Source: a bacterium
Lineage (GTDB): Bacteria; UBP4; UBA4092; JAOAEQ01
Assembly (NCBI GenBank): GCA_026416715.1
Contig: JAOAEQ010000005.1
Span: 62,001-126,000 of the forward strand
DNA: 64,000 nucleotides
Reading direction: 5' to 3'
Both the position numbers and the translations under genes were made by a program. Shown here in pieces: positions 1-64,000 of this stretch. The notes under the pieces were generated by a model, which saw only the letters and a list, made by a program, of their open reading frames with translations, was not told where the DNA came from and ran no database searches. Positions within the stretch are counted from its first letter, which is position 1. Each line of letters opens with the position of its first letter.

Positions 1-242
1 TGCCAAAGTTTAAGCACTTTGTTGAGCGAGGATTTCGCGAGAGATTGCACGGTGGGAAAAGTTTTTAGGAATAACCTATATTTATCCACTACTCGCTCAG
101 ATTGTGTTTGTTGTAGCATGATTTCAGAGATGAAAATATGATATGGATTTTGGGTATCCCGCCAAGGGAAAAAACGTTTATTCTTGTGATAGTATTGGTA
201 GATAATTTTATGAAATTCTTTAATTTTCGGTTTGGACAACAC
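1..242 (-). CDS. mutY: MutY-family adenine glycosylase, N-terminal part (gene leaves the window)
   Basis: Base-excision repair glycosylase that removes adenine mispaired with 8-oxoguanine. The minus-strand frame reads without a stop from a TAG near 250 to the window edge. It contains FFPWRDTQNPYHIF, then SEIMLQQTQSERV, then FPTVQSLAKSSLNKVLKLW. This is the classic start of the MutY HhH-GPD domain, and the Glu in SEIMLQQT corresponds to the family's catalytic Glu. There is no ATG before the domain; GTG at 242 or TTG at 239 are the possible starts, and neither has a clear ribosome binding site. The iron-sulfur cluster and C-terminal domains would lie outside the window. Endonuclease III-like relatives share the fold, but the MLQQT signature favours MutY. 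Confidence 0.8.
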   Translation of the reverse strand, partial: MLSKPKIKEFHKIIYQYYHKNKRFFPWRDTQNPYHIFISEIMLQQTQSERVVDKYRLFLKTFPTVQSLAKSSLNKVLKLW

Positions 243-379
243 AATTTGATTCTACGGCTCGAATTATAGAATGCGTTACTATGTTTTGTTTTAGCTAGGT
301 GACCAAACTGAACTTGCCACCGATAGGACATAGATTGTAAAAGATAATATTGGGTAGTCTGACACCTAAATAACTGGTC

Positions 380-1000
380 CTATCTACTCGGTCGGGTAAG
401 AATACTATCTAGATCGCGGAGCGCTTGTTCCATGATACTTTCTAATGAAGCACCGAGCATTTTTGCGGTCCAGACACGCTGATTCATTGTACGTAATAAA
501 TCTTTATTTGCTTCTCCAGAATAGGTGGTCGTATTAATTTTTACGCCATCCGGTTTGCTGATAGTTATCCGGAGTTCAGTTTTTCCGACAATCATTTGCG
601 GAATCGCCCATTGGGTGATTTTTTTCCCAGGTTTCGGTTGGGTTATTCCAGAAAATAATAAGATTTCGATATCTATTCGATATAAGTTTAAACTCGAAAT
701 TGCAGTAGGCGGTTTTGCTATTCCGCTTAACTGTAATTCTTTCTCGAAGATAGATTTCATCATCTCTGCGACTGGCCGCATCCAGAGGATGGTATCCGCA
801 GCAATATCAGCTTCGGGACGTGTATCAGTTACTTGCAATTCGAGATAAATCGGTTTGTTAAATTTCGAACTATATTTTGTATAGGTATAAAACTTGGGAT
901 TATCTAAATCAAATCGTTCCTGTTTCTTATCTTTTGCTACCGCAACTGAAAATAAAAATAAAATACCTATCGATAAGATACTGGATAATACTTTTTTCAT
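380..1000 (-). CDS. Secreted protein of unknown function, possibly YajG-like
   Basis: A 206-residue exported protein. The ATG at 1000 follows GGAGG at a 7-base distance; an in-frame TTG at 1012 is rejected because it overlaps that site. The first 22 residues (MKKVLSSILSIGILFLFSVAVA) form a signal peptide, with no lipobox cysteine. The body has an early LQVTDTRPEAD segment and a later YSGEANKDLLR segment followed by an amphipathic C-terminal helix. This pattern recalls periplasmic YajG-type or ABC auxiliary proteins (conserved VxDxRP near the N-terminus), but the similarity is weak. It is a single-gene unit between mutY and the divergent rsmB. Function is not assigned. Confidence 0.6.
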   Translation of the reverse strand: MKKVLSSILSIGILFLFSVAVAKDKKQERFDLDNPKFYTYTKYSSKFNKPIYLELQVTDTRPEADIAADTILWMRPVAEMMKSIFEKELQLSGIAKPPTAISSLNLYRIDIEILLFSGITQPKPGKKITQWAIPQMIVGKTELRITISKPDGVKINTTTYSGEANKDLLRTMNQRVWTAKMLGASLESIMEQALRDLDSILTRPSR

Positions 1001-1187
1001 ATCAACCTCCAAAGCAATAGCTATTGGTAAATCATTGTAGCATAAAAACTAAATAATAAAAAATATGTGAGTTACTTCAAGGACGATTAACCATCTCAAT
1101 GTTAATTCTTTCAATAGGAAAAGCTATAGCCACCGTTTGCAGGAGCATTCATAAACAGGTATAATATTGCCGAAAAACGAATTATCC

Positions 1188-2570
1188 ATGAGTAAATCGA
1201 GTACTAGAAAACCATCCGCGCGATTGATAGCGTATCAGGTGTTACTTCGTGTTGAGCAAGATAAAGCATATGCGGGATTAGCGCTGGATAGTGCCTTAGC
1301 TAAATCAACATTATCTAACCGAGATAAGCGACTGGTTACCGAGCTGGTGTATGGAACGATTCGACATCAGGGAACAATTGATTGGCTGATTGGCCAGTAT
1401 GCGAACAAATCGGATAAATGGATTTCTCTAAAGTTAAAACTAATCCTGCGATTGGGCGCTTATCAACTGTTATATTTAAATAAAATCCCGGAATTCGCAG
1501 CTGTCCACGAAACGGTTAAACTCGCAAAACAATCGGGATTAACGAAATTTGCTGGAGTGGTTAATGCGGTATTACGTCGTCTTGCGGAACATCGTGACCG
1601 GATAGAATATCCGGATAAAACGGTAGATATGGTTCGATATCTATCCGTGAAGTATTCGCATCCGGAATGGATTATTCGAATTTTTTTATCGCAGTTCGGT
1701 GTTTCAGAAACAGAACATTTATTAGCGGTGAATAATCAACCTGCGCCGATAACTCTTCGGGTGAACCAATTAAAATGCACTGTTAACCAGGTAGAACAAC
1801 TATTGACTCAGGCGAACTTGGATGTTGTGAAACATCAATACGTATCGAACGCATTACAAATTAGCCGATTACCGAGGTCAATTCAGGATTTACCTGGATA
1901 TCAAGAAGGGTATTTTACGGTACAGGATCCCGCTTCAATATTAGTTGCCGATTTAGTGCATCCAAAACCAGGGCAGACGATAGTCGATTTATGTGCGGCA
2001 CCAGGTGGAAAAGCAACTCGACTTGCAGAACTAATGCAAAATCAGGGAAAATTATTTGCTATTGATTTACATCCGAAAAAAGCGAAATTAATCGAACAGA
2101 CCGCTGTTCGGCTTGGACTAACGAATATCAAAGTTATTGTTGCTGATGCTACACGATTAAACGAAATAATCTCAGAACCAGTTGATGCCGTTTTAGTTGA
2201 TGCACCATGTTCCGGGTTGGGAGTCCTGCGTCGCAAAGTTGATAGCCGATGGAGAAAACAACCGACGACAATTCCTGAACTTGTTCGTTTACAGGAACGG
2301 TTGCTAGAATCTGCATATCAGATTTTAAAACCTGGCGGTGTTCTCGTATATTCAACCTGTACGTTAACTAAGGAAGAAAACGAACTCCAGGTTAGTCGAT
2401 TCCTGCAATTACATCCGGATATGCACCTTGGTTTAGCAAAAGGCTATCTTCCTTCTTCAGCAGTGGAATTGATTACTAAAGAAGGATATTATTTAGCTTT
2501 ACCGCATAAACATGGAACCGACGGCATCTTTGCAGCACGTATGATTAAAAAAACTTCATCAGGGCTTTAA
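1188..2570 (+). CDS. rsmB: 16S rRNA (cytosine-967-C5)-methyltransferase RsmB
   Basis: Methylates C5 of a cytosine in 16S rRNA using S-adenosylmethionine. The 460-residue length and domain order fit RsmB: an N-terminal NusB-like helical RNA-binding domain (about residues 8-140), then a linker and a Rossmann methyltransferase. Motif I is DLCAAPGGKATR from residue 267. The two cysteines of this family are present: DAPCSG (Cys341) and YSTCT (Cys391, expected nucleophile). ATG at 1188 is chosen; an in-frame TTG at 1167 would add seven unconserved residues. No strong ribosome binding site is visible at either. A hairpin lies 57 bases after the stop. Confidence 0.93.
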   Translation: MSKSSTRKPSARLIAYQVLLRVEQDKAYAGLALDSALAKSTLSNRDKRLVTELVYGTIRHQGTIDWLIGQYANKSDKWISLKLKLILRLGAYQLLYLNKIPEFAAVHETVKLAKQSGLTKFAGVVNAVLRRLAEHRDRIEYPDKTVDMVRYLSVKYSHPEWIIRIFLSQFGVSETEHLLAVNNQPAPITLRVNQLKCTVNQVEQLLTQANLDVVKHQYVSNALQISRLPRSIQDLPGYQEGYFTVQDPASILVADLVHPKPGQTIVDLCAAPGGKATRLAELMQNQGKLFAIDLHPKKAKLIEQTAVRLGLTNIKVIVADATRLNEIISEPVDAVLVDAPCSGLGVLRRKVDSRWRKQPTTIPELVRLQERLLESAYQILKPGGVLVYSTCTLTKEENELQVSRFLQLHPDMHLGLAKGYLPSSAVELITKEGYYLALPHKHGTDGIFAARMIKKTSSGL

Positions 2571-3025
2571 CTTATGGTTCATAACCCTATACTTTTGACT
2601 GATCTCCGATATGCATCGAGGTAAACTTTAGCTCAGGGTTAATAACCTTTAGAGCTAAAAGATTATTGGTAGGCTAAAGCTAAGTCCAAGTTGGTCGTCC
2701 CGTATATAAGAGAGGGCGAATACCCCGTAGTAATTGCTCAGGCGAAGATTCAGTTTATCCTGGCGGGATTAGCGGTACGTGGTTATCCATAACAACCCAG
2801 TTATGAATAATTGGGCTAATATCAATCATCCGCTTTCAGCGGATTTACAAGAAGCAGGTTTGCAAGAGGAATCTTTGACGGCGATTTAGCGCACGATGAA
2901 CAACCTTATAAGGTTGACTGTTTATTTCGGCTTAAACCTATTGAATCCTCGGCTGAAGGTGGGTTGAAGGGTTTTCAGGTTAACGGCTCATCAACCTCGA
3001 CTCAAGGCAGGTAGAAAGCAAAATT
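2571..3025. other. 455-base intergenic region with three inverted repeats
   Basis: No plausible gene is seen between rsmB and rpe. Three self-complementary elements are present. TTTAGCTC/GAGCTAAA (2627-2659) has a partly paired interior and no T-run. ATCCGCT-ttc-AGCGGAT (2828-2844) is a perfect 7-bp hairpin. CAACCTTATAAGGTTG (2901-2916) is a perfect 16-bp palindrome. No glycine riboswitch or other known leader was recognised here, although the downstream genes belong to one-carbon metabolism. Confidence 0.6.
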
Positions 3026-3700
3026 ATGAAAATGAAACCGAAAATCGTTCCATCAATTTTATCTGCTGATTTCGGCAATCTTAATACTGCCGTTAAATCC
3101 GTCCAACGGGCAGGATGTGATTGGGTACATCTGGATATTATGGACGGTCATTTCGTTCCCAATATATCTATGGGGATTCCGGTAGTCGCTTCGTTACGGA
3201 AACAAACGAAATTATTGTTTGATACCCATCTCATGATTTCTGAACCGGAGAAATATCTCAATGCATTTATCGATGCTGGCGCTGACCTGGTAACGGTTCA
3301 TATTGAAGTCTGTCCGGATATAAGAAAAATGATTCGGGTTATTCAGAAAAAGGGAGTGAAAGCAGGGGTATCACTCAATCCGGAGACACCGGTTGATTCG
3401 GTTTATCCGGCGATTGGATATGCGGATTTAATTCTGGTGATGAGCGTCCATCCTGGATTTGGCGGCCAGAAGTTTATCAAATATTCGCTAGACAAACTCC
3501 ATAAATTACGGTATCAGATAGACAAACAAAAAGCGAAAACCGTTCTAGAAATAGATGGTGGCATTAATGAACAAACTATCCCGCAAGTTGTCAAATCTGG
3601 AGCGGATTGGCTTGTTATCGGGTCAGCCATTTTTGAAGCAAAAGATATCATTCGACAGATAGATAAGTTTAGAAATATGATTACCAAGGCATTAAAATGA
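3026..3700 (+). CDS. rpe: Ribulose-phosphate 3-epimerase
   Basis: Interconverts ribulose 5-phosphate and xylulose 5-phosphate in the pentose phosphate pathway; cytosolic TIM barrel. The 224-residue length is normal. The family signatures appear in order: VPSILSADF (residues 7-15), HLDIMDGHFVPN with the metal-binding HxD, DTHLMISEP with the second metal His, VMSVHPGFGGQ, then EIDGGIN with the catalytic Asp, and GADWLVIGSAIF at the phosphate site. ATG at 3026 or 3032 could be used; the preceding AGGTAG is a weak ribosome binding site. It is followed at 86 bases by gcvT on the same strand, but no metabolic link to that block is obvious. Confidence 0.96.
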   Translation: MKMKPKIVPSILSADFGNLNTAVKSVQRAGCDWVHLDIMDGHFVPNISMGIPVVASLRKQTKLLFDTHLMISEPEKYLNAFIDAGADLVTVHIEVCPDIRKMIRVIQKKGVKAGVSLNPETPVDSVYPAIGYADLILVMSVHPGFGGQKFIKYSLDKLHKLRYQIDKQKAKTVLEIDGGINEQTIPQVVKSGADWLVIGSAIFEAKDIIRQIDKFRNMITKALK

Positions 3701-3743
3701 TTAAGAAATATAGTATACCCTATTTTGTGTTACAGGAGATTAA

Positions 3744-3760
3744 CCTTGGTGTCTTGGTGG
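3744..3760 (+). repeat. Short CTTGGTG-type tandem word
   Basis: CCTTGGTG followed by TCTTGGTGG in the rpe-gcvT gap. A related string, CTTGGTAT/TCTCGGTG/TCTTTGTGG, lies at 6839-6864 upstream of gcvPB. Such degenerate 8-mer tandems fit a dispersed intergenic repeat family. The copy here is short and could be chance alone. Confidence 0.4.
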
Positions 3761-3786
3761 TAATATAGTTCTATTGAGTAAGGACC

Positions 3787-4869
3787 ATGAATAAGCGAAC
3801 TCCCTTATATGACGAACATTTGAAATTGAAAGGGAAAATCGTTGAATTTGCTGGCTGGCAGTTACCGGTTCAGTTTTCTGGAATTATTGAAGAACATCAG
3901 CGGGTTCGCAGTGATGTCGGCATTTTTGATGTTTCACATCTCGGTAGAATAGAAGTGAGCGGTGAATCCGCACAACCGTTCTTAAATCGGATTATAACCA
4001 ATGATATCAGCAACCTAGAAATCGGCAAGATTCGATATTCTCTCATCTGTAACGAACAAGGCGGAATTATTGACGATATTCTGGTCTATCGCTTGCCAAA
4101 ATATTTTCTGGTTATTGTTAATGCAATCAATACGGACAAAGTATATGAATTATTACTCTACTACGGGCAAATCGAGAATGTGTTTATCAGCAATCTAACT
4201 CCACATACTGCGATGATATCAGTTCAGGGACCGAAAGCAATATCTGTTCTGCAACCAATTACTACCGCTGATTTATCGTTATCGGCGTTTCCACATTATA
4301 CAGTTACGGCAACTACAGTTGCTGGATTAAATGTTTTACTATCACGCACCGGATATACTGGTGCTGATGGATTCGAACTGATTATCGTTGGCGAAAAGGC
4401 ACCGGAATTATGGAAGAAAATACTAGCAGCAGGTACATCGTCGAATATTCTCCCATGCGGATTAGGTGCACGGGATACGCTTCGATTAGAAGCTGGTAAT
4501 CTATTATACGGACAAGATATGGATTTAACCACTAATCCTTACGAAGCGGGATTAGGGTTTGCGGTTAAACTCGATAAACCGGAATTCATCGGACGACAGA
4601 AATTGATTGAACTTCATCAGAAAGGAGTTAGTCGAAAATTAGTCGGGTTCAAGATGATGGATGCTGCTATTCCACGGCATGGATATCAAATCTATAAATC
4701 GAATCGGGAAATTGGCAAAGTTACCAGCGGGTCGTATATTCCATCCCTTAAATGCGGCATAGGATTAGGATATATCGCTCATGAGTATACGCAACTTGAT
4801 GTGCAGATAGAAATTAAAATCAGGGATACTTTGCATCCTGCAAAAATTGTTAAGAAAAAACATGTGTAA
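3787..4869 (+). CDS. gcvT: Glycine cleavage system T protein (aminomethyltransferase)
   Basis: Transfers the methylene group from the aminomethyl-lipoyl arm of GcvH to tetrahydrofolate and releases ammonia. 360 residues, normal for the family. It begins MNKRTPLYDEHLKLKGK and has FAGWQLPVQFSG, the folate-site DVSHLGRIEVSG, SRTGYTGADGFEL, and LGARDTLRLEAG with the conserved Arg-Asp-Arg cluster. ATG at 3787 follows GTAAGGACC. It is the first gene of a co-directional gcvT-gcvH-gcvPA-gcvPB block. The dihydrolipoamide dehydrogenase (L protein) is not in this window. Confidence 0.96.
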   Translation: MNKRTPLYDEHLKLKGKIVEFAGWQLPVQFSGIIEEHQRVRSDVGIFDVSHLGRIEVSGESAQPFLNRIITNDISNLEIGKIRYSLICNEQGGIIDDILVYRLPKYFLVIVNAINTDKVYELLLYYGQIENVFISNLTPHTAMISVQGPKAISVLQPITTADLSLSAFPHYTVTATTVAGLNVLLSRTGYTGADGFELIIVGEKAPELWKKILAAGTSSNILPCGLGARDTLRLEAGNLLYGQDMDLTTNPYEAGLGFAVKLDKPEFIGRQKLIELHQKGVSRKLVGFKMMDAAIPRHGYQIYKSNREIGKVTSGSYIPSLKCGIGLGYIAHEYTQLDVQIEIKIRDTLHPAKIVKKKHV

Positions 4870-4875
4870 TAAATC

Positions 4876-4980
4876 AATGGGAGAATGAAAAAACGAAAGA
4901 ACGGAAGAACAATATACTCAAATAATTTATTCCAGTTTGTTGTTTTTTCGGTCTTTCGGTTTTGCGATTTCCATTCCCGA
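4876..4980. repeat. Imperfect inverted repeat between gcvT and gcvH
   Basis: The left arm starts GGGAGAATGAAAAAACG and continues CGAAAGAACGGAAGAAC. The right arm, read in reverse complement, starts GGGAATGGAAATCGC and continues ACCGAAAGACCGAAAAAAC. The arms are about 40 bases with mismatches and are separated by about 20 AT-rich bases. The purine-rich GAAAGAACG words are typical of dispersed short tandem repeats. The gcvH ribosome binding site begins immediately after the right arm. Confidence 0.6.
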
Positions 4981-4997
4981 AAGAACGGAGGTATAGA

Positions 4998-5378
4998 ATG
5001 GATTTAAGCCAATTTAAATTTAGTAAAACGCATGAATGGGTTAAACTAGAAGGCGAAATTGCAACGATCGGAATAACTGATTTCGCTCAGAAAGAACTCG
5101 GTGACGTGGTTTATGTTGAACTCCCGAAAGTAGGAGCTGAACTGGTTGCTGGGAAAGAGTTTGGAGTAGTTGAATCAGTTAAAGCAGCGTCGGATTTATA
5201 TTCACCGATTTCTGGGACAGTGGTTGATGTCAATACTTCGTTAAATGATAAGCCCGCTTTACTCAATAATGACCCTTACGGTGCAGCGTGGTTGATTAAA
5301 GTTAAATGCAGTAATCCTGCTGAACTCGATTCGTTGATGGATGAGAAAAAATACAAAGAGTTGACAGAAGTATCTTAA
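4998..5378 (+). CDS. gcvH: Glycine cleavage system H protein (lipoyl carrier)
   Basis: Carries the lipoyl arm that shuttles the aminomethyl group between the P, T and L proteins. 126 residues. It starts MDLSQFKFSKTHEWVKLEG and has the lipoylation segment VESVKAASDLY with target lysine Lys62, then NDPYGAAWLIKVK. ATG at 4998 follows GGAGG at good distance; an earlier in-frame start at 4962 would encode the right arm of the upstream inverted repeat and is rejected. The LipM-type octanoyltransferase about 4.4 kb downstream is a natural candidate to lipoylate it, with a lipoyl synthase encoded elsewhere. Confidence 0.97.
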   Translation: MDLSQFKFSKTHEWVKLEGEIATIGITDFAQKELGDVVYVELPKVGAELVAGKEFGVVESVKAASDLYSPISGTVVDVNTSLNDKPALLNNDPYGAAWLIKVKCSNPAELDSLMDEKKYKELTEVS

Positions 5379-5386
5379 TAGTAATA

Positions 5387-5417
5387 GAAAACCTAAATAT
5401 GGACTCATTTAGTTTTC
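5387..5417. repeat. Hairpin between gcvH and gcvPA
   Basis: GAAAACCTAAA pairs with TTTAGTTTTC across a 10-base loop, with one unpaired C. It sits 9 bases after the gcvH stop and 16 bases before the gcvPA start. It has no T-run on either strand, so it may tune or stabilise the messenger rather than end it. Confidence 0.5.
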
Positions 5418-5432
5418 GTTCATTCGTTTACT

Positions 5433-6782
5433 ATGAAGGAACATTATATACCTTTTTCAGAAGAAGAACGACAGCAGATGCTAAATGCAATTGGAGTCAA
5501 TTCAATTGCAGAGTTATTTTCCGATATTCCAGAATCCGTTCGATTAAAAGCCCCGGTATCTTTACCTCCAGTATTATCCGAACCGGAACTGCTCGCTTAT
5601 TTTGAATTTTTATCGGATAAAAATCTTGGAAAGAGATATATCTGTTTTCGTGGTGCTGGTGCATATGACCATTATATCCCTGCAGCAGTGGATACCGTTA
5701 TTTCCCGGAGTGAGTTTTATACCGCTTATACTCCTTATCAAGCGGAAGCTAGTCAAGGAACGCTGCAGACAATATATGAATATCAATCGCTAATCTGCGA
5801 ATTGACCGGAATGGATGTAACGAATGCGTCGATGTATGACGGGGCAACAGCATTAGCTGAATCCGCATTGATGGCAACTCGCGCTACTGATACCTCTGAA
5901 ATTTTAGTTTCTCGAACAGTTCATCCGCATTATCGACAAGTGTTGAAAACTTATTGTCATACCGCAGGTATTAAATTGACCGAAATTCCGTATCACGAAG
6001 GGATAACTGATGTAGGTGAATTGCAGAAACGGATACATCGTTCGATTGCAGCGGTTATTGTCCAGCATCCGAATTTTTTCGGGTTTCTTGAACCAGTGTT
6101 TGATATTAGCGCGATGATTCATCAACACGGTGGATTATTTATCAGTTTCGTCAATCCGATTTCAATAGGTATGTTTGCTCCGCCGAGCGATTATCAGGCG
6201 GATATAACGGTTATGGAAGGACAGCCGCTAGGAAATCCGTTGAATTTCGGTGGCCCGTATCTGGGCATACTCGCTTGTAAACAAGATTTTCTTCGACTAC
6301 TACCCGGTCGAATAGTTGGACTGACGAAAGATGCTGCAGGTAATCCCGGATTTGTTTTAACCCTACAAACTCGGGAACAACATATTCGCCGGCAGAAAGC
6401 AGTCTCGAATATCTGCTCAAACCAAGCGTTAACCGCACTAGCCGCAACGGTATACTTAAGTTTGCTCGGAAAACATGGACTACAAAAAGTCGCTGAACTG
6501 AACATTCAAAAAACCCATTACGTTAAACAACAAGTCGCGCAACTTAATGGATATGAAATTATCTGGGATAACCAACCGAGATTTAACGAATTTATCGTTC
6601 GATGTCCGATATCTGCACAAGCGGTTAATCAGAATCTATTACAATCCGGAATCATCGGTGGGTATCAGTTGGAAACCCATTATCCTGAACTTAAACATTG
6701 TTTATTATTCTGCGTAACGGAAAAAAGAACGAAACAAGAAATCGATAAACTCATAGACATTTTATCATCGCTAAGACACTAA
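5433..6782 (+). CDS. gcvPA: Glycine dehydrogenase (decarboxylating) subunit 1
   Basis: N-terminal half of the P protein in organisms with a split glycine decarboxylase; it works as a heterotetramer with GcvPB. 449 residues, normal for the subunit. Recognisable segments are FRGAGAYDHYIPAAVD, YTAYTPYQAEASQGTLQ, ASMYDGATALAESALMA, NFGGPYLGIL, and QTREQHIRRQKAVSNIC near residue 325. It lacks the PLP lysine, as expected. The stop codon TAA and the last three sense codons lie inside a repeat word (CTAAGACACTAAGCCAC), so the C-terminal SLRH has apparently been replaced by repeat sequence. Confidence 0.95.
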   Translation: MKEHYIPFSEEERQQMLNAIGVNSIAELFSDIPESVRLKAPVSLPPVLSEPELLAYFEFLSDKNLGKRYICFRGAGAYDHYIPAAVDTVISRSEFYTAYTPYQAEASQGTLQTIYEYQSLICELTGMDVTNASMYDGATALAESALMATRATDTSEILVSRTVHPHYRQVLKTYCHTAGIKLTEIPYHEGITDVGELQKRIHRSIAAVIVQHPNFFGFLEPVFDISAMIHQHGGLFISFVNPISIGMFAPPSDYQADITVMEGQPLGNPLNFGGPYLGILACKQDFLRLLPGRIVGLTKDAAGNPGFVLTLQTREQHIRRQKAVSNICSNQALTALAATVYLSLLGKHGLQKVAELNIQKTHYVKQQVAQLNGYEIIWDNQPRFNEFIVRCPISAQAVNQNLLQSGIIGGYQLETHYPELKHCLLFCVTEKRTKQEIDKLIDILSSLRH

Positions 6783-6864
6783 GCCACTAAGATGTTTTCA
6801 TTTAGAATTTAGTATTGAGTATCTTAAATTTCATAGTTCTTGGTATTCTCGGTGTCTTTGTGGT
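6769..6864. repeat. Inverted short-tandem words between gcvPA and gcvPB
   Basis: The left part reads CGCTAAGACACTAAGCCAC then TAAGATG, an approximate 8-mer tandem. The right part reads CTTGGTATTCTCGGTGTC then TTTGTGG, the same kind of word on the opposite strand. The left part overlaps the end of gcvPA and provides its stop codon. The pair encloses about 45 AT-rich bases. Confidence 0.5.
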
Positions 6865-6876
6865 AAAAAAGATTTT

Positions 6877-8328
6877 ATGGAATTGATTTTTGAAAAGAGT
6901 ATACCCGGGCATAAGGGCTATTCGATTCCAGATTGCGATGTTCCGACTACTTCAATCGAAAGGCTTATCCCGACGAAATATCTACGGAATAAACCGGCTG
7001 AACTTCCGGAACTAGCTGAACCAGAAATTATCCGACATTATGTTCGTTTATCGCAGAAGAATTATGCGGTTGACACCCATTTCTATCCCCTCGGTTCTTG
7101 CACCATGAAATATAATCCGAAAGTTAACGAACGAATCGCACGGTTTGCTGGTTTTACGGGTTTACATCCGCTCGTTGACGATTCTTTAGCGCAAGGAACC
7201 TTACAACTGCTCTACGAAATGGAACAGTGTCTCATAGAACTTTTTGGGTTTGATGCCTTCACGTTCCAACCCGCAGCAGGTGCTCATGGTGAACTGACTG
7301 CATTGATGATGGTAAAAGCTTATTTCAATGATATCGGGGAACGGCATCGAACTAAAATTATCATACCGCACACTGCCCATGGAACGAATCCGGCAAGCGC
7401 AGCGTTATGCGGATTCCAGGTGATTGAAATCGAATCAAACGGGCATGGCAATATTGATTTTACTGAACTGAAAAACCAGTTAGACTCGACTGTCGCTGGG
7501 GTGATGATAACTAATCCGAATACACTCGGATTATTTGAAGAACAGATTCTCGAAATCGCACATGCAGTGCATCAAGTTGGAGCGGTGCTCTACGGTGATG
7601 GTGCGAATGCAAATGCTCTCCTTGGTAAAACACGTTACGGCGATTTAGGATTCGATATGCTCCATCTGAACTTACATAAAACATTTTCTGCACCGCATGG
7701 TGGTGGCGGTCCTGGCAGTGGTCCGGTTGGAGTGAAATTGAGATTTGCGCCGTATCTACCTACGCCGGTGGTGATAAAAAATAATGAATCATACTCCTGG
7801 GACTACAATCGTCCCAAATCCATTGGTCGGATACATTCATTTTACGGGAATATCGGCGTGGTAATTAAAGCGTATGCGTATATTCGTTCACTCGGTGCAT
7901 CTGGACTAAATGCGGTCTCCGACCAGGCAGTTCTTTCTGCGAATTATTTAAAGAAATTGGTTGAACAAAAAATCGAGGTACCGTATTCACGAACATGTAT
8001 GCATGAATTCGTCGCTTCCGGACAAAACATACTCCAGCAGACTGGAATAAAAACCGTTGATATCGCCAAACGATTGTTAGATTATGGATTTTATGCACCG
8101 ACGGTATATTTTCCATTAACGGTTAAAGAAGCGCTAATGATAGAACCGACGGAAACTGAAAATAAAGCAACGTTAGATGCGTTTGCGGCAGCATTGGAGA
8201 AAATAGTTCAGGAAAGTATGGATAATCCGGAATTAGTCAAATCCGCACCGCAGAAAACGCCGGTGCGCCGGCTCGATGAAGTTACTGCGGCGCGACAACC
8301 GAATCTTAAATTCAAAATACGGAGTTAG
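6877..8328 (+). CDS. gcvPB: Glycine dehydrogenase (decarboxylating) subunit 2
   Basis: PLP-bearing half of the glycine decarboxylase P protein; it decarboxylates glycine and loads the aminomethyl group on lipoyl-GcvH. 483 residues. It has the typical DTHFYPLGSCTMKYNPKVNE and the PLP site HLNLHKTFSAPHGGGGPGSG with Schiff-base lysine Lys268. Other family segments are TAHGTNPASAA, GDGANANALLG and IEPTETENKATLD. It follows gcvPA after 94 bases of repeat-containing spacer. The TAG stop is inside the left arm of another inverted repeat (8324-8384). Confidence 0.97.
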   Translation: MELIFEKSIPGHKGYSIPDCDVPTTSIERLIPTKYLRNKPAELPELAEPEIIRHYVRLSQKNYAVDTHFYPLGSCTMKYNPKVNERIARFAGFTGLHPLVDDSLAQGTLQLLYEMEQCLIELFGFDAFTFQPAAGAHGELTALMMVKAYFNDIGERHRTKIIIPHTAHGTNPASAALCGFQVIEIESNGHGNIDFTELKNQLDSTVAGVMITNPNTLGLFEEQILEIAHAVHQVGAVLYGDGANANALLGKTRYGDLGFDMLHLNLHKTFSAPHGGGGPGSGPVGVKLRFAPYLPTPVVIKNNESYSWDYNRPKSIGRIHSFYGNIGVVIKAYAYIRSLGASGLNAVSDQAVLSANYLKKLVEQKIEVPYSRTCMHEFVASGQNILQQTGIKTVDIAKRLLDYGFYAPTVYFPLTVKEALMIEPTETENKATLDAFAAALEKIVQESMDNPELVKSAPQKTPVRRLDEVTAARQPNLKFKIRS

Positions 8329-8384
8329 AAGCCAAGATTGAGAAACTAGGAACCCGTCCTAGATTCTATCTTTTTGATTCTAAC
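8324..8384. repeat. Imperfect inverted repeat overlapping the gcvPB stop
   Basis: Outer arms GTTAGAA (8324-8330) and TTCTAAC (8378-8384) match perfectly. An inner perfect stem CTAGGA-acccg-TCCTAG lies at 8346-8362, with partly paired sequence between. The gcvPB TAG stop is part of the left arm. The right side contains TTTTT after the inner stem, so a plus-strand terminator is possible. Confidence 0.55.
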
Positions 8385-8400
8385 TTCGAAAACCATAATT

Positions 8401-9612
8401 ATGCTAAATGAAACGATTGTTCTCGAAGGGCACATCATCAATTCGCTAGCGTTAACTCGGGTACTTGATACCATTCTCGAATTAGGTGGAAATTTTACTA
8501 TCGATGAAATTCGAATTGGTAAACAAAGTACTGACCCGAGTTTCGCACAGATAACCATTTCCGCTACTGATGAAACGACATTAAACAATATTCTTGGCAA
8601 TATCCAGAAACTTGGTGCAGTGGTCAAAGAAAAAGCTGAAGTTCAGTTTATCCCTGCAGATATGGATGGCGCATTTCCAGAAAATTTCTATGCTACCACC
8701 AATCTCGATACTTTCGTTTTCTATAAGGGAAAATGGATTCCGGTCGAGAACATTGAAATGGATTGCGGAATTGTTCTTGATACGAAACGGAATACAGCTC
8801 GATGTATTGCAATTAACGAAGTGCAAAAAGGGGATAATATCGTGGTTGGCCATCAAGGGATTAAAGTTATTCCGTTACCCCGAGAGCGTGAAAAAGAGAT
8901 ATTCAGTTTTATGACCAGTTCGGTTTCATCAGAGAAACCGAAAAAGCTGCTCATTAGTGAAATTGCGCAACGGATGAAATTGATACATAACAAGAACGGA
9001 AAAATTCTAGTAGTAGGCGGTCCGGCAATCGTTCATACCGGTGCTGGAAAACATTTATCCGCATTACTCCGTGCCGGATATGTTAACGTTCTTTTTGCAG
9101 GAAATGCGTTAGCAGTTCATGATATCGAATCTGCGTTATATGGGACATCGTTAGGCATCTCGTTACAAGATGGACAGGTTACCACCGGAGGACATCGTAA
9201 CCATCTCCGTGCAATTAATACGATTCGGCGTTGCGGGTCAGCGAAATCTGCTGTTGAACAGAATATTCTACGGCAAGGGATAATCTACGAATGCATAAAA
9301 AATCACATTCCGTTTATTCTTGCTGGGTCAATTCGCGATGATGGACCATTACCAGAAGTTATTACGGATACAATGCAAGCACAAAAACTAATGCGGGAAT
9401 ATGCGCAACAAGTCGATATGGCGCTGATGCTTGCGACTACGTTACATAGTATTGCAACGGGTAATGTTCTGCCAGCACGAGTTTTCACCGTTTGCGTTGA
9501 TATCAACCATGCGGTTGTTACCAAACTTATTGACCGAGGTAGCGCACAAACGCTCGGAATTGTTACCGATGTCGAATCATTCCTTAGAGAGTTAGTCCAA
9601 GAACTGATATAA
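8401..9612 (+). CDS. TIGR00300-family protein (archaeal-type ornithine cyclodeaminase, LOR/SDH domain)
   Basis: 403 residues resembling the TIGR00300 family. Known members include the methanogen ornithine cyclodeaminase and the C-terminal part of cyanobacterial AgrE/ArgZ. The N-terminal third has the LOR/SDH-type region, with KGKWIPVENIEMDCGI as its most recognisable stretch (about residues 111-126). The C-terminal part is a Rossmann-like domain beginning KILVVGGPAIVHTGAG and continuing VLFAGNALAVHDIES, GGHRNHLRAIN and AGSIRDDGPLPEV. ATG at 8401 is chosen over an upstream TTG inside the inverted repeat. Ornithine to proline plus ammonia is the reaction known for characterised members; activity here is inferred. 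It is co-directional with gcvPB. Confidence 0.75.
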   Translation: MLNETIVLEGHIINSLALTRVLDTILELGGNFTIDEIRIGKQSTDPSFAQITISATDETTLNNILGNIQKLGAVVKEKAEVQFIPADMDGAFPENFYATTNLDTFVFYKGKWIPVENIEMDCGIVLDTKRNTARCIAINEVQKGDNIVVGHQGIKVIPLPREREKEIFSFMTSSVSSEKPKKLLISEIAQRMKLIHNKNGKILVVGGPAIVHTGAGKHLSALLRAGYVNVLFAGNALAVHDIESALYGTSLGISLQDGQVTTGGHRNHLRAINTIRRCGSAKSAVEQNILRQGIIYECIKNHIPFILAGSIRDDGPLPEVITDTMQAQKLMREYAQQVDMALMLATTLHSIATGNVLPARVFTVCVDINHAVVTKLIDRGSAQTLGIVTDVESFLRELVQELI

Positions 9613-9754
9613 GTTCTAAAGATTTTAACCGAAATAACGTAACGTATATTCGTTATACCCACAAAATGATATAAATTTCTTAGGTATTTTCTGGTTAGCT
9701 TTTCATTCAACATACATATGAAATTTGGATTTTGACATTTAACGTGTATTCTTT

Positions 9755-10621
9755 ATGATATGGAGACTTATACTTGACGGAGCTAAAGATGCGTTCACCA
9801 ACATGGCGATTGATGAAGCGATTCTACAGTATACGGTTAGCAACTCACTTCAATCCCCTACCCTACGGTTCTATACCTGGTCGAAACCGTCAATCAGCAT
9901 CGGCAGATTCCAGAATATCGAGCAGGAGATAAATTTAACTGCATGCAAACAAGATAATGTTCCGGTAGTTCGTCGGCCTACCGGTGGTAGAGCGGTATTT
10001 CATAACTCTGAACTAACCTATAGTCTCGTTATTCCGGATAGCTATCCGAATATCCCGAAGAATATCACCGAATCGTATCGAGTTATCAGCGCAGCGTTTG
10101 TCAAAGGTCTGAAGTTATTAGGGATCAACGCGACACTCGAACGCCCGAAGCTTAAAAAGCAAGAGTCGGTAACTCGGAAAATAGAAGACCGAACGGAAAA
10201 CGCTGGTATCACCGGTTTCGTTTCGAAATCACCGCTCTGTTTCGCCGCTACGAGCCGATATGAAGTAACCGTTAACGGAAAAAAACTAATCGGGTCAGCG
10301 CAACGCCGTATTCAAAACGCGATGTTGCAGCAAGGGTCAATCCTACTCGATTACGACCCGAAACAAGACCAGCGATATTTTCTTGCAATCGCTAATGAAA
10401 CTATAGCTCCCTGTGTTACTGCGATTAACCATCATCTTCCAACGCCGATTCAATTAGAGACTCTTATCAACCATCTCATCCAAGGGTTCGTAATTCAATT
10501 CCGAATAGATTTCGAACCGATTGAATTAACGAACTCTGAACGAACTCTTGCGGAAAAACTCCTTACCCAAAAATACCGTACTGATAGTTGGAACTATCTA
10601 CGTGGAAAAACAGCTGAATAG
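9755..10621 (+). CDS. lipM: Lipoate/octanoate protein ligase family, LipM-type octanoyltransferase
   Basis: Transfers octanoyl from acyl carrier protein to lipoyl domains. 288 residues of the BirA/LplA fold: MIWRLILDGAKDAFTNMAIDEA at the start, then VVRRPTGGRAVFHNSELTYS and GKKLIGSAQRR with its conserved Lys. CFAATSRYEV (Cys162) matches the active-site cysteine segment of LipM/LipL-type transferases and is not typical of true ATP-dependent LplA ligases. GcvH, encoded upstream, is the obvious acceptor. No clear ribosome binding site precedes ATG 9755. Residues 130-155 form a charged insertion (LKKQESVTRKIEDRTENAG) that is variable in the family. Confidence 0.82.
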   Translation: MIWRLILDGAKDAFTNMAIDEAILQYTVSNSLQSPTLRFYTWSKPSISIGRFQNIEQEINLTACKQDNVPVVRRPTGGRAVFHNSELTYSLVIPDSYPNIPKNITESYRVISAAFVKGLKLLGINATLERPKLKKQESVTRKIEDRTENAGITGFVSKSPLCFAATSRYEVTVNGKKLIGSAQRRIQNAMLQQGSILLDYDPKQDQRYFLAIANETIAPCVTAINHHLPTPIQLETLINHLIQGFVIQFRIDFEPIELTNSERTLAEKLLTQKYRTDSWNYLRGKTAE

Positions 10622-10741
10622 CACAACGAAGTTTGCCTCACGATTGAACCGGTTTTATGCATGTTCATTGCCAAATGGGTTCCGTTCATATTATAATCTA
10701 TTGAGGAATACACAAATCTACATTTCAAGGAGATTACCCGA

Positions 10742-11992
10742 ATGGTTTACGCTAAATCGCTTAGATATAGATATGGTAAAGTTCTCTTCGTTTTTTTCGT
10801 TTTATCCTTAAGTAGTTATTTACTTTACGCTGCGCAACCGCAGCTGGATAATTCTCCTGAACGAATTATTTTGAATTTAACCGCAACACCAGCGAATAGC
10901 GTAGCGGTTACCTGGCGGACTAACGCTGCGGTGATAAATCCGCAAGCACAGATTACACTCGCCAATGAATCAACGGATTTAACAAAAAGCGCGAAAACCG
11001 TTCCCGCGAAAACAGAATCAGTGCAATTAGATAACGGAACGACGGTATATCAGTATTCGGTTATATTCGATGCGTTAAAACCGAATACACTCTATGCGTA
11101 TCGAGTTGGTAATGAAAAATATTGGAGTGAATGGAATCAGTTTAGAACCGCAACGGATACCATTGCAGCATTTAAATTTATCTATTTCGGCGATCCGCAG
11201 AATGATATCAAATCGATGTGTTCGCGAATATTTCGTGCAGCATATACGAAAGCGCCTGATGCTCGGTTTTGGCTCATAACTGGAGATATAGTTAATAACG
11301 GTAATAAAGATGAACTATGGGCGGAACTATATGATGCGTTCGGTTGGATACCGCGAATGACCCCGATAATCTTACTCCCTGGAAATCATGAATATCTGCC
11401 GAAACCTGGCGCTACCGAGACTACACCGGCGCTTACCTATCTATGGCGTCCGCAATTTACATTACCGGAAAACGGTCCTGCAGGATTAGAAGAATCCGTT
11501 TATTACCTTGATTATCAAGGGGTTCGACTAGTTATGTTAAATGGCAACGAAAAGCTCGAAGAACAGGCGCAGTGGCTGGACTCAGTTCTAGCGAAAAACC
11601 AGCAACGGTGGACAATTGTTGCGATCCATCAACCGTTTTATTCAACTGCGGTCAATCGAGATAATCCGCAGTTACAAAAGCTGTTCTTACCGATTTTCGA
11701 TAAATATACCGTTGATTTAGTTCTCCAGGGGCACGACCATACCTACGGTCGAACTTATAAACTGCGCAATGGCAAGAAAGTTGCAGATACTGAACCAGGA
11801 ACGGTATATGTGGTTTCAGTTAGTGGAACGAAAGTGTATGGTCTAGGTCAGAAGTATAAAGATGTAATGGTGAAAATGGAAAACGGAAGGCAGTTATTTC
11901 AGGTTATCAGCGTAGATAAAAACAGCTTATCGTATGAATCGTATAATGCGTTAGGCGAATTATATGATTCTTTCAAATTGAAAAAGAAATAA
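10742..11992 (+). CDS. Exported purple-acid-phosphatase-like metallophosphoesterase
   Basis: 416 residues. An N-terminal signal anchor or signal peptide (about residues 14-32) is followed by a fibronectin-III-like N-terminal domain with LTATPANSVAVTWRTN, as in purple acid phosphatases. A calcineurin-like catalytic domain follows. Metal-binding motifs are FGDPQND, TGDIVNNG, PGNHEY, AIHQP and GHDHTYGR. A phosphomonoesterase or nucleotidase outside the cytoplasm is the likely role; the substrate is unknown. AAGGAG lies about 8 bases before ATG 10742. It stands alone, convergent with the next gene. Confidence 0.85.
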   Translation: MVYAKSLRYRYGKVLFVFFVLSLSSYLLYAAQPQLDNSPERIILNLTATPANSVAVTWRTNAAVINPQAQITLANESTDLTKSAKTVPAKTESVQLDNGTTVYQYSVIFDALKPNTLYAYRVGNEKYWSEWNQFRTATDTIAAFKFIYFGDPQNDIKSMCSRIFRAAYTKAPDARFWLITGDIVNNGNKDELWAELYDAFGWIPRMTPIILLPGNHEYLPKPGATETTPALTYLWRPQFTLPENGPAGLEESVYYLDYQGVRLVMLNGNEKLEEQAQWLDSVLAKNQQRWTIVAIHQPFYSTAVNRDNPQLQKLFLPIFDKYTVDLVLQGHDHTYGRTYKLRNGKKVADTEPGTVYVVSVSGTKVYGLGQKYKDVMVKMENGRQLFQVISVDKNSLSYESYNALGELYDSFKLKKK

Positions 11993-12064
11993 AAGTAATA
12001 CTGCATAGATTATACAGAACTACCAACGTATTGTTTATCCATAGCGCACGCTGCGGTTAGTTTT

Positions 12065-12610
12065 TTACGGTTTAAATCCGAGCTTCGGATATTGTCCAGT
12101 TTCTTTCCCAATTTTAAACCAGTGTTTGATATACATCGTTTGTCCGCTAGCGAATTCTATCTTTTTTGCGTAATCATTCCATAAGGATTTAATTGCGTCC
12201 GATTCATGTTTCCATTGTTGGCTAACCTGTTTAAACAGAGTCCGATGTTCAATTCGTTTTGCGGTGAGCGTGTTCTTCGGATTAACCCATTTCCGAATAT
12301 ACGGTTTATGTTTTTCCGTACCGGGAACATAAACGATAGAACCTGCATCAGGGTCATCGAATTTCCCGCTAGCGGACAGCGAACCTAACGGAAACTGTAC
12401 CAGTTCTACAATCCCTTCATTCGCGAATTTTGATACCAGAATTTCGGATATTGCAGATTCAAACGAATTTATAACCTGATTTTTAAGTGCTGGATTAAGG
12501 TTAAGTTTATTTAATTTCACTTGAAACCTTGTTTTCGCTTCCCGGATAAACTTTTCTAATGGAATTTTTATTGTAACCTGCGGCGAATCAGTTGTTTTTT
12601 TCCTTTTCAT
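12065..12610 (-). CDS. Hypothetical protein with possible HU-like region
   Basis: 181 residues, basic. ATG at 12610 follows AAAAGGAT. An upstream in-frame GTG at 12682 would place the start inside a perfect hairpin and is rejected. Residues 10-95 loosely resemble an HU/IHF-type DNA-binding fold: a helical part, then IVELVQFPLGSLSASGKF, a P-G turn, and HKPYIRKWVNPK. The C-terminus has the pattern LWNDYAKK then MYIKHWFK, a W-x2-YA/F motif common in small phage- or mobile-element-associated proteins of unknown role. DNA binding is therefore only a suggestion. Confidence 0.5.
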   Translation of the reverse strand: MKRKKTTDSPQVTIKIPLEKFIREAKTRFQVKLNKLNLNPALKNQVINSFESAISEILVSKFANEGIVELVQFPLGSLSASGKFDDPDAGSIVYVPGTEKHKPYIRKWVNPKNTLTAKRIEHRTLFKQVSQQWKHESDAIKSLWNDYAKKIEFASGQTMYIKHWFKIGKETGQYPKLGFKP

Positions 12611-12635
12611 ATCCTTTTTATATCCTAGGTATAGA

Positions 12636-12682
12636 GTGGAGATGAACCAGTGTGCCTTTAACCCACACTGGTTCATCTCCAC
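12636..12682. repeat. Perfect 19-bp inverted repeat, 9-base loop
   Basis: GTGGAGATGAACCAGTGTG (12636-12654) and CACACTGGTTCATCTCCAC (12664-12682) are exact reverse complements. On the plus strand it is followed by TTTTACTT. On the minus strand it lies in the leader of the 12065-12610 gene, ending 25 bases before its ATG, so it could be a translation or stability element for that gene. It is also long enough to be a mobile hairpin. Confidence 0.8.
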
Positions 12683-12788
12683 TTTTACTTCAAGAAGTCA
12701 TCAATTTAGCACTTAATATATATCTATATATTATTATAGCATAAATATTCCGGTAAGTTTATATTTATATTTTTATTATGCGATTTGT

Positions 12789-15602
12789 TTAAAGAGGAAA
12801 AACCTTGGAAAGATACTTCAATTCATCTTCTTTTGTCAGTACAATTCCATCTAATTTTGCAAGTAGGAGAGAGAGCAATATCTTCTTATATTCCGGACCA
12901 GGGGGATAACCGAGATTTAATAAATCGTTACCGGTAGTGAATATTTGGACAAATCGATATTCGGCTAAAAATCGTTTGATTTTTTCAGCAACCGGTTCTG
13001 ATGCTTGAGCATGTCCCTGAATATACTGCTTACTAGCCGGCGATACCGTTTTCGCTAGCCAGAATAATACCGATTCGAGTTTCTTCTCATAGAGGACTAG
13101 GTAGATTCGGCTCGGTTTATTTATTTCAGGTTCTGCAAGGTTATCGAGAACCGTATTCGTTTCGACCTTAACCTGTTTAACCACCGTAGTTGCATACATC
13201 GGCATAACCAACCGGTTACAAACGGTAAGCGCAGTATCCAAATCCAATTGGTCGAGTAACGCCAAAAAATATAATAACCAACTTTCAATTGCAGAGTGCA
13301 AAGTGCAAAGTGCAGAGTGTTTCTCTTCTCGCTTTTCACCTGTCGCTTCTTGTTTCTGATTTTCCCAGTCTGACGGCTGAGTTCTGAGTTCTATCCTCTC
13401 GAAGTTCTCTCGGTACCAAGTCAGCGTTTCCTGAACCGAATTGAATAGCTGGGTCAATGCCTGATTGAGTCGAATCTGCGGATGGATAAACTGCAAGATA
13501 TTTAGTTCTTGCATACGTCGAATCGCTTTAATCGGATTAGGTTCACTTAATATCTGCACGAGTTCTTCGCGCACCCGCTGATTCCCGAGTTGCGCAAATA
13601 GCTCTAACTCTAATGCATTTTCCAAACAATGTCGGGTATGTTTATCTATCCGGAAATTATACCGCTGTTCGAACCGAATCGCGCGGAATATCCGGGTCGG
13701 GTCTTCAACGAAACTCAAATTATGGAGAACGCGTACAGTCCGTTTTTTTAAATCTCGTTGCCCGTTGAAATAATCATACAGCAGACCGAATTCTGTCGGA
13801 TTGAGTTTTATTGCCATGGCGTTAATGGTGAAATCGCGCCGGTATAAATCGTGTTTTATGGTACTCGCTTCAACTTGCGGTAACGCTGCTGGATATTCAT
13901 AGAATTCGGTTCGGGCAGTAGCGATATCAATTTTTTGTACCGGAGCTAACATCCCTTCACCACGAAGCGGGTTTGCTAAAGTTACAATAGCTGTGTTAAA
14001 CCGTTTATGCGATTTACAGTGCCCGTTAATGATTCGGGCGAATTTCCGTGCAAAGGTTATGCCATCACCTTCGACTACAATATCAATATCATAGTTCGGA
14101 ACATTCAGTAACAAATCACGTACAAACCCACCGACGACAAACGCTGTATATCCAATCTGGTCAGCTACCTCACCGATTTGTCGAAGGAACCCAATAAGTT
14201 CAGCTGGTAATCGTTCGCGCATAAGTGCAGCGATATTCTGAAATTTAGCGGTGGCAGATTCGGGTAGCGGTAACGTAGTTCTTGAATCTGATTGTGGTTC
14301 TGCGGTTATGAATTCTTGATGCGTTATTTTCAACAAATCATGACGGGTAATAACGCCAATAAGTCGATTCGAATCGATAACTGGTAAAAGGTTAATATCA
14401 TGTTCAAGCAACAAAGCGCGAACTTGATGTAACGAAGCGAGCGGGTCAACGGAAATAACATTGGTACTCATAAACTTATTAATCGGCGATTGTGCCAATC
14501 CAAGGTGCATTGCCCGGTCTATATCGAATCGAGAAACAATTCCTACGACATTATTTCCTGCCATAACGGGAAAACTACTATGTCCATAACGGAGAATAAT
14601 CTTCCGCACCTGGTCAACAGTATGATTCGGCGAAACGGTCATTACCGGTGAACTCATCATATCTTTGGCACGAATTAAGGGAACGATACAACCTTGGATA
14701 GTTTCAATTAACTGCTGTTGTAATTGTTCCGCCGTAATATCCTTAACCAACGCAGAGGCTGCGGTCCGATGTCCGCCACCACCGAAATGAGATAATACTT
14801 CTGCAACATTTAGCGCTTTCGTCTGGCTTCGAGCAATAACCTGGACACGGTCAGGGAGCTGAACTAAAGCGAAAATAACCGGTAGATTCTCGATATCCCG
14901 AAGTTTATGGACTAAATACGCTAAATCGCCGATATATTTCTCCGCACGAATTATTGAAATTGCAATTTTCACCCCGTCAATATAGTGTTCGGTTAACGCA
15001 CGAATTAAATCACCTAACATCGGGATTTGTTCAGTATCTAAATCATGGAATACATACGTCGGGACTAGCGTCAAATCCGCACCGCAATCCAGCAAATATT
15101 TAACCGCATCAAGGTCAGCTTTTGTCGTGGAAAGAAAGGTTAGTGACCCAGTATCTTCGTAGATACCGAGCGCCATTAACGTCGCTTCTTCCGGAGTAAG
15201 GGTAAGGTTCTGTTTTTTGATGAGTTCGATCAAAATAGTCGTGGTAGCACCAACTTCTTGAATCACTTCAACATCTCCAGTAATATCACCTTGACTTTTC
15301 GGATGATGGTCAAACACGGTAATTTTAACATTAGGACGATTCAATAATTCAGCGAAAATTCCAATGCGACTCGCATACCGAGTGTCGACTAGAATCATCT
15401 CGGTTACCTCAGCTAAATTAATCTGTTTCGCTTTCACTGCAGGAACAAGCTGCGGATATGCAGCGAGATAATTTCGAACTGATTTTTCTTGCGACCCAGC
15501 GAAAACCAATTGCGCATGCGGGTAGAGTTTTTTCGCGGCTACCATTGACGCAACGACATCAAAATCACTATTGCTATGCCCAACGATAATTGAAAGATTC
15601 AT
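12789..15602 (-). CDS. DHH phosphoesterase - DHHA1 - double CBS - CCA-adding tRNA nucleotidyltransferase fusion
   Basis: About 937 residues. Numbering from a TTG at 15623, the domains in order are as follows. DHH domain: GHSNSDFD (15-22), LVDTR, FDHHPKS (104-110), EDTGSLTF. DHHA1: GGGGHRTAAS (281-290). Two CBS repeats: 318-435. Class II nucleotidyltransferase: FVVGGFVRDLL with catalytic YDIDIVVEGD (511-520), RRDFTINAMA (595-604), and the RNA-binding helices (EDPTRIFRAIRFEQRY). Such fusions are known and are thought to combine nano-RNA/oligonucleotide cleavage with A- or CCA-addition to tRNA. Starts at 15617 or 15602 are both possible; 15602 begins right at the DHH strand. Residues 745-779 are encoded by repeat-like DNA (see the 13290-13391 repeat). 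Confidence 0.88.
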   Translation of the reverse strand: MNLSIIVGHSNSDFDVVASMVAAKKLYPHAQLVFAGSQEKSVRNYLAAYPQLVPAVKAKQINLAEVTEMILVDTRYASRIGIFAELLNRPNVKITVFDHHPKSQGDITGDVEVIQEVGATTTILIELIKKQNLTLTPEEATLMALGIYEDTGSLTFLSTTKADLDAVKYLLDCGADLTLVPTYVFHDLDTEQIPMLGDLIRALTEHYIDGVKIAISIIRAEKYIGDLAYLVHKLRDIENLPVIFALVQLPDRVQVIARSQTKALNVAEVLSHFGGGGHRTAASALVKDITAEQLQQQLIETIQGCIVPLIRAKDMMSSPVMTVSPNHTVDQVRKIILRYGHSSFPVMAGNNVVGIVSRFDIDRAMHLGLAQSPINKFMSTNVISVDPLASLHQVRALLLEHDINLLPVIDSNRLIGVITRHDLLKITHQEFITAEPQSDSRTTLPLPESATAKFQNIAALMRERLPAELIGFLRQIGEVADQIGYTAFVVGGFVRDLLLNVPNYDIDIVVEGDGITFARKFARIINGHCKSHKRFNTAIVTLANPLRGEGMLAPVQKIDIATARTEFYEYPAALPQVEASTIKHDLYRRDFTINAMAIKLNPTEFGLLYDYFNGQRDLKKRTVRVLHNLSFVEDPTRIFRAIRFEQRYNFRIDKHTRHCLENALELELFAQLGNQRVREELVQILSEPNPIKAIRRMQELNILQFIHPQIRLNQALTQLFNSVQETLTWYRENFERIELRTQPSDWENQKQEATGEKREEKHSALCTLHSAIESWLLYFLALLDQLDLDTALTVCNRLVMPMYATTVVKQVKVETNTVLDNLAEPEINKPSRIYLVLYEKKLESVLFWLAKTVSPASKQYIQGHAQASEPVAEKIKRFLAEYRFVQIFTTGNDLLNLGYPPGPEYKKILLSLLLAKLDGIVLTKEDELKYLSKVFPL
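13290..13391. repeat. Tandem 7-mers inside the CCA-fusion coding region
   Basis: TGCAGAG, TGCAAAG, TGCAAAG and TGCAGAG lie in exact tandem at 13290-13317. A second pair, TGAGTTC TGAGTTC, lies at 13378-13391. Heptameric tandem words like these are normally intergenic. Here they encode the low-similarity linker, residues 745-779, between the nucleotidyltransferase RNA-binding part and the C-terminal helices, without breaking the frame. Confidence 0.8.
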
Positions 15603-15678
15603 TGGAGAATGTAACATTAGCAAAGCACAATGTACAATTGAAATGCTAATTGTTGTTCAATGTTAAATGTGAAATGAA

Positions 15679-16146
15679 TTATAGCATGCTTTTCAGCATG
15701 ACATACGCATCTTCGATAGGATTGTGATAGAAATTATGGCGAATAGCGATTTCGCGGAAACCGAATCGGCGATAGAGTTCAATTGCGGGAGTATTTGAAA
15801 CCCGAACTTCGAGTGTGATCTTTTTTATCTTCCGTTTAATGGCAAGTTCAATGATATGCTGCATGAGTAAACTACCGATATGTTTTCGGCGATATTCTCG
15901 ATGGATAGCGAAATTGCCAATATGCGCTTCGTCAAGTACTTGCCAGAATATCGCATATCCAATGACTTTACCGTTATCTTTAACGACTAACGGTGTAGAA
16001 AATCCCTGTTCTTTCAATTCTGTAGCGAACATGCTCTTTTTCCATGGGTCGCTGAATGATTCTTCTTCAATCTGCACTACGGCATCTAAATCCGATTCCT
16101 GCATGAGCATGATTTGGATATTATGCTCTACCATTGCTAAAAACAT
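15679..16146 (-). CDS. rimI: Ribosomal-protein-alanine N-acetyltransferase-like GNAT (RimI family)
   Basis: About 155 residues with a full GNAT fold. QIEEESFSDPWKKSMF is the RimI N-terminal signature. EAHIGNFAIHREYRRKHIGSLLMQH holds the acetyl-CoA pyrophosphate loop (RRKHIG). TLEVRVSNTPAIELYRRFGF is the classic RimI motif B. It likely acetylates the N-terminus of ribosomal protein S18 or related targets. ATG 16146 or 16134 could start it. It follows the PBP1A gene on the same strand. Confidence 0.85.
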   Translation of the reverse strand: MFLAMVEHNIQIMLMQESDLDAVVQIEEESFSDPWKKSMFATELKEQGFSTPLVVKDNGKVIGYAIFWQVLDEAHIGNFAIHREYRRKHIGSLLMQHIIELAIKRKIKKITLEVRVSNTPAIELYRRFGFREIAIRHNFYHNPIEDAYVMLKSML

Positions 16147-16274
16147 TAACCGTGATGACACGTAAAGATGTTCTTTCTGTATTATACTTCAGCGATTGCT
16201 GTGTGTCTTTTACGGTTAATTTTTTGTGTTAATCTCGAGTTTCAAATTTCGATATTCACATTTCGTTTAGAATT

Positions 16275-18695
16275 TTACGGTGCATCTGTCGGAGGCGCTT
16301 CCGCATCAATTTCCCCTGTCGAAATTGGAGTTAATCCGGTATGTTCGGAATCGCAATATTCCCTAGGTTCGGTACCTTCTTTGAATGCTTCTCGATATAT
16401 ATAGAAGGTTTTCCCGCCATCTAAATCAGAGGCTTCTTTACATCGCGCGGTCGCCTTTTTCCCAGTGGCACTGCATAAATCAACAAAAACAATTCCCGGC
16501 GGAACTGGGAAATCAGTTACTTCTGTTCCTTCTAATACTCGCAGCATAAAATCTCGCCAAATTGGTCCGGCACAACGACCGCCAGTCATCGCATGTCCGA
16601 GTGGAGCGCGTTTATCATACCCGACCCAGACGCCAACCACTAAATTCGGCGTATACCCAATAAACCACGCATCAGAATAATCACTCGAGGTTCCGGTTTT
16701 CCCGGCAGCAGGTCGATTGAATTTACTTCCAACATAATAGGCAGCGGTTCCGCGTTTGATAACCCCTTTCATCATATCGGTTATCAGATAACAGGTTTGT
16801 GGACTGATTACTTCCTTCGATTGTATGGTAAACTCTTCAATCACCCGCCCACTATGGTCAGCAATTGACCGAAATATGTTCGGCTGATACCACGTTCCAC
16901 CATTGCAGAAAATCGCATAGACTGAAACGAGTTCTATCGGCATAACATCGCAACTTCCAAGCACCAACGATAAATCCCGATTTAATGTTCTATCTTCCGT
17001 ATCCGGTATTCCTAACCGATGTGCATATTCGAGTATCGTATCAATCCCTATCTTCGACCCGAGCCGAACCGTAGCGGCGTTTAACGAATGCTCTAATGCA
17101 TATCGAAGCGTTACTGCCCCGCGATATTTCCCATCATAATTTTTTGGTGCCCAGGTTTTATTACCGAACGTGAAACTAATCGGTGCATCCGTGATAATAT
17201 CCGAAGGAACATACCCATTATCTAACGCAGCAGCGTAAACAATCGGTTTAAATGCAGACCCCGGCTGACGATACGCCTGTATTGCACGGTTAAACTGACT
17301 TTCATTAAAATCATATCCACCAACCATAGCTTTAATTCCACCTGTCTGTGGGTCAATCGCAATCAATGCCGCTTGGACATGCGGTTCTTCGACTAAAACA
17401 AGCACAGGATCACCTTTAGCATCAACACTAACCAGTTTAACCAGCAGATAATTCGCTGGTTTCAAAATATTCTCCGGCGCTAACCACGGCAACTCCTCCG
17501 GAAGTTTTAGCGTCACTTGTTTTCCAAGAGCATCTACGATAACCGATTTCGGAAATTTTCGGGTTTTCAAATCGATTGGTTCAGATAATCGGACGATTTT
17601 AACCAATCCAGTCTGATTCAATTTCAATGCGGTTTTTTTACTCTTGCCAGCGAGATTCCGCAATTCCTGTTGTTCTTGTTCAATTCGCTGTAAATGGAGT
17701 TTGATTAACTCTTGGGCAGCTAATTGCATTTGCATATTCATCGTGGTATACACACGGAGCCCTTCTTTATAAATTGCATTCGTTCCATAGTTCGGATCGC
17801 TTTCCAACTCGCGCCGTACCTGTTCAGTAAAATATGCAGCTGCGGTAAATCGTTCACGGCGTTTGGACAAGATGATTGCAGAAAGTTGCGCCCGCGTTGC
17901 AAGATTTTTAGTGATATAACCTTCTTCGAGCATTCGAGAAATAACATAATTCCGGCGTTTTTTCGCTCGGTCAAGATTCCGAAACGGCGAATAATATTCC
18001 GGAGCGCGAATTAATCCAGCTAACAACGCGCATTCTGCTAGATTTAATTGTGTAGCAGATTTCCCGAAATAGAGATTTGCCGCTGCTTCAACTCCGTATG
18101 CGCCATGACCAAAATAAATCTGATTCAAATAAATTTCAAGGATTTGTTCTTTCGAATACTTTTTCGATATCTGCATCGCTAGTACTGCATCTTTTATTTT
18201 CCGTTTAATTGTTCGTTCTCGACCGGTATAGAGGATTTTCGCTAGTTGCTGCGGGATCGTTGACCCGCCTTGAACCACTTTCCCTGCTAATAAGTTCCGC
18301 CAGGCAGCCCGAACTAATCCACTATAATCTATCCCATGATGTTTATAAAAATTTTTATCTTCAACAGCAATAACCGCATTCTGCAGATTTTTGGGGATTT
18401 TCGAGAGTGGTATGCGAATTCGGTTCTCAATGGCAAGTTCGCCAACCAGTTCATTCGTATCGGAATATATTTTGGTTACCTGAAATGGCTGATATTGCAT
18501 TAGAGCGTCCAGGTCAGGCGTTTTGAATACCGCCGGTGCAGTTATCGCGAATACCACCCCAGAAACTAAAATGAGTCCGATTAACACTAAACAAATAATT
18601 AACATTCGACGGAACCACGGATGTCGATGACGCCAAGTACCGCTCGTTCTCTGAAGATATCTAGGCGGGTTCCGTTGCGCAAAATCCTTTCCCAT
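16275..18695 (-). CDS. mrcA: Bifunctional penicillin-binding protein 1A (glycosyltransferase/transpeptidase)
   Basis: Class A PBP that polymerises and crosslinks peptidoglycan at the inner membrane. 806 residues. One membrane anchor lies at about 30-55, and the GT51 domain has VEDKNFYKHHGID (catalytic Glu112) and QGGSTIPQQLAK. An inserted domain (about 335-440) is followed by the transpeptidase with SAFK (Ser480), SLN (537-539) and KTGT (Lys666). The proline-rich C-terminus ends EAPPTDAP. ATG 18695 has AGAGGA upstream; a TTG two codons earlier is unlikely. It is divergent from mscS across a 379-base AT-rich region. Confidence 0.95.
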   Translation of the reverse strand: MGKDFAQRNPPRYLQRTSGTWRHRHPWFRRMLIICLVLIGLILVSGVVFAITAPAVFKTPDLDALMQYQPFQVTKIYSDTNELVGELAIENRIRIPLSKIPKNLQNAVIAVEDKNFYKHHGIDYSGLVRAAWRNLLAGKVVQGGSTIPQQLAKILYTGRERTIKRKIKDAVLAMQISKKYSKEQILEIYLNQIYFGHGAYGVEAAANLYFGKSATQLNLAECALLAGLIRAPEYYSPFRNLDRAKKRRNYVISRMLEEGYITKNLATRAQLSAIILSKRRERFTAAAYFTEQVRRELESDPNYGTNAIYKEGLRVYTTMNMQMQLAAQELIKLHLQRIEQEQQELRNLAGKSKKTALKLNQTGLVKIVRLSEPIDLKTRKFPKSVIVDALGKQVTLKLPEELPWLAPENILKPANYLLVKLVSVDAKGDPVLVLVEEPHVQAALIAIDPQTGGIKAMVGGYDFNESQFNRAIQAYRQPGSAFKPIVYAAALDNGYVPSDIITDAPISFTFGNKTWAPKNYDGKYRGAVTLRYALEHSLNAATVRLGSKIGIDTILEYAHRLGIPDTEDRTLNRDLSLVLGSCDVMPIELVSVYAIFCNGGTWYQPNIFRSIADHSGRVIEEFTIQSKEVISPQTCYLITDMMKGVIKRGTAAYYVGSKFNRPAAGKTGTSSDYSDAWFIGYTPNLVVGVWVGYDKRAPLGHAMTGGRCAGPIWRDFMLRVLEGTEVTDFPVPPGIVFVDLCSATGKKATARCKEASDLDGGKTFYIYREAFKEGTEPREYCDSEHTGLTPISTGEIDAEAPPTDAP

Positions 18696-19074
18696 CTTCA
18701 ATTCCTCTTTCCTAAAATAATAGTTAAACCATAATATATGAGCAAAAAATACACCAAGATATTAATTGGATTTTAGTAGATACATTTTTAATTGATTTTA
18801 TTTAAGTTAGAAAAAATATTCAATTTGTTTATTTATATAATTAAGAATACCCTGAATTCTGTTCTGTGTCAACTTATCTACATAACAAAAAGATAACGTT
18901 TGATATTAACCAATTTACATTTTTTTAAGTTTAGTTTTGTACCAATCTTTTACAACGATTTTATCCGATAAAAATTAACGTTATCTCTATTGTTATGAAG
19001 ATTATATTGTCAATAAATTTATGATATACTATTCATTAATTTATAAAACCGGCAAATATTACTTGATATACAGT
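18696..19074. other. AT-rich divergent promoter region
   Basis: 379 bases between the PBP1A and MscS genes, strongly AT-rich. No gene is supported. A perfect 10-bp inverted pair AGATAACGTT (18891-18900) and AACGTTATCT (18977-18986) is separated by 76 bases. It could be a split operator or coincidence. Several -10-like TATAAT variants occur, but no pair is convincing. Confidence 0.5.
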
Positions 19075-19956
19075 ATGACGTCAAATACCACGAGCCAGTA
19101 TTCAGGTCAAACTACGATAAATTTCTTTGATTTCCATCAAGTTATTTTGAATTATATTGACCGATTTTTTAATCTTTTACCGAATATTTTCCTCGGTCTA
19201 CTCATTTTCCTACTATTTTATCTCCTATATCGGTTTTTGCGGGTAATTTCAGAACGCGCAATGCAGAAAGCGAAATTAGCCCCTTCGGTTATTGACGCGC
19301 TCCTATCTCTATTAAAATATTCAGTGCTCGGGTACGGTATCATTCTCGGTTTAGAACCGATTTTCCCGCGGATAACTTCGCTTCTCGCTGGATTAGGAAT
19401 TCTCGGAATTGCTATCGGTTTTGCTGCAAAAGATACACTGGCGAACCTTATTGCCGGATTTAGCATTTTTTGGGACAAACCATTCGAAATCGGCGATATT
19501 GTTACACTCGATGGCACTACAGGGAAAGTTGACCGGATTACCCTTAGAACAACTCGATTGGTTACTCCGGAAAATTATATGGTTAGTATTCCGAATCAAA
19601 ATGTAATTAATAATAAAGTAATTAATCTAACTAAACTTAAAAAACAACGCATTGTGGTTCCGTTTTATATCGAATATACTGATTCGATAGAAAATATGCG
19701 CAGTGAAATTCAGGCATTATTCAATCAATGGCAAAAAGAAAATCGGATACTTGCAGAACCAGCTCCACAAATTGTCGTGACCGAACTACGCTCTCCACTT
19801 CCCGCTCAACCGATTGCGACATTGGAAGCGTGGGTATGGATAGACCCGACAGATAATAAGGCTTTAACTCCGTTTATCCTACGGGAAAAAATACTAGCGA
19901 TACTCACATATTATCGTAAGATAACCGGACAAAAATCTTCGAATAACGTTAGTTAA
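19075..19956 (+). CDS. MscS-family mechanosensitive channel
   Basis: Small-conductance osmotic safety valve of the inner membrane. About 293 residues. Three hydrophobic segments lie in the first 130 residues. The pore helix GLGILGIAIGFAAKDTLANL shows the Gly/Ala pattern of MscS TM3. It is followed by the beta-domain GFSIFWDKPFEIGDIVTLDG, then TTRLVTPENYMVSIPNQ, and a C-terminal alpha/beta domain. ATG 19075 is chosen because the upstream alternative at 19021 adds a Tyr-rich stretch not typical of the family; neither has a clear ribosome binding site. Confidence 0.85.
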   Translation: MTSNTTSQYSGQTTINFFDFHQVILNYIDRFFNLLPNIFLGLLIFLLFYLLYRFLRVISERAMQKAKLAPSVIDALLSLLKYSVLGYGIILGLEPIFPRITSLLAGLGILGIAIGFAAKDTLANLIAGFSIFWDKPFEIGDIVTLDGTTGKVDRITLRTTRLVTPENYMVSIPNQNVINNKVINLTKLKKQRIVVPFYIEYTDSIENMRSEIQALFNQWQKENRILAEPAPQIVVTELRSPLPAQPIATLEAWVWIDPTDNKALTPFILREKILAILTYYRKITGQKSSNNVS

Positions 19957-20009
19957 AAAGGTTACTGCTTTTTAGGTTTAAGGCTACAAGCAATATTGGA
20001 TTCTTTGCA

Positions 20010-22514
20010 ATGACACGTTCTCTATTTTGGATTAGTTTTATTTTTTTCCTTATTGCTTTCGGTTTATTGCTTATCGACTCTGATTATCTCCCCTGGCTGG
20101 TTATCCTAATAACAATCGTATATTTATTTATTCTCAATCTGGACTTACTATCCGGTTTAATATTATTTATTTTTATTTTCCCAATGCTTACACTTTTACC
20201 GACACAATTAAAGGGGTTTCCCATTTCGTTAGCTGTAATCATGTTATGTTGGTTAATGTTTATCACCTTATTTAAAAGAAAAGAAGCTAGAATCCTGAAA
20301 AAATCACCGTTGGATATTCCCCTAACCTATTTAGTGATTCTACTATCATTTTCAGTTGTTACTACACTTCTTACTCTTAGTTATGCACCGATAACATTCG
20401 TTTTCTTGAAATGGTTCCAAAGTATCCCAAGTATTTTTACGACTTATCCAGAAGACCGGTTTATCAGTGCTATTCACAGTTATCGAACCCTAGTTATCGG
20501 CATTGCGTTTTTCTATTTATTATTATTCTACCTGAAAGAACACGATAAAAATTGCGACCGTATTATCACTACGCTCTTAATTGCAAGCGGGTTTATGAGC
20601 GGGTACGGTCTCATTCAATACGTTACTCAATGGAATCTATTGGAATACTGGAAACACATTTCACCGAACTTAACCCGGATAAACTCAACATTCACTGACC
20701 CGAACACCTATGGTGTATATCTTATTCTCGTTATTCCGATAGTTATCGCAAAGGTGTTATCCGCTCGAGGGGTATCATTCATCAAATACAGTGGATTAAT
20801 CTTCTTATTATTGCTCAATTTACTTTGGACAGGCTCGCGTGCTGCTTGGTTTAGTTTTGTATTGAGTTCAATTTTCATGGTAATAATCATTTCCTTTTCT
20901 CGAATGCGGAAAGAAATTTCATATCAGTTTATTCGAAACCATTTCACTAAAATTAGTATTATACTGCTGATTGTAGGCATATCCACCACCATAATCCTGA
21001 TTATCATTTCTACCCAAAATCCTACCACAACAGATTTAAGTCAACATAAATCGTATTGGGATGTGTTGAAATTTTCGCTTAATACCCACGCGGACGCAGA
21101 TACGATTCTCAAAAATCGGATTCCGTTATGGCAAGCAGCATTCGCTATGGTTACTTATCAGCCGTTGGTAGGAATCGGGATTGGTTCATATCCATTTTGG
21201 TTAGAATATTTCCTTAAACCGGGTGTAACCACTTTTTTGCGAATCGCATATGCCCATAATTATTATTTACAATTTGCAGCAGAACTCGGGTTAATTGGAT
21301 TCGGTTTATTTCTGTGGCTGATTATCGTAATCTTCATTATTGGCTGGAAAGCGATTAGAAATAATGGATTGGTTCCCTTAGGGTTGTTGACGGGGCTTAT
21401 AGCATTCCTGCTAGCGCAATTAACCCAGCATTCTCTCGTTCAAGTTGAAATGCAACTTTTATTCTGGATCCCTGTTGCATTACTCACTTCGTTGTCCCCT
21501 GATTGTTCTTCGACTACAACGTTCCGACACGAAACGAACCTGCAAAGAAAAAATATAAATGTCATATCTGCAAAAGCGAACATTGGAGTATTTATTCTTC
21601 TTCTTATCGCGGTTTATGGGTATAATTCTATTACTTCAGACAAAGTTAAAGACCGGTTGGATTATACGGTGGGAATGTATAAACCGGAACAAAATTCCGG
21701 ATATTATTTTCGCTGGATAAATAAACTTGCTTATAAAAAGATTGGTATCCGTGCGCGGAAATTTACGCTACCGATACTTACCTATCGACTCGATACCACA
21801 CAATATCCGGTTACTGTTTCAATTTATCTGAATCATACACTAATTGACCGATTGACTCTAACCCGAAATGGCTGGGGAGAATATGAATTTATCGTTCCGA
21901 ATACTATTCCATCAAGTAAACCAGGGAAAAAAGATGCGGTATTATCCATTCTGGTTGATAAAACTTGGAATCCTTGGCAGAGGCAGGAAGGAACGACCAT
22001 CTGGGATTACCGTCGGCTTGGGATAGGTGTAGCGCAAATTCAATGGGCACAACCGATGGAACCTACTGATCACCTCGAGCTCGATCTCGGTAACATCTCT
22101 GCTCGACCTTATCTGGCAACCGGTTGGTTTGCTGATGAATTAACAGCTGATAAACGAACTTCTTACATCTGGTCACAAGGAACCCGTTCAGAACTGTTTC
22201 TCCCGTTAATTCCCGAAAAAAATTATGCAGGAATACTTCGAGTTATGCCATTTGTTTACCCAAATGCACCGCCGCAAATAATTCATATTTTTATGAACAA
22301 TTTCCCGCTACAATCAATTACTTTAAAAAATGAATGGTCCTGGCAGGAGGTTAAATTTTCAATACCTTCATATACCTTATCAACAACTGCAAATAATATT
22401 CTCAAATTGGAATATAGCCGTGTTAATGTGCCGAAAGATGTGATTCCGGATAGTATTGATACGCGGGAGATAGCGGTTTCGTGTGATTCTGTTATCGTTA
22501 TACCTGAACCTTGA
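20010..22514 (+). CDS. O-antigen ligase/polymerase-like membrane protein with C-terminal extracytoplasmic domain
   Basis: 834 residues. About twelve hydrophobic segments span residues 5-490. A Wzy_C-type periplasmic loop region contains NSTFTDPNTYGVYL, WTGSRAAWFSF, VGIGIGSYPFWLEYF and AYAHNYYLQFAAELGLIGF, the hallmark pattern of O-antigen ligase (WaaL/RfaL) proteins. Residues 520-834 add a soluble beta-rich region of unknown function that is not part of the minimal ligase. It starts a four-gene plus-strand polysaccharide cluster (20.0-27.7 kb). The acceptor and sugar cannot be told. Confidence 0.8.
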   Translation: MTRSLFWISFIFFLIAFGLLLIDSDYLPWLVILITIVYLFILNLDLLSGLILFIFIFPMLTLLPTQLKGFPISLAVIMLCWLMFITLFKRKEARILKKSPLDIPLTYLVILLSFSVVTTLLTLSYAPITFVFLKWFQSIPSIFTTYPEDRFISAIHSYRTLVIGIAFFYLLLFYLKEHDKNCDRIITTLLIASGFMSGYGLIQYVTQWNLLEYWKHISPNLTRINSTFTDPNTYGVYLILVIPIVIAKVLSARGVSFIKYSGLIFLLLLNLLWTGSRAAWFSFVLSSIFMVIIISFSRMRKEISYQFIRNHFTKISIILLIVGISTTIILIIISTQNPTTTDLSQHKSYWDVLKFSLNTHADADTILKNRIPLWQAAFAMVTYQPLVGIGIGSYPFWLEYFLKPGVTTFLRIAYAHNYYLQFAAELGLIGFGLFLWLIIVIFIIGWKAIRNNGLVPLGLLTGLIAFLLAQLTQHSLVQVEMQLLFWIPVALLTSLSPDCSSTTTFRHETNLQRKNINVISAKANIGVFILLLIAVYGYNSITSDKVKDRLDYTVGMYKPEQNSGYYFRWINKLAYKKIGIRARKFTLPILTYRLDTTQYPVTVSIYLNHTLIDRLTLTRNGWGEYEFIVPNTIPSSKPGKKDAVLSILVDKTWNPWQRQEGTTIWDYRRLGIGVAQIQWAQPMEPTDHLELDLGNISARPYLATGWFADELTADKRTSYIWSQGTRSELFLPLIPEKNYAGILRVMPFVYPNAPPQIIHIFMNNFPLQSITLKNEWSWQEVKFSIPSYTLSTTANNILKLEYSRVNVPKDVIPDSIDTREIAVSCDSVIVIPEP

Positions 22515-22584
22515 TACCAGACAGGTAATTTCGTAGACAAAAACTATGATACCTTACGATTCAATCAAATCCATTTAAAAATGT

Positions 22585-23766
22585 ATGAAAATAGCTATCG
22601 TTATACATCGGTATGGTCTCGACATAAACGGCGGCTCAGAACTGCATTGTCGATGGATTGCAGAACGACTCGCTAAAACCAATCAAGTTGATATACTAAC
22701 AACCTGCGCGAAAGATTATATAACTTGGCGAAATGAGCTCCCGGAAGGAACCCAAGAACTCAACAGCGTTACCATCCACCGATTTAAGGTTGAGCGAGAA
22801 CGGAATATATATGAATTCGCCTTGCAATCAAAAAGAGTATTTCGCAATCCGAAGATGAACTCTGAAAAAGCGGAACTTGCCTGGTTAAAATCAGAAGGAC
22901 CGTATGCTCCGAAATTGATTGAATATATAACACGATACCAACATAATTATGATATATTCATTTTCTATTGTTATCGTTATTATTTAAGCTATCATGGCAT
23001 ACTTACTGTTCCTAAAAAGAGTATCTTAATCCCAACTGCTGAACACGACCAGACGATATATTTAAAAATTTCGAAAACTCTGCTGAATAAACCGAAAGCC
23101 ATAATCTATCTAACCCCGGAAGAAAAACAACTGATCGAAAGTATAACCCATAATGAATCGATACCAAATGCAATACTCGGGGTCGGAATCACCCCTCCTG
23201 CTACTTTACAAATAGAAGATTTTAAAAAGAAATATCAGCTAAACGATGATTTTTTACTATATGTTGGCCGGATTGACCCGAATAAAGGATGCGACCAGCT
23301 ATTCCAATATTATTTGCACTATTTAAAAACTCATCGTGAAAGCAGACAAATCCCTAAATTGGTTTTGCTCGGGAAAAATGTAATGAAAATCCCAAAACAT
23401 CAGCAAATTGTTTATCTCGGTACTTTAAATGAGCAAGATAAATGGAACGCACTCGCTACCGCGAAACTATTTATCATGCCATCAAAATATGAAAGTTTGT
23501 GTATAGCATTACTTGAAGCAATGAGTGTAGGAAAAGCAGTGCTAGTTAATGGAACCTGTGACGTACTTAAAGGGCATTGCCGACGGAGTAACGGCGGACT
23601 ATATTATCAATCATACGAAGAGTTTGTAGCAACCCTAGACTATTTATTACATCACGATGCCGAACGAAGACAACTCGGCGTTCAAGGTAAAGAATATATA
23701 GATAAAAATTATTCTTGGGAAACGGTAGAATTTGCTTATCGTGAATTTATCGAAAAACACATATAA
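22585..23766 (+). CDS. Glycosyltransferase family 4 protein
   Basis: 393 residues, GT-B fold. The N-terminal domain starts MKIAIVIHRYGLDINGGSE with the acceptor-domain Gly-Gly. The C-terminal donor domain has LLYVGRIDPNKGCDQLF and IMPSKYESLCIALLEAMSVGKAVLV, the E-x7-E motif of GT4 retaining enzymes. It likely adds a sugar to the polysaccharide built by this cluster. It is 70 bases after the ligase-like gene and 22 bases before the YfhO-like gene, so co-transcription is probable. Confidence 0.88.
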   Translation: MKIAIVIHRYGLDINGGSELHCRWIAERLAKTNQVDILTTCAKDYITWRNELPEGTQELNSVTIHRFKVERERNIYEFALQSKRVFRNPKMNSEKAELAWLKSEGPYAPKLIEYITRYQHNYDIFIFYCYRYYLSYHGILTVPKKSILIPTAEHDQTIYLKISKTLLNKPKAIIYLTPEEKQLIESITHNESIPNAILGVGITPPATLQIEDFKKKYQLNDDFLLYVGRIDPNKGCDQLFQYYLHYLKTHRESRQIPKLVLLGKNVMKIPKHQQIVYLGTLNEQDKWNALATAKLFIMPSKYESLCIALLEAMSVGKAVLVNGTCDVLKGHCRRSNGGLYYQSYEEFVATLDYLLHHDAERRQLGVQGKEYIDKNYSWETVEFAYREFIEKHI

Positions 23767-23788
23767 TCAATTCCATTCAATCTATTAC

Positions 23789-26536
23789 ATGCATCGGTTG
23801 CTAAAATACATTACAGAATACCTATTTCCATTAGTATTATTTTTGTTTATAGCTTTATTGATTTTTGGTAAACCTATTATTACCGGAAAATGGTTGGTAG
23901 TCTTCGATGAATTTGATGAAGCATATCCGTTACAAAAATATTTTTTTGACTCTATAAAATCTGGTATATTCCCATTATGGAATCCATATATTCTTTCTGG
24001 ATATCCTCTAATTTCACAGACGCAAGCAAGTATTTTTTATCCCTTAACCTGGCTGTTGTTAATCTTGCCGTATCGTATAGCAGCAAATACTCTATTAACC
24101 TTACCTTATGTGTTAAGCGCTTTTTTCACCTATCTTTATTGTCGGGAAATCAAATGTAGTCGAATAGCTAGTATCCTTTCCGGTTTAACCTTCGCTTATT
24201 CGGGATATCTTATCGGTCATTTTTCGTATAACCTCGGCGTAACGCATACTGCGATTTGGCTTCCGGTTATCCTATTTTTTGTTCAAAAAGCAATATACCA
24301 ACATAATTGGATATACCTTTCCGGTAGCGCATTAGGTTACGGGCTAGCAGTATTAGCTGGACATGGACAAATTTTTGTATATACTGCTCTGTTGATAATT
24401 GGATATGGAATCTATATGAGTTATATTCAGAAACGTTTTTTCCCAATAGTATTTTGTTCGCTCACCATATTTCTTGGTGGACTCCTTGCCAGCATCCAAA
24501 TTCTTCCTTCTTTCGAAGCATTACAACTTAGCATCCGGAGTAAATTATCCTACGCTGCATTTAGTGCAGGTTCTCTCAACCTGCCACAAATCTTAAAAGC
24601 GATATTAGTTCCCATCACCATTTCACCCGATGCAAGTATATTCGTTTTACCTGTTTCTTTATTCCTCGTAGGTCTTTTGGTAATTGTAATATTCACAAAA
24701 CGAAACCATCTTGAATTAATCCATAACCAATTGGTTATATTTTGGGGATGCATAGCATTTCTAGCCTTACTGCTCATCGCGGGTCGACATACTCCATTGT
24801 ACCGTTTATTATACCTTGTGCCTCCATATAATTTATTTCGGGGTGCATTTCGGAATAGTTTTGAGTTTTGCTTTGCCCTATCTATTCTTGCAGGAATCGG
24901 ATTTGATATTGTACAGAACCAAATTACTAAAACGCTCCAATGGAAATGGTCTTGTTACCTCGGGACGATTATTCTCTCTATCATTTTCATTTTCTTATGT
25001 CTTTCCTCACAACTTGCGATGCAATATTCATTATGGTTTCTTATGTTGAAATTCATATTAGCTGGCAGTATAATCAGATTACTTTTTTCGATTAAAAAAC
25101 CGGCGATACAACTTGGGTTAATACTGATTTTTCTATTCGAACCAACACTCTATTTAAAAACCTGGTTTATTCAATATTCACATACTTGGTTATCAACCTA
25201 TACAGAATTACCGCTAGTTAAATTTCTTCGTTCACAATGTCCTGTTGAACGATATCGATACTTACCCTATAACTTTTTCGAAAATCTGCCACAAAATACT
25301 CGAGTGTTTGGAATGAACCTACCGAATCTTATCGCTGCAGGCAGTATCGCTGGTGTTGAACCGGTTATGCTGAAACGTTACGACCAACTTCTTGGCAATA
25401 ACACTGGAACAATACCTCCTAGCATTGGAAGCAATACATTTTCTTTTTCTAGTATATTCCGAAATCATCAGCCCCTTTTAAATTTACTCAATACCAAATA
25501 TGCCTTAATCCCACATGAATGCGAAAATCTACATTTTGAATATCCTGATGGCACTAGCGCTACCGGTAGAACAGTTGCTGTAGAAATTAAACCCACTTAT
25601 ATTTCTCGAGTTGATGTTGTTTCCTATCTCAGCAATGCGGTAGAAATCGCACAAAATGAACCTGTAGCTAATATATATCTCACTACTACCCAAAATCAAC
25701 AGATAAAAAAAACGATGCGTGCCGGGGTAGATACCGCAGAATGGGCTGCGGATAGACCAGATGTCACCTTGCGCTTAAAACATCAGAAAACCGCAATTCA
25801 AACGAGTTTCCTGGTTGCTTCAACGTATCAAGGGCATATATATCGAACTAGCTTCAAACTTGATACCCGTTCAGAAATAAAACATATTGAATTTGAATTT
25901 ATAGCACCTGTTCCGCAAATAGGGATTCATATTTGTGATATACTTGGATATGATGCATCAATAAAACAGGGCAAGCGATTTTTTATCATCAAGACACTGA
26001 TAGACCCTATTTGGCAAAAAATAACCACGATATCTCAAATTGAAATTTACGAAAATAGAAACGTTCTCCCTCGAGCCTGGTTAGTATCCCAAGTCAAAAG
26101 TTTACCAGCTGAAGAAATTTGGAGAACAATTTATACCGGAAAATTTGATGATGGTCATGAATTTAACCCTCATAACGAAGCGCTGATAGAACGTGAGGTA
26201 AATTTACAATTTGAGAAACCAACTCAACAACCATCGGTAAATATTATCAAGTATGTTCCAAATAAAATAGAATTAGAAACGTTCTCTCTTACTTCATCAT
26301 TCTTAGTATTGAGTGAAATAGATTATCCCGGTTGGAAAGCGTTCGTAAACGGTAAAGAACAGCAAATATATCAGACGAACTATATTTTACGTGGGCTCAT
26401 ATTACCTCCGGGAAATAACCGAATACAGTTTATATATCAACCAGTTTCATTTAGGGTTGGATTTATTATCTCTAGCATTACCTTCATTGTTCTTATGGGA
26501 ATGATTGTAATTAACTTTCTTAGAAGGAAAGAATAA
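23789..26536 (+). CDS. YfhO-like multi-spanning membrane protein (GT-C fold glycosyltransferase-like)
   Basis: 915 residues, about twelve transmembrane segments in the first 470, then a large extracytoplasmic domain and one final membrane helix. The N-terminal loop has FDEFDEAYPLQKYFF then GIFPLWNPYILSGYPLISQ, the acidic first-loop signature of YfhO/GT-C proteins thought to use lipid-linked sugars. The C-terminal LSEIDYPGWKAFVNGKEQ then NYILRGLILPPGNNRI is the characteristic YfhO tail. ATG 23789 is used; the frame extends upstream only into the preceding gene. It ends 3 bases before the next glycosyltransferase. Confidence 0.82.
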   Translation: MHRLLKYITEYLFPLVLFLFIALLIFGKPIITGKWLVVFDEFDEAYPLQKYFFDSIKSGIFPLWNPYILSGYPLISQTQASIFYPLTWLLLILPYRIAANTLLTLPYVLSAFFTYLYCREIKCSRIASILSGLTFAYSGYLIGHFSYNLGVTHTAIWLPVILFFVQKAIYQHNWIYLSGSALGYGLAVLAGHGQIFVYTALLIIGYGIYMSYIQKRFFPIVFCSLTIFLGGLLASIQILPSFEALQLSIRSKLSYAAFSAGSLNLPQILKAILVPITISPDASIFVLPVSLFLVGLLVIVIFTKRNHLELIHNQLVIFWGCIAFLALLLIAGRHTPLYRLLYLVPPYNLFRGAFRNSFEFCFALSILAGIGFDIVQNQITKTLQWKWSCYLGTIILSIIFIFLCLSSQLAMQYSLWFLMLKFILAGSIIRLLFSIKKPAIQLGLILIFLFEPTLYLKTWFIQYSHTWLSTYTELPLVKFLRSQCPVERYRYLPYNFFENLPQNTRVFGMNLPNLIAAGSIAGVEPVMLKRYDQLLGNNTGTIPPSIGSNTFSFSSIFRNHQPLLNLLNTKYALIPHECENLHFEYPDGTSATGRTVAVEIKPTYISRVDVVSYLSNAVEIAQNEPVANIYLTTTQNQQIKKTMRAGVDTAEWAADRPDVTLRLKHQKTAIQTSFLVASTYQGHIYRTSFKLDTRSEIKHIEFEFIAPVPQIGIHICDILGYDASIKQGKRFFIIKTLIDPIWQKITTISQIEIYENRNVLPRAWLVSQVKSLPAEEIWRTIYTGKFDDGHEFNPHNEALIEREVNLQFEKPTQQPSVNIIKYVPNKIELETFSLTSSFLVLSEIDYPGWKAFVNGKEQQIYQTNYILRGLILPPGNNRIQFIYQPVSFRVGFIISSITFIVLMGMIVINFLRRKE

Positions 26537-26539
26537 CCT

Positions 26540-27682
26540 ATGAACGTTGCTATTGATGCTCGTGCATTAATACCTCAGCCGACGGGAATTGGTGTTTATC
26601 TAAAACATCTGCTTGATGAATATGCGCAAATGACAGAGGAACATACCTATTATCTCCTTTCAAGTCGTAATATCTGTTATACAGCACCAGCAAACTTAGC
26701 ACGATTTAATCGTATTGAACAATATGGTCTACCAGGTAATATCTGGCTACAACTACAGGTACCGAAATTGCTAAAGCGATTGGGAATAGATATATTTCAT
26801 TCGCCGTTCGGCGTAATCCCATTTCGGTGTCCCTGTGCCTCGGTAATTACCGTCCATGACTTAACGTTCCATTTTTATCCGAAATTAACCGATATAAAGA
26901 ATCGGTTACTCTTGCCGCGATTAATTCCTAAATCATTGAATCGAGCAACAGCAATCATTGTTGACTCAAAAGCGATAAAAAACGAGCTGGTTGAGCTTTA
27001 CAAAATCCGAGAAAATCAAATCGAAGTTATTCATCTCGCTCCAAGTTCTTTTTCACGTCTTATCCCAAAAGAAACCGCTAGAAAATATCTTGCTGAGCGC
27101 TACGGTATTCAATCTCGATTTATCCTTTTTGTCGGTACGTTAGAACCACGGAAAAATATCGAAGTATTGCTAAAGACATACCACCAACTTCCTACAGAAT
27201 TACGGGAAAAATATCAACTCGTTCTGGTTGGTAAAAAAGGATGGCAATATCAATCTATTTTTAAATTAATTGATGAATTAAATTTACAAAACCAGATCAT
27301 TTTCATGAATTATGTTTCCGAAGAAGATTTACCTTTTTTTTATAATGCAGCAGCAGTGTTTGTGTATCCTTCACTCTATGAAGGGTTTGGATTGCCGCTG
27401 GTAGATGCACTCGCTTGCGGAACTCCGATTATAACCTCTAAAATCTCATCTATGCCGGAAGTTGTTTCGTATGCTGGAATTTTAATAGATCCGAAAAATG
27501 AATCTGAGTTAATTAAAGCTTTATCCCGATTGCTCACCGACCAAGAATTAGCTAACCATTTATCGGAAAAAGCATTGAGTCGAGCACACCATTTCTCTTG
27601 GCAGGATACCGCACGTAAAACGTTCGAGGTATACCGCAATGCGGTTCGGAAATTTACCGTCCAGCAATTTCAATCAAAATAG
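26540..27682 (+). CDS. Glycosyltransferase family 4 protein
   Basis: 380 residues, GT-B fold. It begins MNVAIDARALIPQPTGIGVY, typical of the mannosyltransferase/GT4 subgroup. Its core has SVITVHDLTFHFYP, FVGTLEPRKNIEVLLKTY and PSLYEGFGLPLVDALACGTP with the E-x7-D/E donor motif. It is three bases after the YfhO-like gene, so almost certainly translated from the same messenger. A strong promoter-terminator unit follows, marking the end of the polysaccharide operon. Confidence 0.9.
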   Translation: MNVAIDARALIPQPTGIGVYLKHLLDEYAQMTEEHTYYLLSSRNICYTAPANLARFNRIEQYGLPGNIWLQLQVPKLLKRLGIDIFHSPFGVIPFRCPCASVITVHDLTFHFYPKLTDIKNRLLLPRLIPKSLNRATAIIVDSKAIKNELVELYKIRENQIEVIHLAPSSFSRLIPKETARKYLAERYGIQSRFILFVGTLEPRKNIEVLLKTYHQLPTELREKYQLVLVGKKGWQYQSIFKLIDELNLQNQIIFMNYVSEEDLPFFYNAAAVFVYPSLYEGFGLPLVDALACGTPIITSKISSMPEVVSYAGILIDPKNESELIKALSRLLTDQELANHLSEKALSRAHHFSWQDTARKTFEVYRNAVRKFTVQQFQSK

Positions 27683-27702
27683 ATAAATATAGAATTTTTC
27701 AC

Positions 27703-27731
27703 TTGACAAAAGCATGGGTTAGGAGTAAACT
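27703..27731 (+). promoter_or_regulatory. Sigma-70-type promoter
   Basis: TTGACA (27703-27708), a 17-base spacer, then TAAACT (27726-27731). The -35 is a perfect consensus and the -10 matches 4 of 6. A start near 27738 is expected. It precedes a three-codon frame and a terminator-like hairpin, then the winged-helix gene at 27892. Confidence 0.65.
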
Positions 27732-27771
27732 AAGAGTGGTAAATGGTTATAATCATACTGAGGGTATTCTT

Positions 27772-27822
27772 ATGAAACAATAAACCCACCGAAGTATTAT
27801 TCAAGGCTACTGCGGTGGGTTT
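27772..27822 (+). terminator. Terminator preceded by a three-codon minicistron
   Basis: AAACCCACCG (27782-27791) pairs with CGGTGGGTTT (27813-27822) and the T-run continues, forming a good rho-independent terminator. Immediately before it, GAGGG is followed 7 bases later by ATG AAA CAA TAA (27772-27783), a possible Met-Lys-Gln minicistron whose stop overlaps the stem. With the promoter at 27703 this defines a transcript of about 85 nt, either an sRNA or an attenuating leader. Confidence 0.65.
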
Positions 27823-27891
27823 TTCTATTGATAAAAATAAACCAACGGTTAATCCAGGGATTTGAGGGGGACGGCTAATGAGGTGAGCCAA

Positions 27892-28215
27892 ATGTATTAT
27901 CCATTAAAAAAGAAGAATTTTTTGGATAGAATCAAACAGTCCCCAGATGAACAGCAAATCGTTAATTATTTCTATCATCATCCAAATGCTTGCCAGACTT
28001 TAGAAGAAATTGCACAAGACCTCGGAAAACAACCTGATGAAATCGAACCATTCGTCCGTGAACTGGAAGAACTCGGCGTGTTGCATAACTGCGGTCCGTT
28101 ATGGGGAAGTCCTTTCTATGCTAGCAGATATACCGAATTCTATTCTCTGTCAAAAAATGAAGAATTGCAAAAGGTTTTTGAAGAATTAATTGATACCCAA
28201 CTGCTTAGTTCGTAA
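27892..28215 (+). CDS. Small winged-helix (MarR/ArsR-like) regulator
   Basis: 107 residues. ATG 27892 follows GAGGTGAG; an in-frame TTG at 27862 is rejected. The helix-turn-helix region is ACQTLEEIAQDLGKQPDEIEPFVRELEELGVL, a typical wing-helix arrangement for a DNA-binding regulator. It has no partner or sensor domain. The promoter and terminator at 27703-27822 probably belong to its leader. It converges tightly with the next gene (8-base gap). Confidence 0.65.
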   Translation: MYYPLKKKNFLDRIKQSPDEQQIVNYFYHHPNACQTLEEIAQDLGKQPDEIEPFVRELEELGVLHNCGPLWGSPFYASRYTEFYSLSKNEELQKVFEELIDTQLLSS

Positions 28216-28223
28216 CTATCCTT

Positions 28224-28712
28224 CTATTGATATCGCGGGATATATCGTATCCAAATAACGGCTTCAACAATTTGCCTGCCGTCATTGTCATACATTATCT
28301 TGTATCCTTTAGAGATATTTTCGATATCCCGTAGATTTATTCCACGTTCAATTGCATCAATAAAATTGAAAATATCGTTTTTATCCCGGGCACGTAGTCG
28401 CATTGTTACGGTACCGATTTGCAGTTCATCGAACGACAATATTTGCACCTGATTTTCATCCGCCATACGCCGTATCTTAAGGTATTCAGATATCGGTTTT
28501 CCTAGCGGTGCAGATTGGGGTTGACTTGGCTGATAAACTTGCTGCGAATTAGGTTGTGCTTGGGTCGTGTTCGTCGCCAATTTCTTTTCTTGCTGTTTAA
28601 TCGGATTAATCGAATCGCTGAAATATCCGATAACATTTTCCCGTGGAAAATAAAGATATACTAAAACCCCAACGGTTATCAATATTCCGATAGTCACTAA
28701 TTTTCTACTCAT
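28224..28712 (-). CDS. Membrane-anchored protein, possibly PilO/GspM-like
   Basis: 162 residues: one N-terminal membrane helix (about residues 5-21), a Gln/Pro-rich linker (TQAQPNSQQVYQPSQPQ), and a compact C-terminal domain with FDELQIGTVTMRLRARDKND and FNFIDAIERG. An inner-membrane single-pass protein with a small ferredoxin-like domain of this kind resembles type IV pilus PilO or GspM proteins, but no pilus gene is adjacent here, so the assignment is tentative. The two PilT ATPases are about 23 kb away. Confidence 0.5.
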   Translation of the reverse strand: MSRKLVTIGILITVGVLVYLYFPRENVIGYFSDSINPIKQQEKKLATNTTQAQPNSQQVYQPSQPQSAPLGKPISEYLKIRRMADENQVQILSFDELQIGTVTMRLRARDKNDIFNFIDAIERGINLRDIENISKGYKIMYDNDGRQIVEAVIWIRYIPRYQ

Positions 28713-28885
28713 AATTGCGAACGGCCTCTATTACGGTAAAAGTATAATACTAAACCAACTCTTTATCAACTAGTCTGTTAGTTACTCCCATCCCAATATA
28801 CAGTTCAATTAGCTTCCAAGCAAAAATTACCGTAGAATAAAATCGAAGCATTTGATAAATTCATCTCGACTCTTAATGAAACTGG

Positions 28886-29287
28886 TTATAAGAGGATCAA
28901 TTTTGCCGTAGCAAAAGCATACCGGATAGTTCGATCAGCTGAGAGAAGCTCAGCTTCCGTTTGGACTAATCGTTTATTCTGCTGGATTAGCTTTGATTCC
29001 GCTACTAACGGTGTACCTATTTTAACTGCTTTTTTATATCGGATATTAATTTCCGCGGTCATCACACGCAAACCAAGTTCATAAGCCAAGCGAACCATAA
29101 CTTCGTCAAGAATCGTTGAAATTAATCCACCATGAAGATATTCTGCCCAACCCTGATGATATTCCCTAGGAGTAAATGTAGTTCGGAGAGAATTCTGGTC
29201 TATCCGAGTAAATTCCAAATGCAAACCGTAAGGATTAAGTTTTCCACAAGCAAAACATTTCTGTTCATCCTTCAAAGGAATTACCAT
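28886..29287 (-). CDS. PaaI-type thioesterase (hotdog fold)
   Basis: 133 residues. The N-terminal CFACGKLNPYGLHLEF segment is common in 4HBT proteins of this subfamily. The hotdog signature HGGLISTILDEVMVRLAY has the catalytic-region HGG and acidic Asp, and ends ATAKLILL. It likely hydrolyses an acyl-CoA or related thioester. ATG 29287; no strong ribosome binding site. It is downstream of the double PEPCK gene on the same strand with a 112-base gap. Confidence 0.85.
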   Translation of the reverse strand: MVIPLKDEQKCFACGKLNPYGLHLEFTRIDQNSLRTTFTPREYHQGWAEYLHGGLISTILDEVMVRLAYELGLRVMTAEINIRYKKAVKIGTPLVAESKLIQQNKRLVQTEAELLSADRTIRYAFATAKLILL

Positions 29288-29399
29288 AAGATTTTTTTCT
29301 TTAACAAAAGAATACCTCCATTAAGAAACGAATAACATCTATCTCGCCACAATTAGACCGATATCCAGCGTGAAGATTTGAATATAAAATAGATTAAAT

Positions 29400-32141
29400 C
29401 TATAATTCTTTAACCGCATCAACAATTTTTGAATCTAATCCTTTGAAATTCTGGATATATTCAATTCGTTCAAGTCGTAATTGATGTACTAATTCTTCTA
29501 TTTTAACCTCGGGATAAAATTTTGTTAATTCAAATCGATTGATATCCATACCTTCTACACTGTTAGGAACCATCACATTCCAATATTCATCTTTCTTCCA
29601 TTCAATAGAACCTCGCGCAATACCTCGAATGATTGCAGCCATTTCTGGTATCTGGACTCGTAGTACTTTTTGTCGGACAACTTTTGTCCCCTCTTCAGAA
29701 ATTTCGGTTATTTCACCTACTCCGCCAGTGTTCAATAAATAACAATGTACTTTCTCCGGATGTGATTTTAAAAAGTTGTAGAAAATATTGCCTTCTTCAG
29801 CTTCACTACCAACTATGAAAGGATTAGTTCCTACTTCACGCACGGATTCGCCAGCTCGGCGCGGGTCTGAACCCGAACTCTCGATTGATTCTCCAAGCAT
29901 AAACGCAGCTGCTGCTTGTTCGATAGTTAATTTGGATACGATTGGAACGACTGTATTCCTGCGAGTGATAAAAGCAACAATCATACCGTCAACTTCTTCT
30001 AACGGCGGTAAATTAATACTCGGACTTGCATAGGTACCAAAATCTGAGCGCTGCATAATTCCGCGTCCATTTCCGGTAAGCGTTTCATCATCAAAAAGAA
30101 CATTACCGAGATAATCTACCATAACATTTTCGAAAATAGCGTTGGGAGTTGTTGCCGCTTGATAGATTAATGGCTGGACTTCCGGATTAACCCCTTCCGT
30201 TTTAAGATAGAACCCTTGTTCTGTTCCTAAACAAGCCCCATCTTTCCGTAATGCAACAAAATCATCCTGTACGATTTCTATTCCTTCACCTTTTCCGGTC
30301 AAACCATGGTCATGACAGGAATGAGTTGTTTTCCCTGTGGCAGTTAATCCGAAAATAATCATACTATATTTACGAATCTTACCATCTATACCACGAGCTT
30401 TCAGGATTTTTGCGCCTGCATGTAACCCAAGCATACCTTGTTCTTTCGCGTGCCACATTGCCATCCGCAAAAATCCTTTTTTTGCTTCTCCATAATAATC
30501 TGACCCAAGCACATAGGTTATCCCAATTTCCGGAAACACCAATATCTGTCGGTCTTTTTCTTGCCATTCTGGAATATAAACGAGGTTAAGCAATGGTCCT
30601 TTTGTTTTTTCTTTTAAAGGCAACAATGTTTGGTTAATCATATGCGCTAACCGAACCATCTCTTTTCGATGAACGGAAACAAATAAACGGCATCGAGGCG
30701 CAAAATAATTATTATCTCCCATAGTTCGTTCAGTGCAGACGAATGGGGCTCGTTTTAAATATTTATTGACTTCTTCAATTGTTCGGGGTAGACTTTTTAA
30801 TATTTCTTTCTGTCGCGGATTCAATTTTGACTGCATTACCCGTGGACTACCAACATACACGGTCAATCCTGCACTGCGATTTTTTACGGTAGAAACAAAA
30901 TTATAATTCCCGAACCGAGTTTTCGTACCATAAGGTTCTGCCATGCGTTTCGCTTCAAGCGGAGTAATATGTTGTACATTCGACTGTTGATATAATTCCG
31001 TTACAGCTGCACTTAATAATTTCGTATCAATCTGTGGAAGTTTTAATTCTAAAGCAACCGGCATAACAATTTCTTTCATCGGTTTCATATATTCGCCGGA
31101 AATAATAATCTCGCGCATTTTCCGTTGGACTTCGAAAACCGGATGGACAGTATTAATTTGATATGCAGCCGCGAAATTGAATACTTCTTTAAAAAATTCG
31201 GTTTGTAATGCTTTCCGTTGATTGTTGATTACTAAAGCATGCGGATTAAAAAACGGCTGTTTGGCATTGACTAATAGAGATAACGCTTCTTCTGGTTTCA
31301 ATCGCTTCGCTAATTTTGGATCATTCACGTCAGGTACAAGAAAAAAGAATAGTTTGATACGAGTCGTATCGAGGTATTTCTCCTGACCACCGATCCAAAG
31401 TGGGTCGAGCATTATATATCCATCTTTTTCTTTACATTTTTTCAACAGTTCTTTAATTCGCGGATTAATTTTAGCTGTGCTGGATTTGAGATAAAATTTT
31501 CTATCAGAAACATGAGTGGATAACCGTCCTTTTTCACCACCAAGATGTTCAACATAAATCCATTCATTCGAATGAATCCGAGCGCGATCCATTTGTAATA
31601 ATAAAAAACTATGAGTCGAACGACCACTATCGGTCAATCCGGTGATAACGACTCCTTCACCATTAACATCAACGAGTGCTCCCCGGATAAAATGTACCGC
31701 ATTGTGCTCTTCAGAAATATCTAACGCTATGCCAAGCGCTAAAGACCGTACTTCACCATAAAAGTTTGAACTCAATATAAATCCGGTTTTACTTCCTGAA
31801 TGATAAAATAACCCCGGTGCCATATCAGTTATTCCACTAATTGCATAGAGTGTCCCATGAGGACGTAGACTATGGTCAAGGAGTGCAGGATACCAATTTT
31901 CACGCCAGAAATCATCTAGATGCGCATCATTAGTTCGTAATTGCAAAATTATCCCATTGAGGTTTGCGTTCCAAATATAAAGTGAGTCGTATCCGAGATA
32001 TCGTTCAGCAAGTTTAATCAACTCATTTCGTTCCTGCAGTGAAATATTAAGGTTACGTGATATCGGTTTCGGTTCAGCCAATGGTATCACTTCATTTACT
32101 TTTTCATGGCTTGGTTTTGGTTTATCTTTTTCTTTTTTCAT
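29400..32141 (-). CDS. Tandem PEPCK-fold protein: degenerate N-terminal module plus ATP-type PEP carboxykinase-like C-terminal module
   Basis: 913 residues, far longer than normal ATP-PEPCK (about 520-540). The C-terminal module (about 440-913) has the PEPCK features: YYGEAKKGF (549-557) with the metal Lys, LHAG (metal His), P-loop GLTATGKTTHS (598-608), VQDD metal Asp (624-627), and ENVMVDYLGNVLFDDETLTG (671-690). The N-terminal module (about 40-330) aligns to the same layout: RYLGYDSLYIWNANL, NFYGEVRSLALG (126-137), VHFIRG, and GLTDSGRSTHS (168-178). There the P-loop Lys is Arg174, and the metal Lys and DD acids are missing. The second half could catalyse PEP/oxaloacetate chemistry while the first serves as scaffold or regulatory domain; this is inferred. 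It is divergent from standard PEPCK families. Confidence 0.85.
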   Translation of the reverse strand: MKKEKDKPKPSHEKVNEVIPLAEPKPISRNLNISLQERNELIKLAERYLGYDSLYIWNANLNGIILQLRTNDAHLDDFWRENWYPALLDHSLRPHGTLYAISGITDMAPGLFYHSGSKTGFILSSNFYGEVRSLALGIALDISEEHNAVHFIRGALVDVNGEGVVITGLTDSGRSTHSFLLLQMDRARIHSNEWIYVEHLGGEKGRLSTHVSDRKFYLKSSTAKINPRIKELLKKCKEKDGYIMLDPLWIGGQEKYLDTTRIKLFFFLVPDVNDPKLAKRLKPEEALSLLVNAKQPFFNPHALVINNQRKALQTEFFKEVFNFAAAYQINTVHPVFEVQRKMREIIISGEYMKPMKEIVMPVALELKLPQIDTKLLSAAVTELYQQSNVQHITPLEAKRMAEPYGTKTRFGNYNFVSTVKNRSAGLTVYVGSPRVMQSKLNPRQKEILKSLPRTIEEVNKYLKRAPFVCTERTMGDNNYFAPRCRLFVSVHRKEMVRLAHMINQTLLPLKEKTKGPLLNLVYIPEWQEKDRQILVFPEIGITYVLGSDYYGEAKKGFLRMAMWHAKEQGMLGLHAGAKILKARGIDGKIRKYSMIIFGLTATGKTTHSCHDHGLTGKGEGIEIVQDDFVALRKDGACLGTEQGFYLKTEGVNPEVQPLIYQAATTPNAIFENVMVDYLGNVLFDDETLTGNGRGIMQRSDFGTYASPSINLPPLEEVDGMIVAFITRRNTVVPIVSKLTIEQAAAAFMLGESIESSGSDPRRAGESVREVGTNPFIVGSEAEEGNIFYNFLKSHPEKVHCYLLNTGGVGEITEISEEGTKVVRQKVLRVQIPEMAAIIRGIARGSIEWKKDEYWNVMVPNSVEGMDINRFELTKFYPEVKIEELVHQLRLERIEYIQNFKGLDSKIVDAVKEL

Positions 32142-32278
32142 ACGTTATTAACCATCCTTATTTAATCTAACAATTGACTGATCTATTCATTTTGTCAAAT
32201 TAGAGAAAAATATAATTCCGTTTTATAGAACATTGTTAAAAATTCAATAGATAAAAGTAGTTTAAAAAATTAAAGATA

Positions 32279-33364
32279 TTACAAATATCGACCATATTTG
32301 GGATCTGACGCTAATTGGGTAACAATCTGTTTAACTTCCTGGGTTCGCTCCTTAGGGCAAATCAAGACCACATCTTTCGTTGCTACAACCACCATATCTT
32401 TAATTCCTATCGCTGCCACTAATTGGTTGTCAGAAACTATAATATTATTTTTAGTATCTATCCCTAAGTAATCTCCAAGCGCAACGTTTCCATCCCCATT
32501 TTTTTCTCGAATTAAATCTAAGGTCAACCAAGAACCAATATCTGACCATGGAAATATACTTTTAACTACTGCAACTCGGTCAGATTTCTCCATAATTCCT
32601 TTATCAATCGGTATTTTATCGAGGTTACGATAGACAGCGTGAATAACTGATTGTTCCTGTGGCGTTCCAATAACCGACTGGATTTTTTGTAAACCATTAT
32701 AAAGCTGCGGCATAAACCGCTGGATTTGTGCAAGGATAGTTGACGCACGCCAGACAAACATCCCGCTATTCCAAAAATAGGTTCCGCTGACGACATAGCG
32801 TTCCGCAGTCGGTTTATCGGGCTTTTCAATAAACCGTTTCACCCGATACACTGATAAACCATTGGAAGTAAGTAACATATCTCCGGATGCGATATATCCA
32901 AATCCAGTTTCGGGATAACTCGGATTTATCCCAAAAGTTACCAAATAATCATGCTGTTCAGCGATTTGCACCGCTAACAAGAGATGTTGTCTGAAACTAT
33001 CACCATCCGGTATTAGATGGTCGGCACAAATAACCGCAATGATCGCATCCGGATATTTCTGGGTAATATATACCGTTCCTAATCCGATACAAGCAGCGGT
33101 GTTTCTTCCCATCGGTTCGATAATAAGATTCTTTGCTGGAAATGTCTGCGGAAGAACCGCACAGATCGGTTTCGCAACCGATTTTTCAGTAACAATAAAA
33201 ATCCGCTCTTGCGAGATCACAGGGGTTAACAGATTCAGTGCACTGTTGATAAGGGGTTGTCCATTGAATAAGGTTAAGGTTTGTTTTGGGGATTTCTTTC
33301 TACTTTTCGGCCAGAATCGTTCTCCTCGCCCTCCAGCCATGATGAGTGCAGTTAATGTCATCAT
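32279..33364 (-). CDS. manC: Mannose-1-phosphate guanylyltransferase
   Basis: Makes GDP-mannose from mannose 1-phosphate and GTP. 361 residues, the short monofunctional form. It has TALIMAGGRGERFWPKSR with the nucleotide loop, SPKQTLTL, EPMGRNTAACIG, VICADHLI (metal Asp), and FIEKPDKPTAERYV. The start is set at ATG 33364, next to a second Met codon; AGGGA lies upstream. The product could supply GDP-mannose to the GT4 enzymes encoded at 22.6 and 26.5 kb, though the gene is not in that cluster. Confidence 0.93.
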   Translation of the reverse strand: MMTLTALIMAGGRGERFWPKSRKKSPKQTLTLFNGQPLINSALNLLTPVISQERIFIVTEKSVAKPICAVLPQTFPAKNLIIEPMGRNTAACIGLGTVYITQKYPDAIIAVICADHLIPDGDSFRQHLLLAVQIAEQHDYLVTFGINPSYPETGFGYIASGDMLLTSNGLSVYRVKRFIEKPDKPTAERYVVSGTYFWNSGMFVWRASTILAQIQRFMPQLYNGLQKIQSVIGTPQEQSVIHAVYRNLDKIPIDKGIMEKSDRVAVVKSIFPWSDIGSWLTLDLIREKNGDGNVALGDYLGIDTKNNIIVSDNQLVAAIGIKDMVVVATKDVVLICPKERTQEVKQIVTQLASDPKYGRYL

Positions 33365-33417
33365 ATGTTGTCCCTGCTGATTTGTAACGTATAATGTTTT
33401 TCCCAATTCTTCCGTTT

Positions 33418-34947
33418 TTAGGTAATTCGTTTCCGCATATGCGCAGGTAGTATTTTCATTTGTTCCCGATATTTTGCGACAGTCCGGCGTGCGATGTTTA
33501 TTCCTTTCGCGTTGAGAATATCCGCAATAGTCTGGTCAGATAACGGCTTTTGGGGATTTTCATTTTGGATTAATGATTGAATCATCTGCCGAATACTCCG
33601 TGCAGAAACCATATCACCGCCATCACTATCAACGCCGCTGCTAAAGAAATATTTTAATTCGAACAATCCATGCGGTGTCTGAACATATTTATTGGTAGTT
33701 ACTCGCGCTACCGTAGATTCATGGACACCAACCTGTTCGGCAATTTCCCGTAGTTTGAGCGGTTTTAAAAATTCTATTCCTTTTTCAAAAAAATCACGTT
33801 GCATTTTAACGATACTTTCAGTAATCAGTAGTATAGTCTTCTTTCGGCGTTCAATATTGCGAATCAAATTTTTCGCTGATTTATACTTGTCAAGGAGAAA
33901 TTCATATTGTTCTTTCGATAGTTTCTCTCGGTTACGTAGCATCGATTGATACACCGGACTAATCCGCAACTGCGGAATATCATCATCATTCAACCGAACC
34001 TGATATTCACCGTCAACTTTTTCTACAATAACATCAGGAATAATTGTCTGCGGAACAATTGCAATAAATTGCCGACCTGGTTTAGGTTCTAATGTAGAAA
34101 TAATATCGATTGCTTTCTGAATGCGACTTAACGGTACTTTCAACTTTTTGGCTAATTGCGGATATTTATGTCGTTCTAACTCTTGGAAATGATTCGTTAA
34201 TATTTCTTTTACAATCGGGTCATCAATTTTTCTTGCTGGGAGTTGAAGCAGGAGACATTCTTGCAGAGAACGCGCTGCTACCCCTGGTGGGTCAAACTGT
34301 TGGATTTGATCGAGAACTTTCTGAACCTCTTCTGCCGTTATATCTTGTAATCCTTGGATACCGCGTTCCGCTGCTTCTTTTTGTACCTCTTGAACAATTT
34401 CCTCGATGGTAACATTCAAATAACCATCAACATCAATATTACCAATAATTGTCTCTGCAATCAGCGATTCGCGCTTAGATAACTCGGCGAAACTAAGTTG
34501 GGAAAGCAGATATTCTTGTAAAGTCTGGCCACGAGTTGCTATATTAGAAATATATCCGCCCCGTTTTTCTTCACTATATGGTTCAACTTCTGATGATGTA
34601 CTTTCCCAAATTCGGTCATCCGAAAATAAATCATCCCAATTTATCTCTTCAACGGCTTTTAAATCATCCGCGGTCAATTGTTCACTCGAATCTGACCCTT
34701 CGGTTCGCTCAGGTTCTGATAAAGGGGGAACGCTGATTGATGTATCTACCTCATCAGAAGCCACGGTCGGTTCTTCTTCCGGTTCAATAGCCTCAACCTG
34801 CTCTAGCATCGGATTCTGTTCCATTTCTTGTTCAATCAACTGGGCAAGTTCCATGGTTTGCAGCTGCAAAAGTTGGATCGCCTGCTGCATTTGCGGTGTC
34901 ATGACCAATTTTTGAACCTGTCGTTGTAATAACCGTTGAGTAAGCAT
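33418..34947 (-). CDS. rpoN: RNA polymerase sigma-54 factor
   Basis: Alternative sigma factor that recognises -24/-12 promoters and needs AAA+ activators. 509 residues. Region I is Gln/Leu-rich (MTPQMQQAIQLLQLQTMELAQL), then an acidic linker, a core-binding domain, the helix-turn-helix LREIAEQVGVHESTVARVT (about 403-421), and the RpoN box ARRTVAKYRE near the C-terminus. ATG 34947 is chosen over TTG 34959. It lies after the Tol-Pal operon, with a terminator between. A near-consensus sigma-54 promoter occurs at 45353-45368. Confidence 0.97.
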   Translation of the reverse strand: MLTQRLLQRQVQKLVMTPQMQQAIQLLQLQTMELAQLIEQEMEQNPMLEQVEAIEPEEEPTVASDEVDTSISVPPLSEPERTEGSDSSEQLTADDLKAVEEINWDDLFSDDRIWESTSSEVEPYSEEKRGGYISNIATRGQTLQEYLLSQLSFAELSKRESLIAETIIGNIDVDGYLNVTIEEIVQEVQKEAAERGIQGLQDITAEEVQKVLDQIQQFDPPGVAARSLQECLLLQLPARKIDDPIVKEILTNHFQELERHKYPQLAKKLKVPLSRIQKAIDIISTLEPKPGRQFIAIVPQTIIPDVIVEKVDGEYQVRLNDDDIPQLRISPVYQSMLRNREKLSKEQYEFLLDKYKSAKNLIRNIERRKKTILLITESIVKMQRDFFEKGIEFLKPLKLREIAEQVGVHESTVARVTTNKYVQTPHGLFELKYFFSSGVDSDGGDMVSARSIRQMIQSLIQNENPQKPLSDQTIADILNAKGINIARRTVAKYREQMKILPAHMRKRIT

Positions 34948-35017
34948 AAGATATGCCAAATTATGTTGTTTTGACTAATATCTTACCATAATCTACCTAT
35001 TCTGATAAATAAAAAAT

Positions 35018-35052
35018 GGGAGTGAATACATTTTTCCGAATGATTCACTCCC
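35018..35052 (-). terminator. Terminator after cpoB
   Basis: GGGAGTGAAT (35018-35027) and ATTCACTCCC (35043-35052) form a perfect 10-bp stem. On the minus strand the stem is followed by ATTTTTTATTT. This ends the Tol-Pal transcript just upstream of rpoN, so rpoN likely has its own promoter. Confidence 0.85.
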
Positions 35053-35079
35053 AAATTATGTCTCGCTAACTGTTAGAAT

Positions 35080-36018
35080 TTATTTTTCTGATTTCAATTC
35101 ATCAATGGCAATTTCTGCTTCCGGAGACAAGGGATACTTTTTAATCAACGATTTCAATTCTGCAACGTATTCTGTATCCTTTTTTTGTTCGCGGTATATA
35201 TATGCTCGTTTCAACATCACAGCAGGAATTTTATCGCTTGTTGGTGTCTGTTTAATAATTTTATCAAATTCAGCTAATGCCAAGTCATATTGCTTTTTGT
35301 TGTAATAGCAATCACCTAGCATATAGCGAATAGAATGCGCGTTTTCGGATTCAGGAAAATGTTGAAGATAGAGTATCATTTGTTCAATTGCTATATCGTA
35401 ATTCCCTTTGACGTAATCACTATAAGCGGTACGATACAATTGGTCTGGATCGGGTGGTTCAGTAGTATCAATCGTTGGATTAACTCCAGTAGTATCACTG
35501 ATTGGTTCAACAACACCACTCGTTCCACTAGCAGCAACTTTTGCTTCCAACGTATCAATCCGTTTATTAATCGTTGATTTTAATGAATCTAGTCGTTTCC
35601 CTAAATTCACTTCAATAGTATCAACTTTTTGCGCGGTAGCAGTAATTCGGTCTTTATATTCATCCAATTTCCCTTGAACGACACTAATATCTTGACTTAA
35701 CCCATTGATTTTCATATTCATTTCCGCCTGATTCTTCTGGATCCGATCTATATTATCTCTCAATGCTGCTGTTTCTGCTTTTAGCTCTTTCGTATTCTGG
35801 GTTAATATTTTTGCTGTTTCTTCTTTATTCATCAGCATATCTTTACGTAACGTTGCAAAATCATCACGGTTTTGAGCTAATTGTTGTTGAATTAATCTTA
35901 AATCTATGGACATCTGTTCAGCTTGTTGAGTTGTTACACAACCGGAAAAAAGTAATAATATAGCTATACCTGAGATACCTATAATGATGCCAGTATTATT
36001 TTTTATGAATGTCTTCAT
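35080..36018 (-). CDS. cpoB: Tol-Pal system periplasmic coordinator CpoB/YbgF
   Basis: 312 residues. The N-terminal signal has lipobox LFSGC, which is unusual because typical CpoB is a soluble periplasmic protein. A coiled coil (about 30-140, many Gln/Lys/Asp heptads) follows, then a linker, and a C-terminal TPR domain with LYRTAYSDYVKGNYDIAI and SIRYMLGDCYYNKKQYDLAL. CpoB links peptidoglycan synthesis to outer-membrane constriction. An upstream ATG at 36084 would encode a non-conserved extension that crosses a hairpin and is rejected. The lipid-anchor prediction is seen in sequence but untested. Confidence 0.85.
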   Translation of the reverse strand: MKTFIKNNTGIIIGISGIAILLLFSGCVTTQQAEQMSIDLRLIQQQLAQNRDDFATLRKDMLMNKEETAKILTQNTKELKAETAALRDNIDRIQKNQAEMNMKINGLSQDISVVQGKLDEYKDRITATAQKVDTIEVNLGKRLDSLKSTINKRIDTLEAKVAASGTSGVVEPISDTTGVNPTIDTTEPPDPDQLYRTAYSDYVKGNYDIAIEQMILYLQHFPESENAHSIRYMLGDCYYNKKQYDLALAEFDKIIKQTPTSDKIPAVMLKRAYIYREQKKDTEYVAELKSLIKKYPLSPEAEIAIDELKSEK

Positions 36019-36035
36019 AAGAAACGTAAGAAAGA

Positions 36036-36076
36036 AGCTGAAGGTTTTATTTATAATATGCATAAAACCTTCAGCT
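36036..36076 (-). terminator. Inverted repeat between pal and cpoB
   Basis: AGCTGAAGGTTTTAT (36036-36050) and ATAAAACCTTCAGCT (36062-36076) are a perfect 15-bp stem with an 11-base loop, in the 97-base gap between pal and cpoB. On the minus strand it is followed by TCTTTCTTACG, so it may be a partial terminator or a processing/attenuation site that lowers cpoB expression. Confidence 0.65.
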
Positions 36077-36115
36077 ATACTCAATCTGGTTTAACAAATA
36101 CAGCACAGCAAGATA

Positions 36116-36721
36116 TTATTGAATTTCTTTGACGGTCTCGCTACGTCGATTTTTCGCCCAAGCTTCTTCGTTATGTCCAGGATCAATCGGTCGTTCTTCA
36201 CCGTAACTAATAATACGAATACGACTTTTATCAATTCCAGCAGAAATATAGTAATCCCGGACAGCTTTCGCTCGCCGTTCACCTAACGCCATATTATATT
36301 CAACTGTCCCCCGTTCATCGCAATGTCCTTCAACGACTACTTTCAGGTCCGGATTCGCTTTCAGCACTGCAACGTTTTTATTTAAGGTTGCTATTGCTTC
36401 AGGAGTTAAATCCGATTTATCAAACGCAAAATATACCGGCAATAACTCGATTGCTTTCGGCGGTGCTGGCGGTGGCGGCAATTTAACCTCTTCTTCAGTT
36501 GGTGGCGCTGGTGGTGGCGGTTCAGGTTTCTCCATGGGCTCTTCCGGTGGTTTCACCGGTGGTTTCGCTGGTGGTGGCGGCGGTGGTGGTGGTTGCTGTT
36601 TTACTTCCGGTTTCGCTTCAACCTTTTTTGCTTTTTTAAAACAACTACAACCGAATGAAAAAATCAACACTACTACCAACGTTGTTACCACCATAAACCA
36701 CATCGTTCGTTTTAAGGTCAT
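36116..36721 (-). CDS. pal: Peptidoglycan-associated lipoprotein Pal
   Basis: 201 residues: signal with lipobox FSFGC, a very proline-rich linker (repeated PPPPPPPP and KPPEEP blocks, about 40-90), and an OmpA-type peptidoglycan-binding domain with VYFAFDKSDLTPEA, VEGHCDERGTVEYNMALGERRA (the conserved Asp/Arg pair for diaminopimelate) and RIISYGEERP. It anchors the outer membrane to peptidoglycan and binds TolB. A GGGGGGAG site precedes ATG 36721. The Pro-rich linker is longer than in enteric Pal. Confidence 0.96.
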   Translation of the reverse strand: MTLKRTMWFMVVTTLVVVLIFSFGCSCFKKAKKVEAKPEVKQQPPPPPPPPAKPPVKPPEEPMEKPEPPPPAPPTEEEVKLPPPPAPPKAIELLPVYFAFDKSDLTPEAIATLNKNVAVLKANPDLKVVVEGHCDERGTVEYNMALGERRAKAVRDYYISAGIDKSRIRIISYGEERPIDPGHNEEAWAKNRRSETVKEIQ

Positions 36722-36857
36722 AAATCGTTCTCCCCCCCTTCAAAATTAATTTTCTTAAACAACACAATTAACTATACTATATCAAATTTTAATAGTTTTG
36801 TAAACATAAATCGGATGATTTTTTTGTCTTTTTACCCGATATAAACAGTTATAAGTA

Positions 36858-38168
36858 TCATTTCGTCCAGTCAGGTTCGGTATTATTCCCTTTCAAATTG
36901 CTCAGCTGAACAATATGGTTATCGGAAACTCTCACTGCAAAAATCTGTTCACTCCCATATCGATTTGAACTGAAACAGATATGCCGACCATCGGGAGACC
37001 ACGAAGGATTTTCGCAATTACCATATCCAGTAGTCAATTGTCGTAATCCTTGCCCATCAACTTGAATAATACAAATATTCAATTCATTTCCCTGCATGGT
37101 AACATAACTGATATAGTCACCTCGCGGCGACCAGTTCGGCGAAGCATTATATTTCCCTTCAAAGGTTAATCGGCGGAGATTACTACCAATAGCATCCATA
37201 ATATAAATTTGCGGACTCCCACTCCGGTCAGAAACAAACGCAATTTGCTTGCCGCTCGGAGACCAACACGGAGATGTATCAATCCCGCGGTCAAACGTCA
37301 ATCGGCGTGGAACACCATGTCCATCAGCAGGAATTAAGTATATTTCCCCATTCCCATCTTTGCTCAACGATGCGGCAATATATCGTCCATCAGGGGACCA
37401 CGCCGGTGCTGTATTTTGCCCTTGAAACGAAGCAATACATTTCGTCACTCGAGACGAAACATCAATCACATATAGATCCGGATTTCCGCGTTTATAACTT
37501 ACATAGGCGATTTTTGTTGTATCCGGAGACCACGATGGTGATAACGTGATAGATTTATCGTTAGTTAACTGGATGACATTATAACCATCATAATCCATCA
37601 TGTATAACTCTTTATTTCCTTTCGCATTGGAAATGAATGCAATTTTACTATTTCCAATACCAGATAGACCAAAACTTGCTAAAATAGTATCAGATAACCG
37701 ATGCATTATTTCCCGTTGTGATTCTACATCGCCGGTATATCGTTTGCCCCAAATCATCGTTCCTTTCGCCACATCATAAACTTCCGTGTCAACCTGCAAT
37801 TGCTCCCCTTTCAGCGAATAGGTTCCTTTCGTCGCAACGATCGCTTTCAATTCACGTAAAAACGGATAATCGAGCTCCGCAGTTAATTCCTGACTGGTAG
37901 TTATCACATCAAATAATCCGGTAAACTCTAAATCAAATTTTGGAATTGCAGATAAATTCTTCACTGAGTAATGTGAAGGAGATGATTCGGATCCAGATTG
38001 TGCTAACCATTCATTCAAAACCACTACTATTTTCCGAACCGTGCCTTCCGTTTGCAGATATACATCCTGCGTATGAACTATACTTCCAAAAAGGAAAATG
38101 AGCATGATAAGTATTAATAATTTGAATGTTATTTTCTGTTGTACAATTATTTTATATTTCAATGCCAT
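36858..38168 (-). CDS. tolB: Tol-Pal periplasmic beta-propeller TolB
   Basis: 436 residues. A signal peptide (to about residue 34) is followed by an N-terminal alpha/beta domain and then a six-bladed propeller of TolB/PD40 repeats: SPSWSPDTTKIAYVSYKRG, APAWSPDGRYIA, SPCWSPSGKQIAFVSDRSG, SPNWSPRGDYISYV and NPSWSPDGRHICFSSNRYG. It binds Pal and TolA to drive outer-membrane invagination. It sits 17 bases from tolA and upstream of pal, the usual order. Confidence 0.96.
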   Translation of the reverse strand: MALKYKIIVQQKITFKLLILIMLIFLFGSIVHTQDVYLQTEGTVRKIVVVLNEWLAQSGSESSPSHYSVKNLSAIPKFDLEFTGLFDVITTSQELTAELDYPFLRELKAIVATKGTYSLKGEQLQVDTEVYDVAKGTMIWGKRYTGDVESQREIMHRLSDTILASFGLSGIGNSKIAFISNAKGNKELYMMDYDGYNVIQLTNDKSITLSPSWSPDTTKIAYVSYKRGNPDLYVIDVSSRVTKCIASFQGQNTAPAWSPDGRYIAASLSKDGNGEIYLIPADGHGVPRRLTFDRGIDTSPCWSPSGKQIAFVSDRSGSPQIYIMDAIGSNLRRLTFEGKYNASPNWSPRGDYISYVTMQGNELNICIIQVDGQGLRQLTTGYGNCENPSWSPDGRHICFSSNRYGSEQIFAVRVSDNHIVQLSNLKGNNTEPDWTK

Positions 38169-38185
38169 ATGTTTCTCACTTTCGG

Positions 38186-38887
38186 TTATTCTGCATAGTA
38201 GACGAACCCAAAATGGATCCGTAGTACCTCCGATTGAAACCCTTGTGGTAATGGCGGTAATGGGTCAGCTAATTGCACTGCACGAACTGCCGCCGCATCA
38301 AGCTGTATCGAGCCAGAACTCTGTTCAACTTGAATATTAGTTATCCGTCCAGTTCGTTGTATCTGAAAAAAAACAACGGTTTTTGATTCACGTGAAGCGG
38401 TAGCTCTCGCTGGCGGTTGCCAATTTTCACTAATTTTATTCTGAACGGCGACTAGATAATATGGATACGGAAACGGAATCCCATCGGTTGCAAGTCCGGT
38501 CCCTGCTGGACCGATAACAATGGTTGGAGATTCTCTACCAGCAGAACTTACGGACGGAACATTCGTCCCTGGTATTGATTCTTTCAGGAATGACGTGGAT
38601 ATTTTCGGTTCAGGAATTTTCGCAACGATGACCGGAATTTTTTCTTCTTTACTTATTTTTGGCGTAATATTAATTTGAGGAATTTGTTTCACTGTCGGTT
38701 CTACTAGCTGTGGTGCCGCTGCATTCGGCACGAAAAAGCCTACACCTGATGGTAAATCAACTAAACTAACATTATATACCGGTACATAGTGTGGTTTCGG
38801 TTTTAATGTAGTGCCCCAAACCCATAGCATCGAAATGAAAAGTAAATGTATTGCCGTTGAAAATGATAATGAAATTCGCATGTTCAT
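38186..38887 (-). CDS. tolA: TolA-like energy transducer with TonB C-terminal domain
   Basis: 233 residues: one N-terminal membrane helix (about 8-25), a Pro-rich and short periplasmic segment, and a TonB/TolA C-terminal domain with YPYYLVAVQNKISENWQPP and VVFFQIQRTGRITNIQVEQSSG then LDAAAVRAV. Much shorter than E. coli TolA because the long helical domain is missing. Position between tolR and tolB assigns it to Tol rather than TonB. It ends 17 bases before tolB; tolR ends 4 bases before it. Confidence 0.85.
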   Translation of the reverse strand: MNMRISLSFSTAIHLLFISMLWVWGTTLKPKPHYVPVYNVSLVDLPSGVGFFVPNAAAPQLVEPTVKQIPQINITPKISKEEKIPVIVAKIPEPKISTSFLKESIPGTNVPSVSSAGRESPTIVIGPAGTGLATDGIPFPYPYYLVAVQNKISENWQPPARATASRESKTVVFFQIQRTGRITNIQVEQSSGSIQLDAAAVRAVQLADPLPPLPQGFQSEVLRIHFGFVYYAE

Positions 38888-38891
38888 AATC

Positions 38892-39311
38892 TTATTGGGT
38901 TCCGGTTATATCCGGACTCGTTACAATACCTAACCGATGTATTCCGGCTTTCTTAATAACATCCATGACCTGAACTACATAGCCATACGATACTCTTCGA
39001 TCCGCACGAAGAAACACCTCAGCACTTGATGTAGTCTGTCCAATCGCATTCATTTTCGATGCTAGTTCAGATAAGGTAATCGATTTATCATTCAAATAAA
39101 TCTTTTTATCATCTGCGATGGTAACCACCCACTTGCCGGTCACTTCGGTTCCTTGCGATTTGGTTTTTGGTAACTGAACGTTTAAACTCTGATGTAATAC
39201 CGGCGTAACTATCATGAAAATAACTAATAATACCAACGCTACATCTATCAATGGAACCACATTGATAGTTGACATTGTTGTAATCGAATCATTTTTTTTA
39301 TTGAATGGCAT
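38892..39311 (-). CDS. tolR: ExbD/TolR biopolymer transport protein
   Basis: 139 residues. One membrane helix at about 15-38 within INVVPLIDVALVLLVIFMIV carries the essential Asp used in proton-driven force generation. The periplasmic domain has the ExbD/TolR features KKIYLNDKSITLSEL and VFLRADRRVSYGYVVQVMD. Works with TolQ as the motor for TolA. Co-directional, four bases before tolA. Confidence 0.95.
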   Translation of the reverse strand: MPFNKKNDSITTMSTINVVPLIDVALVLLVIFMIVTPVLHQSLNVQLPKTKSQGTEVTGKWVVTIADDKKIYLNDKSITLSELASKMNAIGQTTSSAEVFLRADRRVSYGYVVQVMDVIKKAGIHRLGIVTSPDITGTQ

Positions 39312-39366
39312 AATGATATTAAAGCAAAATGGTAATATTCAACATAATTTTTAGATTGTTTTGGTT

Positions 39367-40116
39367 TTACTGTTTTTCAACGAGACTTAATATTTCTGAC
39401 CCTACTTGTTCCATCTGTCGACTGATAAATTTAATTTGTCCGATAAAATAGTTATAGGCTATTAACGCAGGGATAGCTGCAGTTAATCCCGCAGCGGTCG
39501 CAATCAGCGCTTCAGCTAAACTTGGACCGATAGTTGTTATACTTGCGGTTCCTGCAGAACCCATAGTATAGAAAGCACTTAATATTCCCCAGACAGTTCC
39601 GAGTAATCCCCAATATGGACAAGCGCTAGCGGTTGTCCCTAAAAAATTTAAATATTTCTCCAATTGCGCTACTTGCATTTGCATCACCCGGGTTAATACT
39701 CGGTCAAGATTTCGCAGTTTACTTTCGTTCTCTAACGGATTCGAGACTGAGAGATGCGGTCCTATTTCGTGATACGCAGCTCGGACTACTGCGACGACCG
39801 GATTATCCGGTACCTTTTCCAATTCGGTTACCTCCGGCAAACGACCTATCCTTGTCCAAATAGCATTGATAAAATTAACTGCTCGTGTTTTTGCTCTATG
39901 AATAACGAAAAAACGATTGAAGATAATCGCCCAGGATACTATCGAATAGAATAATAAAATTAACAGGATAAGTTTACCGACTGGTCCGCTATGGATAACT
40001 GATTGAACGATAGTTTGTATAAATATATTCCATGCACTATTATTGTTCGCCACATCAATCAATTGGACATTTTGTTGCGTCTGGATATGAGCAATACTGA
40101 AAAAAAAGGTTAGCAT
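39367..40116 (-). CDS. tolQ: ExbB/TolQ/MotA-family proton channel protein
   Basis: 249 residues with three membrane helices (about 45-68, 155-180, 195-220). Conserved ExbB/TolQ segments are LDRVLTRVMQMQVAQLEKYL (MotA/TolQ/ExbB domain), TTASACPYWGLLGTVWGILSAF and LAEALIATAAGLTAAIPALI, with the Thr/Ala residues lining the channel. Forms the proton channel with TolR. The MLTFFFSIAHIQ start gives a short N-terminal extension. Transcription comes from the DUF4340 gene side with a 15-base gap. Confidence 0.95.
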   Translation of the reverse strand: MLTFFFSIAHIQTQQNVQLIDVANNNSAWNIFIQTIVQSVIHSGPVGKLILLILLFYSIVSWAIIFNRFFVIHRAKTRAVNFINAIWTRIGRLPEVTELEKVPDNPVVAVVRAAYHEIGPHLSVSNPLENESKLRNLDRVLTRVMQMQVAQLEKYLNFLGTTASACPYWGLLGTVWGILSAFYTMGSAGTASITTIGPSLAEALIATAAGLTAAIPALIAYNYFIGQIKFISRQMEQVGSEILSLVEKQ

Positions 40117-40131
40117 GGTACCTATAACTCC

Positions 40132-41517
40132 TTATTGAGATTTTGACTCTGATTTCTGTTCCTGTAACTCTGTTTCATCAACCTTTAGCTCTTGGAATAT
40201 ACTGGCATCAAGTTGAAACACAAAATCTTTATCACTACTCTGAGCATACAGTAACCCAGATTTATGATCTATCGTACCAAAAGATAATGTTGGTAATTCT
40301 ATATTACCTGTTCGCAACTTGATGATGAGAGAAGGTTTACTTAATCCATATCGAGCAAGGTTTTTCGGGTTTGTTTCCCCGAACTCTTTAATAGTTATAC
40401 CATTTATTTGCCAAATAAGCTCGTCTATTTTCGACGCATCCGCTTTGCATGTTTTCGGTGAGATTATATACCATCCCCTTTTTTCCTTATTACAGATAAT
40501 AGTTTTATTTGGGTATTGCAATTCAATTCGCGTGATACTATCAACATCAAAGGTTAAAACCGTCCGATCACGCAATTCGGTTAGTGAACGAACCATCAAC
40601 TCGTTAATCGCAGATGTTTCTATACTAAATATATACGATTTATCTGCTGTTTTTGCATACACCGCCTTAGATTGCGCGTCTATTTTCCCAAGCGATAGTA
40701 AATATATTTTTCCATCCGGCGATTGCAATTTAAACTCTGCTTGCGGTTTATCTAATCCATACTTGCGCAATTCGTTCGGCGATTCATCAATAAACTGTTT
40801 AACTTCCAATCCTTGAATTTTCCAGAGAATATCATTGAGTTTATTCCGGTCAGCTTTAACTCTTACTGGTTTAATTACCCACCATTCATCTTTTTGTTTT
40901 TCGCAGAGAAATTCAGTATTCGGGTATTTTAGGTTAACCTGAACGATACTATTCGACTCAAACTCGAATACTTTTTTATCCCGTAAATCTATCGGTTCTT
41001 TTTTCCACTGATTGATACTATGAGCCGGAAGCAAATATATTTTGTAAGGTTCATTTTCCCGCCGAACATAATAATCTTCATCATTCGGCGTTTTATTCCC
41101 GACATAGATATTTACGGTAGAACGTTGCACGGTATTGAATGTTAGTCTAATACTCATTGCTGGACTATCGAGTCCATACGTTGCCATTTCCAATTCTTTT
41201 CCTTCAATAATTCGTGATGGTTTAAGCTCTTTGAATTCATTAATAAGACTATCCACTTCAAATTTATCTGCTTTTGCGACAACCGGCAATTTCATTTCCC
41301 ATTGATTATCTTTTGTCCGTTCAACTCGAATTATGTTCGTGGTATCCTGCTGAATAATTTCAAACTGCACTACTGCTGCTGGGTCATATTTAGCAATAAA
41401 CGGTTCGCTCGGTTTACCCGGTTCCTGCTCCGGAATAGGTTTTCGTTCAAAAACATAGATATAACTACCGAGTAAAATTACAATAATTATTGCAATGATG
41501 GTGTTTCGATATTTCAT
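40132..41517 (-). CDS. DUF4340-like protein with three repeated units
   Basis: 461 residues. One membrane helix at the N-terminus (about 6-24), then a predicted periplasmic region with three similar repeats. Each repeat has a TIRIELQYPN-type strand, a W-I-K/R-P strand, the motif LxxYGLDxP (ATYGLDSPAM, RKYGLDKPQ, ARYGLSKPS), a V/K-E-F/L-x strand, and a K-T/K-x-Y-x-F/Y strand. This is the DUF4340 layout. Its start lies upstream of tolQ with 15 bases between, so it is probably the first gene of the Tol operon. The family is often next to ABC exporters, so this placement is unusual. Confidence 0.8.
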   Translation of the reverse strand: MKYRNTIIAIIIVILLGSYIYVFERKPIPEQEPGKPSEPFIAKYDPAAVVQFEIIQQDTTNIIRVERTKDNQWEMKLPVVAKADKFEVDSLINEFKELKPSRIIEGKELEMATYGLDSPAMSIRLTFNTVQRSTVNIYVGNKTPNDEDYYVRRENEPYKIYLLPAHSINQWKKEPIDLRDKKVFEFESNSIVQVNLKYPNTEFLCEKQKDEWWVIKPVRVKADRNKLNDILWKIQGLEVKQFIDESPNELRKYGLDKPQAEFKLQSPDGKIYLLSLGKIDAQSKAVYAKTADKSYIFSIETSAINELMVRSLTELRDRTVLTFDVDSITRIELQYPNKTIICNKEKRGWYIISPKTCKADASKIDELIWQINGITIKEFGETNPKNLARYGLSKPSLIIKLRTGNIELPTLSFGTIDHKSGLLYAQSSDKDFVFQLDASIFQELKVDETELQEQKSESKSQ

Positions 41518-41769
41518 AGTTTGGAAATAAAAAATAATAGGTTAATATTAATATCAGATTATTTTACACGAAAATGGCGGAATCCTGCTAGCGATATGGG
41601 TTATATACTTTCAGGGTTCAGAACGACTCAGTGCTTAATGAACGAATCACAACGAAGTTGCGCCCAGATAACCATGGGGTAAAAATCATTAGGGTTTCAA
41701 CGTTGACTTCTCATCCCTTGAAAGTGGGGTGGAATGGATAGTGTTGCAGGATGCAGAACAACCATGGAG

Positions 41770-42867
41770 CTAATGGAGATATTTTTTAGGATTGAGGGTA
41801 ATTTCTTTCATGCGATTCAAGTAATACATATAATGCTCAAATGAAACATCTGGCGGTACTAAATGGTCACACCACGGAACATATCCCCCGGATACACATA
41901 AATACGGTAATTTCGTTTCCAGTTCCTGGTCAATCGCCTGTTTCCCTTGCGCTAGAGCGCGTTTATCTATTCCGCCGAGTAACTGGAGGGTTTTACCATA
42001 TTTTTTCCGTAACGCAACGGGATCCATTCCGCTCGCTACTTCTATTGGATACACTCCGGTAACTCCGCCTTCTAGCCATAACGGAATAAGTTCTTCGATA
42101 TTACCATCGCAGTCAACCAGAATAATATCTATCCCATGCTCTATTAGGAAAGACGTAACTTTTTTATAACAGGGAAGAATAAATTCTTTAAACATCGCTG
42201 GAGATAATAACGATGCGGTTTTATAACACATATCTTCCCACATCGTTGCGTAATCTATATCCGGAATTTCTACAACTGCACGACGAATGACCTGAATATA
42301 GAACTCGGTCAGATACTCCATCATTTCGTGAACGAACTCTGGCGAGTCATAGAACATCAGCGAGAAATTTTCCACACCAATCCAATTCCGTAGAACACCA
42401 TAGAAACTCCCCGCATGGATTGATATTGGATAATCCCGCTCTTTCCACATACGTTTACGGTCTTCCCAATCATAAGGGTATCGTCGGGGTGAATTCGGAT
42501 TAAGCCGTTCTTTTTTCAATTTCTCCCAATCAGCGCGAGTTTTTATCGGATATTCGAGAAATAACGGCATCGTTGCCCGACCGTGCTCTTTAAACTCTTG
42601 ACGTTTAACGCCGTTCCAATCGATAAAAATGCGGTATTTATCCGTTTCTTCCAACGTTGTTTCTTTAAACGCAGGAACCAAACCGGTATTAACACCGACA
42701 CTTTCTCTACGATCAACACCGAAGTAATCTAAAAGATGTACATCTTGCGGTAACCCTTCTTGATACCATCTTTCTACCGTATCGTCCCAATACCACAGTT
42801 CCCACCACGGCGGGCGGTCAACCTCCTGAAATCGCATGGTACGGAGAAATCGTTCTCGTGCATTCAT
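41770..42867 (-). CDS. Uroporphyrinogen decarboxylase (URO-D) family protein, likely corrinoid methyltransferase-related
   Basis: 365 residues, TIM barrel. VDRPPWWELWYWDDTVERW lies near the N-terminus. ATMWEDMCYKTASLLSPAMF and ILVDCDGNIEELIPLWLEGG are typical of the methyltransferase branch of the URO-D superfamily (MtaA/MtbA-like), together with GVYPIEVASGMDP and LLGGIDKRALAQGK. The heme-type decarboxylase residues are not evident. The substrate is unknown. ATG 42867 is chosen because GAGGA precedes it; an upstream ATG at 42885 lacks one. Confidence 0.8.
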   Translation of the reverse strand: MNARERFLRTMRFQEVDRPPWWELWYWDDTVERWYQEGLPQDVHLLDYFGVDRRESVGVNTGLVPAFKETTLEETDKYRIFIDWNGVKRQEFKEHGRATMPLFLEYPIKTRADWEKLKKERLNPNSPRRYPYDWEDRKRMWKERDYPISIHAGSFYGVLRNWIGVENFSLMFYDSPEFVHEMMEYLTEFYIQVIRRAVVEIPDIDYATMWEDMCYKTASLLSPAMFKEFILPCYKKVTSFLIEHGIDIILVDCDGNIEELIPLWLEGGVTGVYPIEVASGMDPVALRKKYGKTLQLLGGIDKRALAQGKQAIDQELETKLPYLCVSGGYVPWCDHLVPPDVSFEHYMYYLNRMKEITLNPKKYLH

Positions 42868-42921
42868 ATATTTTTCCTCTTTCATAATAACGATTTAAAC
42901 TTCAATCGTAAATTTTCAATC

Positions 42922-43992
42922 TCATCGAATCCAACCACCACCGAGAACAATATCGTCTTGATAGAATACTGCCGCTTGACCGGGAGTAACCGCACGTTGC
43001 GGTTGGTTAAATTTAACGATAACGGAATTAGCAAGTCTAGGATTCGGAGTTATAACCGCATCCGCAGGTTCGTGTTTATATCGGATTTTAACCTGCGCTA
43101 CAATCGGTTCAGTCAGCGTATCGAACGCTATCCAATTCAAGGTATCTACGACCAGTTCATCACGATATACATCCTCCGCCCCGCCAACGATTACTTCATT
43201 TTTCTTGGCATCTATGCCAACGACGTATAATGGCCGTCCGGCAGAGATTCCTAACCCGCTTCGCTGTCCGATGGTATACCGATAAATCCCCTGGTGTTTC
43301 CCCAGTTTTCTCCCCGCAAGGTCAACAATGTATCCTTCTTGTGGTTGCAACGCTAACTCTTTTTGAATGAATCGGATATAATCATTATCCGGGATAAAAC
43401 AGATTTCTTGACTATCCGGTTTATCAGATACCGGAAGACCGAACTGTCGCGCTAATTTCCTCGTTTGCGGTTTCGTATATTTCCCCAGCGGAAACTGAAT
43501 CCGTGCAAGTTGCTCCTGTTTCATTGAAAATAATGCATAGGATTGGTCTTTTGCCTTATCAACACCTTTTTTGAGTAGATACCGCGATTTCTGGGAATCA
43601 TACTCGATATTCGCATAATGACCGGTGGCAAGTTGTTCTATCCCAAGTGCTGCAGATTTATCCAGCAAAAAATGGAATTTTATTTCCTGATTACAGAGAA
43701 TGCATGGATTCGGAGTCCGCCCGTTAACATATTCGCGGCAGAAATAATCAATAACATACAGTTTAAATTCTTGTTCATAATTCATCACATAAAACGGGAT
43801 ATCTAGTTGCGTGCAGACACGCCGTGCATCATCGATATCGCCGACTCCACAACATCGGCTAGCTTCAGACCAGAGTCGCATGGTTATCCCAACCACGGTA
43901 TACCCTGACTGTTTCAAGAGCGCTGCTGCCGTGCTACTATCCACGCCGCCGCTCATAGCGACAGCTATTTTCGGTTTATTCCGTTGCCTCAT
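42922..43992 (-). CDS. mnmA: tRNA 2-thiouridine synthase MnmA
   Basis: Thiolates U34 of Lys, Glu and Gln tRNAs. 356 residues. ATP loop AMSGGVDSSTAAALL, catalytic cysteine in NGRTPNPCILCNQEIKFHFL, ATGHYANIEY, KDQSYALFSM, KPDSQEICFIPDNDY and GQRSGLGISAGRPLYV are all present, and the second cysteine lies in DSQEICF. The two tRNA genes at 59.9-60.1 kb (Lys-TTT and Glu-TTC) are known targets of this enzyme. ATG 43992. Confidence 0.96.
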   Translation of the reverse strand: MRQRNKPKIAVAMSGGVDSSTAAALLKQSGYTVVGITMRLWSEASRCCGVGDIDDARRVCTQLDIPFYVMNYEQEFKLYVIDYFCREYVNGRTPNPCILCNQEIKFHFLLDKSAALGIEQLATGHYANIEYDSQKSRYLLKKGVDKAKDQSYALFSMKQEQLARIQFPLGKYTKPQTRKLARQFGLPVSDKPDSQEICFIPDNDYIRFIQKELALQPQEGYIVDLAGRKLGKHQGIYRYTIGQRSGLGISAGRPLYVVGIDAKKNEVIVGGAEDVYRDELVVDTLNWIAFDTLTEPIVAQVKIRYKHEPADAVITPNPRLANSVIVKFNQPQRAVTPGQAAVFYQDDIVLGGGWIR

Positions 43993-44139
43993 ATATAGTT
44001 ACTAAATGATTAATAATGATACAATACGATTCGGGAGAAATAATAACCGGAATAGACACGTGGAGGCAAGATTGATTATTTGATATTTTTTACGTAGAAC
44101 CTGGCTCTTCGTCCTTGACACTCTGAGCAGTTGAGTATC

Positions 44140-44853
44140 CTACCACCAAACCATACTTCGTAAATCTTCAATCCGATGGATAACAGCATCACGGACTTTA
44201 ATCGCTTGTTGGAACAGGGTATCGGTTTGTGATGGTAAGACGGTTTCAGTTTGTTTAATTTTTACTATTGCATCTAAGCAAATATTGATACTACGTAACG
44301 CACGTTTACATTTGGCAATATTACCAACAATCCCGTCGCGATCATATCCATATGCATGACCACCGGCAATATGCGCAGCAATCTGATATCCGTGATAATG
44401 CAACTGACGGATTGACTCGTTCTCAAACGGGGTGTCGTAGAGTGGTTTAACGAACTGGTTGACTAAAATAGCGAACTCATATGCTATCTGGTATGCATAG
44501 ATGTTATGGAAATCATCTAATTCTTCTTCGAATTCTTCTACCGTCCATGGCGGTTCTTCCGGTTCGTATTCGACTTCAGCTTCAACATCCGATTCATTAA
44601 CCGTGTCGTCAATTTCAGCGGGAACTTCTGGAAACTCAGCACCTTCAATTTCAGCAAATAATTCGTTGAACGCCGCTTCAACCGGGTCAGGGGTTCCTGC
44701 TGCTTCATATTTTTTTAATGACTGTTCAAACTTTTTTAGAAAATAATCCGCTCGCCGGTCTTGCTCCTGAAAAAACGCTTCCCACTGGTCTTCAGTCCAA
44801 TCAGCAGCATCATCCCAGTTATTGACTGAGTTCTCTTCTTCCCAAATCGCCAT
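44140..44853 (-). CDS. Acidic protein of unknown function
   Basis: 237 residues, very acidic in the first half (NWDDAADWTEDQWEAFFQEQ and PEEPPWTVEEFEEELDDF). The C-terminal half is helical with HYHGYQIAAHIAGGHAYGYD and then NIAKCKRALRSINICLDAI, a pattern seen in four-helix bundle proteins. There is no signal peptide or membrane segment. It ends in a conspicuous SMVWW. I do not recognise the family. Its leader contains several hairpins (44971-45091). Confidence 0.6.
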   Translation of the reverse strand: MAIWEEENSVNNWDDAADWTEDQWEAFFQEQDRRADYFLKKFEQSLKKYEAAGTPDPVEAAFNELFAEIEGAEFPEVPAEIDDTVNESDVEAEVEYEPEEPPWTVEEFEEELDDFHNIYAYQIAYEFAILVNQFVKPLYDTPFENESIRQLHYHGYQIAAHIAGGHAYGYDRDGIVGNIAKCKRALRSINICLDAIVKIKQTETVLPSQTDTLFQQAIKVRDAVIHRIEDLRSMVWW

Positions 44854-44980
44854 AAAACAGTGTATGCAAAATGAGACGATTATTTCGGTTATATCTTCCG
44901 CTAATTAAGATAACCTGAAACCGGAAAAAAAGCAAGTCGAAAAATAATAATAATGAACCAACGACGAAATAGCGGGGTAG

Positions 44981-45009
44981 AATGAGAATTGAACCGTTCA
45001 ATTCTCATT
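44981..45009. repeat. Perfect 29-base palindrome in the acidic gene leader
   Basis: AATGAGAATTGAAC is exactly complementary to GTTCAATTCTCATT with one central C. Its right end abuts CTCCGC, which can pair either with GCGG near 44973 or with GCGGAG at 45031-45036. Confidence 0.75.
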
Positions 45010-45109
45010 GAACTCCGCTAGTGCAAAAGAGCGGAGAAACACCGTAACAAGATATTAACCCTATGTAAATCAATAATTTATAAACATAGGGAATGAAAAA
45101 GAATAAAAA

Positions 45110-45140
45110 AACCGACTTTGGTGATAATCCAAAGTCGGTT
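45110..45140 (-). terminator. Terminator of the 48-residue membrane protein gene
   Basis: AACCGACTTTGG (45110-45121) and CCAAAGTCGGTT (45129-45140) pair perfectly. On the minus strand the stem is followed by TTTTTTATTCTTTTTC. It lies 31 bases after the small gene's stop. Confidence 0.9.
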
Positions 45141-45170
45141 GTAGCTCAGATAGTATCGATTAAGTTCCGG

Positions 45171-45317
45171 TTATTTCTTAATATCAGCTGATTGTTTCGC
45201 CAAGAAAAATTCCATAGTCCGGAATATAACCGATAATGACCATGAAGCTAATCCGATAGTGATAAGCGTTATACTACTCATTACGATGATGGTTGATATA
45301 TTCATTATTTCTGCCAT
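45171..45317 (-). CDS. 48-residue single-pass membrane protein, sigma-54-dependent
   Basis: MAEIMNISTIIVMSSITLIT and onward: a short N-terminal tail, one hydrophobic helix of about 24 residues (residues 8-31), then RTMEFFLAKQSADIKK, a cationic amphipathic C-terminus. A strong AGGGGGAG site lies upstream of ATG 45317. Promoter, ribosome binding site, small frame and terminator are all consistent with a real gene. Function unknown; small helix-plus-amphipathic-tail proteins can act in membrane stress, in signalling, or on membrane complexes. Confidence 0.75.
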   Translation of the reverse strand: MAEIMNISTIIVMSSITLITIGLASWSLSVIFRTMEFFLAKQSADIKK

Positions 45318-45352
45318 AAAGATACACTCCCCCTTCGTTAACTATTTATAGG

Positions 45353-45368
45353 AGCAATATTTATGCCA
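45353..45368 (-). promoter_or_regulatory. Sigma-54 (-24/-12) promoter
   Basis: On the minus strand TGGCATAAATATTGCT has GG and GC separated by 10 bases, matching TGGCA-N6-TTGCT at the exact sigma-54 spacing. Transcription would start near 45342, about 25 bases before ATG 45317. A perfect 9-bp inverted repeat ATAATATTT/AAATATTAT (45390-45421), about 63 bases upstream of the start, could be an IHF or activator site. RpoN is encoded at 33.4-34.9 kb. Confidence 0.75.
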
Positions 45369-45560
45369 GAACCTATCTATATCGTAACTATAATATTTAC
45401 AATAAAATATAAAAATATTATTAGGGGATAACCTGCATTTGTGGCAGGGATTAGACAGGGGTGATAGTTCTACCTGTGGAGAAAAAGCAACAGGGGTGTT
45501 TAAGTAAGTTTGATAATATCACTCAATAAATCTTAGGGGGAAAACTTGTTGAAGTCAGTC

Positions 45561-46109
45561 CTATGATTTTTTCTTTTCAGCAGTATCTTTTTTATTCTCA
45601 ATGAACGACTCGAGCTTTTTCGTCCATTCTTCCAACTTTTTACTAACATTCCCGGCACCGGTTTCAACATCTTTATTTATCTCTTCTAATTCTTTTTTAA
45701 GTTTTTCGATCCCAGGTTTAGCTTTTTCTTCTGCTGTTTTCGATGCGGCATCTAATTCACTACCAGCTTTTTCTAACAATCGTTTAACCTTTTCTTTACC
45801 TTTTTGCGTGGCAAGTTCCAACCGTGCCGCTGCAACTTCTGCTTTCGACTGCAACAGATGGAGTTTCAACTCTAATGTCTGTTCTTTTTGTCGCTGTTCA
45901 TCGACCGCAGCAGCAGACTCTTGCTCTTTCTCCGATTTCATCGATTGCGATTGAAGCTCGCGAGAAGCAGCAGTTCGGTTTATCTGTTGTAATTCTTTAG
46001 TTTGAAAATAAACATATACCGCTAATCCTAACGCTACCAGCGCAATGAGAAACGTTAGAAATGTCATAATTCCGCCATAAGATTTTAACCGTTGTTGTTC
46101 AAAGTTCAT
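45561..46109 (-). CDS. Membrane-anchored coiled-coil protein
   Basis: 182 residues: an N-terminal cytosolic tail, one membrane helix (about 14-34, GIMTFLTFLIALVALGLAVY), then about 145 residues of charged coiled coil (ELQQINRTAASRELQSQSM and onward) ending KKDTAEKKKS. The coil sits outside the membrane. No family recognised. ATG 46109 follows GAGGGGAG. It is divergent from another short membrane coiled-coil protein 104 bases away. Confidence 0.65.
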   Translation of the reverse strand: MNFEQQRLKSYGGIMTFLTFLIALVALGLAVYVYFQTKELQQINRTAASRELQSQSMKSEKEQESAAAVDEQRQKEQTLELKLHLLQSKAEVAAARLELATQKGKEKVKRLLEKAGSELDAASKTAEEKAKPGIEKLKKELEEINKDVETGAGNVSKKLEEWTKKLESFIENKKDTAEKKKS

Positions 46110-46213
46110 AGGTAAACTCCCCTCAAATAAAAATGTTTGCAAACGCGTTATTTTATGCTACCATATTACCACTAAATTTGATACATTTCAATAACTTTTT
46201 TGAGAGGAATCTT

Positions 46214-46612
46214 ATGGAACTCACTCGCTCACAAAAAGGAAGTACGAATTGGATATTAATCGTTCTCTTAGTTATCGCTATTGTATTAGCGATATGCTTT
46301 TATACTCAAAAACGGATTATCGAAAAAGACCGGGATAATCTTGCTGCAGAATTACAGTCTTCCAAAGATACGACGAGTACGACGCTAATGCACGGCGCTA
46401 ATCAAGAACTAGAATCATTGAAAAAACAGAATCAAGATTTAGCTCAACAATTAACCTTTGCGCATGATAGTATCAAACAGTTACAATCGGAACTCGCTGA
46501 CCTGAAAAAGAAACAGAGTCAACCGGATAAAAAACCAAAAACGACAGTAAAAAAACCCACCTCGAAAACTTCAACCAAGAAAACTACCACCGCTAAAAAA
46601 ACGAAGAAGTAA
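46214..46612 (+). CDS. Short membrane-anchored coiled-coil protein with Lys-rich tail
   Basis: 132 residues: one membrane helix (about 12-31), coiled coil (about 35-95), and a Lys/Thr/Pro-rich C-terminal tail (KPKTTVKKPTSKTSTKKTTT). GAGAGGAA precedes ATG 46214; the upstream in-frame start at 46133 is rejected. The tail could interact with nucleic acid or peptidoglycan. Its arrangement resembles the divergent neighbour at 45561-46109, so a structural pair is possible. Unknown function. Confidence 0.6.
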   Translation: MELTRSQKGSTNWILIVLLVIAIVLAICFYTQKRIIEKDRDNLAAELQSSKDTTSTTLMHGANQELESLKKQNQDLAQQLTFAHDSIKQLQSELADLKKKQSQPDKKPKTTVKKPTSKTSTKKTTTAKKTKK

Positions 46613-46747
46613 TCGTATGCGGTGATAGATAGAAAATCATGCTGATGCTATAACAATAAACCTACCCAAAACTAGTTCCGAGACCAAATCGGGGTTAAAT
46701 CATAGTGCCGTCTTTCGCATCAGATAAATCTGCATAAATCAAGATTA

Positions 46748-46765
46748 GCCGGAGCAAACTCCGGC
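46748..46765. repeat. 7-bp hairpin between convergent genes
   Basis: GCCGGAG-caaa-CTCCGGC (46748-46765) lies between the convergent coiled-coil and response-regulator genes. It has no T-run and could be a shared weak terminator or a REP-like unit. Confidence 0.5.
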
Positions 46766-46861
46766 GTCTGGACTTTGATAAATCCCTAATGTATTTAGGA
46801 TTAGATAATCCGGATTTGTTGCTATATCAGTTCCGCTTGTCTCAGATAATGTTCTTCTCGA

Positions 46862-48142
46862 TTATTCCTGCAGTTTACTCACGTATTCAAGACATTTGAG
46901 CGCAGAATCGCGAATGATGGTTATTTTTTGCCGAGCGGTTATTTCCGGATGAATATATGGATTCCGAAAATGCTGGAGTTTAATCAACTCATGCGCTAGT
47001 TGCAGAATTTCATCTTCATTAGCCAACCCTTTCAATCCCAGCGGATTATAAATATCCACCGCTCCGTGGGTAGTTGGCGCTTGATATTCTCTACCGAAAC
47101 AAAAAATGATAATGCCCATCGCTTTCAATCCATCGGGTTTATATCGTTCACCATGCTGTAACATTTTTTCGAACACCAGTTTAATTTTATCTACCTGAAA
47201 ATCAAGCGATTTATTCTGTTGCAATCGCATAATATATTGATAGAAAAATAAATCGATATTTTTCAAACGAGCATCATACAATTTCTGTAGTAAATCACGG
47301 AGCGTTGCAGAACGCAGAAATTTCGGGAGTTTATATCGGAACTTATGTTTCGTTTCATTTTCAACGGCAAAACAGTATGAGAATCCGATACTTCGAGTGA
47401 AATCATAGCCGGTCTCGAATTCTGTTTGATAGCGATATAAAAATTCTGCGGTTCGGATATTTTCCTTTGATTCCTCCTGCAATTCCGGAAACTGCGAAAA
47501 TACCTTTTCAATATCGCGTTCAACCTGTTGGGGTAACGTAACTGTAGTCTGTAATTGTTGCGCTTGGTACAAAGCGGATTTCGTTTCTGCGGTCAAACTC
47601 GGAACGGAATACATATACAGTAATTCTATAGCTTCACTTTTCACGTAGTTACTTAACGTATCATCATTCAGAATATTCCGCAATTGCGTGATGATATTAT
47701 CTACTTGGCTTGGTTCAACCGTATCCTTCCATTGTTCGAATTGATGGAGTAACCGGGTTTCTTTCTCCTGATGCGATATCGCACGTTCAATCAGTTTAAA
47801 TAAATGTTCTATTTCATTCCCGACTCGACTTTTACTAATCACATATTTCGCACCATATTCTTTCGCCAGCGCCCCTTCATCAAAAGTACCGACTGCGGAG
47901 ATAAGAATAATTGGTATTTCCGGTCGTTTCGCTTGCAGTTCTTTAATCAAATCTAACCCTTCGGTTCTGGTGCGCATATCCAAATCGGTAACGACCACCT
48001 GCGGCGTCTCGCGTTCGATTGTAGCCATCGCTTCGGTAGCGTTTTCCGCTTCAATGACATGATAGTTCCGAAGGAGCAGATTCCGTTTAACTGCCTGACG
48101 ATATAACGGGTTATCATCTACGATAAGAATCGTTTTTCGCAT
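46862..48142 (-). CDS. Response regulator with HEPN-like C-terminal domain
   Basis: 426 residues. REC domain (1-125): acidic Asp9/Asp10, phospho-acceptor Asp53 in VVVTDLDM, Ser82, Lys104. There is no DNA-binding, AAA+ or enzyme domain of a usual output class. A helical middle follows (130-240, YQTEFETGYDFTRSIGFSYCF after it). The C-terminal region has LKAMGIIIFCFGREYQ, LAHELIKLQHFRNPYIHPEI and ALKCLEYVSKL. The RNPYIH (Arg393 to His398) is the R-x4-H motif of HEPN RNase domains, with Asn after Arg as in that family. It is 124 bases downstream of the histidine kinase, so the two likely form a two-component system with an RNA-directed output. That function is inferred. Confidence 0.75.
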   Translation of the reverse strand: MRKTILIVDDNPLYRQAVKRNLLLRNYHVIEAENATEAMATIERETPQVVVTDLDMRTRTEGLDLIKELQAKRPEIPIILISAVGTFDEGALAKEYGAKYVISKSRVGNEIEHLFKLIERAISHQEKETRLLHQFEQWKDTVEPSQVDNIITQLRNILNDDTLSNYVKSEAIELLYMYSVPSLTAETKSALYQAQQLQTTVTLPQQVERDIEKVFSQFPELQEESKENIRTAEFLYRYQTEFETGYDFTRSIGFSYCFAVENETKHKFRYKLPKFLRSATLRDLLQKLYDARLKNIDLFFYQYIMRLQQNKSLDFQVDKIKLVFEKMLQHGERYKPDGLKAMGIIIFCFGREYQAPTTHGAVDIYNPLGLKGLANEDEILQLAHELIKLQHFRNPYIHPEITARQKITIIRDSALKCLEYVSKLQE

Positions 48143-48266
48143 AATCTAAAACCTTATTCGTTGAATAAATCCATTATAATATCCAATAAAAATATAAAAT
48201 GTTCAATAGTTTCGATCGAATATTAGTTCACCTTATTTCTAAGCGCAACAATTCCAACCTCTGATT

Positions 48267-50207
48267 TCAGGGTTCATGACTCGGTAATTCTATACAGAAC
48301 GTTGCGCCACCAGTAGGATTATTCCGCGCACTAATTTTACCGCCGTGGAATTCACTGATAATTGTCTGCACCCACGCCAATCCCAACCCACCAGCGGCAT
48401 CTTTATCTTTCGTTGAATAACCATAATTGAATAACCGTTTAGTTTGCTCTTCAGGAATGAGATTACCGCGTTCATCGCGAATACCCCAACCGTTATCTTT
48501 GATGAGAATCGTTATCCGACCATTTTCTTTATTGATGGTTGTTTGTAAGGTTACAGTTCCATTCAACGGTTGGGAAATACTCGCCAGTTTAATCGCTTCC
48601 AAAGCATTGGTTATGAGATTAAAGATTGCTAATTTGAATAAGCGTGGTTCTAGTTCGATTTGTGGGAGCTCGTTATCCAGCTCAAGTAAAAACTCTATTT
48701 TCCCGGCAGTAGATAATCGAAACAAATCTACCATACCCAGTAAAAGTTGATTCAGGTCAACCAGTTCATATTTCGGTTTTTTCAAATACGCAAATGCGCG
48801 ATAGATATCAACTATTTCTTGCAGGAATTCGGTATTATTTTTCAATCCTTGAATCGCATCAATAAACAATGTTTTTTGGTTCGGCGGTAATGCGTTCGGG
48901 TCAAATTGTTCGATTAACGATTGTAAGGTATTTAAATCCCAGCGGGTTGCTGCAATGACATTGGTTAAATCGTGCCCTAAATTCCGGGCGAGATTGATAC
49001 TCACCTGATTTTTCTCTTGGTCAATCAATCGGCGTTGATATTCTTTCTTTTGCAACGCCAAACTCATTTGCTGAGCAATAAACGTAACAATTTCCTTATC
49101 TTGTTCGGTAAACGCGCTATATTTCTGGGACGAGCTGACTGCGAGTAATTCGATACTATCCTCTTTTGTACTCACGGGACAGAGGACTAAAGATTGCGTC
49201 TGAAAATAATCCAGCAGCACGTTTGCCGATTCTTCCGAACGATGGAGTATCATCGCACGATTCGTTTGTCCCAATTCTACTAAACGTTTATATAATGGCG
49301 TATCGAGCGGAATTTTTTCTTTTACATGATATACTTCAAGTTGGTGCGTTTGCTTATCCAGAAGCAGCAGTGACACCCGGTCATATTTCATCTGTTGTTC
49401 GACGATGTTACATATTTGCGCAATCGTTTCTTCAATAGTCAAATTCGGTTGGGATGCTACTAATTCCGCTATTTTTAAGTTTACGGTTAACAGTTTGGTA
49501 TTTCGTGCCATCCGATTATATACATGTTCAATCAACGTTTTCGGCTTCCGAATAACTTCGATTGTTTCAAGGTCTGGAATCGATAAATGGTCAACCACGC
49601 GTTTAACCGGCAGGAGAAACCAGCGCATGATTAATCCATAGAGCCCGATTAAACATATCGGGATCAATAGCGCATAGTGAACATACCGACGGGTTAATTG
49701 CTCTATTTCCGGTGAATTGATTGGCGATGTATAATATGCAACTAATCGGCCATATTCCTTATCGCCAACACTAATACTAATCTGGGTTAAATGCGAAAAA
49801 GAACGGGAAATCAGGCAATTATTCCGATTATTCATCCGGCGGAACTTCGCTTTATCTTCATAACTAAATTTAACCGTATTATTATTGGTAAACAGTTCAA
49901 TCCCATAAATGATACTTTCTGGATTCGCTACGATTTGTTCAACCAGTTTCTTGAATTCCAAATAATTTTGTGAGTTGCCTTGCGTTAACACCTGGATAGA
50001 TAATTCGGTAAGTTGGGTGGTATAAGTCTGCCGCAGGTCGGCAAAATACCGATTCGGATTACTCACAATCAGACTATTTTTTTCCCGTTGAAAGGTTACT
50101 TCGAGATAATATAATACTGCACCAATAGCTAAGATTAACCCTAGCGTAGCAAATAGGATAACAGAATAATTTCGGAGTGTTTGAATAAATCGAACGATTC
50201 GTTTCAC
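48267..50207 (-). CDS. Membrane sensor histidine kinase with GAF domain
   Basis: 646 residues: membrane helix about 15-37, periplasmic sensor about 40-175, second helix about 176-198, short linker, GAF-like domain (about 250-385, MKYDRVSLLLLDKQTHQLEV), then the kinase core. The phospho-acceptor is His412 in NLARNLGHDLTNVIA, with FNLITNALEAI (N box), IKDNGWGI (G1) and GGLGLAWVQTIISEFHGG (G2/F). It is the likely partner of the adjacent response regulator. The sensed signal is unknown; the GAF domain suggests an additional cytosolic ligand. Confidence 0.9.
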   Translation of the reverse strand: MKRIVRFIQTLRNYSVILFATLGLILAIGAVLYYLEVTFQREKNSLIVSNPNRYFADLRQTYTTQLTELSIQVLTQGNSQNYLEFKKLVEQIVANPESIIYGIELFTNNNTVKFSYEDKAKFRRMNNRNNCLISRSFSHLTQISISVGDKEYGRLVAYYTSPINSPEIEQLTRRYVHYALLIPICLIGLYGLIMRWFLLPVKRVVDHLSIPDLETIEVIRKPKTLIEHVYNRMARNTKLLTVNLKIAELVASQPNLTIEETIAQICNIVEQQMKYDRVSLLLLDKQTHQLEVYHVKEKIPLDTPLYKRLVELGQTNRAMILHRSEESANVLLDYFQTQSLVLCPVSTKEDSIELLAVSSSQKYSAFTEQDKEIVTFIAQQMSLALQKKEYQRRLIDQEKNQVSINLARNLGHDLTNVIAATRWDLNTLQSLIEQFDPNALPPNQKTLFIDAIQGLKNNTEFLQEIVDIYRAFAYLKKPKYELVDLNQLLLGMVDLFRLSTAGKIEFLLELDNELPQIELEPRLFKLAIFNLITNALEAIKLASISQPLNGTVTLQTTINKENGRITILIKDNGWGIRDERGNLIPEEQTKRLFNYGYSTKDKDAAGGLGLAWVQTIISEFHGGKISARNNPTGGATFCIELPSHEP

Positions 50208-50240
50208 AGTATATCACTCGCATTGGAATACTAACCGTTG

Positions 50241-50714
50241 CTATGTCTTGATTTTCTTTTTCGTTAAGTCAATAATCAGTGGTACTTCCTTACAATCAGG
50301 GAATTTAACGCATTTAATACATTCAGTCCAGATTTTATGCGGCAATAATGAACGGTCAATTTTTCTGAAACCGAGTTTCATAAAAAATTTCGGTTTATAG
50401 GTTAATGCAAAAACTCGATAGACACCGAGTTTTTTCGCTTCGGTTAAACAGGCGGTAACCAGTTGTTTTCCTAAACCTTGATTCTGATACGCACTCGATA
50501 CCGCAAGTGATTTTAGTTCCGCTAAATCCTTCCAGGTAATATGTAAAGCACCGCAGGCAACAATTTTCCCGTTATGTTCAACCACAAAAAAATCTCGCAG
50601 ATTTTCATACAGTTCACTCTGCGACCGTGGTAACATTTCATCTAACGCCGCGAAATGATTGATTAATTCTTGGATTTGGGTTACGTCTTGGATTTTTGCT
50701 TTTCGTAATTTCAA
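50241..50714 (-). CDS. N-acetylglutamate synthase-type GNAT acetyltransferase
   Basis: 157 residues, single GNAT domain: MKLRKAKIQDVTQIQELIN, LKSLAVSSAYQNQGLGKQLV with the acetyl-CoA loop QNQGLG, and the tail LPHKIWTECIKCVKFPDCKE. The Cys-rich tail is typical of short stand-alone NAGS/ArgA-like proteins for arginine biosynthesis. It has no amino-acid kinase domain, so it would need a separate ArgB. Its place near the two-component system has no obvious meaning. Confidence 0.75.
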   Translation of the reverse strand: MKLRKAKIQDVTQIQELINHFAALDEMLPRSQSELYENLRDFFVVEHNGKIVACGALHITWKDLAELKSLAVSSAYQNQGLGKQLVTACLTEAKKLGVYRVFALTYKPKFFMKLGFRKIDRSLLPHKIWTECIKCVKFPDCKEVPLIIDLTKKKIKT

Positions 50715-50818
50715 CTAGTTTTTCCCCTCCCACATAGAGTATGACCAACGGTATAGATAAAGTTTTTCTTTCGTTACCGTTAGCAGGTATCACAGACACA
50801 CCGATAGAATATTATCCT

Positions 50819-51040
50819 CTACGATACAATGTCGATTATTTTTAAATACAATGAGTTCGATAAATCGTGTAAAATTTCAATAACTTCAGGATAAAAATCC
50901 GGCGAAACCCAAAGCTGAATCAACCCTAATTTCGCATCATCCGTTCGAACCACAGCAAACCCAGGATATCCCTCGAAAATATTGTTCAGATATCCAATCT
51001 CCCGAGGGTTAATCTGACATCGGATAGTAATGGTATTCAT
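50819..51040 (-). CDS. Small DUF4911-like protein
   Basis: 73 residues: MNTITIRCQINPREIGYLNN, then EGYPGFAVVRTDDAKLGLIQLWVSP and FYPEVIEILHDL. The EGYxGxAxVRTxDxKxGxxxLxVxP pattern fits DUF4911, a small protein family of unknown role. It precedes the pilT pair on the same strand by 61 bases. Confidence 0.6.
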   Translation of the reverse strand: MNTITIRCQINPREIGYLNNIFEGYPGFAVVRTDDAKLGLIQLWVSPDFYPEVIEILHDLSNSLYLKIIDIVS

Positions 51041-51100
51041 CGCTTAAGGTCACGGTAATATTAGTACTTTGAACGGAATATTGACATGTGGATATACTTC

Positions 51101-52198
51101 TCACCGGATAGTTCTGATTTCCGCAGTATTCGATTCATTCGTTCGTAATCGTTCTATTTCCGCAGGGACACGGGCATGGAGTAACGCGGTTTCAAACGAT
51201 ATTTTTTCTTGTAAATATAACTCTTTGAGCGCTCGATCCATCGTAATCATTCCATCGCGCATCGAAGTCTCCATCTGGCTATGGAGCTGATGCGTTTTAT
51301 TCTCACGGATAAGACTCCCGATAGCAGGCGTGTTAATCATGATTTCTACCGCTAGCACCCGCCCTTTTTTATCCGCACGAATTAATAGCTGTTGTGCAAC
51401 TACCGCTAACAATGTCGCCGCTAATTGAGTCCGCACCTGCGGTTGCTGATGTGGCGGAAAAACATCGATGATTCGATCGATCGATTGCGGTGCGTTATTC
51501 GTATGTAACGTTGCTAACACGAGATGCCCGGTTTCCGCTGCGGTTAATGCTGCAGAAATCGTTTCTAAATCTCGCATTTCACCTATCAGGATAACGTCAG
51601 GATCTTGTCGCAACACATATTTTAACGCGCCAGCAAACGATTCGGTATCGGTATTAACCTCACGCTGGTCAACAATACTTTTCTTATGATGATGGACATA
51701 TTCAATCGGGTCTTCAATCGCAATAACATGGCATCGGCGATGGTTGTTGATATAATCAATAATTGCGGCTAACGTTGTAGTTTTCCCATGTCCAGTCGGT
51801 CCCGTGATCAGAATCAATCCTTGATGTCGTAACGCTAACGATGCAATCACCTTGGGTAAACCTAATTCAGCAAATGACGGGATACGCGATGGGATAGCGC
51901 GTATTGCACAGGATAACGACCCGCGCTGGTAATATACATTGACCCGGAACCGATTCTCCTGATGGAATCCTAACGAGAAATCTAACTCTTTCTTCAGTTT
52001 GACTTTCTCTTGCTGTTCGATACTCAACATACTATTGATTAACCGTGCAGTATCTCCTGGGGTTAGGATACCAAAATCTGTCGGAACTAATTCGCCATGG
52101 ATTCGTAGTATCGGCGGTGCACCTGCGGTGAGTAATAAATCAGAAGCGTTCTTTTCAATCGCTAAATTTAATAACGTCTCTATTTTCAATTCACTCAT
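51101..52198 (-). CDS. pilT: Type IV pilus retraction ATPase (PilT family)
   Basis: 365 residues. Walker A GPTGHGKTTTLAAI, Walker B-region VILIGEMRDLETISAALTAAETGHLV, Asp box AIEDPIEYVHHHK, and the C-terminal RIIDVFPPHQQPQVRTQLA are all typical of PilT. It powers pilus retraction and twitching. It is paired with a second family member immediately upstream (52255-53352), as PilT/PilU pairs often are. Pilus structural genes are not in the window. Confidence 0.93.
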   Translation of the reverse strand: MSELKIETLLNLAIEKNASDLLLTAGAPPILRIHGELVPTDFGILTPGDTARLINSMLSIEQQEKVKLKKELDFSLGFHQENRFRVNVYYQRGSLSCAIRAIPSRIPSFAELGLPKVIASLALRHQGLILITGPTGHGKTTTLAAIIDYINNHRRCHVIAIEDPIEYVHHHKKSIVDQREVNTDTESFAGALKYVLRQDPDVILIGEMRDLETISAALTAAETGHLVLATLHTNNAPQSIDRIIDVFPPHQQPQVRTQLAATLLAVVAQQLLIRADKKGRVLAVEIMINTPAIGSLIRENKTHQLHSQMETSMRDGMITMDRALKELYLQEKISFETALLHARVPAEIERLRTNESNTAEIRTIR

Positions 52199-52254
52199 AG
52201 TACTATCTTTTACCTGAAGGTTAGGAAACGTTCTCCTTTAAGGTTTGCTGACTA

Positions 52255-53352
52255 TTAATACATATCATGGACAGATTTCGCTTTCACGCCAGTAACGATA
52301 CCTTCAACACTCTGTTTAAATTCTTCCGGACTCGTCGCATTAGCAATTGCTTCTTCATAGGTTATAAGATTCTTACGATAAAGTTTCAAAAGCGATTGAT
52401 TGAAAGTCTGCATGCCATAGTATTCCCCTTGTTCAATATACGTCGCAAGTTCGGTAGTTTTCCCTTCTAAAAGCAGTTTTTTAATCGTCGGCGTAACTAC
52501 CATAACCTCAACTGCAGGAACTCGACCGACACCACTCGCTCTCGGTAATAGACGCAACGAGATGACACCACGCAAACACAACGCTAATTCTAACCGAATC
52601 TGCTGCTGCAAATATGCCGGGAAATAATTGATAATCCGTTCGATAGTAGTTGTAGCGTCTATAGTATGCAACGTTGAAAAAACTAAATGACCGGTTTCCG
52701 CAGCGGATATCGCCGTTGAAATGGTCTCTAAATCCCGCATTTCTCCGATCATAATCACATCCGGACTCTGCCGAAGTACATGCCGTAACGCTTCCGCAAA
52801 TGAAATGGTATCCAACCCGATTTCCCGCTGATTGATGATACTCAGATTATCTTCATGGACAAATTCAATCGGGTCTTCAATAGTCATAATATGACATTTC
52901 CGAGTATTATTGATATGATTCAACATTGCCGCTAAACAGGTGGATTTCCCGCTGCCGGTTGTTCCAGTTACCAAAACCAATCCACGCGGTAATTCCGCTA
53001 ATTCTTGCACGACCGGCGGTAGGGTTAATTCTTCAAACGTTAACGTCGGTCGTCGAACTAATCGTAGCACCATGCCCATGGTTCCGCGCTGACGGAAAAC
53101 ATTTATCCGAAACCGACCTACTCCACTTAACCCATAGGCTAAATCCATTTCCCAGGTTCGTTCAAACTGTGCTAGCTGTTCTTCGCTCATTAACTTTTTA
53201 GCGATACTTTGCACATCTTCCTGTTTTAACGCAGTAGCTTTCATCGGATAGAGTTTTCCATCAACGCGCATCACCGGCGGTCGACCGACTTTAATATACA
53301 AATCGGACGCATTCGAAAACGCCATTTTCTTAAGTAATTCTTCGATTTCCAT
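52255..53352 (-). CDS. Second PilT-family ATPase
   Basis: 365 residues. Walker A GTTGSGKSTCLAAM, TIEDPIEFVHEDNLSIINQRE, VIMIGEMRDLETISTAISAAETGHLV and INYFPAYLQQQIRLELALCL. Could be PilU or a second PilT acting together with the neighbour. About 56 bases before it. Identity of the pair member (T or U) cannot be decided from sequence motifs alone. Confidence 0.9.
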   Translation of the reverse strand: MEIEELLKKMAFSNASDLYIKVGRPPVMRVDGKLYPMKATALKQEDVQSIAKKLMSEEQLAQFERTWEMDLAYGLSGVGRFRINVFRQRGTMGMVLRLVRRPTLTFEELTLPPVVQELAELPRGLVLVTGTTGSGKSTCLAAMLNHINNTRKCHIMTIEDPIEFVHEDNLSIINQREIGLDTISFAEALRHVLRQSPDVIMIGEMRDLETISTAISAAETGHLVFSTLHTIDATTTIERIINYFPAYLQQQIRLELALCLRGVISLRLLPRASGVGRVPAVEVMVVTPTIKKLLLEGKTTELATYIEQGEYYGMQTFNQSLLKLYRKNLITYEEAIANATSPEEFKQSVEGIVTGVKAKSVHDMY

Positions 53353-53417
53353 AATCTTACCTCCTTAACGACGAAACACCAAATCGTGCTGCCGATTGAA
53401 CAATATGGTATTGCTCT

Positions 53418-53597
53418 TTATCGAGATAACAGAAACACCACTACTGCTAATGCAACCACACCGCCAACTAACTGACCGAAAACAACCAAACCATGGTACA
53501 CCTGTTTTTTGAACGTATCTTTCGTTAATGCTGCTACGACCACGGCAATAATTGCACTTAACGCTAAAAAATAAAATATATTCTGTATCGCTAGCAT
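53418..53597 (-). CDS. Small two-helix membrane protein
   Basis: 59 residues with two hydrophobic helices (about 5-22 and 37-57), MLAIQNIFYFLALSAIIAVV at the start and GVVALAVVVFLLSR at the end. ATG at 53597 directly follows the DUF6677-like gene with a 2-base gap, so the two are likely co-translated. Unknown function. Confidence 0.6.
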   Translation of the reverse strand: MLAIQNIFYFLALSAIIAVVVAALTKDTFKKQVYHGLVVFGQLVGGVVALAVVVFLLSR

Positions 53598-53599
53598 AA

Positions 53600-54097
53600 T
53601 CAAGTTTGGATTGCGGATTGTACGTTACGGATAGCGGCGCGATAAGTATCTAACGCATCTAACACTACAAAAAAGTTTAATGACCCGGAAACTACCATGT
53701 ATAATGTTCCTACTTCGTAGGTAACCGCAGCGAGATTCCCGACATGGAACCACGGGGTTAATTCTAATAGAGACATCAATCCATTCCCTAAACCGAATAT
53801 GAACACAAAAATATTGACGATATTAAATTCCGGTGAAGAAAGTTTTAATACCGGAAACGCTATTTCTCCTTTAAGCCACATCCCCCAGAGAAATAATCCG
53901 TTAAGTAACAGGAAAAAAAGCCAACCTTTTTTGATAAGTCCGAGATACCAATGCCCACTTCCTGGAACCAACCAACCTAAAATACACAGGAACACACAAT
54001 GCCGTTTTTCTTTCCCAGTCAACGGCCGTTGTGCGGATTCAACTGGTTTTTGTTTTTTCGTCTCTTTGGAAGCAGTCCGTAGTCGTTTCGTCGCCAT
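53600..54097 (-). CDS. DUF6677-like (TM2-related) membrane protein
   Basis: 165 residues with a basic N-terminal tail, four hydrophobic helices, and the GWLVPGSGHWYLGLIKKGW motif of TM2/DUF6677-type proteins near residue 40. The C-terminal VGTLYMVVSGSLNFFVVLDA is also typical of DUF6677. Role unknown. It lies between a sugar nucleotidyltransferase and a small membrane protein, followed by the pilT pair. Confidence 0.65.
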   Translation of the reverse strand: MATKRLRTASKETKKQKPVESAQRPLTGKEKRHCVFLCILGWLVPGSGHWYLGLIKKGWLFFLLLNGLFLWGMWLKGEIAFPVLKLSSPEFNIVNIFVFIFGLGNGLMSLLELTPWFHVGNLAAVTYEVGTLYMVVSGSLNFFVVLDALDTYRAAIRNVQSAIQT

Positions 54098-54115
54098 AGT
54101 GAGTTATATCAATCG

Positions 54116-55090
54116 TTAACTAAAATCAACTTCTGAAGAATCTCCAACATTCAGTTTATTAAATTTGCCATTTACACTCGCTTTATCGCCGACGACTGAT
54201 TCTGCGAGTAAAATATTTTTAACCACCGCATTTTTATTGATGATACTGTTTTTGATCACCGAATTGCTGATAAACGAATTATCCGCTATAGATACATAGG
54301 GACCGATAATTGAATTCTCTATGGTAACGGTATCAGCAATGAATACTGGCGGGATAATGATTGACCCTTCAACCGAAACTTCATGGTGGATTTGTTCCAG
54401 AATATACCGATTGGTTTCCAGCAACGTTTCTGGTTTCCCGCAATCATACCAGCCGTCAATTAAAAAGGTTTTGATTTTTTCATCTCGTTCAATCATCATC
54501 TGGAGCGCATCGGTTAATTGATATTCCCCTTTCGTTCGAATATCGTTCGTAATCAATTCATCCAGACATTTAAACAACAAATTGCTATTTTTGATGTAAT
54601 AAATCCCGACGATAGCTAAATCGGTTTTCGGTTCATCCGGTTTCTCAACCAGTCGGGAAATAAACCCATTTTTCATTTCAACGATTCCGAACCGATGCGG
54701 GTCGCGGACATTCTTAACGCCGATAGCGCTATATTCTCCATTCAGCACAGAGTGTAAATCCGCTTTGAATATGGTATCACCAAGAATAATCAAGATCGGT
54801 TCATCTTTCACATAATATCGTGCGAGATGAATTGCATGGCCTAATCCTTTCAATTCTTCTTGACGGACATAATAGGATTTAAACCGATAGGTTGCATCAA
54901 CGTATTCGGTGATCATTTCACCGAGATACCCGATAATGAAAATGATTTCGGTTACCCCTAACGATTCTAATTCATCTAATATATGGCCAAGAATCGGTTT
55001 GCCAGCAACATAAATCAACGCTTTCGGAACGGTATGAGTATGTGGTTTCAACCGGGTTCCTGCCCCGGCAACAGGAATAATTGCTTTCAT
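54116..55090 (-). CDS. Sugar nucleotidyltransferase with left-handed beta-helix domain
   Basis: 324 residues. Nucleotide loop IPVAGAGTRLKPHTHTVPKAL, ILGDTIF metal site, VEKPDEPKTDLAI and GWYDCGKPETLLETNRYI are typical of the glucose-1-phosphate thymidylyltransferase/UDP-glucose pyrophosphorylase family. The C-terminus (about 235-324) consists of hexapeptide repeats (NSIIGPYVSIADN and following). The nucleotide and sugar cannot be decided. It may supply the polysaccharide cluster, although it is unlinked. Confidence 0.85.
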   Translation of the reverse strand: MKAIIPVAGAGTRLKPHTHTVPKALIYVAGKPILGHILDELESLGVTEIIFIIGYLGEMITEYVDATYRFKSYYVRQEELKGLGHAIHLARYYVKDEPILIILGDTIFKADLHSVLNGEYSAIGVKNVRDPHRFGIVEMKNGFISRLVEKPDEPKTDLAIVGIYYIKNSNLLFKCLDELITNDIRTKGEYQLTDALQMMIERDEKIKTFLIDGWYDCGKPETLLETNRYILEQIHHEVSVEGSIIIPPVFIADTVTIENSIIGPYVSIADNSFISNSVIKNSIINKNAVVKNILLAESVVGDKASVNGKFNKLNVGDSSEVDFS

Positions 55091-55217
55091 AGGTTTCCTT
55101 TATTTTAAATTCAATTTTATCAATTTAACTGTTGAATATACCATAACTTTCGAATGCTTTTCAAATCCACATACTGCTAAACGGAATCTGCATGTACATA
55201 AAACCGTTATTTCTCTC

Positions 55218-55247
55218 TTGACACAACTAGCTAATCTCGGTTAAATT
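55218..55247 (+). promoter_or_regulatory. Promoter of the serine biosynthesis genes
   Basis: TTGACA (55218-55223), an 18-base spacer, then TAAATT (55242-55247). Just downstream is a direct repeat TTAAATTAGTTA/CTAAATTAGTTA (55241-55264) and an inverted repeat TATATTG-tatt-CAATATA (55267-55284). Both lie close to the expected start and could be operators. Confidence 0.6.
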
Positions 55248-55333
55248 AGTTACTAAATTAGTTAAGTATATTGTATTCAATATATCAAAATTTATCAAAT
55301 CACTGCTAGATTTTTTGAAAGGAGTATCAAACG

Positions 55334-56470
55334 ATGAAAAAGAGATATTTATTAACTCCTGGTCCGGTAGAAGTCCCGCCGAAAGTTTTACTCGCGATGG
55401 CACAACCGATGATTCACCATCGTGCGCCGGATTACATCCCGTTATTTCGTGAAGTGAATGAAGGATTAAAATATGTGTTTCAGACCAAGAATCAGGTATA
55501 TACGTTTGCGTCATCTGGAACCGGTGCAATGGAAGCGGCAGTAGTCAACATTCTTTCACCTGGGGATAACGTTATCACGGTACAAGGCGGTAAATTCGGT
55601 GAACGATGGACTGAGATAGCTCGCGCATACGGTGCAAATCCGATTGTCATTGATGTCCCTTGGGGAGAAGCGGTATCCGCTGAAGTGATTGACCAGAAGC
55701 TGAAAGAGCATCCAGACGTTAAAGCGGTATATATAACATTATGTGAGACCTGTACTGGCGTGGTAACTGATGCGCAAGCTATTGGCGCGGTAGTAAAAAA
55801 CTATCCGGCAGTATTAGTGGTTGATGCGATTAGCGCGCTCGGTTCAATTCCCTGCAAAACTGATGAATGGAATTTGGATATAGTCGTTGCCGGGTCACAA
55901 AAAGCGCTGATGATTCCGCCGGGATTAGCGTTTTGTTCCGTGAGTGAAAAAGCGTGGCAACTCGTTGAAACAGCGAAAATGCCGAAATTCTACTGGTCAT
56001 TTAAAGCGGCGAAGAAAAATCTGGAAAAAGACCAGACTGCGTTTACGCCTGCGATATCACTGATTGTTGGACTTAAAGAGTCGTTAGCGATGATTAAAGA
56101 AGAAGGGCTCGAAAATGTTTGGGCGCGACATCATCGGCTAGCGAGTGCAATGCGGGCAGGCGTGGTTGCGTTAGGGTTGGAACTATATGCAAAAGTTCCT
56201 GCGGATACGGTTACGGCAATTAAGGTTCCGCAAGGGATTGATGGGAAAGCGTGGGTTAAGTTATTACGAGATAAATACGGTTTAACCGTAGCTGGTGGTC
56301 AATCGCAACTTGAAGGGAAAATTATACGGATTGCGCAAATGGGATATTCGGATACGTTCGATGTTACCATTGCGTTATCTGCATTAGAATTATCGTTAAG
56401 CGATTTAGGGTTCCCGGTTAAACTCGGTGAAGGAATTAAAGCTGCTGAATCTGTTCTATTACAAAAATAG
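55334..56470 (+). CDS. Class V aminotransferase (serine/alanine-glyoxylate family), likely phosphoserine transaminase role
   Basis: 378 residues, PLP fold type I: LLTPGPVEVPPKVLLAMAQP, FASSGTGAMEAAVVNIL, VYITLCETCTGVVTDAQ, VVDAISALGSIP and GSQKALMIPPGLAF with the PLP lysine in SQKAL. Alanine-glyoxylate/serine-pyruvate aminotransferase family. It lies directly upstream of serA; in several organisms without SerC this family makes phosphoserine from phosphohydroxypyruvate. That role is inferred from context. AAAGGAG precedes ATG 55334. Confidence 0.88.
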   Translation: MKKRYLLTPGPVEVPPKVLLAMAQPMIHHRAPDYIPLFREVNEGLKYVFQTKNQVYTFASSGTGAMEAAVVNILSPGDNVITVQGGKFGERWTEIARAYGANPIVIDVPWGEAVSAEVIDQKLKEHPDVKAVYITLCETCTGVVTDAQAIGAVVKNYPAVLVVDAISALGSIPCKTDEWNLDIVVAGSQKALMIPPGLAFCSVSEKAWQLVETAKMPKFYWSFKAAKKNLEKDQTAFTPAISLIVGLKESLAMIKEEGLENVWARHHRLASAMRAGVVALGLELYAKVPADTVTAIKVPQGIDGKAWVKLLRDKYGLTVAGGQSQLEGKIIRIAQMGYSDTFDVTIALSALELSLSDLGFPVKLGEGIKAAESVLLQK

Positions 56471-56593
56471 CCGGGTAACCTGAATCGGCGATAACATAAC
56501 CGTACGCTGGGATTGATTTTTTCCCGAACCGTGCTGTTTGTTCACAGTTCTCATTGGTTAGTTCTTTAATACTATTATCAAGGAGGTATGCAA

Positions 56594-58174
56594 ATGAAAA
56601 TATTAGTGAGCGACCCATTATCAGAAAAAGGATTAGAGATTCTTAAATCAGAACCTGGGATAGAAGTAGATGTGAAACCTAAAATGTCGAAAGAAGAATT
56701 GCTCGCCTGTATAGGGAACTACGATGCGCTGGTAGTCCGTAGTGAAACGAAAGTTACGAAAGAGGTTATTGAAGCGGGTAAAAATCTTAAACTAATCGGC
56801 CGGGCGGGAGTCGGACTCGATAATGTTGATGTAGAAGCGGCATCAAAACGTGGGATAATTGTTATGAACACGCCGGGCGGGAACACCATTTCGACTGCAG
56901 AACAAACCATGGCGTTATTATTATCCTTATCGCGGAATATCCCGCAAGCGGTTGCTTCGCTGAAAGCGAAAAAATGGGATCGGAAAAAATATACCGGCGT
57001 TGAAGTGAATGGGAAAACGTTAGGTATCCTTGGTCTCGGTCGTATCGGCGCTGAAGTCGCAAAACGAGCGCAAGCGTTCGGAATGAAAGTTATCGCGAAT
57101 GACCCATTTATCGCACCGGAACGAGCGCAACAACTCGGGGTTGAACTAGTTAAAAAAAGTGATTTAATTAAACGGGCGGACTATATCACGGTTCACACGC
57201 CACTCACTGCAGAAACCAAATCATTAATCGGTCCGGAAGAGTTTGAATATATGAAAGATGGGGTACGGATAATCAATTGCGCACGAGGCGGAATTATTGA
57301 TGAAAAAGCGTTGTATGAAAATCTGAAATCCGGGAAAGTTGCGGGAGCTGCACTTGATGTGTATGAAGAAGAACCGCCGTTCAACAGTCCGCTACTGGAA
57401 TTAGAAAATTGTATTACAACACCGCATCTCGGCGCTTCAACTGAAGAAGCGCAAGTCAATGTTGCAATTGAAATCGCCCAGCAGGTAATAGATGCGTTGA
57501 AAGGGCGAACGGTTCGCAATGCGATCAATGTTCCGGCAATAGAACCGGAAGTATTAGCGTTAGTCCAGCCGTATCTGACGTTAGGCGAAAAACTCGGGAG
57601 TTTGCAAGCGCAACTTACTGAAGGGCGAATTCAGGAACTTCGGGTTCATTTCGGCGGTGAGGTATGTAAATGCAATGTTTCCCCGATAACCACCGCTGTG
57701 CTCAAAGGAATGCTCGATCCGATTCTCAATGAAACAGTGAATTATGTTAATGCACCGTTCCTCGCAAAAGAACGCGGAATTAAAGTTATCGAAAGTAAAA
57801 GCAGTGAAGCGGAAGATTTCGCGACGTTAGTTGCGGTAACCGTTAAAACGGAATCGAAAGAAAGCACCGTGGTAGGAACATTATTCGGGAAAAATGACCC
57901 GCGTATCGTTCGTTTTGACGGATTTCATGTTGAAATGGTTCCGTTCGGATACATTGTGATTATTACGAACGAAGATATGCCAGGTGTTCTCGGGAGTGTT
58001 GGGGTTATGTTAGGGAAACATAACATTAACATTGCCGGATTAACCCTCGGTCGGAAAGAAAAAGGTGGTTTAGCGTTCACCGGATTAAATGTCGATGAGT
58101 CTGTTCCGGATAATGTGCTGAACGAAATCCGGAAACTACCGCATATCATTAGTGCGCGATTGGTTAAACTATAA
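56594..58174 (+). CDS. serA: D-3-phosphoglycerate dehydrogenase
   Basis: First step of serine synthesis. 526 residues, the long form: substrate-binding domain, NAD domain with LGILGLGRIGAEVAKRAQAFGM (GxGxxG), catalytic-site INCARGGIIDEKAL and TPHLGASTEEAQ. The ASB allosteric domain and a C-terminal ACT domain follow (MVPFGYIVIITNEDMPGVLG). AAGGAGG lies 7 bases before ATG 56594, whereas ATG 56588 is too close to it. The preceding aminotransferase would act on its product; both feed serine, which with glycine connects to the gcv block. Confidence 0.97.
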   Translation: MKILVSDPLSEKGLEILKSEPGIEVDVKPKMSKEELLACIGNYDALVVRSETKVTKEVIEAGKNLKLIGRAGVGLDNVDVEAASKRGIIVMNTPGGNTISTAEQTMALLLSLSRNIPQAVASLKAKKWDRKKYTGVEVNGKTLGILGLGRIGAEVAKRAQAFGMKVIANDPFIAPERAQQLGVELVKKSDLIKRADYITVHTPLTAETKSLIGPEEFEYMKDGVRIINCARGGIIDEKALYENLKSGKVAGAALDVYEEEPPFNSPLLELENCITTPHLGASTEEAQVNVAIEIAQQVIDALKGRTVRNAINVPAIEPEVLALVQPYLTLGEKLGSLQAQLTEGRIQELRVHFGGEVCKCNVSPITTAVLKGMLDPILNETVNYVNAPFLAKERGIKVIESKSSEAEDFATLVAVTVKTESKESTVVGTLFGKNDPRIVRFDGFHVEMVPFGYIVIITNEDMPGVLGSVGVMLGKHNINIAGLTLGRKEKGGLAFTGLNVDESVPDNVLNEIRKLPHIISARLVKL

Positions 58175-58208
58175 TCGGGTTCAATTCGGGGAATACGCGC
58201 GTTTCATA

Positions 58209-58231
58209 AGCGACTCTTACGATGAGTCGCT
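58209..58231 (+). terminator. Weak terminator between serA and purA
   Basis: AGCGACTC (58209-58216) and GAGTCGCT (58224-58231) form a perfect 8-bp stem with a 7-base loop, followed by AACTCTTC, a poor T-run. It may end part of the serA transcript. Confidence 0.5.
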
Positions 58232-58255
58232 AACTCTTCTTTACAGCTTCAATGA

Positions 58256-59703
<1,448 letters not shown>

Positions 59704-59717
59704 CCGAATAATTAAAA

Positions 59718-59747
59718 TTGACAAAAATAACGATATTAGAGTAAAAT
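59718..59747 (+). promoter_or_regulatory. Promoter for the tRNA genes
   Basis: TTGACA (59718-59723), an 18-base spacer, then TAAAAT (59742-59747), one base off consensus at -10. It lies 105 bases before tRNA-Lys. The start would be near 59754. Confidence 0.7.
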
Positions 59748-59852
59748 ATTTAGCTCAAAAACTCGATTGAACTGTTATGTTGATAAGCAGCGTTTAATTT
59801 CCGTGAGCTGTTGCCCTGCTACGGCAGGGAATGTTGCGTGAATACTGAATGG

Positions 59853-59927
59853 GGGCCGCTAGCTCAGTGGTAGAGCACCTGCCTTTTAAGCAGGGAGTCG
59901 AAGGTTCGATCCCTTCGCGGCTCACCA
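59853..59927 (+). tRNA. tRNA-Lys (anticodon TTT)
   Basis: 75 bases including encoded CCA. Acceptor stem GGGCCGC/GCGGCTC (one G-T pair), D-arm AGCTCAGTGGTAGAGC, anticodon stem CCTGC/GCAGG with loop CTTTTAA (TTT), and T-arm GAAGGTTCGATCCCTTC. MnmA encoded in this window would thiolate its U34. Confidence 0.96.
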
Positions 59928-59934
59928 GGTTTAC

Positions 59935-59955
59935 CAGTTGTCAGTTGTTAGTTGA
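59935..59955. repeat. Three tandem 7-mers after tRNA-Lys
   Basis: CAGTTGT CAGTTGT TAGTTGA (59935-59955) in exact tandem register, starting 8 bases after the tRNA. Same style as the 7-mers inside the CCA-fusion gene but with a different word. Confidence 0.7.
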
Positions 59956-60027
59956 ATACTCTCAGAAATTTCTATATATTTTAACATTTAGATTTGGGAT
60001 GTTAGATTTCCCCTCATCGAGAGGTAT

Positions 60028-60105
60028 GTCCCCATCGTCTAGCCCGGTCTAGGACATCGCTCTTTCAAGGCGGTAACGTGAGTTCAAATCTCACTGGGGA
60101 CACCA
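60028..60105 (+). tRNA. tRNA-Glu (anticodon TTC)
   Basis: 78 bases including encoded CCA. Acceptor stem GTCCCCA/TGGGGAC, anticodon loop CTTTCAA (TTC), T-arm with GTTCAAATC. Follows tRNA-Lys by 100 bases, probably the same transcript. Confidence 0.96.
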
Positions 60106-60127
60106 ACCTTATTGTGCATTCAGGTTA

Positions 60128-60147
60128 CCCCGAGCTTAAGCTCGGGG
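60128..60147. repeat. 20-bp perfect palindrome after tRNA-Glu
   Basis: CCCCGAGCTTAAGCTCGGGG. It begins 23 bases after tRNA-Glu. No T-run follows, so the role as terminator is unproven. The next palindrome at 60179-60218 has the same core with two changes. Confidence 0.7.
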
Positions 60148-60178
60148 CAATTCATTTCCTTGTAAATCCTTGTGAACC

Positions 60179-60218
60179 AGCTGACTAGCCCCTAGCTTTA
60201 GCTAGGGGCTAGTCAGCT
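60179..60218. repeat. Perfect 18-bp inverted repeat, 4-base loop
   Basis: AGCTGACTAGCCCCTAGC-ttta-GCTAGGGGCTAGTCAGCT. Its core CCCCTAGCTTTAGCTAGGGG is nearly the same as the palindrome at 60128-60147, forming a REP-like doublet. Followed by CAACAAAAATG, not a T-run. Confidence 0.75.
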
Positions 60219-60369
60219 CAACAAAAATGCATCGCTTCGTGGTTGTTCAACGAGGTTTGACCGCAAGAGTTCTAAATTGTTCAGGCTGATTTTTCCCTAT
60301 GCTTCCTCCGTGGTTTTACAGTATAATATAGTGTCGTACAACTTCATCAGAACTTCATTTCAATCTTCT

Positions 60370-63300
60370 ATGTCGGGTGAACCGATATTAACGAAAGATA
60401 CCGAGTTGCAGTTCCCGAACTTTACTATCCTGAAAGCATCCGCTGGCTCGGGTAAAACCCATGCGTTATCGCTTCGGTTCGTCCAGTTCCTCTTATCCGA
60501 ACAAATCCCGTATAACCAATTGCAAAATATTCTGGCGATAACCTTCTCGAATAACGCTGCAAAAGAAATGAAAGACCGGATTCTCGATTGGTTGAAAAAA
60601 ATCTATTTTGCTGACCCGGATAAAACTGACGAGATTTTAGCGGTTACTTCCCTTGACAAAAATAGCTTGAGTCAAAAAGCGGAACAAGCGATAACCAATA
60701 TCCTATCGAATTATACGGATTTACAAGTCCGAACGATTGATAGCTTTATGACCTCGATTTTTAAATCGTCTGCGCTCGACCTCGGGTTTCCGCCGGAATT
60801 CGATATTGTGATGGATAATAGCGAGTTGATTGAGTATGCGTTCTATCGTTACCTGCGTAATGTTAAACCGGGTACGGAACCAGCGGTTCTAATTGAATCA
60901 ATCATCCAACGGATACAGGAACAAATCGGTAGTGAAAAAGGTTATGTTTGGGATCCGGCATCGAAAATATTGGAGGAAATTAAGCAACTCTATACGAAAC
61001 TTTCCGCACTTACGAAACCACCAACGGTTTACGATTACCAGCGAGAAATTGAAGAAACGAAACAAACGATTGCTGACCGAGCAGAGAAATTGTATCAGGC
61101 ATTGCGTAACTCTAGTTTAGTTATCAGCGGGAAAAACACGTTTACCAAAATCTACGAGGCAATTCAACGGAACGCATACGCTGACCTGCTCGACTGTGGA
61201 ATTAAGTCGAACCCGGTGAATCAACCAAAGGGTAACAATGCGAAGCAAAATGAAATGTATCAGCGGATTCTATCGTTATGGACAGAGTTAACCGATGCGA
61301 TTCGGCTATATCGCGAATATCATGCGAAATCATTCTATTATCCCTATCTTAAAATGTATACGGAACTCATGGAAACCTTGAACCAGGTTAAACGACAGGA
61401 AGGAACGGTTTTCATTGAAGATATCAGTAAACGGTTGGTGGAATATATCAATGCAGAAATTATCCCGGATGTGTATTTCCGACTCGGAGATAGAATTTAT
61501 CACTATCTGATTGATGAATTTCAGGATACTTCCCCGATCCAATGGGAGAACTTAAAACCGCTCATTGAGAATTCGCTCGCTACCCAAGGGAGTTTGTTTA
61601 TCGTCGGCGATACCAAACAAGCGATTTATGGATTTCGAAATGCGGATTTTCAAATCATGCAACGAATGGTTACCGGAGAAGTTCAACCGTTCGGGTCGGT
61701 TCACCAACAGGTAGATGAACTGCCGATAAATTATCGGAGTTATGAGAAAATCGTTGAACTTACCCGAACAGTTTTCCAGGGTATTCTACCGACACTAAAA
61801 GATTCGCTCGCTGAATATCGTTCCGCAGGGGAACGCTCCGGATTAACGAGCTATCAACAATCGGTTAAAGATGAACATAAAAATAAAGGGTATGTTGAAA
61901 TCAAACTATTCGCTAAGAATGCGGATGTTCCGGAAGAAAAAACATATATTCAATCGCTCGTGCAAGAATTAGCATCACGCGGGTATCGTTGGTCAGATAT
62001 CGCCATATTAACCTATAAAAATGATAAGGTTACAGAAATTTCATCGTGGTTGAACGAAATCAGCGTCCCTTTTATTTCATATAGCGCGCTGGATATCCGG
62101 AAACAGCAGGTTGTTGGTGAACTGATTGCATTATTAAAATTTCTCGATTCACCGCCGGACGATTTATCGTTTGCAACGTTTATTTTAGGTGATATTTTCC
62201 AGCGAGCGTTGGCTCAGGATACTTCGCATTCGATCTCTATCGAGAGGATTCATCAATTCTTGTTTCAAACTAATACGCAAAAACTCCGCCCGATATATAC
62301 CGCATTTCGGACGGATTTCCCCGAACTCTGGCAGAAATATTTCGACCCGTTATTTAGATCGGTCGGATATCTGCCGCTGTATGATTTAATGACGGAAATA
62401 TATCGGATATATTCAATACTACCACGGTATGCATCGAGCCATGAAGCGACGTTTATCAAACTGCTTGAAGTGATTAAAGATTTCGAAGGGAAAGGATTGA
62501 ATTCGCTCGGCAGTTTTTTAACGTATTCCGCTGATGAAGAATCGGAAGATACCAGCTGGAATATTGCGGTACCGAAATCGGTTGATGCGGTATCGGTCAT
62601 GAGTATCCATAAGGCAAAAGGACTCGAATTTCCGGTAGTGATTTCTGTCGTCTATGATGCTGATGCGATACGATTCGATTATGTAATGGATGATTCTGGC
62701 GAAAATATCACGGTGTTAAAAATTACCAAATCACTGGCTGAAGCAACTGATTATTTACAGCAACGTTATGACCAAGAACGGTTGAAAGAATGTGTGAATC
62801 GGTTGAATACGCTTTATGTCGCTATGACTCGCGCGATTGGAGAACTGTATATTATTGGGGTTAGCAATGACGAAAAATATTTTGCTGGTGAACAGACGGT
62901 TCCAGCTAAATTTCCGATGCCATTACTTCCGATATCCGATTATCCGCCGCAAAGTAATAAACCGCTGAAAACTATTGGAAAAGAAAGAGAAACACCGAAA
63001 CGATTCACCCTGCGCCATACTTCTGCAGGGAAAACATTCCTATCAAAGCAGCAAGATAAGTTAACTGATGCGGTGCAAGAACGCGGTGAATTAATCCATC
63101 GGATTCTATCGGAAATAGAGTTTCTAGATCAAGATAGTAACCTCGACCAGCAACTCAACGGAATTATCGATAAAGATACGACGTTATCGGATAAATCACT
63201 TGATTCGCAAGGATTGATTCAGAGTTTGATTCCGTTCTTATCGAATCCGGATGTTAAAGAATATTTTACGTCAAAACCTGGTCGGCGCGTTCTCCGTGAA

Positions 63301-63528
63301 CAGGAATTGGTAGCGCCGGATGGACGATTATTCCGTCTGGATAGAATTGTTCTTGATGATGACCGCATTACCGCTGTCTCTTATAAAACGGGAACGGAAT
63401 CTGACCGTGAAGAATTATACCACGCACAGGTTAAGCAATATCTAGAATTAGTATCAGCTATATATCCGCATAAACCTGTTGAAGGGTATATCGGATATAT
63501 TGATTTGAACCGATTAGTTAAAATTTAA
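60370..63528 (+). CDS. addA: AddA-like UvrD helicase with altered nuclease motif
   Basis: 1052 residues. UvrD/RecB-type helicase: ILKASAGSGKTHAL (Walker A Lys29), NILAITFSNNAAKEM, YLIDEFQDTSPIQWENL (Walker B), FIVGDTKQAIYGFR, and motif VI region LNTLYVAMTRAIGELYI. The C-terminal nuclease-like region has FRLDRIVL (Asp991) and AVSYKTG (Ser1004, Lys1006), where RecB/AddA nucleases have D-Y-K. The second acidic residue is therefore a Ser, so the nuclease may be inactive or weakened. Start set at ATG 60370; the upstream in-frame TTG adds an unconserved stretch. It is followed by an AddB-like gene, supporting a two-subunit recombination nuclease for double-strand break repair. Confidence 0.82.
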   Translation: MSGEPILTKDTELQFPNFTILKASAGSGKTHALSLRFVQFLLSEQIPYNQLQNILAITFSNNAAKEMKDRILDWLKKIYFADPDKTDEILAVTSLDKNSLSQKAEQAITNILSNYTDLQVRTIDSFMTSIFKSSALDLGFPPEFDIVMDNSELIEYAFYRYLRNVKPGTEPAVLIESIIQRIQEQIGSEKGYVWDPASKILEEIKQLYTKLSALTKPPTVYDYQREIEETKQTIADRAEKLYQALRNSSLVISGKNTFTKIYEAIQRNAYADLLDCGIKSNPVNQPKGNNAKQNEMYQRILSLWTELTDAIRLYREYHAKSFYYPYLKMYTELMETLNQVKRQEGTVFIEDISKRLVEYINAEIIPDVYFRLGDRIYHYLIDEFQDTSPIQWENLKPLIENSLATQGSLFIVGDTKQAIYGFRNADFQIMQRMVTGEVQPFGSVHQQVDELPINYRSYEKIVELTRTVFQGILPTLKDSLAEYRSAGERSGLTSYQQSVKDEHKNKGYVEIKLFAKNADVPEEKTYIQSLVQELASRGYRWSDIAILTYKNDKVTEISSWLNEISVPFISYSALDIRKQQVVGELIALLKFLDSPPDDLSFATFILGDIFQRALAQDTSHSISIERIHQFLFQTNTQKLRPIYTAFRTDFPELWQKYFDPLFRSVGYLPLYDLMTEIYRIYSILPRYASSHEATFIKLLEVIKDFEGKGLNSLGSFLTYSADEESEDTSWNIAVPKSVDAVSVMSIHKAKGLEFPVVISVVYDADAIRFDYVMDDSGENITVLKITKSLAEATDYLQQRYDQERLKECVNRLNTLYVAMTRAIGELYIIGVSNDEKYFAGEQTVPAKFPMPLLPISDYPPQSNKPLKTIGKERETPKRFTLRHTSAGKTFLSKQQDKLTDAVQERGELIHRILSEIEFLDQDSNLDQQLNGIIDKDTTLSDKSLDSQGLIQSLIPFLSNPDVKEYFTSKPGRRVLREQELVAPDGRLFRLDRIVLDDDRITAVSYKTGTESDREELYHAQVKQYLELVSAIYPHKPVEGYIGYIDLNRLVKI

Positions 63529-63556
63529 ACTATACTGAAGAACAGAATTTTGTTTC

Positions 63557-63583
63557 ACCGCAAAGTTCGCTAAAACCGCAGAG
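63557..63583. repeat. Tandem 9-mer word after addA
   Basis: ACCGCAAAG, TTCGCTAAA, ACCGCAGAG, a degenerate 9-base tandem just after the addA stop. Similar in style to the words in the gcv spacers. Confidence 0.5.
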
Positions 63584-63698
63584 AAATATTAGACTGGTTC
63601 TTTGTCAAACGTTCAGCTCGGCGGTAGAAAAATGAAATATAACCTCCAAAATACAACGGCACTAAGGTAGCAGCGGATGGAATCCGGTACCGTATTCT

Positions 63699-64000
63699 AT
63701 GCAATATCAAATTATCTCAGCTAAAGAAAATTTCATTGAATGCATTGCGCATAATCTCATTGCTGATGGCAAAGATTATTCATCGAATCTGGTCGTGTTT
63801 CCGGGAAAACGACCTGCGCATTTCCTCCGGAAAGAACTTGCTCGGATAAACCAAACGAGTATTATCCCGCCGGTTATCTTTTCAATAGATGAATTTATTG
63901 ATTTTATATATATCGAAAAGTTAGGAAAATACGATCGGCACCTCGATGTCCTCGATGCAACTGCGCTCTTATTCAACTTACATACGCAACCGACGGAAAC
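63699..64000 (+). CDS. AddB-like PD-(D/E)XK nuclease/helicase subunit, N-terminal part
   Basis: Open from ATG 63699 to the window edge (100 codons). MQYQIISAKENFIECIAHNL, LVVFPGKRPAHFLRKELARI and PPVIFSIDEFIDFIYI match the start of inactivated-helicase/RecB-type exonuclease subunits paired with AddA-like proteins. The Walker-like FPGKRPAHF stretch is the degenerate helicase motif. The nuclease end is beyond the window. It follows addA by 170 bases that contain a short tandem repeat. Confidence 0.8.
   Translation, partial: MQYQIISAKENFIECIAHNLIADGKDYSSNLVVFPGKRPAHFLRKELARINQTSIIPPVIFSIDEFIDFIYIEKLGKYDRHLDVLDATALLFNLHTQPTE

Follow-up and report, generated by a model that had tools for sequence, protein, structure and literature searches.

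A degenerate PEPCK-fold module fused upstream of an ATP-type PEPCK, with a probable regulatory role

The 913-residue protein described here joins a PEPCK-fold module that has lost its catalytic residues to an intact ATP-type PEPCK, and the first half probably controls the second. Its gene lies in a window of 64,000 nucleotides, the whole stretch of DNA that was analysed. The best reading, to which a probability of slightly under 0.6 is given, is that of a catalytic PEPCK joined to a regulatory pseudo-PEPCK module whose dead cleft senses an anionic metabolite or nucleotide. The original prediction had called the upstream copy a pseudo-enzyme acting as a scaffold or regulator. The loss of catalytic residues stands, a regulatory role is now the best reading, and the scaffold survives, as an assembly role, as the main rival.

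PEPCK works at the point where glycolysis/gluconeogenesis and the TCA cycle branch, and accounts of it usually mention little regulation of the protein itself. If the present reading is true, a built-in control or assembly device exists in the only PEPCK of many archaea, several Asgard lineages included. The catalytic half is of a known kind; the module, like the architecture as a whole, seems not to have been described before. In the open-licence literature no description was found of a two-module PEPCK, a pseudo-PEPCK, the module family or the gene cluster of AAT-module fusion, PEPCK and flotillin discussed below, which is weak evidence. The earlier concern that homologues of about 900 residues might already be described found no support in that literature.

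Gene layout and the two halves

Described ATP-PEPCKs consist of a single module of approximately 530 residues, whereas here an inactive PEPCK-fold module of about 320 residues is fused upstream. In a Pfam scan of the 913-residue protein, PF01293 (PEPCK_ATP) was found in the second half only (residues 419-866, E 6e-52). The NCBIfam model NF006821 (PRK09344.1-3, 525 positions) matches residues 381-911 at model positions 13-522 with an E of 3e-128. The C-terminal part thus makes up a full PEPCK on its own, with some 380 further residues in front of it. No Pfam or NCBIfam family claims these residues, the only sign being an HprK match below threshold at the P-loop, and the family of the N-terminal module lacks a model in both libraries.

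The motifs quoted in the original prediction are all present in the open reading frame, and the P-loops, G168-T176 and G598-T606, are 430 residues apart. Its double PEPCK layout is likewise borne out, as the halves match by profile comparison and the N-terminal half takes a PEPCK fold in prediction. The extent of the first copy is corrected to about residues 32-350, which form a complete small PEPCK fold (Table 1). The neighbours of the gene, named by eye as thioesterase-like, RpoN and mannose-1-phosphate guanylyltransferase, gave no functional lead.

Table 1. Features of the fused gene, in window positions, and loci of the related bacterial cluster
Feature	Coordinates	Strand	Basis
913-residue bipartite PEPCK gene (pseudo-PEPCK module + catalytic PEPCK)	29400..32141	-	one intact ORF; full-length homologues, 17 genomes
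N-terminal PEPCK-fold module, residues 32-350	31092..32048	-	AF2 pLDDT 88.4; VIA Z 28.8 to 2pc9_B; HHalign to PEPCK 97-98%
Degenerate P-loop GLTDSGRST, residues 168-176; R174 = Lys254 equivalent	31614..31640	-	residue mapping
N192-E193, counterpart of the PEPCK metal pair Asp268-Asp269	31563..31568	-	residue mapping
Basic motif GGEKGRLST, residues 201-209	31515..31541	-	near-invariant in fusions; missing in stand-alone and AAT-fused modules
Inter-module linker, residues 351-385	30987..31091	-	low model confidence; poorly conserved in alignment
Catalytic ATP-type PEPCK, residues 386-913 (subfamily PRK09344.1-3 / NF006821)	29403..30986	-	NF006821 E 3e-128; Z 37.4 to 2pc9_B
YYGEAKK, Y549-K555 = Y207, K212, K213 equivalents	30477..30497	-	invariant in 15/15 fusions
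Intact P-loop GLTATGKTT, residues 598-606	30324..30350	-	K604 and T605 invariant
QDD, D626-D627 = D268-D269 equivalents	30261..30266	-	invariant
PEPCK / FloT-like flotillin / AAT-module cluster	L022:6251-12342, L021:3-6836, L086:931-7455, L087:5234-10896, L088:8057-13820

Fold and ancestry of the N-terminal module

The structure of the N-terminal module was predicted from an alignment of 21 sequences. The AF2 model of the isolated module has a pLDDT of 88.4 and a pTM of 0.86, and it superimposes on 2pc9_B (VIA) with a Z of 28.8 and an rmsd of 3.0, 307 of 341 residues being aligned at 14% identity. Foldseek gives an E of 6e-14, and all structural matches among the best 50 listed are PEPCKs. Predicting the module alone, as proposed earlier, thus returned a bilobal PEPCK fold. 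The C-terminal half, taken from the full-length model, matches 2pc9_B with a Z of 37.4 and an rmsd of 2.7 over 481 residues. The full-length model has a pTM of 0.61 and an N-terminal half partly below pLDDT 50, and the relative placement of the halves in it is unreliable.

PPi-type PEPCKs are about double length, and this identity was considered on account of size. They too are large PEPCK-type enzymes that carry out the same reaction, but the fusion is mostly archaeal and possesses a standard ATP-type C-terminal half. No PPi-PEPCK is found among the structural matches listed, and nothing among them points there. PPi-PEPCK is reported to have no evolutionary relation to the ATP and GTP enzymes and to be absent from archaea (PMC8100219).

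Profile-profile comparison (HHalign) of the two halves reaches 95.9% (E 6e-9), and the 202 matched columns run collinearly until the catalytic core ends. With a broader alignment of the module this rises to 97.9% (E 5.5e-13), so the internal repeat is not due to chance. A recent internal duplication was rejected because the module is about equally far from its own C-terminal half and from canonical PEPCK (97.4%, E 1.3e-11); the C-terminal half itself is close to canonical PEPCK (E 1.5e-35). The module also reaches 95.6% against HprK, whereas PEPCK and HprK compared directly in the same set-up reach 2-23%. Being near to both, the module family bridges PEPCK and HprK by sequence, and these profiles would place it between the two. 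Missing from the family libraries searched, it supplies a link between the two enzyme families. The first half belongs to a separate PEPCK/HprK-like family and is not a decayed duplicate of its partner. Of the two copies of PEPCK originally proposed, what remains is a degenerate PEPCK fold upstream of an intact PEPCK, the former drawn from another family.

The module family resembles HprK (PF07475) locally at the P-loop and weakly in the LDP.WIGG region, with an E of 1e-6 to 2qmh/1jb1. Unlike HprK, the module of the fusion matches bilobal PEPCK folds, and its P-loop and catalytic Asp are degraded. A plain HprK domain found no support as an identity for the N-terminal half, since sequence profiles find HprK first in the PDB and yet the predicted fold is the bilobal one of PEPCK. 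Under the curated HprK cut-offs, the N-terminal half scores 11.9-13.3 bits against 33.3 for PF07475 and 13.6 against 240 for TIGR00679. Genome G000 encodes a separate, genuine HprK besides the fusion.

Active-site residues and conservation

When residues were mapped in E. coli PEPCK numbering, the C-terminal half matched the whole ATP-PEPCK model with all catalytic residues. R422, Y549, K554, K555 and H574 correspond to R65, Y207, K212, K213 and H232, and K604, T605, D626, D627 and R693 to K254, T255, D268, D269 and R333. All ten are invariant in 15 of 15 fusions, in keeping with the original statement that the second copy retains its catalytic residues. From what is established for the family, the catalytic half is expected to be an ordinary ATP-PEPCK.

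The N-terminal half shares the fold but fails the ligand set of an active PEPCK (K212, K213, H232, K254, D268 and D269), which is replaced by R132, S133, R153, R174, N192 and E193; in addition, S175 stands for T255. The two positions equivalent to K212 and H232 are Arg in 17/17 fusions, and K213 is likewise lost. The P-loop Lys position is K, R, V or I across the fusions, so the earlier report of a change from Lys to Arg is correct for the window protein, but this Arg is shared with G041 only. In one fused module DYDIAT replaces the whole P-loop. The claim that the metal Lys and both acidic residues are missing holds for K212, K213 and the first Asp; the second position has remained acidic (E193 in the window protein) and is D or E in 15/15 fusions. 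Some fusions, mainly from Bathyarchaeia, retain a canonical GSGKST P-loop and an acidic pair in the N-terminal half, and these may have residual ATP binding or catalysis.

Despite its losses, the dead half is under strong purifying selection. For comparisons with measurable synonymous change, dN/dS is 0.04-0.06 in the N-terminal half and 0.04-0.08 in the C-terminal half, ratios that are rough, dS being high. The N-terminal half evolves faster (mean column identity of 56% vs 78%) and possesses 55 invariant columns, including R132, R153, R188, K204, R206, R214, K255 and R261. Strongly conserved in the fusions are GG(E/Q)KGR(I/L)ST and an ERKFY-type stretch, followed by LDPxWI and DTTRI-type stretches. 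LDP.WI is common to the PEPCK fusion and the AAT form, whereas GG(E/Q)KGR is confined to the PEPCK fusion.

Distribution and origin of the fusion

The search for the 900-residue form suggested earlier found it to be widespread, with 17 distinct fusion genomes, mostly archaeal, a count that takes in the window and two fusions split by contig ends. Statements on distribution refer to surveys that each sampled about 390 genomes, with most homologues coming from MAGs. Full-length fusions of 58-66% identity occur in MAGs labelled Bathyarchaeota, Helarchaeota, Sigynarchaeota, Freyarchaeota, Jordarchaeia, Altiarchaeales and Euryarchaeota, and further fusions in archaeal relatives. A bacterial fusion is found in RBG_13_61_14, labelled Deltaproteobacteria. 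The few bacterial cases among mostly archaeal fusions suggest transfer between the domains. Contig-split genes excepted, the fusion is the sole PF01293 gene in G000, in G041 and in each tested archaeal MAG with a complete fusion.

In the tree of the N-terminal module, the fusions form one clade with a support of 100 and the AAT-linked modules another with a support of 92, stand-alone modules lying outside. By this phylogeny, the fusion of PEPCK and module is shown to have arisen once. The fusions also group together in the tree of the catalytic half, where the module-less relatives L036, L134 and L140 fall among them (L139 is cut by its contig). This topology is consistent with one gain of the module and later losses. 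Because close relatives of the catalytic half do without the module (L036, L038, L134 and L140), it is dispensable for PEPCK function.

A regulatory role for the module

In the proposed working of the fusion, the C-terminal 528 residues would carry out the chemistry of ATP-PEPCK, oxaloacetate + ATP <-> PEP + CO2 + ADP. The N-terminal 320 residues would derive from a separate, once-catalytic family; with their metal and nucleotide chemistry gone, they would now act on the PEPCK to which they are joined. The old active-site cleft, by this model free of metal, would take up an allosteric effector, an anionic metabolite or nucleotide, and its binding would be passed on to the catalytic half. The best guess for the effector is a metabolite of the PEP/oxaloacetate/aspartate pool, and the physiological logic would be control of the flux between aspartate/oxaloacetate and PEP. 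An anion-binding cleft is suggested by the replacement of both metal-site ligands, K212 and H232, with invariant Arg and by the new invariant Lys and Arg residues at the old nucleotide site and beyond it. The conserved basic residues might just as well make up a surface for protein contacts instead of a ligand site.

Tandem homologous halves that arose by internal duplication, with one turned regulatory, are familiar from hexokinase I, whose N-half is inactive, and eukaryotic PFK-1. In the present fusion, unlike these, the dead half has its source in a family that is older and evolved separately. Malic enzyme of the MaeB type also combines an enzyme of central carbon metabolism with a dead enzyme-like domain, and there the dead domain carries the allosteric control. 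Once this inactive PTA domain is removed, acetyl-CoA, aspartate and other effectors no longer exert control (PMC8100219). As it acts at the same metabolic node, it provides a direct precedent for a regulatory module, although PTA is unrelated to its partner and the dead domain here is a distant relative of the catalytic one.

Aspartate aminotransferase fusions and the assembly alternative

The module is also found C-terminal to an aspartate transaminase (AAT) in proteins of about 780-810 residues from five bacterial genomes with five different family codes (G002, G059, G103, G135 and G345; the G002 protein is cut by a contig end). The AAT part is typical, that of G059 matching PRK06107 (E 5e-137) and 6f35 (E 2e-116). 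In 5/5 loci a divergent PEPCK gene and a flotillin gene are both found no more than about 3 kb from the fusion gene. The PEPCK matches NF006821 with an E of about 1e-85 in the two scanned, and the flotillin was identified with the FloT model in three (E 5e-86 to 2e-113) and by BLAST in the other two. The P-loop of the AAT-fused module is intact in two proteins and altered in three. The module is thus linked to the oxaloacetate-PEP step in two ways, once in cis and once in trans, and its own chemistry is lost in both PEPCK-linked forms. G345 has, besides the divergent cluster PEPCK, a canonical one of 539 residues (G345:C1:289451-290845), which may mean that the enzyme of the cluster is specialised.

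It is conceivable, if doubtful, that both roles exist side by side, with a PEPCK in the fusions controlled by an effector bound in a dead second PEPCK site, derived from an unrecognised kinase family intermediate between PEPCK and HprK, and with the same module family, fused to AAT, assembling AAT and PEPCK on a membrane platform of flotillin in bacteria. Were this true, a new regulatory and assembly layer would operate at the PEP-oxaloacetate node in archaea and bacteria.

The main rival, which could hold alongside the regulatory reading, is that the module serves in docking or assembly and not as a ligand sensor, forming a pseudo-dimer with the catalytic half or recruiting AAT for the handover of oxaloacetate. 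In bacteria the AAT-module fusion would perform the same task in trans, perhaps placed at the membrane by flotillin. The constant clustering of the three genes, the ordinary transaminase character of the AAT part and the loss of P-loop residues in both PEPCK-linked forms speak for this, as does an AAT-like ORF that adjoins two ordinary PEPCK genes (L014 and L017). Against it, no AAT or flotillin homologue was present in the flanks examined around the fused PEPCK genes, and the invariant basic residues occupy active-site positions, which fits ligand binding better than a plain surface. On balance, an assembly role is somewhat unlikely as the explanation.

Stand-alone modules

Stand-alone archaeal module proteins of about 310-390 residues retain the Lys, the His, a GKT or GKS P-loop and the DD pair in 27/27 sampled. 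A family of about 320 residues with GTGKTTH and SDDW motifs is represented by L081:6510-7499 and L082:6503-7459, both on the minus strand, and by L109-L129 (about 1381-2480), and it has no Pfam or NCBIfam model above cut-off. Most genomes with a stand-alone module contain no C-type PEPCK at the threshold used, so that this form exists independently of it. The stand-alone proteins are candidate kinases. With the module in three states, active-looking alone, AAT-fused and PEPCK-fused, the origin of a pseudo-enzyme regulator becomes directly testable.

These relatives bear on whether the module of the fusion is still catalytic, by HprK-like protein phosphorylation or nucleotide hydrolysis, which would make the protein bifunctional. 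The stand-alone proteins match HprK (TIGR00679 E 5e-8; HHalign 95.6%) and keep the P-loop and DD, and several fusions combine GSGKST or GSGKTT with an acidic D269 position. The window protein, on the other hand, has Arg at the P-loop Lys, Asn at D268 and Arg and Ser at the metal ligands, and other fusions carry V or I at the P-loop Lys or, in one case, the DYDIAT loop, making a catalytic module improbable. That the N-terminal half is a non-functional relict or an assembly chimera, as its degraded catalytic residues and faster evolution might imply, is ruled out for practical purposes by a dN/dS of about 0.05, the 55 columns without variation and a length and order that stay constant across 17 genomes of many lineages.

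The neighbourhoods of the stand-alone modules are varied, some of them in central carbon contexts, with no consistent partner. In a bacterial genome that contains no PF01293 PEPCK (G010), a 600-residue protein (L010:499-2298, minus strand) has a P-loop region like that of the module (APTGTGKST, HSDDW), set in a longer and otherwise unassigned chain. A stand-alone module in L162:1-9466 adjoins an ORF that by eye is triosephosphate-isomerase-like and has archaeal-type PEP-carboxylase-like and aminotransferase-like ORFs nearby. In L081:3830-7499, again named by eye, 6-phosphofructokinase-like and glucan phosphorylase-like ORFs adjoin the module.
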